This document shows positions 1-64,000 of a DNA stretch of 64,000 nt, piece by piece. The first letter of the stretch is position 1, and each line of letters starts with the position of its first letter. A program made the position numbers and the translations under genes. The DNA is taken from NCBI RefSeq assembly GCF_001029285.1, contig NZ_LDZY01000002.1, forward strand, positions 124,001-188,000, written 5' to 3'. Source of the DNA: Desulfosporosinus acididurans. Lineage in GTDB: Bacteria > Bacillota > Desulfitobacteriia > Desulfitobacteriales > Desulfitobacteriaceae. Under the pieces are notes generated by a model. It was not told the DNA's origin and did not search any database. It saw only the letters and a list, made by a program, of their open reading frames with translations.

Positions 1-134
1 CTTAAAAACAAAAAACTGCTGATAAAGCCCAAAGGGATCGCAAAGAGATGTGCTGTTTTTGGGCTAACCCCATATTTCTCAAGGGTTTCTACGATACTAT
101 AAACAATGACTATAAGGACACTGAGGTCTAACAT
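1..134 (-). CDS. Small membrane protein, 3' part outside window
   Basis: Reading leftward from an ATG at 134, an open frame of 44 codons runs off the window edge. It begins MLDLSVLIVIVYSIVETLEK, then a loop with YGVSPKTAHLFAIPLG and a second hydrophobic stretch. A purine-rich GGTGAGG lies just before the ATG, though closer than usual. The two hydrophobic segments suggest a small holin-like or inner-membrane protein. Its family is not recognised and the C-terminus is missing, so the call is provisional. Confidence 0.4.
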   Translation of the reverse strand, partial: MLDLSVLIVIVYSIVETLEKYGVSPKTAHLFAIPLGFISSFLFL

Positions 135-204
135 TATCCTCACCCTATCAGAGAATATATCTAGTCCATCATATGCTCCGACAGGTAAAAGTGTGGACTA
201 CTTT

Positions 205-1449
205 TTAAACATGAACTGTCTGTTTTCTGGGAGTAAGATTCGCCTTTAGCTGCCGGTGTTTGGAAGTAATGTGGTTCAGGTAAAGCGACAACAGGAAAGC
301 GCAGCTTACGAAACCTAAGATTAGACTAATCACGCCTCCCCAGCCAAATGCTTGCCAGAATGTACCGCCGACGGTTCCGCCCGTACTTGAACCTGCATAA
401 TAGAAAAAGAGATAAAGCGATGAGGCTTGAGCTTTGTCACGAATGGCTTGGTGGCCAACCCAGCTGCTGGCGATAGAATGACTACCAAAAAAACCGAAGG
501 TTAGGGAAGCAATCCCGAGAATTTTAATAGCCAGTGATGTCTGTAAGGTGAGACAAGCTCCTAAAGCCATAAGCAGTAATCCAAGCCAAAGCATTTTGTT
601 TCGGCCGTGCAGATCTGCCTGACGGCCCATCCAAGTAGAACTAAACGTACCAACAATATATAAGATGAAAATAAAGCCAACGATTGTTTGACTTAAGGAA
701 TAGGGCCGAGCCATTAATTGAAAGCCGATGTAATTATAAAGTGTTACAAAACTTCCTAAAATGAAAAAGGCAATTCCGTATAAACAAAGAAGGCTGGGAT
801 CTTTGAGATGGTTAATCATGGATTTTGTCAGCATCTTAATTTCTAGTGGGCGCTTTTGAAAATGTTCTGATGGCGGCAAGAGATAGCAGAAAAGCAAACT
901 GGCCAGAACGCTTAAAATCCCAACGGCACCAAGAGCCACTCGCCAATTGAAGAGATCAGTCAGAATGCCAATAATAATCCGGCCGCTCATCCCACCGACT
1001 GAGATTCCGCTGACATAGAGTCCCATGGCAATTCCTAAGTCCCCGCGTTCAATCTCTTCGCTGAGATAAGCCATGGCTACAGCGGGCAATCCAGCCAGAA
1101 CAATTCCCTGTAGAACGCGAAAGAGAAGAAGCACATGATAATTTGGCACGAAAGCTGTGAACATGGCTAAAACCGAAGCCGAAACCAGAGAAAAAATCAT
1201 CAGCGGCTTACGCCCTTTGACTTCTGACAAGGATCCGACAAAAAGCATACTAATGGCCAGAGCCATGGTTGTTAAAGAAAGGGATAAACTTGCTGCTGCC
1301 GGGGAGATATGAAATTCCCGTGAAAACACTGGCAGTAGTGGTTGTGTACTGTACATAATGGCAAAGGTGTTAAAACCACCGAAAAACATGGCTAAGGTTG
1401 TTCGGCGAAAGGTTTTCGTTCCTTTCTTAATATAAGGTTTTTCATTCAT
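205..1449 (-). CDS. MFS transporter, YnfM-like drug/metabolite exporter
   Basis: A 414-residue protein with the twelve hydrophobic segments of the major facilitator superfamily. The loop between helices 2 and 3 carries the motif-A-like GSLSEVKGRKPLMI near residues 73-86. An early YSTQPLLPVFSREF stretch is typical of the YnfM/YybF-type proton-linked exporters. Substrate cannot be read from sequence. It starts 144 bp from, and is divergent to, a LysR regulator gene, the usual arrangement for an efflux pump controlled by that regulator. The length is normal for the family and no defects were seen. Confidence 0.88.
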   Translation of the reverse strand: MNEKPYIKKGTKTFRRTTLAMFFGGFNTFAIMYSTQPLLPVFSREFHISPAAASLSLSLTTMALAISMLFVGSLSEVKGRKPLMIFSLVSASVLAMFTAFVPNYHVLLLFRVLQGIVLAGLPAVAMAYLSEEIERGDLGIAMGLYVSGISVGGMSGRIIIGILTDLFNWRVALGAVGILSVLASLLFCYLLPPSEHFQKRPLEIKMLTKSMINHLKDPSLLCLYGIAFFILGSFVTLYNYIGFQLMARPYSLSQTIVGFIFILYIVGTFSSTWMGRQADLHGRNKMLWLGLLLMALGACLTLQTSLAIKILGIASLTFGFFGSHSIASSWVGHQAIRDKAQASSLYLFFYYAGSSTGGTVGGTFWQAFGWGGVISLILGFVSCAFLLSLYLNHITSKHRQLKANLTPRKQTVHV

Positions 1450-1491
1450 GAACGTTCACCTCAATAATTATTTCGCTTATTATCCTACACC

Positions 1492-1520
1492 TTGACACCT
1501 TATTACGTCTAATTTATAAT
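1492..1520 (+). promoter_or_regulatory. Sigma-A type promoter of the LysR gene
   Basis: TTGACA at 1492-1497 and TATAAT at 1515-1520 with a 17-bp spacer, both perfect matches to the housekeeping consensus. It points at the lysR-family gene starting at 1594. The A/T-rich 1520-1560 stretch between it and the gene is the likely place for autoregulatory LysR binding. Confidence 0.7.
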
Positions 1521-1593
1521 TTGCATCAAATTGATAACTGTAGGTAATGAATAGTAAGACGGTAATTTATATGATTCTGGAGAGGCAATTTTC

Positions 1594-2478
1594 ATGGAAT
1601 GGACACAATTTCAATACTTTCAAGTTGTAGCTCAACTACAGCATTTTACAAAATCAGCAGAGGCTCTGAATATTTCCCAGCCGGCGTTGAGCCGCTCGAT
1701 TGCCAGACTTGAAGAGGAACTGGGTGTTCCATTGTTTGAACGTCAGGGGCGCACAGTAGTTCTGAATAGCTATGGCAGAATCTTCCTTAATCGGGTAAAC
1801 CGCGCTATTCTGGAAATCACATTAGGACAGCAAGAAATTGAGGATTTGATCGATCCTTTTCAAGGCAGTGTTTCTCTGGGATTTATCCATTCTCAGGGTT
1901 CGAATCTTGTCCCGGACTTACTGGGAGCCTTTCGCAAAAACTTTCCAGAGGTCCGATTCATGCTTTACCAAAATTTAACGAGTCAAATCTTAGATCAATT
2001 AGAAGCCGGGGATATTGATTTCTGCTTTTGTGCCCGGCCGATAGCCCGTGAAAATGTTCATTGGATTCGGTTGTTTACTGAAGAGATTATTCTTATTGTT
2101 CCCTGTGAACATCCTCTAGCCCAACGAAAGACGGTTCAGCTTGCCGAATTAGCGGAAGAACTTTTTATTGCTTTTAAAAAAGATGTATCCTTAGGAGAGA
2201 TTATTGATCGGCTTTTTCAGGAAGCAGGAATTACCCCCAAGGTAACTTTTGAGGGTGAAGAGATTGGAACGATTATGGGATTAGTGGCGGCAAAACTTGG
2301 GATTGCCCTTATTCCCAAGATCAAGGCCTTTGATATGAGCGGACTATCCCAAGTTCATGTGTCAGCGCCTTTATGCCAGCGGGTCATAGGAATGGCCTGG
2401 ATTGAGGGACGATACCTTTCTCCTGCCGCCAAACGTTTTAAAGAATTTGTGATGGAGCATTTTCTCCGTGAAAAATAG
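1594..2478 (+). CDS. LysR-family transcriptional regulator
   Basis: A 294-residue protein of standard LysR length. Residues 1-60 form the winged helix-turn-helix (ALNISQPALSRSIARLE is the recognition region), and residues about 90-290 the periplasmic-binding-protein-like effector domain. The start ATG follows a GGAGAGG ribosome site. It is transcribed away from the MFS exporter at 205-1449 and shares the 144-bp intergenic region with it. It therefore probably controls that exporter and itself in response to a small molecule that cannot be identified here. Confidence 0.92.
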   Translation: MEWTQFQYFQVVAQLQHFTKSAEALNISQPALSRSIARLEEELGVPLFERQGRTVVLNSYGRIFLNRVNRAILEITLGQQEIEDLIDPFQGSVSLGFIHSQGSNLVPDLLGAFRKNFPEVRFMLYQNLTSQILDQLEAGDIDFCFCARPIARENVHWIRLFTEEIILIVPCEHPLAQRKTVQLAELAEELFIAFKKDVSLGEIIDRLFQEAGITPKVTFEGEEIGTIMGLVAAKLGIALIPKIKAFDMSGLSQVHVSAPLCQRVIGMAWIEGRYLSPAAKRFKEFVMEHFLREK

Positions 2479-2519
2479 CCTCCCTTGGCAAAAGTTCAGG
2501 GAGAGAAAAAATCTTCTTT

Positions 2520-2561
2520 AAAACCAACGAACGGATCTAAAAAGATCCGTTCGTTGGTTTT
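2520..2561. terminator. Bidirectional terminator between convergent genes
   Basis: A perfect inverted repeat with 19-bp arms (AAAACCAACGAACGGATCT and its complement) around a 4-nt loop, A-rich on one side and T-rich on the other. It serves both the LysR gene from the left and the homocysteine methyltransferase gene from the right. The last codons and the TAG stop (2537) of the latter lie inside the hairpin. Confidence 0.85.
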
Positions 2562-3838
2562 AAGCTGTCATTAACGATTAATGCACCATAATGCTGCAAG
2601 CGAGAAAGTGAGATGCTGGAGTCTGTTGAAAGAACAACTCCTGCTCTCCCGGGATAATATCTTAGGAATTGTTCAGTAATTTCCGGAGACTTGGCTTTAA
2701 TCATTACAGGCTTTCTAATAAATGATCCAAATTGGCCGGCGAAATCCACAATATCAAAGGTTTCTCGGATATCCCCAAAATCCAGCAGAAGGTAATCAAA
2801 AGCATCGGATCGACATTCGTGGGCTAAGCCAGAGAAGCTGCCATCAATTAATGAAGCCATTGCTTCTGGGGTAAGCTTTTTAACTGTGTGTTCCTGGTCA
2901 GGGGAAAGTATGAGATGGCTAAAGGCTGACGCAAGGGTCGGCACGGATTTCAGGTTGATTTCCGGGATCTGGAGGCTAGTAAGAGATTTTCTTAGTTCGC
3001 GAATAAATTCTGGGGTAGTTCCGCAGCATCCGCCAATAAGCCGGACGCCATTTTCCAGATAATCTTTAGTATATGAGGCAAATTGTTCCGGTGTTTGACG
3101 ATAAACCAGCGCTCCCTCGATGAGTTCCGGCATGCCAGCGTTAGGTTTTACGCAAAGAGGAACGGAGGCCACAGAATACATTCGTTTTATAGGTTCAATT
3201 AAACTTTCCGGGCCGCCTGAGCAATTAGCCCCAACGATTGCAGCACCGAGCGACTGGCAGACGATAGCGCAGGCTTCCGGCGAATTACCAAAGGTTGTCC
3301 GGCCATTGGCTTCGAAGGTCGCTGAGGCGATAATCGAAAGTTCCGTTGTTTCTTTGGCTGCTAAAATGGCCGCCCTTAATTCATTTAAATCAATAAAGGT
3401 CTCAAAGTTCACAAGGTCTGCGCCGGCATTTTCGATGGCCTTTAAGGATTCTTGGAAGACGTTGTAAGCCTCATCAAAACTTAAATCACCGGCAGGTTCC
3501 ATAATTGAACCGGTAGGGCCCAACGATGCGGCTATATAGGTTCGGCCGCCAACAGTCTCCCGTGCTAATTTAACGCCTGCTGCCACAAGTTCAGAGGTTT
3601 TGTCCCCCAGGTTATGTTTGTCCAGAGTTATTTTGTTACCCGGAAATGTATTGGTTTGAATTATGTCTGAACCGGCTTGCTGATATTCAGCATAGAGATT
3701 TTTCACAACGTCCGGATGTGATAAATTCCACTCTTCGGAAGCTTCATGTCCGGTTAGACCTTTCTTTTGGAGCATAACTCCTTTAGAGCCATCATATAAT
3801 AAAACTCTTTCCTGAATTGATTTCAGAAAGTCATGCAA
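2537..3838 (-). CDS. Homocysteine S-methyltransferase family protein with extra C-terminal domain
   Basis: A 433-residue protein. Residues 1-290 are the Zn-dependent homocysteine S-methyltransferase barrel, as in the N-terminal module of MetH. The zinc ligands are visible: Cys206 in GANCSGG and Cys271/Cys272 in GGCCGT. The usual DGAMGT motif reads DGSKGV. Residues about 300-433 are an added domain without the B12-binding DxHxxG motif, so this is not a complete cobalamin-dependent methionine synthase. Related short MetH forms in anaerobes act on homocysteine with a separate methyl donor protein. Monocistronic, with a terminator overlapping its stop codon; its start follows a run of G residues (AAAGGGGGTT). 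Confidence 0.8.
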   Translation of the reverse strand: MHDFLKSIQERVLLYDGSKGVMLQKKGLTGHEASEEWNLSHPDVVKNLYAEYQQAGSDIIQTNTFPGNKITLDKHNLGDKTSELVAAGVKLARETVGGRTYIAASLGPTGSIMEPAGDLSFDEAYNVFQESLKAIENAGADLVNFETFIDLNELRAAILAAKETTELSIIASATFEANGRTTFGNSPEACAIVCQSLGAAIVGANCSGGPESLIEPIKRMYSVASVPLCVKPNAGMPELIEGALVYRQTPEQFASYTKDYLENGVRLIGGCCGTTPEFIRELRKSLTSLQIPEINLKSVPTLASAFSHLILSPDQEHTVKKLTPEAMASLIDGSFSGLAHECRSDAFDYLLLDFGDIRETFDIVDFAGQFGSFIRKPVMIKAKSPEITEQFLRYYPGRAGVVLSTDSSISLSRLQHYGALIVNDSLKPTNGSF

Positions 3839-3933
3839 GGATTTAACCCCCTTTATAGATCAAATTTACTGTCATCAATAACCTCAATACTAACTAAAAA
3901 TGCCTCTTTAGGCAACTAATATTTGATCCAGCC

Positions 3934-4024
3934 TTTAAGGCCCTCACTTCTGCTCGGCAATAATGTTTACTGGATATTATTGTATCTGAAGCCCCGATGT
4001 TCAGCTTTAGCTGAACGAGTTCAC
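3934..4024 (+). repeat. Hairpin-ended intergenic repeat, copy 1 (PATE-like)
   Basis: A 91-bp copy. The left part is TTTAAGGCCCTCACTTC, as at 57843-57859 reversed. The centre is CAATAATGTTTACTGGATA, shared with the copy at 16024-16195. The right end is GTTCAGCTTTAGCTGAAC followed by GAGTTCAC. It lies in the 389-bp space between two leftward genes; nothing else was found there except a weak hairpin near 4130-4175 (GGAAGACTAGG / CTAATCTTCC). Confidence 0.7.
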
Positions 4025-4227
4025 TCGTTTTTTGACCCGTTATATTCGTTCCAACTTAAGTAATAGTTTCTCGTAAAAGTTCGCGATGGATCTGGTGATT
4101 TTCGTTGGGCTTTCATGTTGTCTCAAAAATTGATGAAGCGGAAGACTAGGTTATCTAATCTTCCGCTTTTCTATTACGGGGCGTTTTTAAAGTTACTCAT
4201 TCGGATCATTTGAGCGAATTTGTTATT

Positions 4228-4536
4228 TCAGGGTTTATCATTGTTAGCAAACGCTGCTGATGATGTCGCTAAAATAGAGTTTCCAAAAGCGAAATAAGCA
4301 ATCCTTAAAGCCTCGGCAATCTCAGCATCACTAGTTCCCTGACCTCTTAGTTGCTTGGCAATCGATGATACGCCTTGGCTTGCTCCATGAGCAGCATCTA
4401 AAGCGAGAGCAATCAATAGTTTTGTCTTTTGATCCAAAGCCCCTGGTGTCATGGCAGATGCAAAAACCTTTTCAATCGCCTGAGCAAAGTCCGGATCACT
4501 GCTTTCTAAAAACTTCAGATAGACAGGTAGTGACAT
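4228..4536 (-). CDS. Carboxymuconolactone decarboxylase/AhpD-fold small protein
   Basis: A 102-residue helical protein of the CMD/AhpD-like fold (KTKLLIALALDAAHGASQGV, then an amphipathic helix and AEALRIAYFAFGNS). In AhpD-type peroxidase relatives the second helix carries a CxxC redox pair. Here the equivalent position reads AAHGAS and the protein contains no cysteine, so it cannot be a thiol peroxidase. A strong AAAGGAGG ribosome site precedes the ATG. Function unknown; monocistronic. Confidence 0.75.
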   Translation of the reverse strand: MSLPVYLKFLESSDPDFAQAIEKVFASAMTPGALDQKTKLLIALALDAAHGASQGVSSIAKQLRGQGTSDAEIAEALRIAYFAFGNSILATSSAAFANNDKP

Positions 4537-4807
4537 AAAAATGCCTCCTTTATGTGTTTGGATTTTAATTAGTTTATCACAAAACTGGAGGAAGCCATAA
4601 TAAAGGCTGAATCTTTTTGCGATTTCCTAAAATCAAGAACAAATGTTGGATAGGGTATCCATTATTTTTTTAAATGAATTAGTTTCATAACTTGAACCCA
4701 TTGATATTACTGATCTTTTTAAGGACAAAAAGAGGAGTACCTCCCCAAAACCTCGAAAAAGTGTAAGCGACCAAACCAACACCGAGAGGTAGATAGGAGT
4801 ACTCCCA

Positions 4808-6168
4808 ATGTTTAGTATTCGCCAAGAAAGGCTATTTTCCTTGGAGGAAATTTTAGAAATGTCTCCCAAAAAATCATATCCCCTCATTTTCGATACACTT
4901 GACATCACCTCGTTGTTGAGAGTTGTTTCCAAAAGAGCAATACTCGGAGCTCCAACAAGACTTAACTATTCTGCCATGATCTACTCCTTTATTCATTCGA
5001 GTCATCGAACGAATTCCTACGATTTAAAGACTTACGAAAACGATTAAAAAATAGCTTGGAATTCCGTTTCAACTGCGGTTTTACGATGGCAGATTCAGTC
5101 CCTAGTGAGTCCTCTTATACTCGGATGATTCAAAAAATCCATGTCTCTTCTGCTTTAGGAAACATTCAAAATGAACTAGTCTCTCAGGCGTTTCAAGAAG
5201 GCTTCATCGATGGGGATGTTATCGCCATCGATGCTACTCATATTGAAGCGAGAGATCGTAAACCTGAGAAAAAGAAAGAAGAAGAGGCCCCAGTCGAGCA
5301 AACCCCCAAAAAACGCGGACGAAAACCGAAAGCGGAACGGGAGAAATGGCTCAAAGAGCAACAGGAACTGGAAGAGAATCGACCCCTCTTTGAGAAGAAA
5401 ATTGAAGCACAACTTCCTCTTGATTTTAAGGCGATCGAACAGCAAATCCCGCAGATGCCTCACTGGGGAATTAAGAAAAACTCTGAGGGTAAAAACGTCT
5501 TTTGGTTCGGCTTCAAGGGTCATCTTCTCGTAGAGTGTAAACGCCAATATATTTTAAAATCCTTGCTTTCCTCGGGAAATGTCAATGATGGCAAAATGGC
5601 GATTCCTCTACTCAAGGCTCTCCATGAACTTCATCCCCAGCTGAAACCTTCCTATTCGCTTTTGGATGCTGGTTACGATTACAGCCCAATTTACCAACAA
5701 GCAAAGGCCATAGGATCAAAGGCCCTAATTGATTACAATTCACGAAATGAAGAACTACCAGAAGACAAGGACAAATACTTTCGCCCCAAGTGTCAACAGG
5801 GTCATTCTTACCGATATGATAGCTATGATTCCCAATACGACACGTTGAAATATACTCAACCCAAGGAGTGCAAAGAGTGCCCTCTGAAAGAAAGCAACCA
5901 GTGTCAAAAAGTATTCAAGGTTAAGGTTTCATCAGACCCCAGAAAATACACCGTTCCGGCCAGAGGAAGTGAGAGCTACTTTGAACTTTATAAACAAAGA
6001 ACAGCCGTAGAACGTGTTAATGCTTATCTCAAAGAGTACTTTCAGTTAAACAACATTCGCCATCGAGGAAACTTAGCCAAAGTCGATTTCGACTTTTCTA
6101 TCCTGACATACACTCTCTGCAAATTAGCCGTAGACCGATTGAACAAGTCTAAACGTGTAGCTGCATAA
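4808..6168 (+). pseudogene. IS1182-family DDE transposase, frameshifted
   Basis: Two overlapping reading frames together encode one IS1182-type transposase. The N-terminal part (4808-5047) ends YSAMIYSFIHSS. The C-terminal part continues in the next frame from about 4995 (SSNEFLRFKDLRKRLKNS then the long frame to 6168). The acidic triad is visible: D in VIAIDATH, D in LLDAGYDY and E in RTAVERVNAYLKE, plus a CxxC-type cluster (CKECPLKESNQC). A one-base shift near 4992-5002 separates the parts, with no classic slippery heptamer there, so it is more likely a dead copy than programmed frameshifting. Clear terminal inverted repeats were not identified. Confidence 0.8.
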
Positions 6169-6346
6169 ATCTTTAAAAAAATGTTAAAAGAAGAAATTCT
6201 GAAGGCCTGAGCTTATACAAATAAACATTATGAAATTGACTCAAATAACATATTAATTATATAACACCATTAGATAAGGCTTTAAATCAAAATATTGCTA
6301 TTAAACAAAGTATGATCAAGTATTAATAAAATTAATTACGACTACA

Positions 6347-6375
6347 TTGACAGGCTAAAGATCAGAGACTATACT
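6347..6375 (+). promoter_or_regulatory. Sigma-A promoter of tetR-ehr locus
   Basis: TTGACA at 6347-6352 and TATACT at 6370-6375 with a 17-bp spacer, just ahead of the TetR gene and the Hyf-like operon. Confidence 0.65.
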
Positions 6376-6383
6376 TTGCAAGG

Positions 6384-6401
6384 CTACCTAACGTTTGGTA
6401 G
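6384..6401. promoter_or_regulatory. Candidate TetR operator
   Basis: Inverted repeat CTACC-TAACGTTT-GGTAG directly downstream of the -10 box at 6370-6375, i.e. over the likely transcription start. This position would allow repression by the TetR protein encoded from 6427. A related half-site GTTAGG recurs at 6409. Confidence 0.45.
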
Positions 6402-6426
6402 GCGATTAGTTAGGAGTGTTGCAGCA

Positions 6427-6975
6427 ATGGAAACAAAGAAAAAACTTATGGATTCTGCCTTCAAATTGTTTGCTTATAAAGGAAACGAGTTTTCTTTGGC
6501 CGAAGTGGCAAGTGAAGTCGGGATTCAAAAAGCCTCTATCTATGCTCATTTTGCCAGTAAAGAAGAGCTGTTGTATGCGGTGATTGATCAGGAGATCAAT
6601 CAATATTTTTTGGAAATCAATGAGCACTATCGGGATTTGAAAAGCATGTTTTTTATGATTTTGAATTATTACGATAGATCTCAAACGAAGCTGTATTTTT
6701 GGAAAAGGCTGCTCTTGTTTCCTCCTCAAGCCTTTGAACAGACGCTTATTGCCAAAATACATATCTTATCTGAGGAGCGCTTTCAAATCGTTAAAGATAT
6801 CATTCGGGCCAATATGAAGGAGGGGATTATTCGCAATCAAGACCCGGAAACAGTGGCTGCTTCCTATATGGCCTTGATTCATGGTATCTTATCAAGCGTC
6901 ATTATCTATCAAGCTGAAAATGTTACAATCCATTTGGAAGGGATCTGGAACAATTTTTGGAAGGGGATTTGCTAA
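6427..6975 (+). CDS. TetR-family regulator preceding the Ehr operon
   Basis: A 182-residue protein from the ATG at 6427, chosen because AGGAGTG sits 9 bases upstream; a TTG at 6376 would place the operator inside the gene. Residues 1-50 form the TetR helix-turn-helix (FSLAEVASEVGIQKASIYAHF), followed by a helical ligand domain. The stop lies 43 bp before the first gene of the Hyf-like complex, same strand, so it probably lies in the same transcript and regulates it. The inducer is unknown. Confidence 0.88.
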   Translation: METKKKLMDSAFKLFAYKGNEFSLAEVASEVGIQKASIYAHFASKEELLYAVIDQEINQYFLEINEHYRDLKSMFFMILNYYDRSQTKLYFWKRLLLFPPQAFEQTLIAKIHILSEERFQIVKDIIRANMKEGIIRNQDPETVAASYMALIHGILSSVIIYQAENVTIHLEGIWNNFWKGIC

Positions 6976-7018
6976 GTACGAAGAGAAAATCCGTAAATTT
7001 TTGGAGGTCTAATAATTC

Positions 7019-9076
7019 ATGGAGCAATATTTGCGCAATTTATTTTTGATGTCTGTTTTATTGTATGTACTAGGTGCTGCTGCTTCGGCTCTAATCTATT
7101 TTTTCAAAAAACCGTATAAAACCAGTATGACCGGCAGCGTTATGGTAAATGCCGTCTGTATTGTTGCTTCCGGTCTGGGAGGAGCCGCTTCTGCGGCTAA
7201 AATTTTGTTGGCAGTTAATTCTCTAAAACTGATTAACTTATCATCTACCATCCCGTTCATATCTTTAGAGATGAACCTGGATAACCTTTCGGCCTATTTC
7301 GTATTGGCCCTATCTGTCTTAGTGTTCTGCGTTTCCCTCTATTCTATCGGCTATCTTTCCCATTACAACGGAAAAAGAAATATTGGACTTTTTAATTTGT
7401 TATATACTTTGTTTATTCTTGCGATGATTGGTGTCTTGACTTCAGCCAATACAGTTTGTTTCTACATATTTTGGGAAGCGATGTCCTTGCTTTCCTACTT
7501 TTTGGTGGTTTTCGAGTCGGAGAAAGAGGAAAACACCAAAGCAGGAACAGTGTACATTGTCATGACCCATATTGCCACGGCTCTGCTCCTCATAGGGTTT
7601 ATTATCATTTATAGTTATACAAAGTCCTTTGCTTTAAGCGCAAATACGGCGGCTATCCCCGGGATGGCCAAAAATATTGTGTTTATACTTTTCTTGATCG
7701 GTTTTGGAACTAAAGCCGGTATTATACCTCTGCACATTTGGCTGCCTCACGCCCATCCAGCAGCCCCCAGCAATGTTTCGGCACTAATGTCTGGCATCAT
7801 GATTAAGACAGCGATTTATGGACTGGTTCGTTTTGTGCTTTGTTATCTGGGTGTCCAAAATACTTGGTGGGGAGTTGTGATCTTAATTCTTGGTATTTTG
7901 TCTGCTGTTCTCGGCGTTGCCTATACCTCGATGGAGCATAATGTTAAGCGGCTTTTAGCTTTTTGCAGTGTAGAAAATATCGGAATTATCCTGATTGGCT
8001 TAGGCGTTTCTTTTATTGCCTTTGCCCTGCATCATCAAATTATCGGCAGTTTAGCTTTGACTGCTGCTCTTTTGCATACCTTTAACCATACGTTATTTAA
8101 AGGCGGCCTTTTTCTCGGGGCAGGTGCTATTCAATATGCAACTCATACTAAAAATATTGAAGATTTAGGCGGCCTTATTAAAACAATGCCCCTTACGGCC
8201 TTGTTTTTTCTTTGCTTCTCTCTAGCCATATCGGCTATCGTCCCTTTCAATGGTTTTATCAGTGAATGGCTGACCTATCAGTCGCTTTTTGCCAGTATTC
8301 TCCCTGGCCATATCGGATTGAATTTCTTAGCTGTTTTAGCTGCCGCTGCCCTTGCTTTGACAGGGGCTATGGCTGCCGCTGCCTTTGTGAAACTTTTTGG
8401 CATATCTTTTTTGGGTTTGCCCAGAAGTGAGCAAGCAGCTAAAGCCCAAGACGTTCCGGCAACGATGATGATAGGGATGGGAATACTTGCAGCCCTCTGC
8501 CTGGGCATTGGCCTTTTCCCATTAACAATGATAAAGCTTTTGGACAAGGTCGTTTTTAGTGTAGGCGGCGGTTCCATCTCTGGTCAGCTTCGAGGAGGGT
8601 TTTTGCTGGCCTATTACCCGTTAACGATCTCAGTGAACAGCATATCTCCCCTAACTTTTATGCTCGCTTTGGGTGTCATCATTCTTCTTGCGTTCATCGT
8701 GATTAGAATTGTGGGGGGGAAATACATCGAACGGAGATACGGGACTTGGGATTGTGGGTTTGAGGCTTTGAATTCCCGTACGCAATATAGTGCTACAGGT
8801 TTCTCCAAACCCATTAAGATTGTCTTTAGGGCCTTATTCAGGCCGATCCGCAAAACGATTGTTGAAGGGGATTCGCAGTATCATCCGGAAGCGATTATTT
8901 ATTCCACTACCGTTACTTCAATTTTTGAAGATTACCTGTATGAGCCCGTCTACAGAGCGCTGCTCAGGTTTTCCAGAAGAACAAAGTTTAGAGTTCAGAC
9001 CGGTAGCATTCACAACTACCTTTTCTACATTTTTGCGCTGGTCTTGTTGTTAATGTTATATAACCGCTTTGCATAA
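7019..9076 (+). CDS. hyfB: HyfB-like antiporter-type membrane subunit of Ehr complex
   Basis: A 685-residue polytopic protein of the NuoL/MrpA/HyfB proton-antiporter family with about 16 hydrophobic segments. Features include FYIFWEAMSLLSYFLVVFE (the conserved acidic helix), GFGTKAGIIPLHIWLPHAHP (the Lys-containing channel helix) and a HyfB-like tail YGTWDCGFEALNSRTQYS. It would form an ion-pumping arm in the cytoplasmic membrane. ATG at 7019 with GGAGGT 11 bases upstream. First structural gene of a six-gene operon (7019-14866) in the order B, C, E, F, G, H-I. Confidence 0.92.
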   Translation: MEQYLRNLFLMSVLLYVLGAAASALIYFFKKPYKTSMTGSVMVNAVCIVASGLGGAASAAKILLAVNSLKLINLSSTIPFISLEMNLDNLSAYFVLALSVLVFCVSLYSIGYLSHYNGKRNIGLFNLLYTLFILAMIGVLTSANTVCFYIFWEAMSLLSYFLVVFESEKEENTKAGTVYIVMTHIATALLLIGFIIIYSYTKSFALSANTAAIPGMAKNIVFILFLIGFGTKAGIIPLHIWLPHAHPAAPSNVSALMSGIMIKTAIYGLVRFVLCYLGVQNTWWGVVILILGILSAVLGVAYTSMEHNVKRLLAFCSVENIGIILIGLGVSFIAFALHHQIIGSLALTAALLHTFNHTLFKGGLFLGAGAIQYATHTKNIEDLGGLIKTMPLTALFFLCFSLAISAIVPFNGFISEWLTYQSLFASILPGHIGLNFLAVLAAAALALTGAMAAAAFVKLFGISFLGLPRSEQAAKAQDVPATMMIGMGILAALCLGIGLFPLTMIKLLDKVVFSVGGGSISGQLRGGFLLAYYPLTISVNSISPLTFMLALGVIILLAFIVIRIVGGKYIERRYGTWDCGFEALNSRTQYSATGFSKPIKIVFRALFRPIRKTIVEGDSQYHPEAIIYSTTVTSIFEDYLYEPVYRALLRFSRRTKFRVQTGSIHNYLFYIFALVLLLMLYNRFA

Positions 9077-9115
9077 TGATATAAGTTTGCAGAGAAAGAG
9101 AGGGGAGATTGCACA

Positions 9116-10072
9116 ATGAACAATATTGTTTACCTCTTGGTTCAATTATTAGTCATTTTACTCGTTGCACCTTTCGTTAATGGATTGATCAAAAAGGTTA
9201 AAGCCTTGAGCCAAAAAAGAAAAGGTGCTTCAGTTTTTCAGATGTATTTTGATTTGTACAAACTTGTTAAAAAGAAAACTGTCGTTTCGAACGTTTCTTC
9301 GTGGATTTTTCATGTGACTCCCTATATTGTCTTTGCGACAGCTATGGCTGCGGCCTTGCTTGTTCCTGTTTCGACGAAGATTCTGCCGCCGCAAATTCCA
9401 GGAGACTTTATTATGGTTGTTTCCATCTTGGCTCTCGGCAGGTTTTTTCTGATGATTGCAGCGCTGGATACGGCAAGTACCTTTGGCGGAATGGGCAGCA
9501 GCAGGGAGGCCATGATCTCTGCGCTCATTGAACCATCTATCCTGATCTCGATGTTCACGGTTGCCCTCATTTCCCGCTCAACGTCGCTGCCTCAAATCAT
9601 GGAAACGGTTCAGAAGGTTGGAATTCCCTTAGCTCATCCGGTCTATATCATGGTAGGCCTGGCCTTATTAATTATTATCCTTGCCGAGACCTGCCGCATA
9701 CCGGTTGATGATCCGGCTACACATCTGGAATTAACGATGGTTCATGAGGCAATGATTCTGGAGTATTCCGGGAGACATTTGGCTCTGTTAGAATACGGCG
9801 CCGCAGTAAAACAGCTTGTTTTTATGACCTTGTTTGTGAATATTTTAATCCCCCAAGATCAGTTGATTGGAGTAATAGGTTTAGGGGCGCTGATCCTTTC
9901 GCTGCTCATTTATTTACTAAAGGTCATTTTGCTGGCTTTGGTCATGGGAATTATTGAGGTCAATACGGTCAAATTAAAACTTTTCAGCATCCCCAATCTG
10001 GCCGCCCTGTCCTTTATCCTTGCATTTTTAGGTGTTTTACAGTTTTTGATCCTGGGAGGTAAGCATGTCTAA
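9116..10072 (+). CDS. hyfC: HyfC-like (NuoH-type) membrane anchor subunit
   Basis: A 318-residue protein with eight hydrophobic segments, homologous to HyfC/HycD and NuoH, the subunit linking the peripheral arm to the pump. Recognisable stretches are QKRKGASVFQMYFDLYKLVKK after helix 1 and ETCRIPVDDPATHLELTMVHE, with the conserved acidic residues of the coupling loop. Ribosome site GAGAGGGGAG before the ATG. Overlaps the next gene by 8 bp, indicating translational coupling. Confidence 0.92.
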   Translation: MNNIVYLLVQLLVILLVAPFVNGLIKKVKALSQKRKGASVFQMYFDLYKLVKKKTVVSNVSSWIFHVTPYIVFATAMAAALLVPVSTKILPPQIPGDFIMVVSILALGRFFLMIAALDTASTFGGMGSSREAMISALIEPSILISMFTVALISRSTSLPQIMETVQKVGIPLAHPVYIMVGLALLIIILAETCRIPVDDPATHLELTMVHEAMILEYSGRHLALLEYGAAVKQLVFMTLFVNILIPQDQLIGVIGLGALILSLLIYLLKVILLALVMGIIEVNTVKLKLFSIPNLAALSFILAFLGVLQFLILGGKHV

Positions 10073-10739
10073 TTTGGCAGTGAATTCTAATCTGTTAGAA
10101 ACTCTATCGGTCTTAATCCTATTATCTTCCTTCGTCCTGATGGCTAGTAAAAGAATCAATTCCTACATTAAAACCTTTCGGATTCAGTCGTTCCTGATCG
10201 CTTTAGCCGCCGGCATCATGGGGCTCCGAAGTCTGATAAGCGAGGGGCGGTGGGATTTTCTGGTGGTGTGCCTGCTCATCATGATCTTCAAGGTTCTTTA
10301 TATTCCCAACATGTTGAGCAAAACTTATAAGAATGTCAGCTACAAAGTTGAAAAAGACTTTATTTTAAATATTCCTATCCTCGTCTTGCTCTGCTGCGGA
10401 CTCGTTGTGTTTTCTTACTTCACCTTGACAGGGGTTGACGGGCTTAGTCAGGACGTTTTAAACCTGCAGCTTGTCAACGCGGTCTCTGTGATCTGGATTG
10501 GTCTTTTGTTTATGATCAGCCGTAAGAAAGCGATCGGCCAGATCATCGGCTTCTTGGTCATCGAAAACGGTCTTTATATTACCGCGATGTACTCAACACA
10601 AGAGATGCCCTTTATCGTTGACCTGGGGATCTTTATTGACCTTCTTACCTTTGTGTTGATTATGGGTGTTATGACGTTTCGCATCAATGAAAAATTCGAG
10701 TCCATTGATACAGATCAACTGAATAACCTGAAAGGATAA
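10065..10739 (+). CDS. hyfE: HyfE-like membrane subunit
   Basis: A 224-residue hydrophobic protein with about seven membrane segments. It resembles HyfE, a subunit related to the NuoK/MrpC type with extra helices (VIENGLYITAMYSTQEMPFIVDLG contains the conserved Glu of the K-type channel). The start overlaps hyfC and the stop is 10 bp before hyfF. Part of the ion-translocating arm. Confidence 0.88.
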   Translation: MSNLAVNSNLLETLSVLILLSSFVLMASKRINSYIKTFRIQSFLIALAAGIMGLRSLISEGRWDFLVVCLLIMIFKVLYIPNMLSKTYKNVSYKVEKDFILNIPILVLLCCGLVVFSYFTLTGVDGLSQDVLNLQLVNAVSVIWIGLLFMISRKKAIGQIIGFLVIENGLYITAMYSTQEMPFIVDLGIFIDLLTFVLIMGVMTFRINEKFESIDTDQLNNLKG

Positions 10740-10749
10740 GATACAGAAG

Positions 10750-12222
10750 ATGGGCATTTTACTCCTAATCGTACCTTTAGTTGCAGTCCTGTTGTTATTA
10801 ACCGTCAAACAAAGCCAATTCCGGCATGCTATAAGTGTTGGGACTTCAAGTTTGCTGCTGATCCTGGCCTTAAGCCTGAATCGTGAGGTGCTGCTTCACG
10901 GCAGTGTTCAATACGCTTCTTGCGGTGGTTTCTTCTATGTTGATGCTTTAAGCATGATTGTTTTAGACATTGTATTGATCATTGGTTTTATGGCAGCCAT
11001 TTTTTCGCTTGGTTATTTAGAGGAAGAAATTAAGCACGGCAAGCTTAAAAGGGAAAGACTGGGCCTCTATTATAGCCTGATGTATACCTTTATTTTTACG
11101 ATGGTGCTCGCGTTAACAGTGAAAAATATGGGGCTGATGTGGATTGCCATTGAGGCCACATCCTTGTCGTCGGCCTTTCTGGTCGGGTTTTATAATGATA
11201 AACATGCTTTGGAGGCCGCCTGGAAGTATGTGATTCTCTGTTCGGTGGGAATTGCCATTGCCCTACTGGGGATTATCCTGCTTCATCTCTCCTCGGCCGG
11301 TGTTTTAAACAGCAGCTCATTTTTGGATTGGACTGCTCTATATACCAAGGCATCTTCGCTGAAAAGTTCTGTTTTACGGCTGGCTTTTATTTTTATTCTC
11401 ATTGGTTTTGGCACGAAGGCCGGTCTTGCTCCGATGCATAACTGGCTTCCCGACGCTCATAGTCAAGCCCCTTCCCCAATCAGTGCCCTGTTGTCCGGGG
11501 TCCTCTTGAATACCGCTCTGTATGGGATTATTCGTGCAGCAGTCATTGTCGATCGTAATCAGGGAAGCAGCAGCTTTACGGGAAGGCTTCTCATCGGTAT
11601 TGGAATCTTATCCATTGCCACGGCGGCCGTTTTCATTCTAACTCAAAAAGACTATAAAAGACTCTTGGCCTATTCCAGTATCGAACACATGGGAATTATT
11701 GTTGTTGCCATGGGTCTGTACTCTCCTTTGGCTGTCTTCGGAGGGCTCATGCACATGATTAACCACTCTCTGACCAAATCGATGCTGTTTTTTTCGTCGG
11801 GTAATATCTTGCAGAAATATGACACCAAACAGATTTCCAAGCTCAAGGGAGTCCTGAAAATAATGCCGGTAACGGGGACAGTCTTCCTGCTGGGCTTGTT
11901 TGCCATTGCCGGTACTCCGCCCTTTAGTGTCTTTGCCAGTGAGTTCAGCATTGTGGTTGCTGTATTTAACGGTCCCTACAAATGGGTTGGGGTAATTTTT
12001 GTCTTGCTTTTGGCTGCAGTATTTGCAGGGATTGCCGTAACGTTACTGAAGATTTTTTACGGTGAACCGGATGATAAGAACTTGCAGGTTGGTGAAGTAA
12101 ATCTTCCGGGGACCGTTTGCCTGGTCATTCTGCTGGTTGGCATTACAGTCAGCGGCCTTTATCTGCCGGGAGATTTAAAAGAACTTATCACAAAGGCGCA
12201 AGGTATTATTCTTGGAACATAG
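10750..12222 (+). CDS. hyfF: HyfF-like antiporter-type membrane subunit
   Basis: A 490-residue second antiporter-like subunit (NuoN/HyfF family) with about 14 hydrophobic segments. The channel motifs GLMWIAIEATSLSSAFLVG and FGTKAGLAPMHNWLPDAHS are intact. Two antiporter-like subunits in one complex imply ion pumping as in Hyf or Mrp-linked complexes. The start is 10 bp after hyfE; a 30-bp gap with AGGAGGG leads to the large-subunit gene. Confidence 0.92.
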   Translation: MGILLLIVPLVAVLLLLTVKQSQFRHAISVGTSSLLLILALSLNREVLLHGSVQYASCGGFFYVDALSMIVLDIVLIIGFMAAIFSLGYLEEEIKHGKLKRERLGLYYSLMYTFIFTMVLALTVKNMGLMWIAIEATSLSSAFLVGFYNDKHALEAAWKYVILCSVGIAIALLGIILLHLSSAGVLNSSSFLDWTALYTKASSLKSSVLRLAFIFILIGFGTKAGLAPMHNWLPDAHSQAPSPISALLSGVLLNTALYGIIRAAVIVDRNQGSSSFTGRLLIGIGILSIATAAVFILTQKDYKRLLAYSSIEHMGIIVVAMGLYSPLAVFGGLMHMINHSLTKSMLFFSSGNILQKYDTKQISKLKGVLKIMPVTGTVFLLGLFAIAGTPPFSVFASEFSIVVAVFNGPYKWVGVIFVLLLAAVFAGIAVTLLKIFYGEPDDKNLQVGEVNLPGTVCLVILLVGITVSGLYLPGDLKELITKAQGIILGT

Positions 12223-12252
12223 GCGTATGAGGGGAAGAGGAGGGCACGAATA

Positions 12253-13959
12253 GTGATGACATCGAACTTAAAAGGGAATCTTGAGAGTAAATTTGCTCTC
12301 AAGGTTTTTTCTGGTAAGGAATTTTCAGAGACAGCCTTTCCGCTGGCAACAAACCAAGTAAATATTAATTCTCAAACTACTTTGGCTTCTGATAAAGACA
12401 ATTCGCAGCATGTCAGCTTCAGCGATCACGATGATAAATTTTGGCAGGAACAGGATAATGTCTATTATCTTGAAGCGCCTTTGGCAAAGGTCAAAGAGAT
12501 TTGCTGTTATATTCAGGAACTTGGCTGTCCTCTCGTCTTAATGTTTGCCAATGATGAGCGGAACTTTCAAGCAGGCTATGCTGTTTATTATGTTTTTGCG
12601 GTTAGAGAAGAAGGTATGCTCGTAGTGATCAAAACCAAGGCAGACCCGGAAAGTATGGAGATCCCTTCTATTAGCAATCATCTTCACGCTGCCTCAGGTT
12701 ATGAACGTGAAATTCAGGACTTGTTCGGACTTGTGCCGATTGGGCATCCCGATGCTAAACGACTCGTCTTTCACGGCAATTGGCCTCAAGGAGTGTATCC
12801 TTTGCGCAAGGATTTTGCTGTCGGGCAAAAGCCGGATTTTGCTCAAGAAAAAATCCGCTTTCAGGAAGTTGTGGGCGAAGGTGTTTATGAGATCCCCGTT
12901 GGCCCGGTTCACGCCGGGATTATCGAGCCCGGTCACTTCCGGTTTAGTGTTGCGGGTGAACCGATTATTAATCTTGAAGCGCAGTTGTATTACGTTCATA
13001 AAGGGATTGAAAAATTAGCTGAAGGTCAAAGCCTTGAAAAGTGCCTGTTCATTGCCGAACGGATCTCAGGGGATGAGACTTTTGCCAATTCGCTGGCCTA
13101 CTGTCAGGCGATTGAAAAAATTGCCGGAACGAAAGTTCCTGCCAGAGCAGCCTATACCAGAGTTCTCTTTGCTGAACTGGAGAGACTCACCAGCCACTTA
13201 GGTGACCTTGGCGGAATTTGTCTTGACGCAGGTTACGGTTTTGCTAACTTTCAGTTTCAAATGATGAGAGGTTGGGCTTATTCCGTTGCCGATGAACTCT
13301 GTGGTATGCGGTTTTTAAGAAGTGTCAATAAACTGGGCGGAGTCAGAAAGGATTTCGTGTCCGGTAAGGAAGCTAAGCTAATTGAACTGCTGTTAAATAT
13401 TCGTTCCGAACTTGAAGACACCGTGAATATTGTTAAATCGAACAGTATGTTTATCGATAGAGTTGAAAATACAGGTATTCTGGAGCCCAAGATAGCTGTT
13501 GATCTAAATGCTGTAGGACCGGGAGGACGAGCGTCAGGGATACGTTACGATGTTCGCAAAGCGTTCCCCTATGCGGCTTATCCAAATTTGAATTTTAAGG
13601 TCCCTGAACACAACAATGGAGATATTAACTGTAGAATGAATACTAAAATTGAAGAGAGCTTTGAAGCGATCGACTTAATGATTCAGGCTATTGAAGGGAT
13701 GCCTGTGGGGAAGGTTTGTGAACCAATCGCGGAGGTCAAGCCTTATCGTTTCGCTTTCGGGTTAACCGAAGCTCCACGGGGTGAAAATATTCACTGGGTG
13801 ATGACCGGAGAGAATAATACCCTTTACCGTTATAAAATCAGAACTCCTTCCTTCTGCAACTGGCCTGCTCTCTGCCACGCTGTTAAGGGAAATATCGTCC
13901 CGGATTTTCCTCTGATTAATAAGAGTTTCAATCTTTCCTATGCCGGAAATGATTTATAG
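12253..13959 (+). CDS. HyfG-like (NuoC-NuoD fusion) large subunit lacking NiFe ligands
   Basis: A 568-residue protein. Residues about 60-190 are a NuoC/30-kDa-like domain (HAASGYEREIQDLFGL, YPLRKDF). Residues 210-568 are the NuoD/hydrogenase large-subunit fold. In true [NiFe] hydrogenases the N-terminal motif contains CGxC and the C-terminal one DPCxxC. Here they read ERISGDETFANS (269-280) and FPLINKSFNLSYAGND at the C-terminus, so all four nickel-binding cysteines are absent and there is no C-terminal maturation peptide. This matches the energy-converting hydrogenase-related (Ehr) group rather than a hydrogenase. GTG at 12253 is favoured by AGGAGG 9 bases upstream; ATG at 12256 is possible. 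Confidence 0.88.
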   Translation: MMTSNLKGNLESKFALKVFSGKEFSETAFPLATNQVNINSQTTLASDKDNSQHVSFSDHDDKFWQEQDNVYYLEAPLAKVKEICCYIQELGCPLVLMFANDERNFQAGYAVYYVFAVREEGMLVVIKTKADPESMEIPSISNHLHAASGYEREIQDLFGLVPIGHPDAKRLVFHGNWPQGVYPLRKDFAVGQKPDFAQEKIRFQEVVGEGVYEIPVGPVHAGIIEPGHFRFSVAGEPIINLEAQLYYVHKGIEKLAEGQSLEKCLFIAERISGDETFANSLAYCQAIEKIAGTKVPARAAYTRVLFAELERLTSHLGDLGGICLDAGYGFANFQFQMMRGWAYSVADELCGMRFLRSVNKLGGVRKDFVSGKEAKLIELLLNIRSELEDTVNIVKSNSMFIDRVENTGILEPKIAVDLNAVGPGGRASGIRYDVRKAFPYAAYPNLNFKVPEHNNGDINCRMNTKIEESFEAIDLMIQAIEGMPVGKVCEPIAEVKPYRFAFGLTEAPRGENIHWVMTGENNTLYRYKIRTPSFCNWPALCHAVKGNIVPDFPLINKSFNLSYAGNDL

Positions 13960-14005
13960 TAATTTTGCTACCGAGGGAATTTTATACAAAGCAAGGAAGA
14001 TAGAT

Positions 14006-14866
14006 ATGTTCGATACTTTGAAAAAAATTATTAAATATCCAAGGCTGACGCAGGATTATCCCAATAGAAGCCTTACTCCCGCTTCGTTTCTGGGCCAAAC
14101 GGAGATCGATACGGCGAAATGTAATTTCTGCGGAGAATGTGCCTTACATTGCCCTTCTCAGGCCATTGTTCTGGATAAAAGTGCCCGGAGCATAGGCATC
14201 GACTACGCAAAGTGTATCTTTTGTATTCTGTGCGAGGAGATTTGCCAGGTTGGTGCAGTCCAAACGACGAACAAATTTGAACTGGCTGTAAGGGATAAGG
14301 TAACGCTGAATAATCACGCTTTATGTGCTAATGCCTTAAGAGATACGCCTTTAAGCAATAAGAGTAACGGTGAATCTTTTTATAAGACTGCTGTAATTAA
14401 TGAAGAAAACTTACCAAACACCTCCTACGAAACTATTTGCAGCGATCTACAAGCAACTGTCAAGAAGATTTTTGGCCGAAGTCTCCAAATCAGGGAGGTC
14501 GATGCCGGATCTTGTAATGGCTGTGATTACGAAATTAATGCTTTGAATAATCCTTTTAACGATCTCGAAAGGCTCGGGATAAGCTTTGTTGCCTCGCCGC
14601 GGCATGCCGATATGTTGTTGGTAACAGGAACCGGAACCAGAAATATGCAGCAGGCCTTGGTTAAAACGTATGAAGCAACGCCTGATCCCAAGCTTGTTGT
14701 CGCCGTAGGTGCCTGTGCCTGCAGCGGAGGAATTTTCAGAGATACCTATGCCACAAATAACGGCATTGATGCTCTGGTACCTGTGGATGTCTATATCCCG
14801 GGATGCCCGCCGAGACCGCAGGCAATCATCTATGGAATCCTGAAAGCCATAGATAGAGTTAAGTAG
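14006..14866 (+). CDS. Fused ferredoxin (HyfH) and NuoB-like small subunit (HyfI)
   Basis: A 286-residue fusion from ATG 14006, with AAGGAAG just upstream; an earlier frame start at 13940 overlaps hyfG and lacks a site. Residues about 38-85 carry two 4Fe-4S motifs (CNFCGECALHC and CIFCILCEEIC), as in HyfH/NuoI. Residues about 165-286 are the NuoB-like small subunit with GSCNGCDYEINAL, GACACSGG and PGCPPRP, which supply all ligands of the proximal [4Fe-4S] cluster. The electron wire is therefore intact although the partner large subunit has no nickel site. Last gene of the operon. Confidence 0.9.
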   Translation: MFDTLKKIIKYPRLTQDYPNRSLTPASFLGQTEIDTAKCNFCGECALHCPSQAIVLDKSARSIGIDYAKCIFCILCEEICQVGAVQTTNKFELAVRDKVTLNNHALCANALRDTPLSNKSNGESFYKTAVINEENLPNTSYETICSDLQATVKKIFGRSLQIREVDAGSCNGCDYEINALNNPFNDLERLGISFVASPRHADMLLVTGTGTRNMQQALVKTYEATPDPKLVVAVGACACSGGIFRDTYATNNGIDALVPVDVYIPGCPPRPQAIIYGILKAIDRVK

Positions 14867-14969
14867 AGATAGTTAATATAGAGAGAATTCTACAACCGGG
14901 TTTATAAATATTAGAAAGAGGATGTGTAGAAACTTAACGTTAAAAATCAAAAGTGAGTTCAGATAGCGA

Positions 14970-15012
14970 AAGCCGATCTCGCTTCAATGGTATTGTGGAG
15001 TGAGATCGGCTT
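14970..15012. terminator. Hairpin downstream of Ehr operon
   Basis: AAGCCGATCTC at 14970-14980 pairs with GAGATCGGCTT at 15002-15012. It stands about 100 bp after the last Ehr gene in the 301-bp space before the convergent membrane protease. A T-tract is short (TTAAATTG), so termination efficiency is uncertain. The rest of the gap shows nothing recognisable. Confidence 0.5.
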
Positions 15013-15167
15013 AAATTGAATGAAAACTTACGACTTCACAGCCGCTCAGATTCGAAGGAGCCGGATTTCTCTTCCCCGTTAAATTTTACGAATAGATTTA
15101 TCTGCTTAACGCGTACGCCGCTGTATCCGAAAGATCAAATACTCTGTTTCAATCTCTTTCCTGAGGT

Positions 15168-15992
15168 TTAAAACTTAATTTTCCTGGCAGCTGACAGAAT
15201 AAAACTTAAGCCCAAACTCACTAAGGAACAGATTAAAGCTAACTCTGAGAGAGCGACTATATAGGTAGTGTAATGGGTTACCTTCTCGATATAACCGTAG
15301 GTATTAACTCCCAGAGAGGTCCCGAGGGTTGAAAGCATAAAGAGTATTAAGTAAAGAACAAAGAGTCCCTGAGTTGCTCCTTTAATGTCTGCCCAACTTA
15401 AGGCCATGTGAGATGAAATGCAAATGGCTAAGAACAAAAAAATCCAGAAATTTAGGCTGAATACATGATTTAGGGTAAAAAGACTCTTCAATAGAACAAG
15501 AGTGCCCTTGAAAAATTCTTTGAAGAAAGTCAGGTCGGAAGGTTGAGACAGTCCACTTGTTTTCCAATAAAGTTCAAAGGCCTTAAATGAATTTGGTAAG
15601 AAAAAGTGCAGACAAAGAAACAGAACGCCAATCCCACTGAGGAGAGGTGCTATGCCAATGAAGAAATTGCCAACTGATTGATAGATACTCCTCCGGTTAT
15701 AAGAGTGAGAGACATACCCAAGGGTGCCATTTGACCGATTAATTTTTAGTAATTTCAGGTCGGTAATTTTATGACCAAAAATAAGGCACATTAAGGCATG
15801 TCCCAGTTCGTGCACCGGAGTGCCCAGCCAGGCAGTCGCCAAAATTCCTTTATAACCAAAGGCAGCGAAGAAATTTTGGTTTGTTTTACGCTCCAGGATG
15901 CCTAATATCAGTCCGATGACAAGCAACGGACCGACAAGACTGATTAATTCTAGGAAGCTGATTTTAAGGGCTCCGGCTAATAATTGTTCCAT
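15168..15992 (-). CDS. M50-like membrane metalloprotease-type protein
   Basis: A 274-residue polytopic membrane protein with the zinc-site motif HELGHALM near residue 61, inside a hydrophobic region, as in intramembrane M50-like peptidases. The second M50 motif (NxxPxxxxDG) is not visible, so catalysis is uncertain. Seven or so hydrophobic stretches follow. Its neighbours give no functional hint. Another M50-type gene lies at 19417-20259 but shares no clear similarity beyond the HExxH site. Confidence 0.65.
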   Translation of the reverse strand: MEQLLAGALKISFLELISLVGPLLVIGLILGILERKTNQNFFAAFGYKGILATAWLGTPVHELGHALMCLIFGHKITDLKLLKINRSNGTLGYVSHSYNRRSIYQSVGNFFIGIAPLLSGIGVLFLCLHFFLPNSFKAFELYWKTSGLSQPSDLTFFKEFFKGTLVLLKSLFTLNHVFSLNFWIFLFLAICISSHMALSWADIKGATQGLFVLYLILFMLSTLGTSLGVNTYGYIEKVTHYTTYIVALSELALICSLVSLGLSFILSAARKIKF

Positions 15993-16023
15993 TTCTATAT
16001 TCTCTCTTATAGTTTATCTAGTT

Positions 16024-16195
16024 TTTAAGACCCCCTCTTCTATAAGTGGGGGTGGGTCCCTCGTTATCTTCAGGCGGGGTAGAGTTCTCCTTCGCCGCTA
16101 AGTATTCCCATTGCGAAAGGCGGCCCGGCAATAATGTCCACTGGATATTATTGTATCTGAAGCCCCGATGTTCAGCTTTAGCTGAACGAGTTCAC
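16024..16195 (+). repeat. Hairpin-ended intergenic repeat, copy 2 (long form)
   Basis: About 172 bp. The left hairpin is ACCCCCTCTTCTATAAGTG then GGGGT. The middle (16070-16160) contains CAATAATGTCCACTGGATA, also in copy 1. The right end is GTTCAGCTTTAGCTGAAC followed by GAGTTCAC. It lies between the M50-like gene and the EamA remnant. Confidence 0.7.
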
Positions 16196-16243
16196 TAATA
16201 TTTTTTAGCGAAAATTTCATTTAGAATCCTAAATGAAATTCAA

Positions 16244-16926
16244 TTAGGCTATACTTTTAGAGCTGCTTTTTGAGCTTGATGCATACTTGCTTTTTGCTTT
16301 GGGCCGTGTTGTTAAATAAACGCCTGAAATGACGATGGCCGCTCCTATAAGTTTAAAGAGAGTGACAGATTCGCCTAAGATGGTCACAGACTGAATAATT
16401 GTAAAGATAGGTACCAGATTTACAAAAATAGCTGTCCGAGGGGCTCCAATCCGTTGAATTGCGACCATCTGAATGAGGTAGCCCAGCACTGAGGCGAAGA
16501 CACTCATATAGAGAATAGAAAGCCAGCCGCTGGCTGAGGTTGAAGCTAGATAAGCAGAAGGCTTTTCCCACAAGAAGAAAGGGAAGGAAATGATTACGCA
16601 AATCAAAAAAGTATAAGCAGTTACCATCAGCGGAGATAAGTTATATTGTTTCATAAAACGGCGGCTGAGTAATGAATAAACAGCAAAACAACAAACGGCG
16701 ACCAGCATAATAATATCACCTTTATTGAAACGCATTTGGGAAATTAATTGCAGGTCCCCATTGGTGATGACAAAGAAAACTCCCAAAAACGATAAAATTA
16801 AACCCAATAACCGGGAAGGCGTTAATCGTTCAGCAAAGAACAAGACGGCTAAAAAGGTTGTGACTATGGGATTTATGGCCCCGATGAGTGATGAATTTAT
16901 AGCTTATGTCAGCACCATTAAAAGGT
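16244..16926 (-). pseudogene. EamA/DMT-family transporter, N-terminally truncated
   Basis: The longest in-frame reading from an ATG at 16843 encodes 199 residues (MFFAERLTPSRLLGLILSFL to the end). The same frame continues upstream to about 16908 with INSSLIGAINPIVTTF, which is typical EamA sequence, before meeting a TAA. A complete drug/metabolite transporter has about 300 residues and ten helices; the first two or three helices are missing. What remains contains the end of EamA repeat 1 and all of repeat 2. It is probably a remnant left by deletion at its 5' side. Confidence 0.7.
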
Positions 16927-17060
16927 GAACCTTTTTATCAGACAATACCAGCGCTCCTCTCTAAGTAAACTTTAGATTCAAATAATAAACCAATTATAGA
17001 CTAAGCTTGAAAAATATCAAGGAACGAGAAGCAAATAGACAAATCAGCGGCAGGACTATT

Positions 17061-17088
17061 TTGTCAATTGATTGTTTGAGAGTATAAT
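17061..17088 (+). promoter_or_regulatory. Promoter of flavin reductase gene
   Basis: TTGTCA at 17061-17066 and TATAAT at 17083-17088, 16-bp spacer, 46 bp before the start codon at 17134. Confidence 0.55.
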
Positions 17089-17133
17089 TAATTAACTAAC
17101 TAAAATAATCAACAGAGGGTGTGACTAGATACC

Positions 17134-17781
17134 ATGAAAGTAATTGCTGTCAATGGAAGTCCAAGAAAAACATGGAATACTGCTTCGCTATTGCATAAAG
17201 CTCTTGAAGGTGCTGAATCGGTCGGAGCCCAAACGGAGATCGTTCATTTATATGACTTGAATTTTAAAGGCTGTATCAGCTGTTTTGCCTGTAAACGGAA
17301 AAACGCCAAGAACGCCGGACATTGTGCCGTACAAGATGATTTGAAAATTGTTCTGGAGAAAGTCTTAGCAGCCGACGTCCTTCTCATCGGTTCCCCCATC
17401 TATTTTGGGAATGTTACCGCCGAGATACGTGCTTTTTTAGAACGCCTGTTATTCTCCAATCTTTCCTATAATGAAGGACATCGATCTGTTTTCCAAGGTA
17501 AGTTAGCATCGGGTTTTATCTATACCATGAATGTTCCCGAGGAAATTTTGCAACAAGTTAAATACGAAGAAAATGTCTTTCAGCCTAACAAAAACATGCT
17601 GCAATTACTTGGAGGATCATCTGAATTCATGATCTCTGCTGATACCTACCAATTTGATGATTATTCCAAGTATGAGGCATCTATGTTTGATGTTAAACAC
17701 AAGGCTCAAGTGAAAGCCGAACGATTTCCCATTGATTGCCAGAAAGCTTTTGACATGGGAGTTCGCTTAGCAAGAAGCTGA
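17134..17781 (+). CDS. NADPH-dependent FMN reductase / flavodoxin-fold protein
   Basis: A 215-residue flavodoxin-like protein. The N-terminal VIAVNGSPRKTWNTASLL is the FMN phosphate-binding loop. CISCFACKRKNAKNAGHC near residues 47-65 is the cysteine cluster seen in iron-sulfur flavoproteins and related NAD(P)H:FMN oxidoreductases. IGSPIYFGNVTAEIRAFLER is the second flavin motif. It probably transfers electrons to quinones or other acceptors in the cytoplasm; the substrate is unknown. Own promoter upstream, terminator hairpin downstream; monocistronic. Confidence 0.85.
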   Translation: MKVIAVNGSPRKTWNTASLLHKALEGAESVGAQTEIVHLYDLNFKGCISCFACKRKNAKNAGHCAVQDDLKIVLEKVLAADVLLIGSPIYFGNVTAEIRAFLERLLFSNLSYNEGHRSVFQGKLASGFIYTMNVPEEILQQVKYEENVFQPNKNMLQLLGGSSEFMISADTYQFDDYSKYEASMFDVKHKAQVKAERFPIDCQKAFDMGVRLARS

Positions 17782-17939
17782 ATTTTAGGGATTAGTCAGT
17801 AATCAATAATGAGCAATCCATTTCATTTGGACTTCTGCATAAAAGGAAAAAATAATTCCTTCATCAATAATCATCTGTAAGAACTTATCTTTCTGCAAGA
17901 ACTTAATCCTTCGGATAGAACTTAACGGATAGAAATAAC

Positions 17940-17980
17940 AAATGGGACGCCATTTAACTAATAATGGCGTTCCATTTTGT
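17940..17980 (+). terminator. Terminator after flavin reductase gene
   Basis: Inverted repeat around 17941-17954 (AATGGGACGCCATT) and 17963-17976 (AATGGCGTTCCATT), followed by TTGTTATTTTG. It lies in the 370-bp gap before the PanE-like gene; the rest of the gap holds nothing recognisable. Confidence 0.65.
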
Positions 17981-18151
17981 TATTTTGAAAAAATTAGCGA
18001 TTGGTGGGAGGGAACTTGAGAAGATCTGGCGAAAAAGGAAGGATGATGAAAGTAACAAGGGGAAAGTAATCTATGCTTGTTTGGGTAATTTTTAGTCGAT
18101 TGAAGTATTGGGAACTATACATGCAATATTAATAGAGAGAAAGGTTAATGT

Positions 18152-19075
18152 GTGATGGAGATAAAAAAAGTATCAATTATCGGTTTAGGAGCCTTAGGAA
18201 TTTTGTTTGGCCATCATTTGAGCAAGAGAATGCCCCAAGGGGATTTAAGTATTATTGCTGACCAAGAAAGAATTCGAAGGTATCAAAGGGATTCTCTTTA
18301 TTGTAATGGTGAGCGCTGCCAATTCAATTATCTGACACCTGAAGACAAAGGTGAGCCGGCCGATCTGCTGATCTTTGCCGTTAAGTATAATGGTTTGCAG
18401 GACGCTGTCAAAGCCGTTAAAAATCAGGTCGGGGAACATACGATCATCTTATCGGCGCTGAATGGAATCAGCAGCGAAAGAATTATCGGGCAGACTTATG
18501 GTATGGACAAAATTCTCTACTGTGTGGCCCAGGGCATGGATGCCGTAAAAGTTGGCAATCAATTAACTTATGCCCATATGGGAATGCTGGTCTTTGGCGA
18601 AGGGGAACCGGGGCTCATCTCAGAACGAGTGAAACGGGTTGCTCAATTTTTGAAAGGCAAGGCAGTGCCTTATGAAGCAGTAACGGATATGAACCGGCGC
18701 ATGTGGGGTAAATTTATGCTCAATGTCGGTGTCAACCAAACTGTTGCAGTGTATAAAAGCAACTATGGCGGGATTCAAAAAGAGGGTGCGGCGAGAGATA
18801 CAATGATTGCCGCTATGAGAGAAGTTATGGTTCTTTCCGAAAAGGAAGGCATTAATTTGACAGAGACGGATCTAACCTATTGGCTGAATCTCTTAGATAC
18901 CTTAAATCCGGAAGGCAAACCATCCATGCGGCAGGACATGGAAGCCAGACGTTTCAGCGAGGTGGAACTGTTTTCGGGAGCAGTTTTGGAATTAGGGGTA
19001 AAATACGGTGTAGCAACGCCGGTTAATCAAGAACTTTATAGGCGGATAAAAGTGATTGAAACTCAATATGATTAG
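18152..19075 (+). CDS. Ketopantoate reductase family protein (PanE/ApbA)
   Basis: A 307-residue NADP-dependent dehydrogenase. The Rossmann motif GLGALGILFGHHLS opens the protein, the ILSALNGISSE region follows, and the C-terminal helical domain has GKFMLNVGVNQTVA with the conserved Lys and Asn of ketopantoate reductases. Proteins of this family reduce 2-dehydropantoate in pantothenate synthesis, but many stand-alone paralogs have other 2-keto substrates; no pantothenate genes are nearby. GTG 18152 and ATG 18155 are both possible; GAGAGAAAGG precedes them. Confidence 0.82.
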   Translation: MMEIKKVSIIGLGALGILFGHHLSKRMPQGDLSIIADQERIRRYQRDSLYCNGERCQFNYLTPEDKGEPADLLIFAVKYNGLQDAVKAVKNQVGEHTIILSALNGISSERIIGQTYGMDKILYCVAQGMDAVKVGNQLTYAHMGMLVFGEGEPGLISERVKRVAQFLKGKAVPYEAVTDMNRRMWGKFMLNVGVNQTVAVYKSNYGGIQKEGAARDTMIAAMREVMVLSEKEGINLTETDLTYWLNLLDTLNPEGKPSMRQDMEARRFSEVELFSGAVLELGVKYGVATPVNQELYRRIKVIETQYD

Positions 19076-19143
19076 AATAGGCGCATTTGCCACTCTCATG
19101 GTTTTAGTCGTGAAAAAGAAATAGGATTCTAGAGGAACCGGTC

Positions 19144-19194
19144 AGGCATGTCCAAAGAGTCGGCAACGTTGCAGATTCTTTGGACATGCCTTTA
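19144..19194 (+). terminator. Strong terminator after PanE-like gene
   Basis: AGGCATGTCCAAAGA at 19144-19158 pairs perfectly with 19177-19191, followed by TTTATATT. A 15-bp stem with an 18-nt loop. Confidence 0.75.
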
Positions 19195-19416
19195 TATTGA
19201 GCTTTCACTCTTCTGAGGAAGGTCACATATCTGAGGAAAAAAGCAATAGACTGCGGCTATTATTTGGGAAAAATGAAGTCCTACTTTCTAAGTTATTGCG
19301 TAAAGTATTTATCAGTGATAGCCTGGAAGAAAATAGTTTAAAGACAAATTTAGAGCCAATTGAAAGCCTGTGGTATTAGGATGAACTTGTAGGCTATAAG
19401 AGAGGGTGAGAAGAAG

Positions 19417-20259
19417 ATGGATAACAATGTACATGCTGAACATCAAAATTATGTACCTCCGGAATTATCCCCCAAAAAGAAAAAAGGTTTAGCCGGTGTA
19501 ATTGCTGTCATCATAGGTCTATTGGTAAAATTCAAAGCAGGATTATTATTGGTTTTACCAAAGCTTAAATTTGTCTTTGTTTTATTAAAGCTTGGTAAAT
19601 TTGGGACAACTGCTTTTTCAATGCTTATTACAATAGTGATCTATGCCCGGATATTTGGCTGGATGTATGCCGTAGGTTTTGTCGCCTTACTTTTTGCCCA
19701 CGAAATGGGCCATTACATTATGGCCAAATGGGTAGGACTGCCGGTCTCAGGACCGATTTTTATTCCCTTTGTCGGTGCTTTAATACAGCTTAAAGAACCA
19801 CCTGTCAATGCTAAAATGGATGCTCAAGTTGGCTATGCAGGGCCTTTTGCAGGTTCCTTGGCTGCGGGACTATTATTCCTTTTCTACCTAGCCACCGGCT
19901 CTAAACTTGTTTTAGCACTGTCCTATACAGGGTTTTTTCTTAACCTGTTTAATTTGATACCGGTTCATCCACTGGATGGAGGCCGAGTAACTACTGCGAT
20001 TTCGCCTTATTTATGGTTGATCGGAATACCGATCTTGATATATTTTACCATTACCTCTTTCAATCCAATTCTCGTTTTAATCATCATCTTAGGGGGTATT
20101 CAAATCTATAAACACTGGAAAGGAACCGATAAAGAGTTCTACGAAGTATCGCCTGAAACACGGAATATTTTTGCAGTTCTCTACTTTGGTTTACTTGCCG
20201 GTTTAGGCTCAGGTGTCTGGTATACTCTCCAAATACTTGAGACATATAGAAGATTTTGA
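19417..20259 (+). CDS. Site-2 protease family (M50) membrane protein
   Basis: A 280-residue membrane metalloprotease-type protein. The zinc motif HEMGHYIMAKW sits near residue 98 at the start of a membrane helix, and the matching NLIPVHPLDGGR near 180 supplies the third ligand. Both active-site halves are thus present. A hydrophilic N-terminus and C-terminal hydrophobic segments complete it. Related proteins cleave within the membrane during regulated proteolysis; the target is not evident. GAGAGGGTGAGAAG precedes the ATG. Confidence 0.85.
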   Translation: MDNNVHAEHQNYVPPELSPKKKKGLAGVIAVIIGLLVKFKAGLLLVLPKLKFVFVLLKLGKFGTTAFSMLITIVIYARIFGWMYAVGFVALLFAHEMGHYIMAKWVGLPVSGPIFIPFVGALIQLKEPPVNAKMDAQVGYAGPFAGSLAAGLLFLFYLATGSKLVLALSYTGFFLNLFNLIPVHPLDGGRVTTAISPYLWLIGIPILIYFTITSFNPILVLIIILGGIQIYKHWKGTDKEFYEVSPETRNIFAVLYFGLLAGLGSGVWYTLQILETYRRF

Positions 20260-20371
20260 TTAGCTATACTTCAATCAAACCATGCATTGGCAGGAAAGGC
20301 AAGGTTTCGTCTTGGAATAGCAGCTGTGAAGCAGCCGCTGAATTTTATGATGCCGCAATACAATAAAACAG

Positions 20372-20417
20372 AAGCGCTCTCCTTCCACTTTGACAACAGT
20401 GAGAGGAGAACGCTTTT
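20372..20417 (+). terminator. Terminator after M50 protease
   Basis: AAGCGCTCTCCT pairs with AGGAGAACGCTT (one bulge), followed by TTTTAATTT, between convergent genes. Confidence 0.65.
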
Positions 20418-20451
20418 TAATTTCTGAAACTCTATAAATTTTTAGTATAAC

Positions 20452-20724
20452 CTACATGTTAACTACATTAATATGGGGCGAGTTCTGGTTGTTTCGCTCA
20501 ATAATATGGTTTACTACTTTGACAACGGTGGCCGGCGAGTTAGTCAGCTTGACAAGTCTAAATTCTCTGGAGTTTTCACCATATAAATCCCCCAGGATTT
20601 CCAGAATTTTTTCCTTAATGGTGCTAAATGTCAGCTTGTCACTGGCGGCGCGTAGGTCGGGTACCCAAAGTCGATCAATTTCATGTGATAATTGGGATAG
20701 TTCTTTACAGGAATGTAGAAACAT
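20452..20724 (-). CDS. Hypothetical 90-residue protein
   Basis: A small protein beginning MFLHSCKELSQLSHEIDRLW, predicted largely helical with a basic/polar C-terminus rich in Asn. An excellent AAGGAGG ribosome site lies 6 bases before the ATG, which supports it over the longer opposite-strand reading of the same DNA. No family recognised. Convergent with the M50 protease gene. Confidence 0.6.
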   Translation of the reverse strand: MFLHSCKELSQLSHEIDRLWVPDLRAASDKLTFSTIKEKILEILGDLYGENSREFRLVKLTNSPATVVKVVNHIIERNNQNSPHINVVNM

Positions 20725-21079
20725 AGTTCCTCCTTATCTTAAACAATTATTGGAATGGGGTTTTCTAAAAGAGGTTAGACGGATTGCCTAAATCAATTTT
20801 ATAGGAATAATGTTAATTCTCAAGATAACCGGTGTAAAATCTTTGTAAAAAGAAGGCAAACTCACACACGTTCTTAAGATATGTACTTAGTTGCTTTTTA
20901 GTGAACAATTTAATAGATAAATTTTGGAGTAATATTGGTATAGTTTGAGAATAACGCTCGTCTATAACGACCGGCGTTGGCTGCTAAAAGGCCCGAATAG
21001 GGTTTCGTTCATTGCTGATAAAAAAGGCAGGGGTTTCGGTCAAATCTTTGCGGTGGGTTGATTGGGAGTTTTTCGATAT
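20725..21079. other. Intergenic stretch without recognised feature
   Basis: No gene, clear promoter or repeat could be supported in these 355 bp. The A/T-rich 20780-20940 segment presumably holds the promoter of the leftward 90-residue gene. Confidence 0.4.
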
Positions 21080-21448
21080 TCAGTTTAAAATCTCTTTCTT
21101 AATCTCATAACTACACTCTTTTTTACCTTCCATTTGACTATAGGTATATTCTTGAACTTTGTATATAACTTCATTTTCTTCTATAATTCGTTGATCTGTA
21201 TAGTCGTCTTCGAAGCCGGATAATACCCTTATTACCTGAGCTCTTCTCGGTAACCCAAAGGAACCGACTGTTACAATCTCGCCAATTTGAGCGGTTTCTT
21301 CTTCCTCAGCTTGGGGAATAAGAGCAAAAACTTCGTTATCGGCAATAACCTCATACCCGGTACGCTTTCCAAAGCAATCATCATTTTGCCCCGCAAGCTG
21401 TTCGATCGTCAGATTTTCTGTAATTGGATTTGTTAGATTTATCGTCAT
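21080..21448 (-). CDS. Hypothetical acidic protein
   Basis: Read from ATG 21448 (MTINLTNPITENLTIEQLAG), chosen because GAGGAG lies about 11 bases upstream; a start at 21478 has no site. 122 residues, rich in Glu, Ile and Val, with no membrane segment. Alternating hydrophobic pattern (EVIADNEVFALIPQAEEEET, IGEIVTVGSFGLPRRAQVIR) suggests a small beta-rich domain. No family recognised. Neighbours unrelated. Confidence 0.55.
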   Translation of the reverse strand: MTINLTNPITENLTIEQLAGQNDDCFGKRTGYEVIADNEVFALIPQAEEEETAQIGEIVTVGSFGLPRRAQVIRVLSGFEDDYTDQRIIEENEVIYKVQEYTYSQMEGKKECSYEIKKEILN

Positions 21449-21705
21449 AATTTTTGCGCACTCCTCTGTCTTTAACATATTATCTGGATTAGTATATGGA
21501 AATAGAGGGGCATAATACGTTAAGGCAGAAACTTCGGAAGGTTAAGTGAGGGCAGTTACCTTTTGGTAGCTGGGCTGTCAATAGGTTATGTTTTATCGAA
21601 AATTTTTTTCGCTAAAAACTCTCTGATGGTGATGGTATCGTCAGCTCTGCTGATCAAATATTCATGCTATAATGGATAGTCTAGGGGAGATTTAGGAGGA
21701 TTACG

Positions 21706-22239
21706 ATGGATAATAATGATATTTTAGTGAGAATAAGATATGCGCTAAATTTAAGAGATACTGAAATGGTCGAGATTTTTAAGCTTGGCGGCCTTGAGCT
21801 AACGGAAGACTTAGTAAAAAAGATGCTTATCAAATCAATAAATCCTTACCGTCATAATGATACGGCTGACGAGCAGAACGAGAGAGATGCAGATGATAGG
21901 GAAGAAAGAATCAGATGCAAAAACAGTATGTTAGAGTCATTCTTAAATGGTTTAATTACATATAAGCGAGGAAAACAGGATGAAAAACCAGAGTCTTCTG
22001 AAAGTACGGTGCTAAAAAACAATGAAAATCCAAATAATATCCTGCTTAAGAAATTGAAAATAGCGCTCTCCCTTACAAGTGAAGAGATGATAGATATCTT
22101 TGCCGAAACAGGAATTATCGTAACAAAAGGAGAACTGGGAGCTCTGTTGCGAAGAGAAGGGCATAAGAATTATAAAGAGTGCGGCGATAAATATGCTCGA
22201 AATTTCTTAAAAGGATTAACAAAAAAATATAGAGGGTAG
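21706..22239 (+). CDS. DUF1456 (YehS-like) family protein
   Basis: A 177-residue protein with two copies of the DUF1456 helical repeat: ILVRIRYALNLRDTEMVEIF (residues 5-24) and LLKKLKIALSLTSEEMIDIF (about 111-130). Each is followed by a G-I/L-x-L/V-T-x-x-x-L turn and a conserved C-terminal FLNGL/FLKGL. Molecular role unknown in the family. AGGAGG precedes the ATG. It lies 66 bp upstream of the TerD-vWA gene on the same strand and may be co-transcribed. Confidence 0.85.
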   Translation: MDNNDILVRIRYALNLRDTEMVEIFKLGGLELTEDLVKKMLIKSINPYRHNDTADEQNERDADDREERIRCKNSMLESFLNGLITYKRGKQDEKPESSESTVLKNNENPNNILLKKLKIALSLTSEEMIDIFAETGIIVTKGELGALLRREGHKNYKECGDKYARNFLKGLTKKYRG

Positions 22240-22304
22240 ATTAACGGCGAATTCTTTAGAAAGGAGCAAGGGCATACTCTTCAACTGAAGTGAGCTCGTT
22301 TTGT

Positions 22305-23648
22305 ATGAAAAGTTTAATACAAGGAGAAAAGGTAAAAATCCAAGATTACATATCTGAGCAGGAAATCGAGGTCACGATAGCTTTAAACTCAGCAATGACC
22401 GTCGATATTAGTTGCTTCGGTCTCGATGAAAAAAGACAGCTTTCGGATGACCGGTATATGATTTTTTACAATCAAATGAATTCTCCGGAGAATTCTCTTC
22501 AGATGATCGCAAATAGTAATGGTAAAGGCCGATTTAAAGTCGATTTAAATAAGGTTCCCACTTCCATTAAAACTATGGTATTTACGGCTGCGATTGATGG
22601 GGAGGGAGTAATGTCCCAAATTTCGAGCGGCTTTATTTCGTTTGCTGACAGGAATGGCGAACAATTAAGATATGATTTTACTAGTCTGAATTTTAACAAG
22701 GAACGAGCCATAATTTTCGCTGAACTTTATTTCAGGGATTCTTGGCGTATCAATGTTATTGGCAGTGGTTTTGACGGTGGCCTCAGTGCCCTGTTGAAAC
22801 ATTTCGGAGGAGAGGAAGTCAAAACCGCTGAAACATTACAGAATGACCTCCAGACAAGCAATTCTTCGGTTGCTGCACCTGAAGTATCTTCCAAAAAAAT
22901 TAGCTTAGAGAAGAAGATGGAGCAAAAAGCTCCCGCTATCCTATCATTGGCCAAAAAGGCAGCTATATCTCTCAAAAAGGTAGGCTTGGAAAGCCATTGT
23001 GCCAAGGTAGCTCTATGCCTTGATATATCCGGATCAATGAGTTCTTTATACAGAAGCGGTAAAATGCAGGAGTTTGCTGAAAAAATACTTGCGTTAGGCT
23101 GCAAATTTGACGATGATGGGTCCATAGATTTGTTCCTTTTTGGCAGCAAAGCCCATGAGGCAGGAGATATGTCCATCAACAATTTTGACGGGTTTGTAAG
23201 CAGAACTTTGAAAAAGTATCCCTTAGAAGGCGGAACACATTATGGCAAAGCTATAAAAATGATCAGGGATTTTTATGCTCCGGGATTTAAACAATCTGGT
23301 CTGCCGGTTTATGTTATGTTTGTTACAGATGGGGCACCTTTCGACCGAGATTATACTAAAAAACAACTTAGCGAAGCTTCTCATGAACCAATTTTCTGGC
23401 AGTTCATGGCTATAGGAAAGTCTAAGAAAGATGTCATTTCTAACGGCGGAAGATTTTTTGCCAGACTGGCCGCCAGTGATTTTACCTTTTTAGAAGAGTT
23501 GGACACGATGAGCGGGCGATATGTAGATAATGCTAATTTCTTTAGTGTGGAAAATCCTTCTCAGATATCTGACGATCACTTATATGATTTGCTGATGAGT
23601 GAGTATCCAAACTGGCTGAAAGAAGCCAGGCAAAAATCAATCTTATAA
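22305..23648 (+). CDS. TerD-domain and von Willebrand A domain fusion protein
   Basis: 447 residues from ATG 22305; GTG 22290 in frame is an alternative, and neither has an ideal ribosome site. Residues 1-165 are a TerD-like calcium-binding/stress domain (MKSLIQGEKVKI start, GFDGGLSALLKHFGG near the end). A charged linker follows. Residues about 225-447 are a vWA domain with the MIDAS signature DISGSMSSLY and VMFVTDGAPFD. Such fusions occur in tellurite-resistance-like stress loci that sense or assemble proteins around metal ions. Follows a DUF1456 gene. Confidence 0.85.
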   Translation: MKSLIQGEKVKIQDYISEQEIEVTIALNSAMTVDISCFGLDEKRQLSDDRYMIFYNQMNSPENSLQMIANSNGKGRFKVDLNKVPTSIKTMVFTAAIDGEGVMSQISSGFISFADRNGEQLRYDFTSLNFNKERAIIFAELYFRDSWRINVIGSGFDGGLSALLKHFGGEEVKTAETLQNDLQTSNSSVAAPEVSSKKISLEKKMEQKAPAILSLAKKAAISLKKVGLESHCAKVALCLDISGSMSSLYRSGKMQEFAEKILALGCKFDDDGSIDLFLFGSKAHEAGDMSINNFDGFVSRTLKKYPLEGGTHYGKAIKMIRDFYAPGFKQSGLPVYVMFVTDGAPFDRDYTKKQLSEASHEPIFWQFMAIGKSKKDVISNGGRFFARLAASDFTFLEELDTMSGRYVDNANFFSVENPSQISDDHLYDLLMSEYPNWLKEARQKSIL

Positions 23649-23677
23649 TTATTTAGAGGCTAAATAATTTATTCATC

Positions 23678-23856
23678 GTAAGACTCCCACTTCTTGTAAG
23701 TGGGAGTGGCTCCCCCGTACTCTGCTTCGGTGGGGGGAGAGTCCATCCTTTAGCGCGATAGCATTTGTTACGGGCTAGGCGCTTTCGGCGAAAGTGTCCT
23801 ATGGACACTTTTCGTCACCGAAGTCTCGATGTTCAGCTTTAGCTGAACGAGTTCAC
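23678..23856 (+). repeat. Hairpin-ended intergenic repeat, copy 3 (long form)
   Basis: About 179 bp. The left hairpin is GACTCCCACTTCTTGTAAG then TGGGAGTG. The middle differs from copy 2 and includes a short hairpin AGTGTCCTATGGACACTT. The right end is GTTCAGCTTTAGCTGAAC and GAGTTCAC. It stops three bases short of the stop codon of the convergent MGMT gene. Confidence 0.7.
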
Positions 23857-23858
23857 TT

Positions 23859-24179
23859 TTAAATGATTTGAGTCTTTGGAACAAAGTCCCACAGATACTT
23901 TTTTAAGTTTACGCATCCGTTTGCTTTAAAGCGGATACCTTCGTTGGCTAGGAGCCGTTTTTGATCTGTCCATCCTGGAACTAAACGACCTTGGTGATTC
24001 ACAACCCGATGGCAGGGGATGTCATAAGAATCTGGAGCATGATGCAATGCTTGCCCAACCATTCTTGAACATTGTGGGTAACCTGTTAAAAAGGCAATCA
24101 TTCCATAAGTGGCGACGTTACCAGGGGGGATGTCCCTGACAATTTCATAAACTTTATTGGAAAATTCTTTTCTGTTCAA
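23859..24179 (-). CDS. MGMT-family alkyltransferase-like protein
   Basis: A 106-residue protein containing only the DNA-binding half of methylguanine methyltransferases: VYEIVRDIPPGNVATYGMIA then IPCHRVVNHQGRLV. The active-site PCHRV cysteine is retained, unlike E. coli YbaZ-type alkyltransferase-like proteins, which carry tryptophan. It may repair or flag O6-alkylguanine. A second alkylation-repair gene (AlkD-like) lies 295 bp away, divergent. Its stop codon abuts repeat copy 3. Confidence 0.85.
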   Translation of the reverse strand: MNRKEFSNKVYEIVRDIPPGNVATYGMIAFLTGYPQCSRMVGQALHHAPDSYDIPCHRVVNHQGRLVPGWTDQKRLLANEGIRFKANGCVNLKKYLWDFVPKTQII

Positions 24180-24272
24180 TTTTATTCACCTGGCCAATTT
24201 TATCTTTTTCCGGAGTGAAGGGCTCCTATTCTCTTTAGGTGGCGAGATGAATAGCCGCCCTCAAATTATTAC

Positions 24273-24286
24273 CGAACATTAGTTCC
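24273..24286. promoter_or_regulatory. Candidate LexA (SOS) box
   Basis: CGAACATTAGTTCC matches the Gram-positive LexA consensus CGAAC-N4-GTTC. It lies between the divergent MGMT-like and AlkD-like repair genes, about 94 bp from the former and 188 bp from the latter. A short coding remnant (about 24309-24407, ending LVSKQLFG before TAA) follows it, so the box may have belonged to a lost gene. Confidence 0.45.
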
Positions 24287-24473
24287 AAATCCGTTCTTGT
24301 TGTGGTAAAATAACGAATGGAAAATCACTCCACTTGGAGAAACAGGAGCTTTACGATTAGATGAACTAGCGAATAGCCCTTGGCTTGTTTCTAAGCAATT
24401 ATTCGGTTAATGTGATCAGGCTGATTAGTTAGTTACGGTTATTATAACATTCGTTGATGAAGGGTAGAATGAT

Positions 24474-25166
24474 ATGAGCAATGTTGAAGAAGAGATCCGA
24501 CATCGGCTATTCGAGCTGCAGGATCTGAAATACAAAGAGTTTGCGAGCAAACTTATGCCGACAGTGAACCCGGAAACCGTGATCGGCGTGCGTACGCCGG
24601 ACCTGCGGAAGCTCGCCAGGGAATTTTCCAAAAGGCCGGAAGCCTTGGAGTTTCTTAAAATCCTGCCGCACGCGTATTATGAGGAAAATAACCTGCACGG
24701 CTTCCTGATCGAAACGATCAAGGATTATAATGCCGTTGTTGCCGCCGTCGACGAGTTTCTGCCGTACATAGACAACTGGGCAACCTGTGACTTGATTTCA
24801 CCAAAGATATTTAAAAAGCATTTGCCCGAACTCTTCGAAAAAATCAAAGTCTGGCTATTATCCGACCGGACCTATACGGTACGCTTCGGGATTGGAATGC
24901 TGATGAGCTTTTATCTCGATGACGCTTTCCGGCAAGAGATGCTTGAGCTTGTGGCTGGTGTCCGGTCGGACGAATACTATGTCAATATGATGATCGCCTG
25001 GTATTTCGCAACGGCATTGGCCAAGCAGTATGAAGCGTCTTTGTCGTATATTCAGGAACAGCGTTTGGAGAAGTGGACGCACAATAAAGCTATCCAGAAG
25101 GCGATTGAGAGCTACCGGATCAGCGATGAAACAAAGACGTACCTGCGGACACTGAAAGTAAAATAA
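24474..25166 (+). CDS. AlkD-like DNA alkylation repair glycosylase
   Basis: A 230-residue all-helical HEAT-repeat-like protein of the AlkC/AlkD family. VRTPDLRKLAREF (about 38-50) and YIDNWATCDLISPKIFKKH (about 97-115) contain the Trp and Asp that contact damaged DNA. C-terminal WTHNKAIQKAIESYRIS is typical. It would excise N3- and N7-alkylpurines. Start ATG 24474 has only a weak purine stretch (GGGTAG). Base composition is richer in G+C than its neighbours, suggesting acquisition by transfer. Precedes a nitroreductase gene by 20 bp. Confidence 0.85.
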   Translation: MSNVEEEIRHRLFELQDLKYKEFASKLMPTVNPETVIGVRTPDLRKLAREFSKRPEALEFLKILPHAYYEENNLHGFLIETIKDYNAVVAAVDEFLPYIDNWATCDLISPKIFKKHLPELFEKIKVWLLSDRTYTVRFGIGMLMSFYLDDAFRQEMLELVAGVRSDEYYVNMMIAWYFATALAKQYEASLSYIQEQRLEKWTHNKAIQKAIESYRISDETKTYLRTLKVK

Positions 25167-25186
25167 GGCCCAAGGAGGAATAGTAA

Positions 25187-25825
25187 ATGCCTAGCAATCA
25201 AAATTTGGATGAAGTCTTGAAATCCCGCCGTTCAATTCGTAGGTTTACTACTGAAACACCTGCTAAAGAGGATATCGAAGCAATTATTCAAGCAGGTATC
25301 TTAGCACCTTTTGCCGCCTTAGCTAACACCGGAAAGGATGGACGCAAAATTATTGTAATTTCTCGTAATAATCAGCTCCTTACTCAACTAGCGAACATTG
25401 TTAGAAAGAAGGCTGCTGTCCTTGCCGAACAATTCAAGTCACAGATGGATACCAATCCATTTCTGCAAACTCAAGGTCAAGGATTTCTGAAACGTTTAGA
25501 AATGACCGCACAACAAGGCCCCTTAGGTATAGGCAGCGCACCATATTATATAGTTGTTGCTGAAAAGAAAGGTATTCCGGATGTACAGCATCAATCCATA
25601 TCCTACTGTATGGAAAATATGTGGTTAAAGGCTGCATCGCTCGGACTTGGCTTCCATCTGGTATCAATAACGAGCCAAATGGAGCAGGACAGCGAGTTTT
25701 GCGGCTTGTTAAACCTCCCTAAGGGTGAGTATGGATTGGATGGCTGTGCAATTGGATATCCTGCTCAAAATCCACCTCAGCCAACAATTGCTTCAGTTGA
25801 AGAAGTGACGACTTGGTTTATTTGA
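25187..25825 (+). CDS. Nitroreductase family protein
   Basis: A 212-residue FMN-dependent nitroreductase-fold protein: LKSRRSIRRFTTETP at the N-terminus binds FMN phosphate, and LKAASLGLGFHLVSI with GCAIGYPAQNPPQP close the fold. The cysteine-free N-terminus shows no ferredoxin domain, in contrast to the protein at 33105. Substrate unknown. AAGGAGG lies before the ATG and the gene follows alkD-like by 20 bp, so the two are likely co-transcribed. Confidence 0.85.
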   Translation: MPSNQNLDEVLKSRRSIRRFTTETPAKEDIEAIIQAGILAPFAALANTGKDGRKIIVISRNNQLLTQLANIVRKKAAVLAEQFKSQMDTNPFLQTQGQGFLKRLEMTAQQGPLGIGSAPYYIVVAEKKGIPDVQHQSISYCMENMWLKAASLGLGFHLVSITSQMEQDSEFCGLLNLPKGEYGLDGCAIGYPAQNPPQPTIASVEEVTTWFI

Positions 25826-25854
25826 AATAAATTAATTATGAAGAAAGAAATGCT

Positions 25855-25878
25855 GACTGCTAACCGCAGTCTTTTTTT
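25855..25878 (+). terminator. Terminator after nitroreductase gene
   Basis: GACTGC-TAACC-GCAGTC followed by seven T residues. Confidence 0.75.
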
Positions 25879-25937
25879 ACGGGCCGATGCAAAATACCAT
25901 CCCTCTAGAAAGCAGGGGGCAGAATATCGGGGAAAAA

Positions 25938-25976
25938 GTGAACTCGTTCAGCTAAAGCTGAACATCGGGGCTTCAA
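25938..25976 (-). repeat. Hairpin-ended repeat, copy 4 (right end only, inverted)
   Basis: Reading leftward: GAAGCCCCGAT, GTTCAGCTTTAGCTGAAC, then GAGTTCAC. Only the right-end hairpin and its flank are recognisable; the left part is missing or diverged. Confidence 0.65.
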
Positions 25977-26033
25977 ATGTTAATTTAATGTATTAAAGAT
26001 TGCCATCATTCCAATACTAATTTTAAAAGAATA

Positions 26034-26522
26034 GTGATGGTGGTTAATATGCCAAAGTATCTTATTTATCCTTTGTATGCAGCAGTATTTGCAGTGATTT
26101 TATTAGTTTGTGTGCCAAGAAAGGATATCCAGCGCTTATCGATTTACGGAATTATCTTTGGCGGTGTTTTTGAAGTTATACTCCATATGCTTGGAAAATT
26201 AGCCGGATTATATGGATGGTATGACCACGGCCCACTTGGATATAAGGGTATTCAAATTTTTTCGCCTGTGTCGTGGGGGATTTTTTTTATTTTATATTTT
26301 TACTTTTTGCCAAAATATAAACCTTTGAACTACATTTATATGGTGGTTGCCATAATGTTTAGCATTATATACACAAACCTTGTGATAAGTTTGGGTGTCT
26401 TTTATTGTTATGATAGATTCTTCGTTCCTTTGATTGCTTTTACAATTTGGTTTTCAGCAGCTACATGGGGTTATTATAGGCTGAATAATTTCATTGACAA
26501 GAAAGAGAAAAGCAATAGCTAA
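26034..26522 (+). CDS. Hypothetical integral membrane protein
   Basis: 162 residues (GTG 26034, or ATG 26049 which has GGTGG just upstream) with five hydrophobic segments. The loop AGLYGWYDHGPLGYKGIQIF between segments is polar and aromatic. No family recognised with certainty. A terminator hairpin follows at 26611-26642. Nothing in the surroundings indicates a function. Confidence 0.6.
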   Translation: MMVVNMPKYLIYPLYAAVFAVILLVCVPRKDIQRLSIYGIIFGGVFEVILHMLGKLAGLYGWYDHGPLGYKGIQIFSPVSWGIFFILYFYFLPKYKPLNYIYMVVAIMFSIIYTNLVISLGVFYCYDRFFVPLIAFTIWFSAATWGYYRLNNFIDKKEKSNS

Positions 26523-26610
26523 GTAATGAATAGCAATCAGGGGTATTCAAAGCAGTTAAGTCAAAAATATAATTTCGGGGAGAGATACTGCACATAGACT
26601 CATTATGCGC

Positions 26611-26645
26611 AAAGAACGCCTTAAGCCTAGGGTGTTCTTTGTTTT
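26611..26645 (+). terminator. Terminator after membrane protein gene
   Basis: AAAGAACGCC pairs with GGTGTTCTTT across a loop, followed by GTTTTG. The remainder of the 404-bp gap to the next gene holds a possible hairpin (ACTACCTCACTTAATGAGGT at 26724-26743) and the persulfide-type promoter. Confidence 0.65.
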
Positions 26646-26778
26646 GCAGGGCTGTTTGAGAGCTTAACGAAGCGAATAATATTTCAAAGCGTCGGGATAA
26701 AGGATAATGGAAATTAACAATACAACTACCTCACTTAATGAGGTGGTTTTCGGTAAATACTTTGTTATTTATTTCCCA

Positions 26779-26808
26779 TTGACACCCTATACCCCCGGGG
26801 GATATAAT
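26779..26808 (+). promoter_or_regulatory. Promoter with CstR/CsoR-like operator upstream of persulfide fusion gene
   Basis: TTGACA at 26779-26784 and TATAAT at 26803-26808 with an 18-bp spacer. The spacer contains the palindrome ATACCCCCGGGGGATAT (26789-26805). GC-centred ATACCCC/GGGGTAT palindromes are known operators of CsoR-family repressors, and of the persulfide sensor CstR in particular. Location between -35 and -10 fits repression. No CsoR-family gene is in the window. Confidence 0.6.
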
Positions 26809-26926
26809 ATAAACAATTCAAGTTCATTTTTTCACAGGTAGAGCCTGAATAGAATTGGCGACAGCTGTTTGCATTCAATTGAGCAAACTAAAATTATGTA
26901 ACTAACTTATACGGAGGAATATTATT

Positions 26927-29377
26927 ATGTCAAAAAAGGTACTCATAGTTGGTGGAGTAGCCGGAGGGGCCTCAGCTGCTGCGCGTTTAAGAAGACTTGA
27001 TGAAAAGGCTCAGATCATCCTGTTTGAAAGAGATGACTATATCTCTTTCGCCAATTGCGGTCTTCCCTATTATATCGGTGAAACCATTAAGGAAAGAGAG
27101 AAGCTCCTCGTCCAAACTCCTGAGGCTATGAAAGCAAGATTTAACATTGATGTGAGGATCAATAGTGAAGTCATTGGTATCGATACGGAAAAGAAACTGG
27201 TTACCGTCAGAAGTAAGGGGCAAGGGATTTACGAAGAATCTTATGACGATCTTGTCCTTTCACCGGGAGCCAAGGCTCTCCGGCCGAATATTCCGGGGAT
27301 AGAAAGCGCTAAGATATTTACCTTAAGAAACATTCCGGACACAGACAGAATTAAGGCCTATGTTGATCACAAGGGCATAAATAGTGCCATAGTTATCGGC
27401 GGAGGTTTCGTCGGGGTTGAAATGGCTGAGAACTTGGTCGAGAGAGGCTTGAAGGTTACTTTAGTTGAAGCCGCTCCCCATATTTTGGCACCGTTTGATT
27501 CAGACATGGTGGTTATGGCTGAAAAGGAATTAGTCGAAAATGGCGTGGGTCTTATCTTGGCAGACGGCGTTAAAGCCTTTAAAGAAATTGGAAGCCAAAT
27601 CGAAGTAACGTTGAGCAGCACAAAAATGGTTTCTGCCGATCTCGTCATTCTAGCCATCGGAGTAGCACCAGATACTGCTTTTCTAAAAGACTCGGGCTTA
27701 AAGTTAGGACCTAAAGGTCATATCGTCGTTGATGAAAGAATGCAAACCAATGTCAAAGGAGTTTACGCAGTAGGAGATGCTATAGAGGTTGTCGACTTTA
27801 TTACGGGAGAAAAGACGGCTGTTCCATTGGCTGGGCCGGCAAATAAGCAAGGAAGAATTGCTGCCGATAATATTGCGGGTTTGAATTCGATTTACAAAGG
27901 CACTCAGGGAACCTCGATCCTTAAAGTTTTCAGTTTAACGGCGGCCAGCACAGGAGCCAATGAGCGCACTCTGCAAAAAGCAAATCTGCCTTATCGGGTC
28001 GTCTACGTTCATCCTGTGGCTCACGCATCTTATTACCCGGCTGCTTTACAGCTGACTCTGAAACTAATTTTTAATGATCAAGGCCAAGTATTGGGAGCGC
28101 AGGGAATCGGTTACGATGGCGTTGATAAACGGATCGATGTTATTGCTGCCGTCATTCGCTTAAAAGGCACGGTAGACGATTTAGCAGAATTGGAATTAGC
28201 CTATGCTCCGCCCTTCTCATCGGCCAAAGACCCTGTCAATATGGCGGGATTTGCAGCTCAAAACGTTCTGTCCGGAAGAACTCATGTGGTAGCCTGGAAG
28301 GATGTAGAGCTGCCTGACCTTACAGATTCAATCCTTCTCGATGTGCGAACGGAAGAGGAATTCAGTAATGGGCACATCCCCGGTTCTCTTAACATTCCTC
28401 TGGATAGTCTAAGAGACAGAATGGGTGAGCTCGATAAGAACAAGCAGATCATCGGGTACTGTCAGGTAGGTTTAAGGGGCTATGTTGCCGACAGGATCTT
28501 GAGCCAAAATGGCTATAAGGTATTAAATATTACCGGTGGCTATAAAACTGTCTCCCTGCAAGAATCTCAGCCTCAAAACCTAGACTCTGAGAGTCGGCAG
28601 CCCGCTCCGGGAGCCGGCGAGGCGAATAAACCTCAGGGGTATTTTGATAAAAGTATTGATGCCTGCGGGTTGTGCTGCCCCGGACCATTGATGCAGGTAA
28701 AAGCCGCTATGGACACGTTACAGCAGGGCCAGGTACTCAAAATTCTGGCATCTGATCCGGGTTTTTATGAGGATATTAAAGCTTGGACGAAAAGAACTAA
28801 TAATCAGTTGATCGATGTGGGCAAAGCTGGGGGTGTCATTTCAGCCTTCATCAAAAAGGGCACGCAAAAGGACCCGCTTAAGCAAGAACCGGCAGAGGCA
28901 ACCTTAAAGGACAATAAGACCATGGTCGTTTTTAGCGGAGATTTGGATAAGGCCATAGCATCCTTTATAATTGCCAATGGGGCTGCGGCTATGGGGAAAA
29001 AAGTAACGATGTTTTTCACATTTTGGGGTCTAAATATCCTGCGCAAACATGAAAAAGTCAACATTCAGAAAGGTTTCATGGATAGGATGTTTAGTATGAT
29101 GATGCCGAGAGGAAGCAAACGCCTTAAGCTATCGAAGATGAATATGCTGGGTTTGGGCGGAAAGATGATCAGAAAAGTTATGAAGGATAAAAACGTTTCT
29201 TCCCTCGAAGACCTCATCAAGGCCGCAATGTGCAATGGGGTAGAGATAGTAGCCTGTCAAATGTCAATGGATGTCATGGGAATCAACCAAGAGGAATTAC
29301 TCGATGGCATTAAAGTTGGCGGAGTCGGTTATTATTTAGGTGAAGCAGAGGATTCCAACGTAAATTTGTTTATCTAA
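26927..29377 (+). CDS. CoA-disulfide reductase / rhodanese / TusA / DsrE-like four-domain protein
   Basis: 816 residues. Residues 1-445 are an FAD/NAD(P)-dependent CoA-disulfide (persulfide) reductase: GGVAGGASAAARLRRL, active-site Cys in SFANCGLPYYIG (about 44), VIGGGFVGVEMAENL. Residues about 455-545 are a rhodanese domain with Cys in IGYCQVGLRGY. Residues about 570-645 are TusA-like (DACGLCCPGPLMQVK, the CPxP sulfur carrier). Residues about 660-816 are DsrE/DsrF-like (VFSGDLDKAIASFIIANGAA, VACQMSMDVMG). Together these move and reduce sulfane sulfur in the cytoplasm. AGGAGG precedes the ATG. Own promoter and terminator. Confidence 0.93.
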   Translation: MSKKVLIVGGVAGGASAAARLRRLDEKAQIILFERDDYISFANCGLPYYIGETIKEREKLLVQTPEAMKARFNIDVRINSEVIGIDTEKKLVTVRSKGQGIYEESYDDLVLSPGAKALRPNIPGIESAKIFTLRNIPDTDRIKAYVDHKGINSAIVIGGGFVGVEMAENLVERGLKVTLVEAAPHILAPFDSDMVVMAEKELVENGVGLILADGVKAFKEIGSQIEVTLSSTKMVSADLVILAIGVAPDTAFLKDSGLKLGPKGHIVVDERMQTNVKGVYAVGDAIEVVDFITGEKTAVPLAGPANKQGRIAADNIAGLNSIYKGTQGTSILKVFSLTAASTGANERTLQKANLPYRVVYVHPVAHASYYPAALQLTLKLIFNDQGQVLGAQGIGYDGVDKRIDVIAAVIRLKGTVDDLAELELAYAPPFSSAKDPVNMAGFAAQNVLSGRTHVVAWKDVELPDLTDSILLDVRTEEEFSNGHIPGSLNIPLDSLRDRMGELDKNKQIIGYCQVGLRGYVADRILSQNGYKVLNITGGYKTVSLQESQPQNLDSESRQPAPGAGEANKPQGYFDKSIDACGLCCPGPLMQVKAAMDTLQQGQVLKILASDPGFYEDIKAWTKRTNNQLIDVGKAGGVISAFIKKGTQKDPLKQEPAEATLKDNKTMVVFSGDLDKAIASFIIANGAAAMGKKVTMFFTFWGLNILRKHEKVNIQKGFMDRMFSMMMPRGSKRLKLSKMNMLGLGGKMIRKVMKDKNVSSLEDLIKAAMCNGVEIVACQMSMDVMGINQEELLDGIKVGGVGYYLGEAEDSNVNLFI

Positions 29378-29450
29378 CGATGACTTCGTTATCGGTCATG
29401 AGTGAAGGATAATTGGCTTTAGTAATAGGAACCAATAGAACTGGATAAGT

Positions 29451-29486
29451 ACAGCCCCTAATGCCGAACGGCATTAGGGGCTGTTT
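29451..29486 (+). terminator. Terminator after persulfide fusion gene
   Basis: ACAGCCCCTAATGCC-GAAC-GGCATTAGGGGCTGT, a perfect 15-bp stem, then TTTC. Confidence 0.85.
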
Positions 29487-29498
29487 CATCAGATAATC

Positions 29499-29579
29499 CT
29501 ACCAATACCAAGGGCGGCAATAACAAGGATAACAACATCTGTAGCCAAAGATTCTATTACCCCAGCACCAAGGATACAT
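29499..29579 (-). CDS. Cysteine- and aromatic-rich 26-residue peptide
   Basis: A short frame from ATG 29579 to TAG 29499 encodes MYPWCWGNRIF, then GYRCCYPCYCRPWYW: five Cys, five Tyr and four Trp in 26 residues. AAAGGAG lies 9 bases before the ATG, an ideal ribosome site. The biased composition and site make a real gene plausible, for instance a spore-coat or metal-binding micropeptide, but no family was recognised and chance cannot be excluded. It is convergent with the persulfide fusion gene. Confidence 0.4.
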   Translation of the reverse strand: MYPWCWGNRIFGYRCCYPCYCRPWYW

Positions 29580-29684
29580 GCCCGCCATCTCCTTTCATCT
29601 GAGATGACAGAAGATAAGATTTCCTAGAATAATTTACGTAATCTGTCCGAGCTTTGTGACAAAAATTGATGCTTAATTTGCTTT

Positions 29685-29713
29685 TTGAGGCTCTACCTAT
29701 GATGTGTTATAAT
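29685..29713 (+). promoter_or_regulatory. Promoter of Uma2-family gene
   Basis: TTGAGG at 29685-29690 and TATAAT at 29708-29713, spacer 17 bp, 62 bp before the start codon. Confidence 0.5.
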
Positions 29714-29774
29714 ATGGTAATAATTCATGGCGATTTAGATAATTGAATAGTTGATATTACGGGGGTGAGTTTTA

Positions 29775-30356
29775 ATGTCAATAATTCAGCATAGTAGTGA
29801 TAAAAAATATACCTATGCAGATTATCTTACCTGGAACGATGGAGAAAGATGGGAAATAATTAATGGCGTGCCTTATATGCAATCTGCTCCTACATGGCAG
29901 CATCAAGCCATATCCAGTGAACTAATGTTGCAATTTGGTGAATACTTACGGAATAAGCCTTGTAGAGTTTTTTCTTCTCCTTTCGATTTAAGGATACCTG
30001 AATTAAATGAAGAAGACGAAGAAACAACGTTTGTATGTCAGCCTGATCTTCTCGTCATTTGTGATGATGCCGGTTTAAAAGGTACCGGGTATTATGGTAC
30101 TCCGACCCTGATTATTGAAATATCATCTCCTTCAACGGCAAGGATAGATAAGCTTTTGAAGTTCAATAAATTTGAAAAGGCCGGGGTTAAAGAATATTGG
30201 ATCATTGAACCGGATGGTAAGTTCGTGAGCGTGTTTACCTTACAGAACAATAAGCGTTATGGACGGCCGGATGTTTATTCAGATGAAGAAAAAATAAACT
30301 TAAGCGCCTTACCCGATTTAATAATTGATCTTAATCCGGTTTTCGCTGGTCTGTAA
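29775..30356 (+). CDS. Uma2-family (DUF820) putative endonuclease
   Basis: A 193-residue protein of the PD-(D/E)xK-like Uma2 family. Typical features are YTYADYLTWNDGERWEIING at the N-terminus, then QPDLLVICDD and PTLIIEISSPSTARIDKLLK with the catalytic Asp and the E-x-S core, and VKEYWIIEPD. Members are abundant in cyanobacteria and sporadic in Firmicutes; the biological target is unknown. Good GGGGGTGAG ribosome site. Ends 4 bp before the stop of the convergent DUF169 gene. Confidence 0.85.
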   Translation: MSIIQHSSDKKYTYADYLTWNDGERWEIINGVPYMQSAPTWQHQAISSELMLQFGEYLRNKPCRVFSSPFDLRIPELNEEDEETTFVCQPDLLVICDDAGLKGTGYYGTPTLIIEISSPSTARIDKLLKFNKFEKAGVKEYWIIEPDGKFVSVFTLQNNKRYGRPDVYSDEEKINLSALPDLIIDLNPVFAGL

Positions 30357-30360
30357 GATA

Positions 30361-31080
30361 CTATTCAATTCGTGACGCTATGCCAAGCCATGTTTCTTTG
30401 GTTAAAAAACCCTCTTCCACCTGCTCTTCTAACTCTAAAAATCGTCTATAGGGAATACTGAATGAAAGGATATCCTTGTCTACATATTTTCTTGCTGAGG
30501 GGTCGGTTAGCCCTATAACACACTTTGGTTCTTTCTCCTCAGCTTGTGCCAGAGGATATAGTACAGACTGATGACAACCAGCACCAAATTCTATTTTAAC
30601 ATTGTCTTGGGTTGGTTTATCGTAATTGGCGAACTGTACCAGAGCGGACAGTTGGTCGGCATTTACTAGGAAGATTATGATTTCTGGCGTTTCGTCCTGA
30701 GCTAATTCGGCCAAAGGCTTAAAAATAAGATAAGTTTTTGCCTCAACATCCGGTAATTCAGCGGCAAATTTTGCGGCCAGTTCAGGACTTTTTTTGTAGA
30801 ATTCTCCTTCTCTGCCGCCTACACCGCCCGTTGAGAGGAAATATTCAATAAAACCTAATTGAAACCGTTGAAAACCTAAGCCGACTTTGCCGCCACTACA
30901 TGTCGTAGTCTTGTTATCAAATGCAGCAACACGACCTTTGGCTGCGGCATTTAACATAGAAATCGCGCAACCCCATTTCCCTTCCTTAAACTGCAATGCT
31001 CCCTCTGGCTTAGAGTCCGAACGAAATACGGCAACAGGTTGATACTTAAGTTTAATAGCAGCGGCGATCTTACTTTTCAT
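30361..31080 (-). CDS. DUF169 family protein
   Basis: A 239-residue protein of the DUF169 family common in anaerobes. [20 protein letters not shown] opens it, and [20 protein letters not shown] with [17 protein letters not shown] carries two cysteines that may bind a metal or cluster. [13 protein letters not shown] is also typical. Function of the family is not established. Downstream of the MarR gene on the same strand, with a MarR-type operator in the gap, so it is probably a MarR target. GGAGGG precedes the ATG. Confidence 0.82.
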
Positions 31081-31192
31081 AGTGACCCTCCTTATTCTTA
31101 ATCCGTCAGGTTATAGAGCTCAGGTTATTCCTTGCTAAGATAAACCACTACCGATTGATAGTGCTTAAGACTATAACCAAAGCCAATTATCG

Positions 31193-31216
31193 TTATAGTT
31201 GTCATAACAACTATAA
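31193..31216. promoter_or_regulatory. MarR-type operator, DUF169 side
   Basis: The 16-mer AGTTGTCATAACAACT (31197-31212) sits inside a near-palindrome. The same 16-mer is found on the other strand at 31669-31684. It lies 113 bp upstream of the DUF169 start codon. Confidence 0.65.
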
Positions 31217-31229
31217 TGATAAAAAATAG

Positions 31230-31655
31230 CTAATTAAGATTATCATAGATTTGATTTAATACTTTTATCAATTCTGCTGCTTTCTGTTTTTCTATTCCTA
31301 TAGTAGCTTCCTCTAGTAATTGCATAGCTTTAGGAACTAACTCATCTCTTAATGCCCAGCCACTTTTTGTCAAGAAGATCTGATAAGCTCTTTTATCGAC
31401 TGGATGAGGCTTTCGGACAATCAAATCTTTCATTTGTAATTTTTCAAGAATGCGATTAGTATTTGGTTTATCTTTAAAGATGATATCTGCCAACTCTTTA
31501 GGGGTCAGGCCTTCTTGGACCCATAAACAGTTAAGTACAGACCATTGTTCTGGCGTAACATTATAGTCATTAAAGCGTTGAAATAACTTATTTTTAAGTT
31601 TTGTATTCGTCTTATTTAGAATAAATCCCAATGAATCCTCTAATTTAAATTCCAT
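31230..31655 (-). CDS. MarR-family transcriptional regulator
   Basis: A 141-residue winged-helix protein: YNVTPEQWSVLNCLWVQEGL, then LADIIFKDKPNTNRILEKLQ (recognition helix) and the wing IVRKPHPVDKRAYQIFLT with the conserved D-x-R. It binds as a dimer and is usually released by a small ligand. Identical 16-bp operators flank it, one in its own promoter region and one ahead of the DUF169 gene, indicating autoregulation and control of DUF169. GGTGAT before the ATG is the likely ribosome site. Confidence 0.9.
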   Translation of the reverse strand: MEFKLEDSLGFILNKTNTKLKNKLFQRFNDYNVTPEQWSVLNCLWVQEGLTPKELADIIFKDKPNTNRILEKLQMKDLIVRKPHPVDKRAYQIFLTKSGWALRDELVPKAMQLLEEATIGIEKQKAAELIKVLNQIYDNLN

Positions 31656-31668
31656 CGACTATCACCTC

Positions 31669-31684
31669 AGTTGTTATGACAACT
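31669..31684. promoter_or_regulatory. MarR-type operator, autoregulatory
   Basis: AGTTGTTATGACAACT, which on the minus strand reads exactly AGTTGTCATAACAACT, the same as the site at 31197-31212. It lies 14 bp before the MarR start codon and next to a TATAATATA stretch (minus strand) that could be the -10 box. Confidence 0.65.
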
Positions 31685-31740
31685 ATATTATATACGCGTC
31701 GTAATTTTCAGTCAATACTTAAGCCAGCTTCTCGTTTTTA

Positions 31741-31860
31741 GCAGGATTTAGATAAGGCCATAGCATCGTTTATAATTTCCAATGGGGCTACAGACATGGG
31801 GAAAAGGTCAACATTCAGAAGGGTTTCATGGATAAGATGTTTAGCATGATGATGATGAGA
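31741..31860 (+). pseudogene. Decayed DsrE-domain fragment
   Basis: DLDKAIASFIISNGATDMGK, then in the next frame VNIQKGFMDKMFSMMM. It is nearly the same DNA as 28938-29104, the DsrE part of the persulfide fusion gene, but with an internal deletion of about 50 bp that shifts the frame. It is a remnant of a duplicated DsrE gene standing directly upstream of the promoter of the rhodanese gene. Confidence 0.8.
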
Positions 31861-31869
31861 TTATTTTGA

Positions 31870-31898
31870 TTGACAAAATTGATGTTTTGACCTACAAT
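31870..31898 (+). promoter_or_regulatory. Promoter of rhodanese gene
   Basis: TTGACA at 31870-31875 and TACAAT at 31893-31898, 17-bp spacer. Confidence 0.65.
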
Positions 31899-31927
31899 GC
31901 CGATATACCCCATAAGGGTATATCGGC
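31899..31927. promoter_or_regulatory. CstR/CsoR-like operator at rhodanese start site
   Basis: A palindrome with arms GCCGATATACCC and GGGTATATCGGC around CATAA, overlapping the expected transcription start. Its core ATACCCCATAAGGGTAT has the same ATACCCC...GGG-TAT layout and 17-bp length as the site at 26789-26805. A transcript hairpin is an alternative reading. Confidence 0.55.
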
Positions 31928-31964
31928 ATCTTTATTACTATCTTAAAGGGGAAGGGGATAGAGT

Positions 31965-32363
31965 ATGAATCCGACAATAACTATATCAATTATAGTTGGA
32001 GTAATAATAATCTGGCTGTACGGCAAGTACTCAGACAAAGAAGTAAATAAATTACGGATTGATCCCTCGGAAGCAAAAAAGAGGCTGGATACTGAAAAGG
32101 ATATCATTCTTCTAGATGTTAGGACCGAACGAGAATATGTCGAGAACCACATTCCACGAAGCACTTTGATCCCTTTGAACGTGCTGGCCAGAGAAGCCGG
32201 CCAAAAGCTACCAAACAAGCAAGCTGTTATTTTTGTTTATTGTAGGAGTGGAAATCGAAGTAAAGCTGCTGTAAAGATGTTATTAAAGCTTGGGTACTCT
32301 AATGTTTACAATTTGGGCGGTATAATACGCTGGCCGTATAGGACTGTATCCGGTAAGAAGTAA
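31965..32363 (+). CDS. Membrane-anchored rhodanese-like sulfurtransferase
   Basis: 132 residues. Residues 4-20 are a hydrophobic anchor (TITISIIVGVIIIWLYG). Residues about 30-130 form a single rhodanese domain: DIILLDVRTEREYVENHIPR, then the active-site loop VYCRSGNRSKAA with catalytic Cys, and GYSNVYNLGGI. It would carry sulfane sulfur at the inner face of the membrane. GGGGAAGGGG precedes the ATG. Its operator resembles that of the four-domain persulfide protein at 26927. Confidence 0.9.
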   Translation: MNPTITISIIVGVIIIWLYGKYSDKEVNKLRIDPSEAKKRLDTEKDIILLDVRTEREYVENHIPRSTLIPLNVLAREAGQKLPNKQAVIFVYCRSGNRSKAAVKMLLKLGYSNVYNLGGIIRWPYRTVSGKK

Positions 32364-32373
32364 AACGTATTTA

Positions 32374-32410
32374 GGCGCCAATCAGATTTGGAGACTGACT
32401 GGCGTCTTTC
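32374..32410 (+). terminator. Terminator after rhodanese gene
   Basis: GGCGCCAATCAG pairs with CTGACTGGCG, then TCTTTCT. The rest of the 337-bp gap before the acyl carrier protein shows no other clear element. Confidence 0.6.
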
Positions 32411-32700
32411 TCAGAGTTTTTAACGCAATCATTCAAAGGAGAGGGCCTGAACCCGGTGAATAGGCGGAGATAAGATTCATCTTTTCGTTGGAGGATTATG
32501 CTATAATACTTGTAACACCTTGTCGAAGGACGGTTAGTATTAAGCGGCCTTGCTGCTAAGATTAAGAAGTTTACCCAGGCGGGATAAAATAATAATTACA
32601 CATTCATTGTGAAATTGTACCATAATTGATTTGGTTTTAAGAGGCGAATTAGAATTCGAATCAGCCAACACTATGTTACATAATCGCTGAGGAAAGGTGT

Positions 32701-32967
32701 GTGACTAAAATGGAAGACAGAGTACTGTTCACTTTAAATCATATTTTACAAAAGAAGAAGAGAAAGATAACCCTGGAGAGCCGTTTATGGGAAGACTTAT
32801 TTGTGGATTCGGTAGATATGTCGATGATTATTGGGGATCTGGAGGATGAATTCGAGATAACCATTACTGATGACGAGTTTGCAGATGTGGTTACCGTCAA
32901 TGATATTGTAGAAAAACTTAAAGCTAGAGGTTTATCCGATTACCAATCGATTATGAATTCGATCTGA
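32701..32967 (+). CDS. Acyl carrier protein-like protein
   Basis: 88 residues (GTG 32701; ATG 32710 is an alternative start). It has the four-helix phosphopantetheine carrier fold with LWEDLFVDSVDMSMIIGDLE: the Ser of DSVD (residue 37) is the attachment site, and the usual Leu of DSLD is Val. Acidic helix 3 and VVTVNDIVEKL are typical. There are no fatty-acid synthesis genes adjacent, so it probably serves a specialised pathway; the ferredoxin-nitroreductase and thioesterase genes follow. Confidence 0.82.
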   Translation: MTKMEDRVLFTLNHILQKKKRKITLESRLWEDLFVDSVDMSMIIGDLEDEFEITITDDEFADVVTVNDIVEKLKARGLSDYQSIMNSI

Positions 32968-33104
32968 TTTCATACCCTTCGTTCCCAGCTTCTGGATTTG
33001 AAACGCAATCCATCTGGCTTATTCCTCCGCTGGAAATTCTAAACGAATGGTCATTTTTGTGCATAAAGACTATGCAAAAAGACTAGAAAAAGTGGAAAGT
33101 TGGA

Positions 33105-33929
33105 GTGATGAACATGGATCTAATTCAAGTTAACCAAGAGAAATGTATCGGCTGTGGACTCTGTGCAGAAGTCTGCCCTTCTGGATGTATCATAATGGAG
33201 AATCAAGTGCCACAGGCCACAGATCGGAATTGTATTGCCTGTGGACACTGCGTGGCTGTATGTCCCGTGGCGGCAATGGACAATGTGAAGGCACCACTTG
33301 CCAAACAGTTGCCGCTTGAAAATGTGCCTGTCCTTGACGCCGACACGGCGGCTCGCTTTCTCCGTTCCCGACGATCTATTCGCCGCTACAAACAAAGTCC
33401 TGTACCACGGGAAAAAATAGTGCAGCTCCTTGATATCGCGCGCTTGGCACCTACCGGAGGCAATACTCAAGGTGTTGCTTATCTCGTTATTGATAACGCT
33501 GAAACGCTGCGCAAAATAACGGCTGCTACAGTTGATTGGATGGAAGAGCAGGTAAAAAGTGGTTCTGCATGGGCACAGTATTATACTGGAGTAGTGGACA
33601 CCTATCGCCAAACCGGTCAAGATGTTATTTTACGAAACGCTCCGTGTCTGATCGTGGCTATAACTTCAAAGAACTTTCAACCCCGCGGACGTGATAATAC
33701 ACATTTTTCACTTGCGTATGCTGAACTCTATGCACCTGCTATTGAATTGGGAACATGTTGGGCGGGATTCTTTGAAGGGTGCGCCTCTGCCAAGTATAAA
33801 CCATTATTGGATATTTTGAAGCTGCCGGAAAACAGGGTCGTCACCGGTGGATTGTTAGTAGGCTTTCCAAAGTATACTTATAAACGATTGGTGGACAGAA
33901 ATCCATTGCAAGTATCGTGGTGGGACTAA
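33105..33929 (+). CDS. Ferredoxin-nitroreductase fusion protein
   Basis: 274 residues; GTG 33105 or ATG 33114. Residues about 7-60 hold two 4Fe-4S motifs (CIGCGLCAEVC and CIACGHCVAVCP). Residues about 80-274 are an FMN nitroreductase domain (FLRSRRSIRRYKQSPVPREK, LDIARLAPTGGNTQG). The arrangement allows ferredoxin-type electron entry straight to FMN. Typical of strict anaerobes; substrate unknown. TTGGAGTG precedes it. Sixteen bases separate it from the thioesterase gene, implying one operon. Confidence 0.88.
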   Translation: MMNMDLIQVNQEKCIGCGLCAEVCPSGCIIMENQVPQATDRNCIACGHCVAVCPVAAMDNVKAPLAKQLPLENVPVLDADTAARFLRSRRSIRRYKQSPVPREKIVQLLDIARLAPTGGNTQGVAYLVIDNAETLRKITAATVDWMEEQVKSGSAWAQYYTGVVDTYRQTGQDVILRNAPCLIVAITSKNFQPRGRDNTHFSLAYAELYAPAIELGTCWAGFFEGCASAKYKPLLDILKLPENRVVTGGLLVGFPKYTYKRLVDRNPLQVSWWD

Positions 33930-33945
33930 AGGTGGAGGAAAAACA

Positions 33946-34449
33946 ATGAACCAGAAAGTCGTTAAAAAACAACAAAATTGTAAGAAATGCTTAGTCTGCG
34001 GCTTAAAGAATGACCTCGGATTAAAAGCTTCTTTTTACGAAACCGACATGAATGAATTGATTGCCATCTTTAAACCCCTCGACGAACATCAAAGTTATCC
34101 AGGAAGATTACATGGCGGAATTGCCGGAGCAATCTTGGATGAAACGATTGGCAGAGCTATCATGATCCAGGATGAAACGATTTGGGGAGTTACTGTTGAA
34201 TTGAATTTAAAATATAAAAAGCCTATTCCCCTGGATCAAGAGTTAAGGGTCGTGGGCAGAATTACTAAGGATTCTAAACGATTGTTTGAAGGGACAGGGG
34301 AAATACTATTGCCTAATGGGGAGATTGCAGCTGCAGCTTGGGGCAAGTACATGAAAATGCCAATTGAGAAAATAGCAGACTTTAACGAAGATGAACAGGA
34401 ATGGCAAGTTGTATCGTCAGATAGTGAACCCAGCGAAATAGAGATCTAA
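33946..34449 (+). CDS. PaaI-like hotdog-fold thioesterase
   Basis: 167 residues. An N-terminal CKKCLVCGLKN stretch (Cys-rich, as in some four-helix-preceded hotdog proteins) leads to the hotdog domain: YPGRLHGGIAGAILDETIGR holds the central helix with HGG, and VTVELNLKYKKPIPL the following strand. These proteins hydrolyse acyl-CoA or acyl-ACP thioesters. Closely linked to the ferredoxin-nitroreductase gene, and possibly functionally to the ACP at 32701. GGAGGAAAAAC before the ATG. Confidence 0.85.
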   Translation: MNQKVVKKQQNCKKCLVCGLKNDLGLKASFYETDMNELIAIFKPLDEHQSYPGRLHGGIAGAILDETIGRAIMIQDETIWGVTVELNLKYKKPIPLDQELRVVGRITKDSKRLFEGTGEILLPNGEIAAAAWGKYMKMPIEKIADFNEDEQEWQVVSSDSEPSEIEI

Positions 34450-34479
34450 TGAAAGGTCATCAGAAAACAATGCGACAAT

Positions 34480-34511
34480 AAGCCACCGTTCACAGAAAAA
34501 CGGTGGCTTAT
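34480..34511. terminator. Terminator between convergent genes
   Basis: AAGCCACCGTT pairs with AACGGTGGCTT across an 8-nt loop; used by the thioesterase gene and possibly by the convergent PPOX gene. Confidence 0.75.
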
Positions 34512-34538
34512 TGAAGTTTCAGGCTCTTCAATTAACAG

Positions 34539-34931
34539 TTAAAATTTAATAACTTTGGGTTCGCCTGCAAAGGAAGCAATCGTAGCTACGGCATCTTGCA
34601 AATACAGTACCAGCGTGTTGTCATCAGTTGCAGAATACCGGGATTGAAGTGAAGGATAGCTGTCAAGCATACTTTGCTTTGCTTCAACACGTTCATCCGC
34701 TACAGCAACGGCTTGGATACGAATCCATTCCTGGCCATTAAAAGCGCAAATTTCAATTTTGGGATTGGCCATGATTTGCTTGGCAACGTCCTTTACCTTA
34801 CCCGTCTGAATATAGAGCTTTCCTTCAAAAATGTTGGCGGTCCCGAAGGGACGGACTCGTGGCTGATCTCCATCCAGGGTTGCTAAGTAATATGTCTGGC
34901 ACTTTTTCAAAAAATCCAAAACCTCTTGCAT
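34539..34931 (-). CDS. Pyridoxamine 5'-phosphate oxidase family protein
   Basis: 130 residues, split beta-barrel flavin-binding fold: MQEVLDFLKKCQTYYLATLD, QPRVRPFGTANIFEGKLYIQ and KIEICAFNGQEWIRIQAVAV. This small subgroup binds FMN or F420/heme rather than making pyridoxal phosphate. Divergent from the HxlR regulator gene 111 bp away, which likely controls it. GGGGATAAC precedes the ATG. Confidence 0.88.
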   Translation of the reverse strand: MQEVLDFLKKCQTYYLATLDGDQPRVRPFGTANIFEGKLYIQTGKVKDVAKQIMANPKIEICAFNGQEWIRIQAVAVADERVEAKQSMLDSYPSLQSRYSATDDNTLVLYLQDAVATIASFAGEPKVIKF

Positions 34932-34977
34932 AAGTTATCCCCTTTCAAATTTATACAATAAATTTATAATAAAAGTC

Positions 34978-35006
34978 TTGAAATTGCAAGTACGACTGTT
35001 TATGAT
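34978..35006 (+). promoter_or_regulatory. Promoter of HxlR gene
   Basis: TTGAAA at 34978-34983, TATGAT at 35001-35006, spacer 17 bp. The inverted repeat TAGTAT-N8-ATACTA at 35010-35029 just downstream is a candidate HxlR operator. Confidence 0.5.
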
Positions 35007-35042
35007 ATATAGTATTCATAAAGATACTATTGGGAGGAGATT

Positions 35043-35390
35043 ATGGAAACAGAGAACGATTTATTTGGGAAATGCCCTTATACAACAGCACAGAAGGTTC
35101 TTTCGGGTAAATGGTCAATGCTTATCCTTTACCATCTCGGTCAAAGAACCATGCGCTTTGGAGAATTGCAGCGGCAGTTGCCTGATTTAACCCAGTCAAC
35201 GCTGACGAAACAGTTACGCACTTTGGAAGAGAATGGATTGATCGAAAGAAAGATATATCCGCAAGTTCCACCAAAGGTCGAATACTCTTTAAGTGATATA
35301 GGCATAAAGTTTAAAAAAGTGTTAGCTGAATTGGCAATTTGGGGCAACGAATATATCAAAACCTTGAAGGACAAGAATTTACAAATTTAA
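35043..35390 (+). CDS. HxlR-family transcriptional regulator
   Basis: 115 residues with the HxlR winged helix: CPYTTAQKVLSGKWSMLILY (the conserved N-terminal Cys and GKW), MRFGELQRQLPDLTQSTLTK, and the wing YPQVPPKVEYSLSDIG. The Cys may sense electrophiles or redox change. Divergent from the flavin-binding PPOX-family gene. GGGAGGAGATT before the ATG. Followed by a terminator-like hairpin at 35584. Confidence 0.9.
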   Translation: METENDLFGKCPYTTAQKVLSGKWSMLILYHLGQRTMRFGELQRQLPDLTQSTLTKQLRTLEENGLIERKIYPQVPPKVEYSLSDIGIKFKKVLAELAIWGNEYIKTLKDKNLQI

Positions 35391-35583
35391 GACCTCCAGC
35401 TTATACTTATACAGATCCGGTAGTGTAACTGCAAGATGAACAACATCTGAACAGACACTGGGTAAGAGAAAATTTACAACTAGAGATAGGTTCAACAGTC
35501 TAAACTCTGCTGAACCTATTTCTGGTTTATGAGAGCCATTAGATTGTATTATCTGTTATTTCAAACTGAATATATCAATGATA

Positions 35584-35610
35584 AGCATCTGTTTACGAGA
35601 TGCTTTTTTG
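35584..35610 (+). terminator. Terminator downstream of HxlR gene
   Basis: AGCATCT-GTTTACG-AGATGCT followed by TTTTTTG. Another hairpin, AGGTTCAACAG with CTGCTGAACCT, stands at 35489-35518. Confidence 0.7.
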
Positions 35611-35638
35611 CTGATATTTAACTAATGCTTGTATTTGT

Positions 35639-35935
35639 GAAGCATACTTGGACTTTGTGGCCCAAGCCCACCAGAAGTATTCCTTTGAAGATCGTTTTAA
35701 AGCTTTGTTATCAAGGATACCTCAGGACGTTTACAGCAAAAAAGTGACGGTTGTGTGACTGGCGGCTCAAGCCGGTCTGCTCAAGGGCTATCAGGTGTAT
35801 ACCGAGAGGGAACGATTGCTGGCTTCAGCACTAGGAAGATTATCATTTGTAAATTCCAGACGCTGGATTGTTTTTATGCAGAAGATTCTACCGCTGATTC
35901 TTTTAAATAGAGGCTCTTTATTGCATTCTTTAACT
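35639..35935 (+). pseudogene. Degraded coding stretch, family not recognised
   Basis: A frame without ATG reads EAYLDFVAQAHQKYSFEDRF then KALLSRIPQDVYSKKVTVV, a TGA near 35757, then LAAQAGLLKGYQVYTERERL and on for about 50 residues. The composition looks coding on both sides of the single stop, suggesting an inactivated gene. The remainder of the 837-bp region up to the HicA gene shows nothing else recognisable. Confidence 0.35.
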
Positions 35936-36160
35936 ACGGTGGAACGGACAATGACGTGAAGAGGTTAAATAGGTATAGCTCTAAGACCTGATCGTTAATG
36001 TACAGAGGATCATGACTGTAAACTTTAAACTTAAGATAGATGCGCTGTATTTCCCGGCGCTTAGTTTGTTTTGCTATGATCGGGTCGGGTACTCATCTCG
36101 AGGAGGTTCACCGCAAGATGCTAACGGAAGGCGCAGCTCACTAAGTTAATAACGCCAAGG

Positions 36161-36189
36161 AATATGCAACTAATATCTAGTTGCATATT
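36161..36189. promoter_or_regulatory. Inverted repeat before hicA, candidate HicB operator
   Basis: AATATGCAACTA-ATATC-TAGTTGCATATT, perfect 12-bp arms, 39 bp before the hicA ATG. HicB antitoxins bind such palindromes to autoregulate. A terminator of an upstream transcript is the alternative. Confidence 0.5.
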
Positions 36190-36227
36190 TTGATCTTTGA
36201 TAATATAGTTAAGGTAAGAGGTGCACA

Positions 36228-36485
36228 ATGAGTAAAAGAGATAAACTTATAGAGAGATTGTTTAATAGACCTATCGACTTTGAATATGATGAAGCAAGAA
36301 GTCTGTTAGCAAAATTTGGTTACAAAGAAGATAACAGGGGGTGTACTTCGGGGTCGAGGGTTGCTTTCGTCCACTGGGAAACAGGACATATTATAAGACT
36401 TCATAGACCGCATCCAGGTAATATATTGAAGAAATATCAAATTGAGCAGTTAATTGAAGAGTTGAAAAGTCAGGGAGTGGTTTGA
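36228..36485 (+). CDS. hicA: HicA-family mRNA interferase toxin
   Basis: 85 residues, dsRBD-like HicA fold: LIERLFNRPIDFEYDEARSL then GCTSGSRVAFVH and the catalytic-His segment IRLHRPHPGNILKKYQ. HicA cleaves mRNA when free of HicB. It comes first, with the antitoxin gene overlapping its end, the standard HicAB order. Start ATG follows GTAAGAGGTG. Slightly longer than minimal HicA (about 60 residues) at its N-terminus. Confidence 0.9.
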   Translation: MSKRDKLIERLFNRPIDFEYDEARSLLAKFGYKEDNRGCTSGSRVAFVHWETGHIIRLHRPHPGNILKKYQIEQLIEELKSQGVV

Positions 36486-36487
36486 TT

Positions 36488-36826
36488 ATGAAAGACGTGA
36501 TGATATACAAAGACTATATTGGTTCAGTGCATTACAGCACAGAAGACGAGATTTTCTATGGCAAGATTGAAGGTATAAATGATTCAATCAGTTATGAAGG
36601 CAGTAGTGTCAGTGAACTAAAGTCAGCATTTGAAGAAGCGGTTGAGGATTATCTTGAACTATGCAATTTGAACGGTAAAGAACCTGAAAAGACGTATAAA
36701 GGCAGCTTTAACGTAAGAATAACCCCTGAGCTTCATAAACAGGCAGCACAAAGGGCCTTGATAGAGGGCAAATCATTGAATCAGTATGTTGAAGAGGCGA
36801 TAAAGCACTATTCAGCAAAAGAATAA
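36488..36826 (+). CDS. hicB: HicB-family antitoxin
   Basis: 112 residues from ATG 36488, two bases after the hicA stop (GGAGTGG serves as ribosome site). Residues 1-60 are the partial RNase H-like HicB fold (YIGSVHYSTEDEIFYGKIEG). Residues about 75-110 are a ribbon-helix-helix DNA-binding domain (GSFNVRITPELHKQAAQRAL). It should neutralise HicA and repress the operon through the inverted repeat at 36161-36189. Confidence 0.9.
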   Translation: MKDVMIYKDYIGSVHYSTEDEIFYGKIEGINDSISYEGSSVSELKSAFEEAVEDYLELCNLNGKEPEKTYKGSFNVRITPELHKQAAQRALIEGKSLNQYVEEAIKHYSAKE

Positions 36827-36878
36827 GAATGAAGAAGAACTTATAATTCGGGCTAACCGCTTGGTTAGATAATCTGCT

Positions 36879-36916
36879 GGGCTGGCGTGCAGGCAACACG
36901 TCAGCCCTTTTGTTTT
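36879..36916 (+). terminator. Terminator after hicAB
   Basis: GGGCTGGCGTG pairs with CACGTCAGCCC (one mismatch), followed by TTTTGTTTT. Confidence 0.75.
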
Positions 36917-37042
36917 GCCTGCTTTTCTTAGGTTATCTTTAAGTCGTTAATTATGCATTTTGTAAGAAATAGCAATAGCTGCAGCAGGGTTTAGTAGAAA
37001 AAAGCAGAAATTATGTAGGAGAAGAAATAGGAGGAGAGTCCA

Positions 37043-37243
37043 ATGAGAGCCGTGTGCATAGATTTTGAAACTGCGAATGGATTTATTGGCAGTGCCTGCT
37101 CGGTTGGAATTGCAGTTTTAGAAGAAGGCCAGATTGTCGATACTAACTATTGGCTTATAAAACCTCATCCCCGGTATAATTATTTTGACCCCTTGAATGT
37201 CTCAATCCATGGAATTAAAGCGCAAGATGTAAAGATGCCATAG
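37043..37243 (+). pseudogene. DEDDh exonuclease fragment (DnaQ-like), truncated
   Basis: 66 residues, MRAVCIDFETANGFIGSACS, then SIHGIKAQDVKMP before a TAG. This is the ExoI motif (DFET) and following strand of a DnaQ-like 3'-5' exonuclease, a family of 180-200 residues for the stand-alone form. ExoII and ExoIII motifs do not follow, so the gene has lost its 3' two-thirds. A proper GGAGGAG site remains. The 200 bp after it contain no recognisable continuation. Confidence 0.75.
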
Positions 37244-37447
37244 CCTGTGGCAATGTCCTATTATCAGCCTTATCTGCCAGGGGAGTGACCACAATAAAAG
37301 AGCTCGCGGCTCTTGTGGGAATGAGGCTTGGTAAATTGTACACAGGAAGGATATAAACCGTGCAGCATAGCGAAGCGCACATCTAGAAAGGCGTAGAATC
37401 TCGTCTCATAGATATAGGATTAAGTTTTTGGACTTAGGAGGGAAAAA

Positions 37448-38545
37448 ATGCAAATATGCTGTACAAAAAAACTAAGTGACGAGATGGGGATAGTACCTGG
37501 GAAGGGAACTGAAGAAAACGATTTATTTTGTTGGAGTGTGCATTTAATCACGGTGAAGCGCAGAAAGACACTTGTCGCAGTCAATGACAGCAATCGCTAT
37601 GGATTTGTTCTGCATGGTTTGAAAGCAAACGATTTCAAACACATCAAGGAGTTACTTATTCAAGGAATCGGAAATTGTTTGAGAGACGAGAAAATAAAGA
37701 GCGAAATCATTGAAAGGTATTTGGAAGCAGCTGAAGAGTTAGTTTTCTCTAAGACCAGAGGTGCTAAATATGTTGCTCGTCTCAATAAAGCCTGTGAACA
37801 GGTAAACATATTCGATGATCGCTTAGAAACAAAGGAACTTTATCAGACCAATGTTGCCAAAAGGATGAATAATGATCTCATGAAAATCCCCCAGGAATCT
37901 GATTATACCTACCCCCATGCTCTTTTATACAGGGATTTCAAGCTTTTTGCCGGGGAAGAAATCGTTAAGTGTGAGGCAGTCGATATAATGGTCAAGCTGA
38001 ATTTAGATAGGCGCACAGTTTGGAGACGAGTCATTACTCCTATAGATATTACGTTCAAACAGTTTCATAGCATATTACAAGCAGTTTTCGGTTGGAAAAG
38101 TTATCATCTGTATGATTTTAATATCTTTGATGAGACAAGTAAGTGCATTTTAAAGGTGATTAGTGAATTTGAGGAAGTTTTTGAGCCAAGGCCGGACTGT
38201 CCAATGCGTTTAGATTCAGAGGTCTACTTCTCGGAATATGCCAAGCAGCCTTATAAAATAACTTATTGCTATGACTACGGCGACAACTGGGAGCATGAAA
38301 TTACCATTCGAGGTATAAATACTGAGTATAATAAAACCTATCCGGTTTGCTTAATGGGGGAAGGTAACGCACCACCGGAAGATGTAGGGGGCATTTCGGG
38401 ATATGTGGAATTTTTAAAAATCATGGCAGATCCGAACCATATTGACTATGAAACGATGCAGAATTGGGCTAAGAGCCAAGGGTTTAGAAATTTTGATATG
38501 GAATTAATCAATAGAAGATTAGAAACTATCTTGCGTGTAGTGTAA
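37448..38545 (+). CDS. DUF6933-like / plasmid pRiA4b ORF-3 family protein
   Basis: 365 residues in two parts. Residues 1-150 begin MQICCTKKLSDEMG and contain VKRRKTLVAVNDSNRYGFVL, typical of a small family (DUF6933-like) found alone or fused. Residues about 175-365 are the pRiA4b ORF-3 domain: VKLNLDRRTVWRRVITPIDI, FHSILQAVFGWKSYHLYDFN and YCYDYGDNWEHEITI. The domain has been found on plasmids and near mobile genes; function unknown. GGAGGGAAAAA before the ATG. Confidence 0.82.
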   Translation: MQICCTKKLSDEMGIVPGKGTEENDLFCWSVHLITVKRRKTLVAVNDSNRYGFVLHGLKANDFKHIKELLIQGIGNCLRDEKIKSEIIERYLEAAEELVFSKTRGAKYVARLNKACEQVNIFDDRLETKELYQTNVAKRMNNDLMKIPQESDYTYPHALLYRDFKLFAGEEIVKCEAVDIMVKLNLDRRTVWRRVITPIDITFKQFHSILQAVFGWKSYHLYDFNIFDETSKCILKVISEFEEVFEPRPDCPMRLDSEVYFSEYAKQPYKITYCYDYGDNWEHEITIRGINTEYNKTYPVCLMGEGNAPPEDVGGISGYVEFLKIMADPNHIDYETMQNWAKSQGFRNFDMELINRRLETILRVV

Positions 38546-38611
38546 CGAAAGATAGAGAATAACGGAGATCATTGGCAGTCTCGACAGCCAATTTCCGACT
38601 GTGAACGTTCT

Positions 38612-39688
38612 TTAAGATTTTGTGGAATAGGCTGTCAGGATTTGTTGGATGAGCTCCTGCCGGCTTTCAGGGATTTCAATTTTGAAATGCTCAAGATAAT
38701 CAGATACTTGTTTAGGAGAACCTCTTCGACCAACGATTGCATAAGCTAAGTAGAATAAAGAGGTACCCCAATTGACTTTCTCGCCCTGTTTGTTCTTGAG
38801 TCCATTGCGAGGGAAATTTAAGAGATCATCACCAATGTCTTTAACGATTTCATCGAGTTCCCCAATGGTCTTCACTCCCAGGTAACTAAAGACTGTCGTG
38901 AGATAGCCAAAAAAACGATCCTTTAATTCCAGATCAGCGTTGACGATATGACTAATCTTCTGGTCGAGGCTGCGGATGTGTTGGGATTTCTGAACATAAG
39001 ATTTTAGTGATGCCTGATTGATAAGTACCATAGTGGGGGTATTCTCGATTTGAGCTTCAACTTCAGCTTCGTAATTTGCGAGGTTGGAACGAATTTTGAT
39101 AAACTCTTCGTCCGCCAACTCCAGTAATCCAGCTAGTCGCGAGAAGCTTCTCCGGATTTCTCGGGGAACGGCGTGTTCATTTTTATAGCCCAGGTCATGT
39201 TCAATTTCAGCCCATGTATGTTGAAGGATGGATCGAATTTGAATTTCCACTTTACAATCAATAAAGCGTTGGTACTCAATAAGCTGAAGTCTAAAGGAGG
39301 AAAGTTTGACGACATAATGAAGGGATAGATAGCCAAATTTCTCAGGGTCAATCAACTCTCGCTTGTCCACGGAATTTGACCGATCTACTTCAAATTCCTC
39401 CTCCACGAAACTTGCGATAAGGTCCACTTGGTCAGCAAAATAGGTAATAATCCTGATTCCGGCCAAATCGGTGATGTCTTCTAGTTTTGAGTATTTATCA
39501 TCTTCCCGATTTACTTTTCTCTTTAAGCTTTCTCTGCTTTTTACCCGGGAAGTGATTGAGTGAACGTTGATGCCCTTAAGCTGAAGTATTCCTTTTAACA
39601 AGTTTTCAGTGACATTTGTAAAATCGGAATATACTGGATAAACTTGATCAAATTTAGCGATGATGTCGGCTGAATTTTGATTGGTCAT
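38612..39688 (-). CDS. RelA/SpoT-domain (p)ppGpp synthetase-like protein
   Basis: 358 residues. Residues about 40-185 form the nucleotidyltransferase domain: VKSRESLKRKVNREDDKYSK (ATP-binding basic region), LEDITDLAGIRIITYF with the Mg-binding Asp, GYLSLHYVV, and EIQIRSILQHTWAEIEHDLG with catalytic Glu. No HD hydrolase, TGS or ACT domains, so it is a small-alarmone-synthetase-like enzyme, but longer: residues 190-358 are an extra helical domain without recognised family. Such RelA/SpoT proteins also occur as toxins (ToxSAS) or with phage defence. Monocistronic. Confidence 0.82.
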   Translation of the reverse strand: MTNQNSADIIAKFDQVYPVYSDFTNVTENLLKGILQLKGINVHSITSRVKSRESLKRKVNREDDKYSKLEDITDLAGIRIITYFADQVDLIASFVEEEFEVDRSNSVDKRELIDPEKFGYLSLHYVVKLSSFRLQLIEYQRFIDCKVEIQIRSILQHTWAEIEHDLGYKNEHAVPREIRRSFSRLAGLLELADEEFIKIRSNLANYEAEVEAQIENTPTMVLINQASLKSYVQKSQHIRSLDQKISHIVNADLELKDRFFGYLTTVFSYLGVKTIGELDEIVKDIGDDLLNFPRNGLKNKQGEKVNWGTSLFYLAYAIVGRRGSPKQVSDYLEHFKIEIPESRQELIQQILTAYSTKS

Positions 39689-40145
39689 CTTATATTTCCC
39701 TTCGGCTTCTTAATCTTATTTTGGTTATTATGGTATCACATTTATTTTGCTATATAAACGTCACGTCATCACTCTGAATGTACATCATCTCCCAGTTTAT
39801 TATTGCAACCCATTCGCCATTGACCATATTATGGTATAATTGACATTTGCCATAGAAATGTAATAAACTAGATTATACCTAAAAACGAGAGGATGGTTTT
39901 TTTGTTAAATGTGTCTGTAATGGTGATTTTCAACTAAACAGTTGAGAGAGGTTACTTTATAAACGTGGGTGTTAAGCCTGCATTTTTAAGTGTGCCTTTC
40001 TGAAAGCGCAACGTTTGCGCTTTTGGATAACGCCTTACAGATTACTTCCTACAATAACCATTTGAGTTATAACAGTGTCAACCTTTGATGACAGGGTCAA
40101 CAAAGCTGACATTGAAACTATGGCGAAGATATCGTTATAGTATGT

Positions 40146-40185
40146 AGAGTGTAACAGACATGTCCTGTTGCACTCTATTTATTTT
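40146..40185 (+). terminator. Hairpin upstream of MutS2-like gene
   Basis: AGAGTGTAACAG pairs with CTGTTGCACTCT (one G-T pair), then ATTTATTTTC. In the 557-bp leader region (39689-40245) there is also a GAAAGCGCAACGTTTGCGC hairpin at 40012-40030. Either may terminate upstream transcription or act as attenuator. Confidence 0.55.
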
Positions 40186-40227
40186 CTCAATATCGTTGTT
40201 ATGTGATTTTATACGTTGGTTAAAATC

Positions 40228-40302
40228 ATTGCCCACAGGAGTAGTTTGTGCATTTTAAGGATCTTAAGATCCTTAAAATAAGGCACCTCTCTTGTGGGCA
40301 AT
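40228..40302 (+). promoter_or_regulatory. Structured translational leader of MutS2-like gene
   Basis: An outer stem ATTGCCCACA (40228-40237) with TGTGGGCAAT (40293-40302) encloses AGGAG (40237-40241), a short leader frame and a perfect 28-bp palindrome (40252-40279, core AAGGATCTTAAGATCCTT). The leader frame TTG 40246 to TAA 40281 reads MCILRILRSLK. The layout is that of ribosome-stalling leaders that induce antibiotic-resistance genes. Confidence 0.55.
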
Positions 40303-40328
40303 TTCATTGTTATGAGGAGGATTTATTG

Positions 40329-42269
40329 ATGAACGTCAACAATACACTGGAATTTAATAGTATACTTGAAACTTTGGCGGAATACGCACTTTCTCAAAGG
40401 GCAAAAGAAAAATTGCTTTCCCTAAAGCCATTTTTAAGCGAGCGGGAGTGCAAATCTAAAATGCAGGAAACAACCGAGGCGCGGAAGATGTTAGAGGGTA
40501 TTGGCACGCCGCCGCTTGCAGCAATGAAAGAACTCGATAAAATTCTGGATTTAACGGTGAAAGGCTCTATGCTGACCCCTGAACAGTTTACAGGTATCTG
40601 TGATTTTATTTCATCATGCAAAAGAATGAAGAAATATCTTAAAAAGGCTGAAGCGTTCAAGACGGAGATCGCCTTTTATGGTCAGTCTTTAAGTTCGCTC
40701 GACGTGCTTTTTGAGGAGATTGAGCGCTGCATCAGAAATGAAGCGGTTGACGATAACGCTTCTCCTGCCCTTCGGGATATACGCAGAAAAATAGAGAACA
40801 CAAAAGCTGCCGTTAATCTCAAGCTTGACGCTATCCTTCACAGTAAAAAGGAATGGTTCACCGATGGATATGTCACCATCCGTAACGGACGGTTTGTCTT
40901 GCCGGTTAAAAAGGGCTATAAAAATCAGTTGAGCGGCACAGTCGTTGATACTTCAAGTTCAGGCGGCACGTATTTTATTGAACCTACAGCAGTTAGAAAA
41001 CTTCAGGAAGAACTGGCCATTTTAAGAATTGATGAAGAGAATGAGATTCGAAAAATATTATATACCCTTACTGTCCTCGTTGATGAGCATATGAATGAGT
41101 TAAAAATCAACAAGGACTGCATGGAAACATTGGACTTCATATTTGCCAAGGCCAAGCTGTCTGTGAAAATGAAAGCAATTCCCGTCTCCATGACAACAGA
41201 ACGAAAAATTGTCATAAAACAGGGAAAGCACCCACTATTGAGGCAAGCTCAATGCGTCCCTCTTGATTTTGAACTAGGAGGGGATGTTCGCGATGAAGTA
41301 ATTAACGGTGTTGTGATTACCGGACCAAATACAGGCGGTAAGACCGTGGCCTTAAAAACAATTGGTTTACTATCATTGATGGCTCAAAGCGGACTTCATG
41401 TTCCTGTGTCCCAGGGCAGCATCTTTTGCATGCATAATAGTATTTTCTGCGATATTGGTGATGGGCAAAGTATTTCCGAAAATCTATCCACTTTTTCATC
41501 CCATATTAAAAACATCGTTGCCATTCTTAAAGGTATATCCAGCGAAAGTCTTGTTTTGCTGGATGAGTTAGGTTCAGGTACAGATCCTGCTGAGGGAATG
41601 GGACTAGCCATTGCAATTTTAGCTGAATTAATTCAGAGGGGCTGTCTTTTTGTTGCGACTACCCATTACCCGGAAATAAAGGATTTTGCCAAGAATACTA
41701 AAGGACTTATGAATGCACGCATGGAGTTTGATCGTGAAAACTTACAGCCTTTATACAGGCTGCAAATTGGTGAGGCTGGAGAAAGCTGTGCCTTATTTAT
41801 CGCCCAAAGATTAGGATTCCCAGGGCATATGCTAAAGCGAGCCCAAAGGGAAGCATATCGAAGCAGATCTTCGGAGTTAAGCGACAGAAATACTATTCTG
41901 TTTGACGAAGATAAGACTAAGATGGATGCTGATACCGTTTCCTACAGTAAAATTCAAAAAGAAGTTCCAAAAGAAAAATCGCCCTCACGGAGCGAAAGCT
42001 TTAATATAGGCGACTGTGTGACGGTTTACCCTCAAAAGCTGCTTGGCATTATTTACAAGAAGGCTAATGAAAAGGGCGAACTGGGAGTACAGATGAAAGA
42101 TAAGAAGCAGCTTATCAATCACAAGCGAATTAAGCTTTTCATTCCTGCAAGTGAACTTTACCCTGAGGATTATGATTTTTCGATTATTTTTGATACGGTG
42201 GAAAACCGAAAGGCCAGACACCAATTAGAAAAAGGGCACGATGTAGTGATTGAATATGACGAGGATTAA
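40329..42269 (+). CDS. Short MutS2-like ATPase without Smr domain
   Basis: 646 residues from ATG 40329, with GAGGAGG 8 bases upstream; a GTG at 40248 in the same frame lies in the leader. It follows the MutS2 plan: N-terminal core (FNSILETLAEYALSQRAKEK), long helical clamp, then the ABC ATPase with Walker A GPNTGGKTVALKT (about 333) and Walker B LVLLDELGSGTDPAE (about 410). Normal MutS2/RqcU has about 785 residues and ends in a KOW and Smr nuclease domain; only a KOW-like region remains here and Smr is absent. Such paralogs may act on ribosomes rather than DNA. Confidence 0.85.
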   Translation: MNVNNTLEFNSILETLAEYALSQRAKEKLLSLKPFLSERECKSKMQETTEARKMLEGIGTPPLAAMKELDKILDLTVKGSMLTPEQFTGICDFISSCKRMKKYLKKAEAFKTEIAFYGQSLSSLDVLFEEIERCIRNEAVDDNASPALRDIRRKIENTKAAVNLKLDAILHSKKEWFTDGYVTIRNGRFVLPVKKGYKNQLSGTVVDTSSSGGTYFIEPTAVRKLQEELAILRIDEENEIRKILYTLTVLVDEHMNELKINKDCMETLDFIFAKAKLSVKMKAIPVSMTTERKIVIKQGKHPLLRQAQCVPLDFELGGDVRDEVINGVVITGPNTGGKTVALKTIGLLSLMAQSGLHVPVSQGSIFCMHNSIFCDIGDGQSISENLSTFSSHIKNIVAILKGISSESLVLLDELGSGTDPAEGMGLAIAILAELIQRGCLFVATTHYPEIKDFAKNTKGLMNARMEFDRENLQPLYRLQIGEAGESCALFIAQRLGFPGHMLKRAQREAYRSRSSELSDRNTILFDEDKTKMDADTVSYSKIQKEVPKEKSPSRSESFNIGDCVTVYPQKLLGIIYKKANEKGELGVQMKDKKQLINHKRIKLFIPASELYPEDYDFSIIFDTVENRKARHQLEKGHDVVIEYDED

Positions 42270-42329
42270 AGGAAATTAACGAAGTGCAGTGAAGCAATCA
42301 TTGCCGAATACAAGTCCCTTCTTAAATGG

Positions 42330-42356
42330 CCGGATCACAGGGTGATCCGGTTCTTT
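42330..42356 (+). terminator. Terminator after MutS2-like gene
   Basis: CCGGATCAC-AGG-GTGATCCGG followed by TTCTTTT. The rest of the 347-bp gap is A/T-rich and contains the next promoter. Confidence 0.75.
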
Positions 42357-42526
42357 TGCCCTCATCGGAAAGTTGCATTTAGTTTTCAAAAAGGGCTTTT
42401 CGGCTACAAAAACTGCTTTTCGGTTTACAAAATGGCATCTCGCCTTTCAATTATGTTCGCAGCTTGTCTTTGGATCGATTTTTATTGAAAAACAATAAAA
42501 ATTTAGCGATATTTAATAAAAATTTA

Positions 42527-42555
42527 TTGATAAATACGCAAATCCCATTTATACT
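42527..42555 (+). promoter_or_regulatory. Promoter of DUF2975 operon
   Basis: TTGATA at 42527-42532, TATACT at 42550-42555, 17-bp spacer, 61 bp before the ATG. Confidence 0.6.
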
Positions 42556-42616
42556 CTTATGGTAAGGGAACGTTATAAGACAGCAGAAGATGTTATAAAG
42601 GAGGATTTAGTGGATC

Positions 42617-43078
42617 ATGGTTATTTTGGACAAAAACGGCTTGTCGGGCTTTACGAAACGGATTCTGGATTTTATTTTCCTGGGAGGGCTTGGAATCTTT
42701 GTTACTCTTCCCTATGCCCTGAGATGGTATATGAATGCAATCTACCGCACGAGCACAGAAAATTATTATTTTTTGCTTGGCTTCCTATACATAACGGGAC
42801 TGGTATGCCTTGGGTTGGTTAACGAGATGAGAAAGATATTTAAAACCCTCAATAGAAGAAACCCTTTTATGATGGACAATGTAAAAAGTCTGAACCGAGT
42901 TGGAGGGTCTTGTTTTATCATTGCTGCGGCTTATCTCATTAAGATTTTTTTCTATAATTCAGTCCTAACTGCGATTATTACAATGGTGTTTATTATTGCG
43001 GGACTGTTTGCCGTAGTTCTGGCAGAAGTATTTAGACAAGCAATTGCAGTTAAGGAAGAAAATGATCTGACAGTATAA
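42617..43078 (+). CDS. DUF2975 membrane protein
   Basis: 153 residues with four hydrophobic segments and the conserved RRNPFMMDNVKSLNRVGGSC motif of DUF2975. The ATG is fixed by an in-frame TAG nine bases upstream; AAAGGAGG is 12 bases before it. Typically encoded just before a small Cro-like regulator, as here (43086). Function unknown. First gene of a three-gene operon. Confidence 0.88.
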   Translation: MVILDKNGLSGFTKRILDFIFLGGLGIFVTLPYALRWYMNAIYRTSTENYYFLLGFLYITGLVCLGLVNEMRKIFKTLNRRNPFMMDNVKSLNRVGGSCFIIAAAYLIKIFFYNSVLTAIITMVFIIAGLFAVVLAEVFRQAIAVKEENDLTV

Positions 43079-43085
43079 TGAAAGG

Positions 43086-43328
43086 ATGCTTGAAATGGCT
43101 ATAGTTGTGAACCTAGATGTGGTAATGGCAAAAAGAAAAATTAGTTTATCCGAATTAGCAGCTAAAATAGATATTACTTTAGCGAATCTTTCAATCTTAA
43201 AAAATAATAAGGCCAAGGCCATTCGGTTTACGACCTTGGAAGCGATTTGCCGTGCTTTAGATTGCCAGCCAGGAGATATTTTAGAATTTACGCCGGAAGG
43301 GCAGATTGGAGACATTAACGATGAGTGA
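43086..43328 (+). CDS. Small XRE/Cro-type regulator (YozG-like)
   Basis: 80 residues, or 78 from the ATG at 43092. One helix-turn-helix domain: DVVMAKRKISLSELAAKIDI then ANLSILKNNKAKAIRF and LEAICRALDCQPGDIL. These YozG-like proteins accompany DUF2975 membrane proteins. Starts 8 bp after the DUF2975 stop and overlaps the next gene by 8 bp. Confidence 0.88.
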   Translation: MLEMAIVVNLDVVMAKRKISLSELAAKIDITLANLSILKNNKAKAIRFTTLEAICRALDCQPGDILEFTPEGQIGDINDE

Positions 43329-44868
43329 AATTCATGATAACCCATCTGTATGCAAGGATGAACTCTTTGCCAAGAAGGAGAATAGCGTGCTCTTGATTTC
43401 TACTCTAGGTTTGGGTTTGCTGTTTAATCTTTTGTTCTATGGAAAACCTCTGGGAGTATCCTATCCGTTATACATAATGGCTCTATATCTAGTATTATTT
43501 TGGAATATGCGAAATAAACGCCCCCTTAAAGTTGACCAGAAATTGCTGATGGGCATCCCGATAATTTTACTTTCGTTTTCTTATTTTCTATATTCCAATC
43601 AGGTATTTATTGTTCTCAATTTTATGGCAATTCCTATTCTCGTAGTTGCTCATACATTGCTTCTGACTTCAAACAATAGATATGAGTGGTTTAAATCTCA
43701 ATTTTTAGGTGAGGTAATTTATGGCATGGTGGTCCGTCCCTTGGAGAATTTTCTAAAACCTTTTTATGTAATATTAGCCTTTGCGAAGCGTAGGCCCAAT
43801 TCAGGCAAGTATAGGGCAGCAAGTAAGATATTGATAGGTTTACTGGCTGCGGCAGGATTGTTAATGGTCATCATCCCACTCTTGGCTTCTGCAGATGATA
43901 TATTTCGGCAGTTGCTTGAACGAGTTCCTAATGTTTTCAGGGTTATTAACATTAATGAAATTGTTCCAAGATTGATTGTCGTCACACTGGTTACATGTCT
44001 TGTGTTCAGCTATCTGTGGAGTTTATTAAGTTGCAAGGTAGGATTAAACAAGGGGTCATCAGACACATTAAGCGGGGAAGTTTTAAAGACCGACAGTCTG
44101 CAAAAATCCAGAGCGTTTCTTGATCCAATTACGGTTACCTCAATGCTGGTGCTGATTGACTTACTTTATACCATTTTCATAGCAATTCAGTTTTCCTACC
44201 TTTTTGGCAGCTTAAAGTTTGGCCTTCCCCCAAATTTCACATACTCCCAATACGCAAGGAAAGGATTTTTTGAACTGGTTGTAATCACCTTGATTAATCT
44301 GATAATTCTTTTGGGGAACATGAATTTTCTGAAGTCATCGGGGACTAAACTAGATCAGGTTGTGAAACTTTTAAACACAATTCTGGTGGCCAGTACTTTC
44401 ATTATATTGTTGTCGGCCCATTTCAGAATGTCCCTGTATGAGGATGTATACGGTTATACCTATCTGCGGGTATTAACCCATGCTTTCATGGTCTATTTGT
44501 TTGTATTGTTAGCTGTTACCTTATGTAAAATATGGCGTCAAAGGACACAATTACTTAAATCTTACCTAGTAATCTCAATAGTTGCCTATACCCTGATCAA
44601 TTATGTTAATATAGACAATATCATTGTCAAAAATAATATTGAACGCTACAACCAGGGAAATCCTATCGACATTACATATTTGACAACTCTCTCCTATGAT
44701 GTTGTTCCCAAGCTCGTTGATCTCGCGCACAGTACATCTGATCGGGTGTTGGCAGACCAGTTGGAGAAGGGGCTTATTTATAAGAAGCAAGTGCTGGCTA
44801 AAGAGAGGCCCTGGCAGTCTTTTAATATCTCAATGTATAGGGCAAGTAAAGCCTTATCACAACAATAA
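43321..44868 (+). CDS. DUF4173 family polytopic membrane protein
   Basis: 515 residues from ATG 43321, which overlaps the end of the HTH gene (GATGAGTGAA). About eleven hydrophobic segments. FILLSAHFRMSLYEDVYGYT and LRVLTHAFMVYLFVLLAVTL are the conserved DUF4173 core (Tyr/Glu-rich loop between helices). C-terminus is hydrophilic and may be cytoplasmic. Function unknown. Third gene of the DUF2975-HTH operon. Confidence 0.85.
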   Translation: MSEIHDNPSVCKDELFAKKENSVLLISTLGLGLLFNLLFYGKPLGVSYPLYIMALYLVLFWNMRNKRPLKVDQKLLMGIPIILLSFSYFLYSNQVFIVLNFMAIPILVVAHTLLLTSNNRYEWFKSQFLGEVIYGMVVRPLENFLKPFYVILAFAKRRPNSGKYRAASKILIGLLAAAGLLMVIIPLLASADDIFRQLLERVPNVFRVININEIVPRLIVVTLVTCLVFSYLWSLLSCKVGLNKGSSDTLSGEVLKTDSLQKSRAFLDPITVTSMLVLIDLLYTIFIAIQFSYLFGSLKFGLPPNFTYSQYARKGFFELVVITLINLIILLGNMNFLKSSGTKLDQVVKLLNTILVASTFIILLSAHFRMSLYEDVYGYTYLRVLTHAFMVYLFVLLAVTLCKIWRQRTQLLKSYLVISIVAYTLINYVNIDNIIVKNNIERYNQGNPIDITYLTTLSYDVVPKLVDLAHSTSDRVLADQLEKGLIYKKQVLAKERPWQSFNISMYRASKALSQQ

Positions 44869-45183
44869 GCTCGGCACCGACTTAGAAACTCTCAACGCTA
44901 CTGCAGTCGATACTGCAGTAGTATTTGATTATCTTTTAAAGGATGCACTATATTTTGTGAGCGACATAAACCGATTAAATAGATATAATTATAATGATTT
45001 GGAAAAGAGACTGAACCAGAGGTAGAATTTTATACTTCTGTACACCGAAGCAAAATTACAGATTAACAATATATTCATCTGAAATGGGATAACTTAAATC
45101 GGGGATTGCTTTAGAGTAATAGATAAATAATAAGTTAAAGCTAAATAACCGATTTAAAGCTAAATATCAAGGAGGCTCCCACA
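44869..45183. other. Intergenic stretch with palindromic hairpin
   Basis: CTACTGCAG-TCGATA-CTGCAGTAG at 44899-44922 is a clean hairpin and may end the DUF4173 transcript, although no T-tract follows. The remainder up to the DUF89 gene shows only A/T-rich sequence. Confidence 0.4.
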
Positions 45184-46041
45184 TTGAACGTTGTCTTGGA
45201 TTGTATCCCCTGTTATATTAAACAAACTATTAATACGTTAGCCCAAAGTGATAGTTCTGAGGACGAAATGCGAGAAATTATTCATCAGACGCTGCCTCTC
45301 TTCTCGCAATTAGATCCCCAAGGAACTCCCGCTGAAAATTCGACGATTGTTCTGAGAAAAGTCAATGAGCTATTAGGAAACAAAGATCCCTTTCATAAGG
45401 CTAAGAGGGAGTCCAATGAATTAGCGCTAAAACTTCTGCCCCAGCTAAAAGAGAGAATTGGGCAAAGTTCAGATACGCTCTTGATGTCTTTGAAGATCGC
45501 TGTTGCCGGCAATATTATCGATATGGGCATTCTGAAGGATTTTGACGTTGAAGGAAGCATTCGGGAGGCTATGGAGAAGAATTTTGCCCGGGACGATTAT
45601 TCGTCTTTCCAAAGGAAATTAAACGATGCCAAGGAAATCTTAATTCTCGGAGATAACAGCGGAGAAATTGCTTTCGATCGGCTTTTGGCTGAACAACTGT
45701 CCGAGTTGGGGATCAGAATAACCTATGCCGTTAAGGATCAACCGATTTTGAATGATGCTACGATGGAGGATGCGGAACATGTAGGTATGACAGAGCAAGC
45801 TCGCGTTATTTCGAATGGCAGCATCTTTTTGGGGACCATTCTCAAAGATTGTTCTGATGAATTTTTACGGGCCTATAAAATGGCTGATTTAATAATCTGT
45901 AAAGGGCAGGCCAATTATGAATCGCTGGAGGCTCTGGGCAAAGAGGATCAACGACTGTATTTTCTGCTGAGGGCAAAGTGTGAAATTGTGGCGAAAAATT
46001 TGGGGGTTCAACTTGGCGAAATGGTATTTTGCTGTAGCTAA
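45184..46041 (+). CDS. DUF89/ARMT1-like metal-dependent phosphatase family protein
   Basis: 285 residues from TTG 45184, supported by AAGGAGG nine bases upstream. N-terminal LDCIPCYIKQTINTL has the CxxC of the prokaryotic subgroup. The metal site shows in ILILGDNSGEIAFDRLLAEQ (Asp, Asn) and further in VKDQPILNDATMEDA. LIICKGQANYESLEAL near the C-terminus is conserved. The DUF89 fold hydrolyses damaged phospho-metabolites in studied eukaryotic members; in anaerobes the substrate is unknown. Stand-alone gene. Confidence 0.85.
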   Translation: MNVVLDCIPCYIKQTINTLAQSDSSEDEMREIIHQTLPLFSQLDPQGTPAENSTIVLRKVNELLGNKDPFHKAKRESNELALKLLPQLKERIGQSSDTLLMSLKIAVAGNIIDMGILKDFDVEGSIREAMEKNFARDDYSSFQRKLNDAKEILILGDNSGEIAFDRLLAEQLSELGIRITYAVKDQPILNDATMEDAEHVGMTEQARVISNGSIFLGTILKDCSDEFLRAYKMADLIICKGQANYESLEALGKEDQRLYFLLRAKCEIVAKNLGVQLGEMVFCCS

Positions 46042-46234
46042 AAGAGTAAGAACCGAAAATGGCTGTAATTTAATAACATCTATAATTAACAAGGCAGGTT
46101 TATTGGAACGATCTGACACGTTGTGCACTCCTTTTTGGTATGTTACTATTAAGTGGAGAACACTCCTTTTATATTAAGCGGAGCAGTCTCCGTAAACTAA
46201 TATAGTTCTCAAAATTATTTTAGGAGGTGATGGT

Positions 46235-46852
46235 ATGGCTAAGGAAATAGGGGCAAGCACCGTTCGCACTGAACGGCGTGATGCCGCCGAGAATCGACAA
46301 CGTATCTTGAATGTGGCTATCAGACTCTTTGAACAGCATGGGGTTGAACATGTCAGTATGAATCAAATCGCTGCAGAAGCACAGATTGGATCAGGAACTC
46401 TTTATCGCCGATATAGAAATAAAAGTGAATTATGTCTTGATTTAATTAAAGATAACGTAGTTCTGCTCTTCGAGGATATTGAAACTTACCTGGAACAGAA
46501 TCGTTCTAGACCGCCAAGTCTACGCTTGAAGGGAATTCTTAGTCTATTTATCCGTTTCAGAGAAAAGAAAGCGCAATTGCTTACAGGTGTCGAAGATTCA
46601 TCGTCAAGCCAATCCAAGACTCGAACGCGGAGTCCAATTCATGACGAACTGCATCAGCTATTGGTTGAGCTCTTTGACGAGATAAATAAAAGAGAGCCAG
46701 TTCATCCTGAGAGTGCTTTTAGAGCCGATATGCTTTTAATGGCCTTAAGCAAAGATGCCTATTTGTTTCAGAAAGAAGTGCGAGGTTATTCGCCGGAGAC
46801 GATTTTGGAACAGGTCTGTTTAACCTTTATCCCACCTGAAAGAGACAATTAA
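46235..46852 (+). CDS. TetR-family transcriptional regulator
   Basis: 205 residues: RQRILNVAIRLFEQHGVEHV then MNQIAAEAQIGSGTLYRRYR is the helix-turn-helix. The C-terminal domain has LHQLLVELFDEINKREPVHP. TAGGAGGTG lies 7 bases before the ATG. It precedes trmB by 33 bp on the same strand, but no target operon is obvious. Confidence 0.9.
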   Translation: MAKEIGASTVRTERRDAAENRQRILNVAIRLFEQHGVEHVSMNQIAAEAQIGSGTLYRRYRNKSELCLDLIKDNVVLLFEDIETYLEQNRSRPPSLRLKGILSLFIRFREKKAQLLTGVEDSSSSQSKTRTRSPIHDELHQLLVELFDEINKREPVHPESAFRADMLLMALSKDAYLFQKEVRGYSPETILEQVCLTFIPPERDN

Positions 46853-46885
46853 AGTTTGATCTATAGTTATTGAGGAGAAAAGTTA

Positions 46886-47524
46886 ATGCGGCTTAGAAGA
46901 AAGTGGTGGGCAAGGCCTGAATTAGAAAAGGATGATAAGGCTGTCTTTGATCCTATACGCTACAAAGGAAAATGGAAAGGGCTTTTTGGCAATAACCATC
47001 CGATTCATTTGGAATTAGGCTGTGGGCGGGGACGCTTTATCAATGAGCTAGCTAAGATCAATTCGCATATAAATTACCTTGCTATTGATGTTTATGATGA
47101 GCTTTTAGTGTATGTTCTGAGAAAAGCCAATGAAAGCCGCTTAGATAATCTTAAAGTGATCTCTATAAATGCTCAGAATCTTGGAGATATCTTTGCTCAA
47201 GATGAAATTGAGAAACTCTATATTAATTTTTGTAATCCATGGCCTAATAAACGACATCATAAACGAAGATTAACTCATCCAAATTTTTTAGGATTATATC
47301 AAACATTTTTAAAAAGCGAATCGGAAATCTGGTTTAAAACTGATAGCGAATTTCTTTTCATGGATAGTCTTGAATATTTTGCAGCCGCGAGGTTTAAAGA
47401 ACTTTATAAGACCTACGATTTACATCAGAGCGATTTCCAGGGCAACGTTCTGACTGAATATGAAGAGAAATTTTGTGCTCAAGGAATTAAAATTAAATTT
47501 GGCAGGTTTAAAAATTCTAAATAA
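46886..47524 (+). CDS. trmB: tRNA (guanine-N7-)-methyltransferase
   Basis: 212 residues. The SAM-binding motif LELGCGRGRFINELAKINS and YLAIDVYDELL are followed by the TrmB-specific YINFCNPWPNKRHHKRRLTH (about 113-132) with the catalytic Asp position replaced by Asn (usual NFSDPWPK). WFKTDSEFLF matches the TD motif. It makes m7G46 in tRNA variable loops. GAGGAGAAA before the ATG; strong terminator after. The F-C-N-P variant should be kept in mind when assessing activity. Confidence 0.9.
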   Translation: MRLRRKWWARPELEKDDKAVFDPIRYKGKWKGLFGNNHPIHLELGCGRGRFINELAKINSHINYLAIDVYDELLVYVLRKANESRLDNLKVISINAQNLGDIFAQDEIEKLYINFCNPWPNKRHHKRRLTHPNFLGLYQTFLKSESEIWFKTDSEFLFMDSLEYFAAARFKELYKTYDLHQSDFQGNVLTEYEEKFCAQGIKIKFGRFKNSK

Positions 47525-47531
47525 AAAAAGC

Positions 47532-47572
47532 AATAAAAATGTCGAGATGCTGAGCACCTCGACATTTTTATT
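47532..47572 (+). terminator. Terminator after trmB
   Basis: AATAAAAATGTCGAG pairs perfectly with CTCGACATTTTTATT, 15-bp stem with 11-nt loop. Confidence 0.85.
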
Positions 47573-48303
47573 GGTATTAATGTTAAATGATCAATAATTT
47601 AACATAGAAAAACAATAAATTAGTAAAAATAAGGAATAAATTCTTCCTATCATAGGAGGTTATGGAGAAATAATGTAGAAATGTTAGTTATTAGGAAATC
47701 GTGTGAGGTATTATGCTGTATAAGTTGAAAGAAACCAAAAAAAGTAATTATATTGAGCTAATAAAATGGATAAAGGGTTTGAATGCTCGTTCCTATGAGA
47801 TTGCTTTTCAAAAACCTCTAAAAGCACTTAGACTGTGTAAATATGCCTATCATTTAGCCCAGAAGTGTGGTTGTCAAGAGGAGAGGGCATTTTAAATAAT
47901 ATTGGTGAAATTCACCGACAACTGGAACAATATGAAGAGGCTTTAATATATTACGAGAATGCTCTTGTTATGAGCAAAGATTTAAATAACTTTGGAAATA
48001 TGGCTGGTATTCTAATAAATATGGGCCATATCTATAGGTGCTTAAACCAGAATATTAAGACTCTGAATATATATAAGGATAGCCTTACCTATTGCAGGAA
48101 AATTGACGATAAAATCAAGATCGGCGAAGTATTGAATTGTTTAGGGGAAGCTTATGAAAAACTACAAAAGGAGCATGTCGCTTTACAATATTACAGAAAC
48201 GTAGCCAAAAGCCCACGGTTTCAATCGTGGGATGAAGGCGGCTCCCGTTTCGTTTCTAAATAAATCCGTTGTAGTATCATTGAACAACTGATACAATAAT
48301 GAT

Positions 48304-48702
48304 ATGGGACAAGAATATCGACGAACAACCACCACTGTTTCTTTAATCAACTATCATTTTGTTTTTTGCCCACGCTACAGACGCAAGGTATTAGTAAATG
48401 ACGTAGATAGAAGGTTTAGGGAGATTCTGCAAGAACTATGTGATGAACATTCTTTAATGATTGTGGCATTAGAAATAATGCCAGATCATGTTCATTTGTT
48501 CGTGAACGCTCTACCTTCTATTAGTCCATCAGACATTATGGCAAAAGTGAAAGGAGTGACATCAAGAAAACTACGGCAGGAATTCAAACACCTGCAGCAC
48601 TTGCCTAGTCTGTGGACTCGTTCTTTCTTTTGCTCTACGGCTGGCAATGTATCTAGTGAAACGATTCAGCGATACATTGCTGAACAAAAAACAAGGGGGT
48701 GA
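48304..48702 (+). CDS. tnpA: TnpA, Y1 HUH transposase of IS200/IS605 family
   Basis: 132 residues, full length for the family. The metal-binding HUH motif is His62-Val-His64 in MPDHVHLFV, and the catalytic tyrosine is Tyr124 in IQRYIAEQ. YHFVFCPRYRRKVL near the N-terminus is typical. It cuts and joins single-stranded element ends by recognising their hairpins. No strong ribosome site, as usual for tnpA. Appears intact, so the element may be mobile and may also drive the non-autonomous repeats in this window if ends are compatible. Confidence 0.92.
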   Translation: MGQEYRRTTTTVSLINYHFVFCPRYRRKVLVNDVDRRFREILQELCDEHSLMIVALEIMPDHVHLFVNALPSISPSDIMAKVKGVTSRKLRQEFKHLQHLPSLWTRSFFCSTAGNVSSETIQRYIAEQKTRG

Positions 48703-48706
48703 GCAT

Positions 48707-49804
48707 TTGCAAATCACCATAAAAATCAAGCTGCAGCTGACAAGTGAACAACGTCAGCTACTGAGTGAAACTACTAAAGAGTACATACGCTTGGTCAATC
48801 AGGTTGTTTCAGACTTCGTTTCAGCAGACGCGCATCTCAACTATTCAAGTAAAGACGTAGTGGCGATCCTACCCAGTGCCGTTAAAAATCAAGCCATTCG
48901 AGAGGCCAAGAGTGTTTTCACGACGTACAAAAAAACGGTTAAAGCAAACGCCAAACTAAAACCTGAAGAACAGAAAGAAATTAAAGTCCCTATACTCAAA
49001 AAAGCGGCAGCTATCTGGAACAATCAAAACTATGCGATTAAAGGCAATATACTCTCGTTTCCTGTAATTATTGAGGGCAAATCACAGCGTCTTGAGATTG
49101 AAGCTATCCTAACGAATTATCAGCAAGAACGGCTGATCGGTAAATTGGGCAGCCTTAGAATAACGCAAAAGTCAGGTAACTATATGGCTCAAATCGCTGT
49201 CGAAGCTGCTAAACAACTCAATATAGCCGATAAGGTTATGGGTGTTGATTTAGGGCTTAAAGTTCCTGCTGTGACTACAACTGAATCTGGTAAAACCAAA
49301 TTCTTCGGTAATGGCAGACAAAATAAGTTTATCAAGCGTAAACATCGGTCAGTTCGTAGAAAACTCGGCAAACTGAAGAAACTCAAAGCTATACGAAAAC
49401 GCCATGATAAAGAACAACGTTGGATGAACGATACTGACCATAAAGTGAGCCGACAGATCGTGAATTTCGCGAAAGAAAACAATGTGGGAGTCATTCGATT
49501 AGAAAAACTTTCTGGTATACGCCAGACGGCAAGAACAAGCCGTAAAAACGAGAAGAATCTACATACTTGGAGCTTCTATCGCCTAGCATCGTTTATCGAG
49601 TACAAGGCCTTTCTGGCAGGTATTCGAGTTGAATACGTCAATCCTAAATACACTAGCCAAACATGCCCGTCTTGTGGTAAACGTAACCATGCTAAAGACA
49701 GAAAGTATCAATGTGAATGTGGATTTAAGGCTCATCGAGATCGAGTTGGGGCGATTAATATAATCTCTGCAACTGTGGTAGCTGGTAACAGGCTATCAGC
49801 CTAG
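48707..49804 (+). CDS. tnpB: TnpB, RNA-guided RuvC-like nuclease
   Basis: 365 residues from TTG 48707, preceded by GGGGGTGAG; it begins LQITIKIKLQL, the usual TnpB start. The RuvC-like triad is complete: Asp181 in GVDLGLKVPA, Glu266 in VIRLEKLSG and Asp345 in HRDRVGAINI. The zinc finger uses Cys320, Cys323, Cys336 and Cys338 (CPSCGKRNHAKDRKYQCEC). Intact TnpB nucleases cut target DNA guided by an RNA from the element's right end. Starts 5 bases after the tnpA stop. Confidence 0.92.
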   Translation: MQITIKIKLQLTSEQRQLLSETTKEYIRLVNQVVSDFVSADAHLNYSSKDVVAILPSAVKNQAIREAKSVFTTYKKTVKANAKLKPEEQKEIKVPILKKAAAIWNNQNYAIKGNILSFPVIIEGKSQRLEIEAILTNYQQERLIGKLGSLRITQKSGNYMAQIAVEAAKQLNIADKVMGVDLGLKVPAVTTTESGKTKFFGNGRQNKFIKRKHRSVRRKLGKLKKLKAIRKRHDKEQRWMNDTDHKVSRQIVNFAKENNVGVIRLEKLSGIRQTARTSRKNEKNLHTWSFYRLASFIEYKAFLAGIRVEYVNPKYTSQTCPSCGKRNHAKDRKYQCECGFKAHRDRVGAINIISATVVAGNRLSA

Positions 49805-49950
49805 AGTACTATTGTGTACTGCTCTAGGACGGGCTAATGGCATAGCCCTGAACTTGGGGTCATACTCCGATACTAGAAATAGATTTTGGTTTAATCACCC
49901 AAGAATCCCAGCGGCTTCAGCCGTGGGAGTGTCAATTTAGCTAATCAGAA
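49790..49950 (+). ncRNA. Predicted omega (reRNA) guide RNA of TnpB
   Basis: The 3' end of tnpB and the right end of the element hold stable hairpins: CCTAGAGTAC with GTACTGCTCTAGG (49801-49829) and GGGCTAATGGCATAGCCC (49832-49849), then the right-end hairpin. In studied TnpB systems the RNA is made from this part and its guide is the roughly 16 nt just beyond the right end, here beginning TTTAGCTAATCAGAAG. Position and ends are inferred. Confidence 0.45.
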
Positions 49951-50490
49951 GATGTTAAAGTTTCAGGAGCAGTTAAAAACAGCGAACCAACGATTAAAAC
50001 GTCTTGCGACAATTTATGAGGTTACGGGAATTTCCAATAGGCGTTCCTTTGAAAATACTTTAAAAAAAGAATGGAACCGCTGCCTGCGAGATGGAAAAGA
50101 CCTTTCGCTAATCCTTGTGGATATCGATAATTTTAAACGCTACAATGAAAGTTATGGTCATTTGCAAGGCGATAAGTGTCTAAGGAAAGTTGCCAAAGTC
50201 TTAGAGAGTATCTTAAAGCGATTCTCTGATTTTATAGGGAGATTTGGTGGAGAAGAATTTGCTGCGGTCCTGTCCAATACGAGTTACGATGATGCCCTAA
50301 AAATTGCCGCTCGGATGAGGAGGCGGATAGAAAAGCTGAAGATCGTCCATGAACAGTCTTCAATCGTTTCCTACATTTGGAGAAAATCACATGAATCTAG
50401 TTAAAGCAGCAGACCAAAAACTGTATCAGGCTAAAGACCAAGGTCACAATCGAATATGTTCAGTTCGCCTACGGTGAGTTTTGCCCAATG

Positions 50491-50537
50491 GAAAAAGAAC
50501 CCTCCCGCCGCCCAAAATGGAGCTGCAGGAGGGTTCC
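50491..50537 (-). terminator. Terminator of GntR-ABC operon
   Basis: On the minus strand GGAACCCTCC pairs with GGAGGGTTC, followed by TTTTTC. It lies between the GGDEF remnant and the ABC permease stop codon. Confidence 0.7.
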
Positions 50538-50575
50538 GATCATTTGCATATCTACCCAATCGTAGACTTCCGAGT

Positions 50576-51373
50576 TTACTCCAGATTTAGGCGCCTGCTC
50601 AAAATATAGTTGGTCACAGCAAAGTAAGCTGCACATGGAATTGCAATCAGAATGAACCCGCATGCAAAAATTAGTTCTGACTGGATGAACTTATTGGAAG
50701 TAATATTAAAGAGCGAAAAATCAGCAAAGTGGGCTATTCTCGGTACCTGAAAGGCAAGTACGAGATAGATTTGACTTAGTGTCGTGAGACCAATAAAGGC
50801 TCCGAGGGATGATAGTATTTTATGGCGAGCGAACAGATGTCCGATAGCTATGGAAGCGTAAACAATTAAAATACATGATGCCAAGGTCATCAAACCACCT
50901 AAGATTAACTCAAACAGCAAAAAGTAGTCAGAAGCCCCAAAATGTCCTATCATTTGCTTATAAATTGCGGCTAAGGCCTGTAGGATGGCGCCGAGAGTCC
51001 CTGGTTTGTAAGTGATTATTTCAATCGAAAGCATGGCTACGATTACACTGGCAATAATCCACATCATAGATATCAGAAGTTTACTCATAATATGCTGCCA
51101 GGACTTTACGGGAAGCGTATACATTAAATAACCTTCATCGGTTAACAGGTTTTTATGAAAACGTTGAATCATGACAGTAAAGGTCATCACGAACATTGCA
51201 GCCATAATAATGCTATAAATAATCATAGTTATAACTGAAGGAGTGGTCCATGTTGGATGGTGAAAAACAGAAAGTATTTTATTAATGGCGGCAAAGACCA
51301 GCAGAGAAAGAAATATAGGAAGGAATAGTCTTCCTGTTGCCTTAACCTCGTATTTTAAAAGCTTGGTTAGCAT
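50576..51373 (-). CDS. ABC-2 type transporter permease
   Basis: 265 residues with six hydrophobic segments; begins MLTKLLKYEVKATGRLFLPI, typical of permeases of YtrB-like exporters. Overlaps the ATPase gene by 7 bp. The N-terminal cytoplasmic helix with KYE and an extended extracytoplasmic region after segment 3 are usual for bacitracin- or cell-wall-stress ABC systems of the Ytr type. Substrate unknown. Confidence 0.85.
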   Translation of the reverse strand: MLTKLLKYEVKATGRLFLPIFLSLLVFAAINKILSVFHHPTWTTPSVITMIIYSIIMAAMFVMTFTVMIQRFHKNLLTDEGYLMYTLPVKSWQHIMSKLLISMMWIIASVIVAMLSIEIITYKPGTLGAILQALAAIYKQMIGHFGASDYFLLFELILGGLMTLASCILIVYASIAIGHLFARHKILSSLGAFIGLTTLSQIYLVLAFQVPRIAHFADFSLFNITSNKFIQSELIFACGFILIAIPCAAYFAVTNYILSRRLNLE

Positions 51374-52065
51374 TTGAATACCTCCCTGAATAAGAGATCT
51401 ACAGATTTTCCCTTGGCATCGCGGATATCGTCGACTGTAGACGTCAAAACCACTTTGCTTTGATTGAGAAAGATGACATAGTCTAATATTTTTTCGATAT
51501 CCGATATAAGGTGGGAGGAGATAATCACCGTGGCATTTTCATTATAATTACTTAGAATTGTTTCCAGAATATAATCCCTTGCCGCCGGATCGACCCCGCC
51601 TATAGGTTCATCTAAAAAGTAAAGCTCTGCTTCTCTGCTCATAACAAGAATGAGCTGTACTTTCTCCTTCGTTCCTTTAGACATGGTTTTCAGCCGATCA
51701 TTGGGGCTGATATTCAGACGCTTAAGCATATCATAAGCCTTTTCGGGTTTGAAATTATCATAGAAATCAGAGAAAAACTCAATGATTTGCTGAACGCGCA
51801 TCCAATCATTCAAATAAGTTCTTTCCGGTAGATATGACACAATTTTCTTGGTTTCAATGCCAGGTTGTTTGCCGCCTATGAGGATTTGACCGGAAGTGGG
51901 AGTTAAGAGTTCGTTGGCAAGCTTAATGAGGGTGCTTTTTCCGCTGCCGTTAGGGCCAAGAAGTCCTACAATTTGCCCGCGTTCAATTTTTAGATCAACA
52001 TCAGATAAGGCTGTTTTGCTGCCGAATTTCTTTGTCAGGCCGCTGCATTCAAAAATAGTGCTCAT
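51367..52065 (-). CDS. ABC transporter ATP-binding protein
   Basis: 232 residues. Walker A GLLGPNGSGKSTLI (about 34-47), the signature MSKGTKEKVQL (the S-G-G-Q is replaced by S-K-G-T, common in this group), and Walker B ELYFLDEPIGGVDP. VIISSHLISDIE contains the switch His. It energises the permease encoded just downstream. Starts at the stop of the GntR gene (ATGA-type overlap), a YtrA-YtrB-like arrangement. Confidence 0.92.
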   Translation of the reverse strand: MSTIFECSGLTKKFGSKTALSDVDLKIERGQIVGLLGPNGSGKSTLIKLANELLTPTSGQILIGGKQPGIETKKIVSYLPERTYLNDWMRVQQIIEFFSDFYDNFKPEKAYDMLKRLNISPNDRLKTMSKGTKEKVQLILVMSREAELYFLDEPIGGVDPAARDYILETILSNYNENATVIISSHLISDIEKILDYVIFLNQSKVVLTSTVDDIRDAKGKSVDLLFREVFKC

Positions 52066-52433
52066 TACTTCAGCTCCTTTGCCATAGTTGTGATAATGGT
52101 TAAAATCTCTTTTTGATCAAAGCCCATTAGCCGCATTTTTTCCAAAAACTCAAAGATTTGATCCTGAGCCAGCTTCGTTTTAGCAAGTTCAATCATACTC
52201 GCATCCTCCGTTATCGACCGACCGCTGGTGCGGTGGGTTATTATGAGGCCGTCTTCCTCTAATTTTGCCAGAGCTCTTTGCATGGTATTGGGATTTACCG
52301 CAGCTTCTTGTGCCATATCCCGTACTGAAGGCAGTTTTGACCCTGGCGGATAAGTTCCGGAAAACACCATCAGCTTGATTTGTTCGACAAGCTGGGTATA
52401 AATGGGTCTGTCAGATTTCAAATCCCATGGCAT
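52065..52433 (-). CDS. GntR-family (YtrA subfamily) repressor
   Basis: 122 residues: an N-terminal GntR winged helix (RPIYTQLVEQIKLMVFSGTY then LPSVRDMAQEAAVNPNTMQR) and a short C-terminal helical dimerisation tail of about 45 residues, the size typical of YtrA. It heads the ABC operon and should repress it. A perfect 38-bp palindrome starts 12 bp before its ATG and is the evident operator. Confidence 0.92.
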   Translation of the reverse strand: MPWDLKSDRPIYTQLVEQIKLMVFSGTYPPGSKLPSVRDMAQEAAVNPNTMQRALAKLEEDGLIITHRTSGRSITEDASMIELAKTKLAQDQIFEFLEKMRLMGFDQKEILTIITTMAKELK

Positions 52434-52444
52434 GCGATCACCTC

Positions 52445-52482
52445 GTGTATTATTGTATTAAGCGCTTAATACAATAATACAC
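52445..52482. promoter_or_regulatory. Perfect 38-bp palindrome, GntR/YtrA operator
   Basis: Both 19-bp arms match without a mismatch: GTGTATTATTGTATTAAGC and its reverse complement, no loop. It contains TATTGTATTAA-like -10 sequence, so binding would block the promoter of the GntR-ABC operon on the minus strand. Confidence 0.75.
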
Positions 52483-52559
52483 CTTTTTGAACTGCTGTCA
52501 AGATATAAGATTCTCTGAGAGTAATGTGAAGTGATCAGAAGGCAATTCATTTAGAAATA

Positions 52560-52581
52560 GTGAACTCGTTCAGCTAAAGCT
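52560..52581 (-). repeat. Hairpin-ended repeat, copy 5 (fragment, inverted)
   Basis: Reading leftward CTAGCTTTAGCTGAAC and GAGTTCAC. The left arm of the hairpin is truncated, so only part of the right end remains. Confidence 0.6.
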
Positions 52582-52705
52582 AGTCCATAATAAATGCGAT
52601 CGCGCATAATTGCAATTGAATAAATATTCTAATTTTTTCCCTGCATTCAGCTCTTATGTTATATAATAAAAATATGTTATTTATATTACTGAAGGAGGAT
52701 TTTAG

Positions 52706-53263
52706 ATGTCGAAAAAGATTCTGATCATTGCCGGTGATGCCGTAGAAGCTCTCGAAATTTACTATCCCTATTTTCGCGTTTTAGAAGAAGGATTTGGAGC
52801 TGTTATTGCTTCACCAAACAAGAAAGTGCTGCGTACCGTTGTCCATGATTTTGAGGGCTGGGAAACATATACTGAGAAACCTGGATATCAGCTGGAATCT
52901 CATATTTCTTTTGTTGATGTTGTTCCAACCCAATATGATGGTTTGATTATTCCCGGCGGCCGCGCTCCGGAGTATATTCGACTTGATGAGAATATTCCCC
53001 GCATTGTTGGGCATTTCTTGGAGGCTGGCAAGCCAGTAGGGGTAATCTGTCACGCAGCTCTTGTACTGAGTGCTTTAAACGATAAAAAGTATTTCCAAGG
53101 GCGTACCATGACGGCTTACACGGCTTGCAGCCTTGATGTGGAGAGTTTAGGGGCAACGTATACTAAAGAAACACTTCATGTTGACAACAATATCGTTTCT
53201 GGTCACGCTTGGCCTGATCTTCCTGGTTTTATGAGAGAATTTCTTAAGTTAGTAAGGAAATAA
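52706..53263 (+). CDS. DJ-1/PfpI family protein
   Basis: 185 residues of class I glutamine amidotransferase-like fold. The nucleophile elbow GVICHAALVLSAL carries the cysteine (about residue 115) followed by His, and YDGLIIPGGRAPEYIRLDE holds the Glu. PfpI-like proteins act as proteases, glyoxalases/deglycases or chaperones; the activity here is not determined. AAGGAGG 10 bases before the ATG. Terminator downstream. Confidence 0.88.
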   Translation: MSKKILIIAGDAVEALEIYYPYFRVLEEGFGAVIASPNKKVLRTVVHDFEGWETYTEKPGYQLESHISFVDVVPTQYDGLIIPGGRAPEYIRLDENIPRIVGHFLEAGKPVGVICHAALVLSALNDKKYFQGRTMTAYTACSLDVESLGATYTKETLHVDNNIVSGHAWPDLPGFMREFLKLVRK

Positions 53264-53311
53264 AGTGATAAAGGTCAAGGACGTTTCTACCGAATGTAAA
53301 CTGATCAAAGA

Positions 53312-53342
53312 AGCTCTCCACTGCATGGAGAGCTCTTTTTTA
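53312..53342 (+). terminator. Terminator after PfpI gene
   Basis: AGCTCTCCA-CTGCA-TGGAGAGCT followed by CTTTTTT. Confidence 0.85.
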
Positions 53343-53460
53343 GTGTTCACTAATTCTAATGGCTTATATAGAATTTTTCTCAAAGCAGGAAAGTGCTTAG
53401 TTGATGTCTAATTAACAATATAAACCATATTTTACCAATATTGTTGGGAGGTTAAGAGGA

Positions 53461-53625
53461 ATGGCAAAAGGACCGACTAAGGAACAATTCAAAATCCTGC
53501 TAAAAGAGGAAATTGCAGCATGGGAAAAGAGGGCTAGTGAGTTAAGAGGTAAACTGAAAGAACAAGCAATAGGACGAAAATTAGAATGCGAATGTTTGTT
53601 GGATGCGTTTGAAGGAAACATTTAA
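53461..53625 (+). CDS. Small hypothetical charged helical protein, 54 residues
   Basis: MAKGPTKEQFKILLKEEIAA, then a heptad-like helix with AWEKRASELRGKLKEQ, ending LDAFEGNI. AAGAGGA directly before the ATG and GGGAGG further up. The biased Lys/Glu composition and clean downstream hairpin (53657) support a real gene. No family recognised. Opposite-strand reading has no ribosome site. Confidence 0.6.
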   Translation: MAKGPTKEQFKILLKEEIAAWEKRASELRGKLKEQAIGRKLECECLLDAFEGNI

Positions 53626-53656
53626 AATTAATATTTAGATAAATTGCAAGATAGAA

Positions 53657-53686
53657 AGCGCCTTCGTCATTATGGACGAGGGCGCT
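53657..53686. terminator. Terminator between convergent genes
   Basis: AGCGCCTTCGTC-ATTATG-GACGAGGGCGCT (one G-T pair). Shared by the 54-residue protein gene and the kinase gene from the right. Confidence 0.7.
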
Positions 53687-53718
53687 GAATGGTTTTGTCA
53701 TGAGAATAAGAGAAGAGA

Positions 53719-54576
53719 TTAGTCTGCGTGCAGTCCCAATTGTTGGATAAGATAGGGGATGGCTCTTTCAAAGCAAACGCCGTAGCGTTTCTCCAACCCT
53801 AAATTTTCCGTCAAGCGTATACACTTAAGAGTGTAGTTCACAGCAATTTGCAAGGCATCTTCAAGGGAAAAATCATTTAATAGCCCTGATAATAAGGTGC
53901 TGCTGAAAACATCTCCTGTGCCGTGGAAGTAGCCGTCAACTTTCTCATTGAAAGCATAACTGATTTTCCCTGTGCTGATATCAAAGGAGGCGGCTCCTAA
54001 TTTGCTCTTTTCAAAGGAAACGCCCGTTAGGACAACCTTTTTCGCTCCCAGAGCTGAGAGCCTTTTTAGCAGTGCTTCAATATACTCCTGGGAGTAATTT
54101 TCCCCGATGTACTCCTCTTCTAAAAGAAAAGCGGCTTCCGTCAGATTTGGTACGATAATATCTGCTTTAGCGCATAATTTACTCATTCCCTTGGCCATTT
54201 CCGGAGAGTAAACGGAATATAAAATCCCATTGTCTGCCATAACCGGATCGACCATGACGAGAGTTTCGTTGCTTCGAAATGTGTCAAAGAGGCCTGCCAC
54301 TAAATCAATTTGCTCAAAGGACCCTAAAAATCCGCTGTATAAAGCGTCAAATTTCAGATTGAGTGACTGCCAATGTTTAGAGATGGGTTCAATATCGCTT
54401 GTTAAATCTCTATAGGTAAACCCTTCGAAACCTCCGGTATGGGTGGATAAGATAGCTGTAGGCAAGACGCCGGTATCAAACCCGGCTGCCGAGAGAATTG
54501 GCAGAGCCACCGTTAGGGAACACCTGCCGACACAAGAGATATCATGAATTGCTGCGACTCTTTTTTGTTTATTCAT
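53719..54576 (-). CDS. Pyridoxal/pyridoxamine kinase (PdxK/PdxY-like)
   Basis: 285 residues of the ribokinase-like pyridoxal kinase group: VAAIHDISCVGRCSLTVALP at the N-terminus, TAILSTHTGGFEGFTYRDLT, DPVMADNGILYSVYSPEMA with Asp for Mg-ATP, and the anion-hole/catalytic FHGTGDVFSSTLLSGLL (GTGD). It phosphorylates B6 vitamers. AGGAGG lies before the ATG. Monocistronic and leftward. Confidence 0.88.
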   Translation of the reverse strand: MNKQKRVAAIHDISCVGRCSLTVALPILSAAGFDTGVLPTAILSTHTGGFEGFTYRDLTSDIEPISKHWQSLNLKFDALYSGFLGSFEQIDLVAGLFDTFRSNETLVMVDPVMADNGILYSVYSPEMAKGMSKLCAKADIIVPNLTEAAFLLEEEYIGENYSQEYIEALLKRLSALGAKKVVLTGVSFEKSKLGAASFDISTGKISYAFNEKVDGYFHGTGDVFSSTLLSGLLNDFSLEDALQIAVNYTLKCIRLTENLGLEKRYGVCFERAIPYLIQQLGLHAD

Positions 54577-54713
54577 CTGTTGATTAAATCCTCCTTTGTA
54601 TTAATGCCATATGGTTCCCATGCCTTCCTGCGGTGGGGTAGGGTTCATTTATCTCTCTCTTAAGCTGCTTCAATTAAAGTTAATGTTCCGAAAAAATTTA
54701 AATGGAATCATAG

Positions 54714-55433
54714 TTAATGGTTAGATGGCTCACTCTCATAACTCTGTAACTTTCGATACAGATTTCGCACACTGATGCCTAATAAGCTGGCTGTCTGAGT
54801 TTTATTGCCTTTGGACCTTTTGAGAGCAGCAGCGATGTAGTGCTTTTCAACTTCTTCTAAAGTTGGATATTGATTATTACGGAAAAGATTGAAAAATTCT
54901 TCGTCTGAATCAAAGGAAGAAGGTGTTTGCTGAATTTCTTCTGAGTCCCCCCAAATGTCTTTAGGGGCTATCTTTCCGTCGACGGCTAAAATCCGTCCGC
55001 GTTCAATGAGATGGAAAAGTTCACGAACATTACCGGGATAACTATACTTGAGAAGCTGTTCCTTGGTTTCACTCCCATTAATACAATCCCGATTTTTACG
55101 TAAAACTGAGTTTGGAGTGCCGTACCCAGTGAGCGCTTTAACGGCAATTGTAAATAAACCAAGAAAAAATAAGTAGAGGGTAAAAAGAGCACTTTTATGA
55201 CTGCTGATGTAAGCAACAGCAGTTCTATAATCACTATAGTTTGGTACTTTAAGGACAATCCGGTTCAGAAAGTCATTTCCTAGACTCCAAAAAGCGATGG
55301 CTAATACTACAATTGTAAGACCCAACCACATTGCCCAATAATCTTCTTGTTTCCAAAGGTCGGACCAACCTCCGGACGGAGCAGTTGGTTTTTTGGATGA
55401 TACATAGCCCAATAGCATCCCTACCTTCCTCAA
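54714..55433 (-). pseudogene. Chimeric remnant: YeiH-type transporter N-terminus joined to sigma-54 regulator C-terminus
   Basis: A 239-residue reading frame made of two unrelated parts. Residues 1-110 match the start of YeiH-like putative sulfate exporters (KQEDYWAMWLGLTIVVLAIA, two membrane segments). From about residue 115 it becomes the end of an NtrC-type regulator: LLKYSYPGNVRELFHLIERG (end of the AAA+ domain), a linker, and a Fis helix-turn-helix KGNKTQTASLLGISVRNLYR. The Walker motifs and GAFTGA loop are missing. A deletion between adjacent genes fused them near 55097. Confidence 0.75.
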
Positions 55434-55540
55434 CCGGCCTGAATTTAACTTAATACCATTATATACTAAGTCTGGGGCTTAGATGGACATAATCTTTGGC
55501 TTAGATGAATTTGTTTGGAGTGACTATTAAGAAAAATTAT

Positions 55541-55580
55541 AAAAAAAAGCAGGCTTCCAGGATTTATGGAAAGCCTGCAT
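55541..55580 (-). terminator. Terminator of 73-residue HTH gene
   Basis: On the minus strand GCAGGCTTTCCA-TAAATC-CTGGAAGCCTGC followed by TTTTTTTT. Confidence 0.8.
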
Positions 55581-55614
55581 TATGATATTCTGTTAAGAGA
55601 GGAGAGCTGACTTT

Positions 55615-55836
55615 TTAGGCGTTAAGGTAGTGGTATCCTTCTTTTTTGAGCATCTTTTTGACTTTAGTTAATTCCAGCGGATCAAAAAACTGAAGTTCTT
55701 TTCCGTTTCGAATGGTCCAAATTTGGGGGTTTAAATGTCCTTCTTTAATAAGTTTCTTAAATTTAAACCTTGATACTTCAAGGTAATATGTAGCTTCCGT
55801 AGTATTTAAGAGAGAATACCTGTATTGCGGGGTCAT
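55615..55836 (-). CDS. Small excisionase/MerR-like winged-helix protein
   Basis: 73 residues: LLNTTEATYYLEVSRFKFKK is the helix-turn-helix, then LIKEGHLNPQIWTIRNGKEL the wing, and FFDPLELTKVKKML the tail. It resembles excisionase-family DNA-binding proteins used by phages and by chromosomal regulators. AAAGGAGGC before the ATG. No integrase is near, so a phage connection is not supported. Own terminator. Confidence 0.7.
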   Translation of the reverse strand: MTPQYRYSLLNTTEATYYLEVSRFKFKKLIKEGHLNPQIWTIRNGKELQFFDPLELTKVKKMLKKEGYHYLNA

Positions 55837-56264
55837 TGATACAGCCTCCTTTATAAGCTAAAATAAGCAGCTCATTTTAAGTAATGACGTCTCGGACCCA
55901 ATACGCAGTAATAGCCTCACCTCTTTTCCTGAGCGCTACCCTTCCTTAATTATATACGTTGAGTATTAACGCAATATTAATAAAACTTTATGAGCAGGTT
56001 AATACTTGTAAAGACATGAAGCGGATAAGGCTAGAATAAAACGTATATAGAGTTGCTCTTCTTAAAATCTCCTGGTAACACCTGACGTGAACCGCAGGCC
56101 AATGAGGATAAGCGGATGAGTTTATCGCCATACTGTGCAGCTCGTTACGCATGCTCCTGCAAGTGTTGATTGGCCGAGTGACCTCGAAGCCAAGGACAGA
56201 TGATCTAGCAACATACTCAACTAGCCTATTAGGGAAGAAAAAAATTTTAAGGGGGCGTGATATT
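55837..56264. other. Intergenic stretch without recognised feature
   Basis: 428 bp between divergent genes. No clear consensus promoter, repeat or RNA was seen. GTATTAACGC with AATATTAATA at 55963-55982 is A/T-rich and may hold the leftward promoter. Confidence 0.35.
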
Positions 56265-56813
56265 ATGGAAAAATACTGTTTAAACGGAGAAGAAGCAGTG
56301 TTGATGGCTATTGATATCCAAGAACGTTTGGTACCTTCAATGAAATATGGAGAAAAGGTTATTCAAAACACGAATATCTTAATTTCAATTATGAAAAAAA
56401 TCGGAGCGCCAATCATTGCAACGGAACAATATCCTAAGGGTTTGGGGAAAACAGTTTCTGATGTCAGCAGCAATCTCGAAGGTTCCTTAACTATCGAAAA
56501 GAGTACCTTTAGTGGTTTTACCAGCGAAGTGACTTCTGCACTTCAAGGTATCGGAAGGAAAAAAATTATTATTACCGGAATGGAAACTCATGTTTGTGTA
56601 TTTCAAACTGTAAGGGATTTATTATCTCAAGGTTACCAGGTTTTTGTAGCTAGTGATGCCGTATGCTCAAGAACGAAAGAAAATTACCGCAACGGACTAT
56701 CACTTATGTCAGAGATGGGAGCAGTCATATCAAATACGGAAACCCTGCTTTTTGATATCTTGAAGCAATCGGGGACGCCTCTTTTCAAGGAACTCTCTAA
56801 GCTGATCAAATAA
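56265..56813 (+). CDS. Isochorismatase-family cysteine hydrolase
   Basis: 182 residues from ATG 56265 with AAGGGGGCG upstream. The catalytic triad is readable: Asp in MAIDIQERLVPS (about 18), Lys in TIEKSTFSGF (about 80) and Cys in ITGMETHVCVFQTVRDLL (about 111), including the cis-peptide before the Cys region. Members hydrolyse isochorismate, nicotinamide or other amides; the substrate is not clear. Terminator hairpins follow. Confidence 0.88.
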   Translation: MEKYCLNGEEAVLMAIDIQERLVPSMKYGEKVIQNTNILISIMKKIGAPIIATEQYPKGLGKTVSDVSSNLEGSLTIEKSTFSGFTSEVTSALQGIGRKKIIITGMETHVCVFQTVRDLLSQGYQVFVASDAVCSRTKENYRNGLSLMSEMGAVISNTETLLFDILKQSGTPLFKELSKLIK

Positions 56814-56826
56814 GTGGATTAAAGAA

Positions 56827-56941
56827 GGGGGCTGTACCAAAACTTGTTGGCGGCCCCCATTGAATCCCCACTTTCGCTTGCCTAATCATTCAATAAAGGC
56901 GTTCTCGCGCCACTATATAAAAGTTAAGCGAGAACGCCTTT
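56827..56941. terminator. Two consecutive hairpins after isochorismatase gene
   Basis: GGGGGCTGTACCAA with TTGGCGGCCCCC (56827-56858), then AAAGGCGTTCTCGC with GCGAGAACGCCTTT (56895-56941, 14-bp perfect stem). Confidence 0.65.
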
Positions 56942-57088
56942 GGCCATTTGCCACCCACTTCAGATTTTTAGAGTTGAGTTTTTACACAGCCCCTTACGAT
57001 TCGATTAAACTGAGTTTGAACAAGAGTTATAGTGGCCTTCCTAAGAATATTAAAGGATCCTGCTAGATTAGAAAGGTTGAATGTCAGG

Positions 57089-57763
57089 ATGTGCGGCCGA
57101 TTTTCCCTGATCCAGGTCAAAGACCTAGAAAAACGATTTGATTTTGTCCAACTTGAATTGGAGTTTGAGCCGCGCTTCAATATAGCACCGTCTCAGTCAG
57201 TTCCCGTAGTTGTACGAGAGAATGACCGCAACTATCTTCGGATGTTTCGCTGGGGCCTTATACCTTCTTGGGCTAAGGATGAACATTTGGGAAGCAAGAT
57301 GATCAATGCTCGAGGAGAGACTTTAAGCGAAAAGCCGAGCTTTCGCAAATCCTTCGAGCAAAAACGCTGCCTGGTTTTAGCTGATGGTTTTTACGAGTGG
57401 AAAAAGGAAGGACGAATTAAAGCGCCTTACCGAATTACCTTGCAAGACGGCAAACCCTTTGCCTTTGCGGGCCTTTGGGATACTTGGCTGTCACCGTCGG
57501 GACAGAGGATAAACTCGTGTACCATCATTACTACAGCGTCAAACAAGCTCATGGAGACAATACATCAGCGTATGCCTGTGATCTTGCCGGCAGACAAGGA
57601 ATCCCTTTGGCTTAATGTTGAGGCAAGTTCCAGTCACGATGTTCAGGGTCTTCTGACGCCGTATCCCTCAGAACAGATGGTTGCCTACGAAGTGTTGCCC
57701 TACGTTAATTCGCCGAGCTATGAAGGCCCTGAGTGTGTAATGCCGGTAAATAAACTATTTTAG
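57089..57763 (+). CDS. SRAP-domain protein (YedK/HMCES family)
   Basis: 224 residues. The start must be ATG 57089, because the catalytic cysteine is residue 2 (MCGRFSLI) and becomes the N-terminus after Met removal. FNIAPSQSVPVV, RWGLIPSWAKD, NARGETLSEKPSFRKSF and CLVLADGFYEWKKEG are all family signatures, and HQRMPVILP carries the active-site His. It crosslinks to abasic sites in single-stranded DNA to protect them. Ribosome site GTCAGG is modest. Followed by repeat copy 6. Confidence 0.92.
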   Translation: MCGRFSLIQVKDLEKRFDFVQLELEFEPRFNIAPSQSVPVVVRENDRNYLRMFRWGLIPSWAKDEHLGSKMINARGETLSEKPSFRKSFEQKRCLVLADGFYEWKKEGRIKAPYRITLQDGKPFAFAGLWDTWLSPSGQRINSCTIITTASNKLMETIHQRMPVILPADKESLWLNVEASSSHDVQGLLTPYPSEQMVAYEVLPYVNSPSYEGPECVMPVNKLF

Positions 57764-57779
57764 ATTTGCTTGTTGTAAA

Positions 57780-57859
57780 GTGAACTCGTTCAGCTAAAGC
57801 TGAACATCGGGACTTCAGATGGGGGCCCACCCCCACTTAAGAAGTGAGGGCCTTAAAAA
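57780..57859 (-). repeat. Hairpin-ended repeat, copy 6 (minimal 80-bp form, inverted)
   Basis: Reading leftward: TTTTTAAGGCCCTCACTTC, TTAAGTGGGGGTGGGCCCCC, CATCTGAAGTCCCGAT, GTTCAGCTTTAGCTGAAC and GAGTTCAC. Both end hairpins with almost nothing between them. Confidence 0.75.
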
Positions 57860-57916
57860 CTGGATAAAACCTGCAATAGCAATTTGCTCAAGCATTTAAA
57901 AATAAGGTGAGAAAAG

Positions 57917-57960
57917 GGGCCCAAAAGGCGTTAAAGCGTCCTTATGGGCTTATTTTTTTT
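57917..57960 (+). terminator. Terminator hairpin
   Basis: GGGCCCAAAAGGCG pairs with CGTCCTTATGGGCTT, then nine T residues. Probably ends transcription from the SRAP gene. Confidence 0.7.
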
Positions 57961-57991
57961 GCATATTATTTTCTGAAGGCTGTTTTGAACC

Positions 57992-58025
57992 AGCCCCAAT
58001 ATTCAGTTTTAGCCGAACGAGTTCA
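57992..58025 (+). repeat. Hairpin-ended repeat, copy 7 (degenerate right end)
   Basis: GCCCCAATATTCAGTTTTAG then CCGAACGAGTTCAT: a mutated version of the right-end hairpin, 133 bp from copy 6 and in the opposite orientation. Confidence 0.55.
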
Positions 58026-58156
58026 TAAGCAAAAACTTCTTGTCGAAGGTTAATGTTATACTAAAAAAAGAACCTTAAAAGGCAAGCGATTGTGAAGAAA
58101 AGCATAATTAGAGTCAAATGAGTCAAAAGACTAAATAGTGAGAGGAGTTACCTTAA

Positions 58157-59077
58157 TTGTTATCTCGCAGAAAACTTTTTATCATTCCTTTGGTTATCCT
58201 CATTTTGATGGTCTTTTCCGGGTGCAGTCCTGCGGCAACGAAGCCAAATCCTTCAGACGTTCCAACAAAACAAGGCAGCTTGTTACAAGTTCATTTTCTT
58301 AATGTTGGCCAGGCAGACAGTATTTTGGTGATGGTGCCTAACGGTCAGACAATCCTTATTGATGGGGGAAATGTTGAGGACGGACCTGGGGTTATCAGTT
58401 ATCTGAAATCCCAGGGAGTCAAACAACTTACCGCAATTGTTGCCACACATCCTCATGAAGACCATATTGGCGGACTTGCCGCTGTCATTCGCAGTTTTCC
58501 GCCCAAACAAGTTTATCTAAGCAATGGAACGGCAAACACTCAAGCTTTTAGAGATTTTATGACCGCCGTCAATGACAGCGGAGCCAAGAAAATTAGAGCT
58601 AAGGCGAATACTCAGCTGGATGTTTCCGGGATTACAGGTTTATTTCTGGCACCAAATAGTGAACATTATGAAGATCTTAACAACTATAGTGCTGTCTTAA
58701 AGCTAACATATGGTAAGGTTTCCTTCCTGTTCACAGGAGATGCTGAATCTATTTCCGAGGCGGAAATGTTAAAAAGCGGGAAAGATTTAAGGGCAACAGT
58801 GCTCAAAGTTGGACACCATGGCAGCAGCAGTTCAACTTCCAAAGCTTTTCTAAAAGCAGTTTCTCCGCAATATGCTGTTATATCTGTGGGGGTTAATAAC
58901 GATTATGGTCATCCCGCTCAGACGACGTTAAAAAAATTAGCGGGTGCCGGGGTTCAAGTATATCGCACAGATCAAGATGGAACAATCATAGCAACAACCA
59001 ATGGAAACACCATAGAATTTACTAAAACAGGAGAAACCATTCCATCCAATACCCCGCCTCTTAAAGCTGTGAATTAG
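58157..59077 (+). CDS. ComEC/Rec2-like metallo-beta-lactamase-fold lipoprotein
   Basis: 306 residues starting TTG 58157 with GAGAGGAG upstream. A lipoprotein signal peptide ends in the lipobox FSGC (about residue 23). The mature part is a beta-lactamase-fold hydrolase: VGQADSILVMVPNGQTILID, HPHEDHIGG (metal-binding HxxxDH), LFTGDAES and LKVGHHGSSSST. It matches the extracellular hydrolase domain of ComEC without the channel. It may act on nucleic acids outside the cell. Followed by DUF3006, its usual neighbour. Confidence 0.88.
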   Translation: MLSRRKLFIIPLVILILMVFSGCSPAATKPNPSDVPTKQGSLLQVHFLNVGQADSILVMVPNGQTILIDGGNVEDGPGVISYLKSQGVKQLTAIVATHPHEDHIGGLAAVIRSFPPKQVYLSNGTANTQAFRDFMTAVNDSGAKKIRAKANTQLDVSGITGLFLAPNSEHYEDLNNYSAVLKLTYGKVSFLFTGDAESISEAEMLKSGKDLRATVLKVGHHGSSSSTSKAFLKAVSPQYAVISVGVNNDYGHPAQTTLKKLAGAGVQVYRTDQDGTIIATTNGNTIEFTKTGETIPSNTPPLKAVN

Positions 59078-59132
59078 AAAAATGAGTCAAAACTATTGAG
59101 GAAACCTGAAATTGTTGAGGGAGGATCATATT

Positions 59133-59342
59133 ATGGCCATGATCATTGATCGTTTTGAGGGTGATTTTGCAGTCGTTGAAGTTGATGGACGATCTATGGA
59201 AAATATCCCTAAATCTGATATTCCTGCTGGGTCTAGAGAAGGCGATGTACTTCGACCTGTTAACGGCAAGTATGAAATTGATAGTGAGGAAACAAAACGG
59301 CTTAGGGACGAGACTGCCAAACTCACCCAAGATTTGTGGTGA
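59133..59342 (+). CDS. DUF3006 family small protein
   Basis: 69 residues from ATG 59133 with GGGAGG nine bases upstream: MAMIIDRFEGDFAVVEVDGR is the DUF3006 signature, followed by LRPVNGKYEIDSEETKRLRD. DUF3006 proteins are very often encoded next to ComEC-like hydrolases, as here (56 bp gap). Function unknown. Confidence 0.9.
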   Translation: MAMIIDRFEGDFAVVEVDGRSMENIPKSDIPAGSREGDVLRPVNGKYEIDSEETKRLRDETAKLTQDLW

Positions 59343-59495
59343 TATACCCTATTAAGCTGTAATTATTTTTGAAGATACCTGCAGGAGTTGTCATAAAACA
59401 GTAGAAGTAGTGATATATATAGTCTTGCGTGCTTTTGTAATGGTCTTATGTTAAGCGGCCAATCATGATGATTAGAGAAATGGGAGGGAACATAT

Positions 59496-59990
59496 ATGAA
59501 TAGCCAAAAAACATTGGAAAACTTGATGAGCGCTTTTGCCGGAGAATCTCAAGCCAATCGGAAATATCTCGCTTATGCCAAAAAAGCGGAGTCTGAAGGG
59601 AAAAAGAATGCTGCGAAACTTTTTAAGGCTGCCTCAGATGCAGAAACCATTCATGCTTTAAAACATTTTGAGGTCGCCGAAAAGATTAAGTCGACAACGG
59701 AAAACTTAAATGATGCGGTTAATGGTGAAAACTACGAATATCAAACCATGTATCCGGAATTTTTGAAAGTTGCTCAAGAAGAGGGTAACCAAGCTGCCAT
59801 AAGAACATTTTCCTATGCTCTTAAAGCTGAAGAAGCCCATGCTAAACTTTATCAAGAAGCCTTAGATAACTTGGAGCAGGAGGAAGAAGTATTTTATTAT
59901 CTCTGCCCCGTTTGTGGAAACATTGAGAAATTTGTTCCGGAAAAATGTCCGATCTGTGGGGTTCCGGGATCTAAATTTATTAAGTATTAG
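59496..59990 (+). CDS. Rubrerythrin
   Basis: 164 residues. Residues 1-130 are the ferritin-like diiron domain with AFAGESQANRKYLAYAKKAE (Glu18, Tyr), DAETIHALKHFEVAEK, and RTFSYALKAEEAHAKLYQEA. Residues 135-164 are a rubredoxin-like Fe(Cys)4 domain: CPVCGNIEKFVPEKCPICG. It reduces peroxide in anaerobes. GGGAGGG before the ATG, hairpin after the stop. Confidence 0.93.
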   Translation: MNSQKTLENLMSAFAGESQANRKYLAYAKKAESEGKKNAAKLFKAASDAETIHALKHFEVAEKIKSTTENLNDAVNGENYEYQTMYPEFLKVAQEEGNQAAIRTFSYALKAEEAHAKLYQEALDNLEQEEEVFYYLCPVCGNIEKFVPEKCPICGVPGSKFIKY

Positions 59991-60010
59991 AATATCCTTT
60001 AGAAAGCGAG

Positions 60011-60057
60011 AGCTGCTGCCTAATGAACCGAATAGGTTTGTTTTGCAGCAGCTTTTG
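60011..60057 (+). terminator. Terminator after rubrerythrin gene
   Basis: AGCTGCTGC pairs with GCAGCAGCT across a 25-nt loop, followed by TTTGC. Confidence 0.5.
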
Positions 60058-60098
60058 CTGCTTCAGGTCAATGTTGTGAATTTAAGGTGGTTAAGATT

Positions 60099-61262
60099 AT
60101 GCTAGATCTCCTCATTGAGAAGGGTAACGTCTTAATAAACGGTCGTTTTGAAACATTCGATATCGGTATCATCAATGGGAAAATCGTAAGTTTAGAGAAG
60201 AACAGTTCTGATCAGAAAGCATTTAACCGTTGGAATGCTGCCGGTAAAAAAATAGTTCCCGGCTTTATCGATGTCCATACTCACGGAGGAAATGGAGTTG
60301 ATATTAACAATGCAACGACGAAAGATCTACTTCGGCTCAGTCGCTATTTTGCCGCTCAAGGAACAACCGGATGGCTTGCCTCGATCATCACCGATACATA
60401 TGAAAGGACCGTCCAGTGTATAGAACAGATTTGTCGGGCTAAAGCGGAGATAAAGGACGGGGCCCAAATACTTGGCATTCATTTGGAGGGTCCCTTTCTC
60501 AGCGAGGCTTATAAAGGAGCAATGAATAGGCGTTGGCTGCGAAAAGCCGATAACTCCTTGTTTGAAACCTATCAGAAGTCAGCGGCAGGTTTGATTAACT
60601 ATATTACGATTTCCCCCGAAGTGGAGGGAGCGCCCGAGTTGGTTAAAGAACTATCGGCGAAAGGGGTTATTGTCTCAATTGGTCATTCGGGGGCTGATTA
60701 TGAGACTGCCTTAACGTGTATTCGCAATGGAGCGAGGAGCGCGACTCACACCTTTAATGCTATGAGATTATTGGATCATCATGCTCCCGGAATTTGCGGA
60801 GCTGTTCTAGAGACGGATATTTTTTGCGAGGCTATTTGTGATGGAAAACATCTTCATCCGGGAATAATAAGACTGCTTCTCAAAACAAAGGGTCTCAACA
60901 GAATTGTGGCCATCACAGACAGTATCATGGCAGCCGGATTGCCTGATGGATTTTATAATCTTGGAGTCAGCAGAGTACAGGTCAGCGACGGGGATGCCAA
61001 ACTTATTAGCGACGGCACGCGAGCGGGAAGCACTCTTACCACGTCTATTGCTTTAAGAAATCTGATGACTTATACCGGTCGAAAATTAGAAGAGGTTATT
61101 TTGCTGCTGACAGCAAATCCTGCATCAATGTTGAATCTGGGACAGCATAAGGGCTCTATTCAGATAGGCAAAGATGCCGATCTCGTCATACTTGATGAGC
61201 TGCTCAGAGTTGAGATGACAATAGTCGGCGGCAACGTAGTTTATCTCAATTCGAAGCCATAG
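60099..61262 (+). CDS. nagA: N-acetylglucosamine-6-phosphate deacetylase
   Basis: 387 residues from ATG 60099 (AAGGTGG eight bases upstream; GTG 60087 overlaps that site). The amidohydrolase metal site is visible in DVHTHGGNGVDI, HLEGPFLSEAYKGA (Glu), VSIGHSGADYE (His), ATHTFNAMRLLDHHAPG (His) and VAITDSIMAAGL (catalytic Asp). It removes the acetyl group from GlcNAc-6-P in amino sugar recycling. nagB and transporters are not adjacent. Terminator follows at 61287. Confidence 0.93.
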   Translation: MLDLLIEKGNVLINGRFETFDIGIINGKIVSLEKNSSDQKAFNRWNAAGKKIVPGFIDVHTHGGNGVDINNATTKDLLRLSRYFAAQGTTGWLASIITDTYERTVQCIEQICRAKAEIKDGAQILGIHLEGPFLSEAYKGAMNRRWLRKADNSLFETYQKSAAGLINYITISPEVEGAPELVKELSAKGVIVSIGHSGADYETALTCIRNGARSATHTFNAMRLLDHHAPGICGAVLETDIFCEAICDGKHLHPGIIRLLLKTKGLNRIVAITDSIMAAGLPDGFYNLGVSRVQVSDGDAKLISDGTRAGSTLTTSIALRNLMTYTGRKLEEVILLLTANPASMLNLGQHKGSIQIGKDADLVILDELLRVEMTIVGGNVVYLNSKP

Positions 61263-61286
61263 CAATGATCTCATTTAATACAGGAT

Positions 61287-61334
61287 AAAGCGTCCTCGCT
61301 ACACTATCCAGTGGAGTGGGGACGCTTTATTTTT
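61287..61334. terminator. Terminator after nagA
   Basis: AAAGCGTCC pairs with GGACGCTTT, followed by ATTTTT. Confidence 0.75.
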
Positions 61335-61476
61335 GACAGAGTTTTATAAACCTTTATCGCTGCCCATTATGAATATGAACAAAAGTCACTATAGGTTACT
61401 TTACTCGAAGATTTGTTGCCAACAGAGTACTCTTTAATCTTTTCTACAAAAGGACGGAAACGAATTTTCTATTGTT

Positions 61477-62349
61477 TTAACCGACTCCGTTAGCTGTTAC
61501 CGGATGATAATCCCAGCTTCCGTCATAGCCGTTGGGGAAGTATCGATAGGCCGCCGCTTCTTTATTGTCGCCGGTTAAGCGAACCGCGCAGGCCGAGCCG
61601 TCGGATAATTGACACACAACTGAGACGCCGGTTTGCGGGGTTGCTCCTACCACTTTACTGCTGGTTATCGTGACATTTCCCGGCATTAATTTGGCAATAT
61701 CATCTTCAGCCGTTTTTACCCACTGGGGATCTTGTAGATTTTTATTATCGGCCACCTTATATGAAAGGTCGTAGACACTGGCATCGAGCATTGACCCGGT
61801 TACGGAGTTAACACTGGCAAGATACCTTTTGGTGCTCTTGTTCTCATTGGGAGCGTGAAAGATAACCGTCCAGTTGTCTGAGTTCGGTACGGAGTTTTTG
61901 GAAAAACTCGCCTCAGCCGTATAACCGGTAAAATCAACGCCATAAGCTTTTTTCAGGATTGCTGCAGCATAAGCGGCAGCCTGTTCTGCTGAAATATCTT
62001 TGTCACCGGGAACTCTGCTGGCTAAAATGGTCTTACATTCTTCATCAAGTTTCTCAGGTGTTACGCCAGCATTAACTGCTTTATGTTTGAGTTCATCTTT
62101 TAGTTGTGTGAGATCGACTTTTTGCTTAGATAAGTCAACAACTTTGTATTCAGTGCTGATTTTTGCGTTGGAAATCTGAGTTTGGCTATTCCCTTTTGTA
62201 ACGTTAGCAGAGGAAACGACATTGGCGGAGACGGTTTCCGGTATGTTATTGTTGAGAGCATAGGCCATTGTAGAACTGCTTACGATAATGATCGCGGTTG
62301 CTGCACCATAGATCCAGACTTTTTTAGCTGGGGGTATAATCTTGAACAT
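61477..62349 (-). CDS. Exported protein of unknown function
   Basis: 290 residues from ATG 62349, chosen because AAAGGAG lies upstream and the signal sequence starts there (KKVWIYGAATAIIIVSSSTM). The exported part is rich in Ser, Thr and Ala, with KVDLTQLKDELKHKAVNAGV and a C-terminal VCQLSDGSACAVRLTGDNKE. Two PepSY-like segments (AEQAAAYAAAILKKAYGVDF; LASVNSVTGSMLDASVYDLS) suggest a cell-wall-exposed inhibitor-like protein. It starts 47 bp after a histidine kinase gene on the same strand and may belong to its regulon or signalling. Confidence 0.7.
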   Translation of the reverse strand: MFKIIPPAKKVWIYGAATAIIIVSSSTMAYALNNNIPETVSANVVSSANVTKGNSQTQISNAKISTEYKVVDLSKQKVDLTQLKDELKHKAVNAGVTPEKLDEECKTILASRVPGDKDISAEQAAAYAAAILKKAYGVDFTGYTAEASFSKNSVPNSDNWTVIFHAPNENKSTKRYLASVNSVTGSMLDASVYDLSYKVADNKNLQDPQWVKTAEDDIAKLMPGNVTITSSKVVGATPQTGVSVVCQLSDGSACAVRLTGDNKEAAAYRYFPNGYDGSWDYHPVTANGVG

Positions 62350-62395
62350 CTTGTTAACTCCTTTTTTAAATAGTTTGTTCGTAGCTACATACAAA

Positions 62396-63850
62396 TTATA
62401 TCTCAGCGGGAATTAGGGAGTTTTCAGAGGGTTGTAAAGATGTTGTAAAAACAATCTGTATTTTGGTTCCTTTTCCGGGGCTGGAGATGATTCTTAATTC
62501 CCCGCCATGCATTTGGGTAACCTCACGGCAAAGGGCTAATCCCAGACCGACGCCGCCGGAGCTGCGGGAACGTGCCTTATCCACGCGATAAAAGGGTTCA
62601 CATACTAAAGCAGTCTGTTCTTCGTCCATACCGCAGCCTGAATCTCTGACTTCGAGGATGGGAAAAGAATCAAAATAAGCTGAGAGCTCAATGATCGAAT
62701 GTTCCGCGGAAGCTTTTGCAGCATTGTTAACAAGGTTTATTAGCAGCGACTGCAGGAGGACAGAGTCTCCCTTTAGTTTATCTAGAGTGGAATTAAGGAC
62801 TAATTTTTGACCTTTCTCCTTTAAGGTCGGTTCTGAGGTTAATTTAACCTGCTTAAGTAATTCCAAAGGGGTGATTTCTTGCAGCTCCAGTTTGCTGTTT
62901 CTGATCAGCGCCAGATCCAGTAACTTAAAGGCCAGATTTTTTAAACGGTCAATCTCGCTAATAATATAGTCTGCTGCTTTGAGCCGCTTCGCTTCACTGG
63001 TATGGGCGTTTTGCAGATATTCGGCATAGCCTCGAATTGCTGTCAGCGGAGTTCTCAATTCATGGGCCAGATTATCAATAAGACGCTGTTTATCCTGGGC
63101 ATTTTTATCAAGCTCGTTAATCTTCTCTTGGATGCTTGAAGCCATCTGATTAAAGTTTACGGCTAAATCATGAAATTCATCCTTGCCCGGTATACAAATT
63201 CGTTCATCGTATACTCCGCCGGCAACTTTTTTGGTGGCTTTTTGCATGATTCTTATAGGATGGGTGAGTTTTCTTAAAATCAGCAAGAGTGCCAGGGTCA
63301 GTATAATTTCAACTAAGGTACTGATGGTGATCAAATAGCGGGTGAGCTGGAAGTGGGTATTATAAAGTTCAGACAGGTCACGCACGTAAGTAAGAGTATA
63401 ATCGCTGTAAAGCCCCCCGATGTTTCCGGTGATATACAAGTAATGGATTCCGTTGCTGGGCAGAACTTTAATGGTATAGGTGTTATTGGAGCTCTGGGTT
63501 TGTCCCTCGGTATTGATGTCAGATTTAGCCTGAGAGGGAATATTAGTAAACACGATCTGCTTGGACTTCTTAAGTTCAAAATATACGTTTTGCGGTTTGT
63601 AATAGTCCGCATATGAGCGCATCAAACTTTCTGTTGAGGAAGGCGTTGGCAAAGCCTGGTCACGGTAATATAAACTGTTCATGGTTTCTGAGACACCATT
63701 AAGAATAAGTTGGTATTCCCCTAATGCCCGGTCCGTATCTCGCTTCATGTTGAGGGAGAAGCTATAACTGGAGGTAAGGTATAAACAGATATTGATAGAA
63801 AAGATGAACACTATTAGAATTCCTAAAAAGGCCTTTTGCCAGAACTTCAA
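62396..63850 (-). CDS. Sensor histidine kinase
   Basis: 484 residues from TTG 63850, which overlaps the stop of the response regulator gene (CCTTGA) and has GGAGG 6 bases upstream. One membrane helix, an extracytoplasmic sensor of about 130 residues, a second helix (STLVEIILTLALLLIL), a HAMP domain, the phosphoacceptor HELRTPLTAIRGYAEYL and the ATP-binding N, G1 and G2 boxes (LINLVNNAAKAS, VRDSGCGMDEE, SSGGVGLGLALC). Standard OmpR-type two-component partner of the gene at the window edge. Confidence 0.92.
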   Translation of the reverse strand: MKFWQKAFLGILIVFIFSINICLYLTSSYSFSLNMKRDTDRALGEYQLILNGVSETMNSLYYRDQALPTPSSTESLMRSYADYYKPQNVYFELKKSKQIVFTNIPSQAKSDINTEGQTQSSNNTYTIKVLPSNGIHYLYITGNIGGLYSDYTLTYVRDLSELYNTHFQLTRYLITISTLVEIILTLALLLILRKLTHPIRIMQKATKKVAGGVYDERICIPGKDEFHDLAVNFNQMASSIQEKINELDKNAQDKQRLIDNLAHELRTPLTAIRGYAEYLQNAHTSEAKRLKAADYIISEIDRLKNLAFKLLDLALIRNSKLELQEITPLELLKQVKLTSEPTLKEKGQKLVLNSTLDKLKGDSVLLQSLLINLVNNAAKASAEHSIIELSAYFDSFPILEVRDSGCGMDEEQTALVCEPFYRVDKARSRSSGGVGLGLALCREVTQMHGGELRIISSPGKGTKIQIVFTTSLQPSENSLIPAEI

Positions 63851-64000
63851 GGGTCCACCTCCAGGCGATATCCTAATTTGTAGACGGTCTTTATTCTCTG
63901 TTCCCAATTGAGCTTTTTGCGTAGTTTTTGGATGTGTACATCGACAGTTCGCGTTTCGCCTAAGTAGTCGTAATTCCAGGCCATTTTGAGCAGTTTTTCG
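63847..64000 (-). CDS. OmpR-family response regulator, C-terminal part
   Basis: The 50 C-terminal codons run in from the right edge: KLLKMAWNYDYLGETRTVDV, then HIQKLRKKLNWEQRIKTVYK and GYRLEVDP. This is the winged-helix DNA-binding domain of the OmpR/PhoB class. The receiver domain lies outside the window. Its TGA overlaps the start of the kinase gene. Confidence 0.9.
   Translation of the reverse strand, partial: EKLLKMAWNYDYLGETRTVDVHIQKLRKKLNWEQRIKTVYKLGYRLEVDP

Follow-up and report, generated by a model that had tools for sequence, protein, structure and literature searches.

A nickel-free Hyf-like complex in Desulfosporosinus acididurans, predicted to be a ferredoxin-oxidising ion pump with an acceptor other than protons

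Six genes at positions 7019-14866 of the window (the whole 64,000-nucleotide stretch of Desulfosporosinus acididurans DNA analysed here) encode a Hyf-like membrane complex whose large subunit carries none of the four nickel ligands of [NiFe] hydrogenases. It is likely to have kept its ion pumping while passing electrons to an acceptor other than protons. We favour, with moderate confidence, a stand-alone nickel-free Ehr complex that oxidises ferredoxin, pumps ions and delivers electrons to a soluble acceptor, where the direction and the kind of acceptor are what we infer. More tentatively, it may have evolved from a NiFe hydrogenase by conversion of the metal site into a carboxylate/hydroxyl pocket, ferredoxin oxidation being coupled to ion pumping and the soluble acceptor being something other than protons, quinone or polysulfide (the last as reduced by the known mechanism).

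ORF calls and Pfam/NCBIfam profiles agree with the six-gene content given in a preliminary description of this DNA, namely two antiporter-type pumps, a NuoH-like, a HyfE-like and a NuoCD-type protein and a ferredoxin-small subunit fusion (Table 1). The domains found were Proton_antipo_M in two proteins, which are the Mrp antiporter-like membrane subunits, NADHdh, HyfE-like, Complex1_30kDa with Complex1_49kDa, and Fer4 with Oxidored_q6. In the loci compared, all six genes were present wherever the contig reaches. The extent first assigned to the unit holds for these genes, but it left out an upstream TetR gene, the probable first gene of the unit, and a palindrome. The last ORF opens at 13940; the small subunit itself probably starts at 14006 (MFDTLKK), and 12 of 15 mechanically started orthologue ORFs open within three residues of that point. 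Rfam gave nothing at gathering scores.

Table 1 Predicted features of the operon and its upstream region (window coordinates).
Feature	Position	Strand	Evidence
Sigma-70-like promoter, TTGACA (6347-6352), TATACT (6370-6375), 17-bp spacer (predicted)	6347-6375	+	Sequence boxes
Palindrome CTACCTAACGTTTGGTAG, 18 bp, putative TetR operator	6384-6401		Pattern search
TetR-family regulator, start METKKK	6427-6975	+	PF00440 2.4e-11
HyfB-like (NuoL-type) antiporter subunit	7019-9076	+	NF005086 6e-194, under its curated cut-off
HyfC/NuoH-like membrane anchor	9116-10072	+	PF00146 5.5e-37
HyfE-like (NuoK-containing) subunit	10065-10739	+	NF008556 1.1e-24, under its cut-off
HyfF-like (NuoM/N-type) antiporter subunit	10750-12222	+	NF005044 4.3e-147, under its cut-off
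Large subunit, NuoC- and NuoD-like domains, nickel ligands replaced	12253-13959	+	PF00346, PF00329; closest match among solved proteins HycE, 322.7 bits
NuoB-like small subunit with a fused two-cluster ferredoxin domain	14006-14866 (ORF from 13940)	+	PF00037, PF01058

The large subunit is a homolog of group 4 [NiFe] hydrogenase large subunits, as seen in the trees and in its matches among solved relatives (HycE, 4.4e-95; MbhL, 1.6e-48), but the CxxC pairs of that group are replaced by S/E and S/G. In a gapless alignment S272 and E275 stand at MbhL C68 and C71, and alignment with HycE, HyfG and four-cysteine relatives puts S562 and G565 at the C-terminal pair, bearing out the claim that all four ligands are gone. 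CxxC cysteines elsewhere in the protein, named beforehand as grounds for abandoning that claim, were looked for, and none of its 11 cysteines forms a CxxC at any position. The MbhL E21 equivalent (E225) and the PRGE motif are kept. The sequence ends ...SFNLSYAGNDL, one L beyond the end first quoted, from which the nickel pair had rightly been judged lost. The missing maturation peptide, also offered as a sign of nickel loss, is not evidence of it, because four-cysteine relatives likewise stop at ...CYSCLDR or CYSCCDR, and the four-cysteine large subunits of G207, G233 and G283 (360-364 residues) at ...DPCISCTER. An AlphaFold model of the large subunit (pLDDT 69 overall) falls below 50 at 196-251 and 543-568, exactly at the former nickel site, so that no pocket could be seen; Foldseek ranked HycE first (TMq 0.74), which confirms the fold and no more.

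SGDE was found in all 26 distinct orthologues, whose identity to the window protein goes down to 49% (two signature-bearing sequences share just that much), and NLSYAGNDL in 25, the remaining one reading NLSYSGNDL. In the phylum sample, where up to three candidates per genome were scored and counts are thus lower bounds, carriers of this signature fall under eight family codes. Among the papers listed by literature searches, no title or abstract opening names it; Marreiros (2013) or Coppi (2005) may already outline the subfamily.

Two trees, built with the CGxC columns and the C-terminus removed, recovered the signature clade (support 100/100 and 100/98) and placed it with Hyf-like proteins (99/98 and 100/99). 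They drew on tblastn matches with E <= 1e-20 and ORFs of at least 280-300 residues, one per identical pair; L069 (identical to L008) and pieces of L007 were lost at extraction, and matches with no assigned locus, such as a clade C protein of G021, are absent from both trees. The first tree omits the partial L032 and L083; the second omits 15 further rows (L033, a very long branch, and 14 judged redundant by eye) and adds nine. Grouping of the signature clade with NuoD was not rejected by the AU test (p 0.061), so that the trees favour its independence from NuoD without proving it. A single nickel loss shared with the two-cysteine clade B (SGIC...SYAC) was rejected (p 0.0042). Convergence on complex I, hinted at by N279, F534 and an RTPSF motif, was also discarded, as the excess disappeared once control clades were added.

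In the strongest rival to a soluble acceptor, which we regard as unlikely, electrons would go from ferredoxin to menaquinone in the manner of the 11-subunit complex I. The pocket subunits are of complex-I type, N279 and F534 agree with 7 of 7 NuoD rows, the AU test left the NuoD grouping standing, and the three Desulfosporosinus genomes with the operon carry MqnA/D. The likeness to complex I extends to homologues of the NuoB, C, D, H, I, K, L and M type and to most of the proton-path residues compared. However, Nqo4 H38 and Y87, quinone-headgroup residues according to the part of PMC7684303 available, are replaced by I224 and G273 in a gapless alignment; there are fewer antiporter subunits than in complex I, and the small subunit has a hydrogenase-type CxxC. 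NuoD-like changes are no commoner in the signature clade (2/16) than in its sister clades (0/6, 4/23 and 1/8), with clade membership taken from the second tree only. Menaquinone as a shared acceptor is also disfavoured because MqnA/D was not found in 10 of 14 operon genomes and MenB passed its cut-off in none of the 14, although one missing marker family is not a missing pathway and several of the genomes lacking HypD or MqnA/D are MAGs. PF01040 prenyltransferases (UbiA) occur in 18 of 22 operon genomes, Acetobacterium bakii included, and are absent in four, among them A. fimetarium, which gave no match to MqnA/D or MenB either. The window's own genome, which has MqnA/D, HypD and NiFe hydrogenases, already possesses two NuoD.

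The iron-sulfur ligands of the small subunit are intact, as the preliminary description held: eight ferredoxin-domain cysteines (C61, 64, 67, 71, 92, 95, 98 and 102, numbered from 13940) and four proximal ones (C192, 195, 259 and 289, same numbering) are invariant in 16 rows. The proximal stretch aligns to MbhJ without a gap, with four cysteines at hydrogenase spacing. This bears on a second rival, slightly less probable than menaquinone reduction, in which the complex would be a polysulfide or sulfane-sulfur reductase with an open proximal cluster like that of MBS. The operon carriers, which are scattered and include Desulfosporosinus and Acetobacterium, are presumably strict anaerobes, some of them probably from sulfidic sites. 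MBS is itself an Ehr complex that lacks the NiFe site (PMC7684303, PMC6349859, as far as their available parts go), and the Pyrococcus MBS/MBX complexes (6u8y) resemble the window complex in the lost nickel site, the ferredoxin-type input and the antiporter-like membrane arm. In MBS, however, one iron of the proximal cluster has no cysteine ligand because the motif is three residues shorter (PMC7684303, same part), and the four cysteines seen here disfavour that three-cysteine mechanism. MBS also keeps two of the four nickel cysteines and, in what is available on it, has no equivalent of E225, whereas the window complex keeps E225 and none of the cysteines. Its membrane arm is instead of Hyf type, and its large subunit matches MBS/MBX at 117 bits, against 323 for HycE.

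The pumping motifs, first described as intact, are so for most of the NuoL, NuoM and NuoH positions compared (E. coli numbering; the columns of NuoK E36 and E72 could not be brought into alignment). The HyfB-like protein has E, K, K and E at NuoL E144, K229, K342 and K399 and, like E. coli HyfB, a gap at H254. At NuoM E144, K234, K265 and E407 the HyfF-like protein has E, K, N and E, the N being shared with E. coli HyfF, and the NuoH-like protein retains three of five positions (E157, D213 and E220), with E216 and E218 changed. Complex I relatives are reversible and the sequence gives no direction, which would suit an ion gradient driving the reduction of ferredoxin from some donor. We nevertheless consider this reverse operation improbable: A. 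bakii has Rnf for coupling ferredoxin to ions, next to a bifurcating hydrogenase and ATP synthase in its published energy scheme (PMC6239172, in the part available), so a second such route would be less needed there.

That the complex is a working hydrogenase, with a non-canonical metal site or with nickel bound by other residues, is more improbable still. HycE is indeed the best solved relative, and E225 and PRGE are kept; yet the four ligands are replaced throughout the signature clade, and a NiFe site is further disfavoured because HypD was not found in 6 of 14 operon genomes, a count that includes MAGs and concerns one marker family, not a whole pathway. A decaying remnant of a hydrogenase operon, which ligand loss by itself would resemble and which the broken TetR gene of one locus recalls, is hardly credible because the signature is kept across the eight family codes, the iron-sulfur ligands and most compared pump residues are intact and dN/dS is 0.05-0.22 (18 of 21 comparisons, those with an estimable dS; the TetR, HyfB and large-subunit genes of L070 yielded none), with all six genes retained besides.

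On the favoured reading, a soluble-acceptor Ehr complex, electrons from reduced ferredoxin would enter at the two-cluster domain of the small subunit, reach its NuoB-like proximal [4Fe-4S] cluster and be handed to a small soluble acceptor inside the pocket of the large subunit, at the former NiFe position. This pocket would be lined by the invariant S272-G-D274-E275 and the C-terminal N560-L-S562-Y-A-G-N-D-L, with E225 kept, and the redox step would power ion export through the HyfB- and HyfF-type subunits. The chemistry, left open in the preliminary description, can be narrowed, a NiFe site, shared menaquinone and the MBS mechanism all being disfavoured.

Expression may be controlled by the TetR protein acting as a repressor on the palindrome, a probable operator judging by its sequence, so that a ligand, perhaps the substrate, would switch the unit on. 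Within the 64 kb the palindrome is the sole site with up to three mismatches (0 on the + strand, 1 on the -); shuffled sequences gave a mean of 0.22 matches, and 2 of 100 shuffles reached two. A TetR gene lies upstream of the operon at 13 of 19 assessable distinct loci, broken into fragments at one (L109), and the palindrome is present at all 13, exactly at 11 and with two mismatches at L071 and L109; the pattern was derived from the upstream sequences of these operon loci themselves. Beyond the TetR-bearing loci it was not found, with up to two mismatches, in 1,346,658 bases scanned (same-genome repeats counted in). Boxes resembling the predicted promoter were spotted by eye in the other upstream sequences compared, and TetR gene and palindrome behind a promoter are conserved between Desulfosporosinus and Acetobacterium. 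A longer TetR start, TTG at 6376, is less likely.

Ehr complexes are relatives of group 4 hydrogenases that lack the Ni/Fe ligands and carry antiporter-like subunits, Pyrococcus Mbx being counted among them (PMC6349859, available part). The present complex appears from its genes to be of this type, as first proposed, and differs from Ehr complexes in general by its own signature SGDE...NLSY[AS]GNDL, its six-gene Hyf-like make-up with a fused ferredoxin-small subunit and its own TetR gene and palindrome. The accompanying statement that Ehr complexes are known only from comparative genomics is contradicted by MBS/MBX, an Ehr complex that has been solved and assayed: a cryo-EM structure of MBS and polysulfide-reduction assays are reported (PMC7684303, available part). 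Compared with E. coli formate hydrogenlyase and hydrogenase 4, the operon matches HyfB, C, E, F, G, H and I but has no separate HyfA and no formate dehydrogenase, two antiporter-like subunits instead of three, and a large subunit lacking the Ni ligands and the C-terminal extension. Its sister complexes within the genus (clades A, B and C) are likewise Hyf-like; they have its gene order in the loci compared, and their large subunits are 37-45% identical to that of the window complex; clades A and C keep four nickel cysteines (CGxC...CYSC), clade B two and the window complex none. One genus thus offers a clean natural case of complex-I-family enzymes leaving hydrogen.

The nickel-free large subunit is the sole PF00346 protein in four of eight genomes searched, three of them Acetobacterium; in A. 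bakii no further 49-kDa-family protein turned up, and the complex could be an unassigned energy-conserving step in such acetogens. A MAG from the Acetobacterium genus set (G050) has, besides the operon, two NuoCD-like proteins (L104 and L105). Hydrogenase counts based on homology could list such nickel-free subunits as H2-evolving. The Dehalobacter 'Ech-type hydrogenase' of PMC12542780, as far as its available part describes it, may or may not be the nickel-free complex; G207, G233 and G283 also encode the four-cysteine large subunit ending ...DPCISCTER, which fits better.

A scan of viral contigs found no relatives. Pfam searches of 20 neighbours, together with the initial stretches of further ones, revealed no shared oxidoreductase beside the operon, and neither formate dehydrogenase nor NuoEF was seen next to it; the scanned flanks held a tRNA synthetase, an amidase, carbonic anhydrase, a serpin, transporters and similar genes. 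TetR is the one neighbour, of those compared, that is found again in more than one genus. An M50B-like gene is shared by the three Desulfosporosinus loci alone, and a few genes downstream by Acetobacterium loci alone.

The large subunit encoded by the six-gene operon has HycE of the E. coli formate hydrogenlyase as its best solved relative (322.7 bits), ahead of MbhL, the large subunit of hydrogenase MBH, and Nqo4, the complex I 49-kDa (NuoD) subunit (169 bits each), and of the counterpart in MBS, the Pyrococcus polysulfide reductase (6u8y_L, 117 bits). We read its sites from alignments; the structural model is unreliable at the former nickel site. S272-G-D-E275 stands at the hydrogenase CGxC site and N560-L-S562-Y-A-G565-N-D-L at the DPCxxC site, so all four nickel ligands are gone (S272, E275, S562, G565), as the preliminary description had claimed; scanning the whole protein revealed no CxxC elsewhere, and the loss stands. 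The missing maturation peptide, offered earlier as further evidence, is uninformative because relatives keeping all four nickel cysteines likewise end at ...CLDR or ...CCDR.

Judged by its sequences, the nickel-free large subunit is a family, not an accident. All searches together gave 26 large subunits, distinct at a 98% cut applied to the C-terminal 300 residues, bearing the signature SGDE...NLSY[AS]GNDL: SGDE occurs in all 26, NLSYAGNDL in 25 and NLSYSGNDL in one. Among the genomes searched, the complex was present in 3 of 29 from the genus, 4 of 45 from the family, at least 12 of 398 in the phylum sample (E <= 1e-155; up to three candidates scored per genome) and 5 of 19 in the A. bakii genus set, with the signature in 12/12 and 5/5 of the last two; a GTDB contig search gave 17 relatives, 15 with the signature. 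Carriers include A. bakii DSM 8239, A. fimetarium DSM 8238, several MAGs, and G207 and G233, which we take to be Dehalobacter. Purifying selection acts on all seven genes (dN/dS could be estimated in 18 of 21 comparisons and was 0.05-0.22), and in 16 rows none of the eight cysteines of the ferredoxin domain or the four of the proximal cluster varies, bearing out that the small-subunit iron-sulfur ligands are intact. The pumping motifs, also described as intact, are so only in part when compared by E. coli numbering: of the positions compared, the lysines and glutamates of NuoL and NuoM all have counterparts except NuoM K265, which is N as in E. coli HyfF, and the NuoL K399 position carries Glu, as in E. 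coli HyfB; the NuoL H254 position is a gap, again as in HyfB, and conservation fails at two of the five NuoH positions.

In two trees built without the CGxC columns and the C-terminus, the signature rows were monophyletic (100/100 with 17 rows, 100/98 with 24). Their sister group consisted of Hyf-like proteins from the same genus or related ones, and four-cysteine HycE/HyfG fell outside. Among the sister complexes of Desulfosporosinus, clades A and C retain CGxC...CYSC. Clade B, with eight sequences from 7 of the 29 genus genomes (L014, L015, L018, L019, L021, L035, L036, L056), reads SGIC...SYAC, with Ser for the first cysteine of each pair and the second retained; its small subunits keep GSCN[GA]CD, and it represents a separate partial loss of the nickel site, possibly with another metal site. 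Since grouping clade B with the signature clade was rejected (AU p 0.0042), there is good support for two separate nickel-ligand losses within the Hyf-like group. Independence of the signature clade from complex I is likely, not proven, because a constraint joining it to NuoD was not rejected (AU p 0.061), although it cost 14.9 likelihood units; derived residues shared with NuoD do not occur more often in the signature clade than in the sister clades.

By profile search, the membrane subunits are HyfB-like, NuoH/HyfC-like, HyfE-like and HyfF-like, the large subunit is NuoC+NuoD-like, and the small subunit is NuoB-like, fused to a two-cluster ferredoxin domain. Electrons would probably pass from ferredoxin through the fused domain to the proximal cluster, and from there reach a soluble acceptor in what was the NiFe pocket, with the transfer probably coupled to ion export.

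A quinone acceptor is the first alternative. In the large subunit, I224 and G273 stand at the positions of the Nqo4 quinone residues H38 and Y87, while E225 corresponds to hydrogenase MbhL E21 (residue roles as in PMC7684303). UbiA-type prenyltransferases, a broad family, occur in 18 of 22 operon genomes (not found in G036, G048, G054 and G208), MqnA/D in 4 of 14, one weakly, and MenB above cut-off in none of 14, with weaker matches in 11; A. fimetarium (G054) has no match to any of the three, and marker absence in MAGs, here and for HypD, may reflect incompleteness. As for hydrogenase activity, HypD is needed for the NiFe cofactor; 8 of 14 operon genomes gave a match and the other six, which include A. 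bakii, A. fimetarium and one more Acetobacterium, gave none. For 4 of the 8 genomes searched, three of which are Acetobacterium, this complex supplies the sole PF00346 protein; however, the operon-bearing MAG G050 of the Acetobacterium set has two further NuoCD-like proteins. Polysulfide reduction by the MBS mechanism requires, according to PMC7684303, a three-cysteine proximal cluster with a motif three residues shorter, whereas the motif here is gapless against MbhJ, the MBH small subunit (Ehr reference: MBS from PDB). The A. bakii energy scheme, as excerpted from PMC6239172, comprises a bifurcating hydrogenase, Rnf and ATP synthase, and that excerpt does not mention the complex described here.

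The G000 assembly of D. acididurans comprises 4.64 Mb in 47 contigs. A TetR gene lies upstream of the operon in 13 of the 19 loci (of 26) with enough sequence, in fragments at one of the 13; it is the only neighbour recurring across genera. Every one of the 13 TetR-bearing loci has the palindrome ahead of it, with an exact copy at 11 and two mismatches each at L071 and L109; at the same tolerance of two mismatches, no further site occurs in the 1.35 Mb scanned. An inducible unit would suit a substrate present only at times.

Features of the operon and its upstream region (window coordinates)
Feature	Position	Strand	Remarks
IS1182-family transposase ORF	5056-6168		directly upstream of TetR-operon unit
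Promoter-like box TTGACA	6347		before TetR start
Promoter-like box TATACT	6370		before TetR start
Palindrome CTACCTAACGTTTGGTAG	6384-6401		ahead of TetR start
TetR gene	6427 (better start)		upstream of operon
Six-gene operon	7019-14866	+	gene calling; Pfam/NCBIfam-type profile assignments

The IS1182-family ORF matches its profile from position 84 of 488 and is therefore probably truncated or has another start; it was not seen at the two loci compared, those of Desulfosporosinus sp. FKB and of a genus-mate, presumably Desulfosporosinus acidiphilus (G001).

Further Hyf-like variants were seen among relatives. One genome (L049, G014:C6) carries clade C and clade A operons in tandem. L033/L051 (G009:C35) has a divergent large subunit, ERVAGVS...LNAASCDR, with one cysteine; it sits on a very long branch and may be another Ehr type. 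L084, from a Thermincola ferriacetica MAG relative, reads CGVC...LFYSCLGR, keeping three of four cysteines with Phe as the third. At L044, L047 and L048, clade A and C operons adjoin a large regulator-like gene and three genes that look TerD-like by eye from their N-terminal ORF beginnings.
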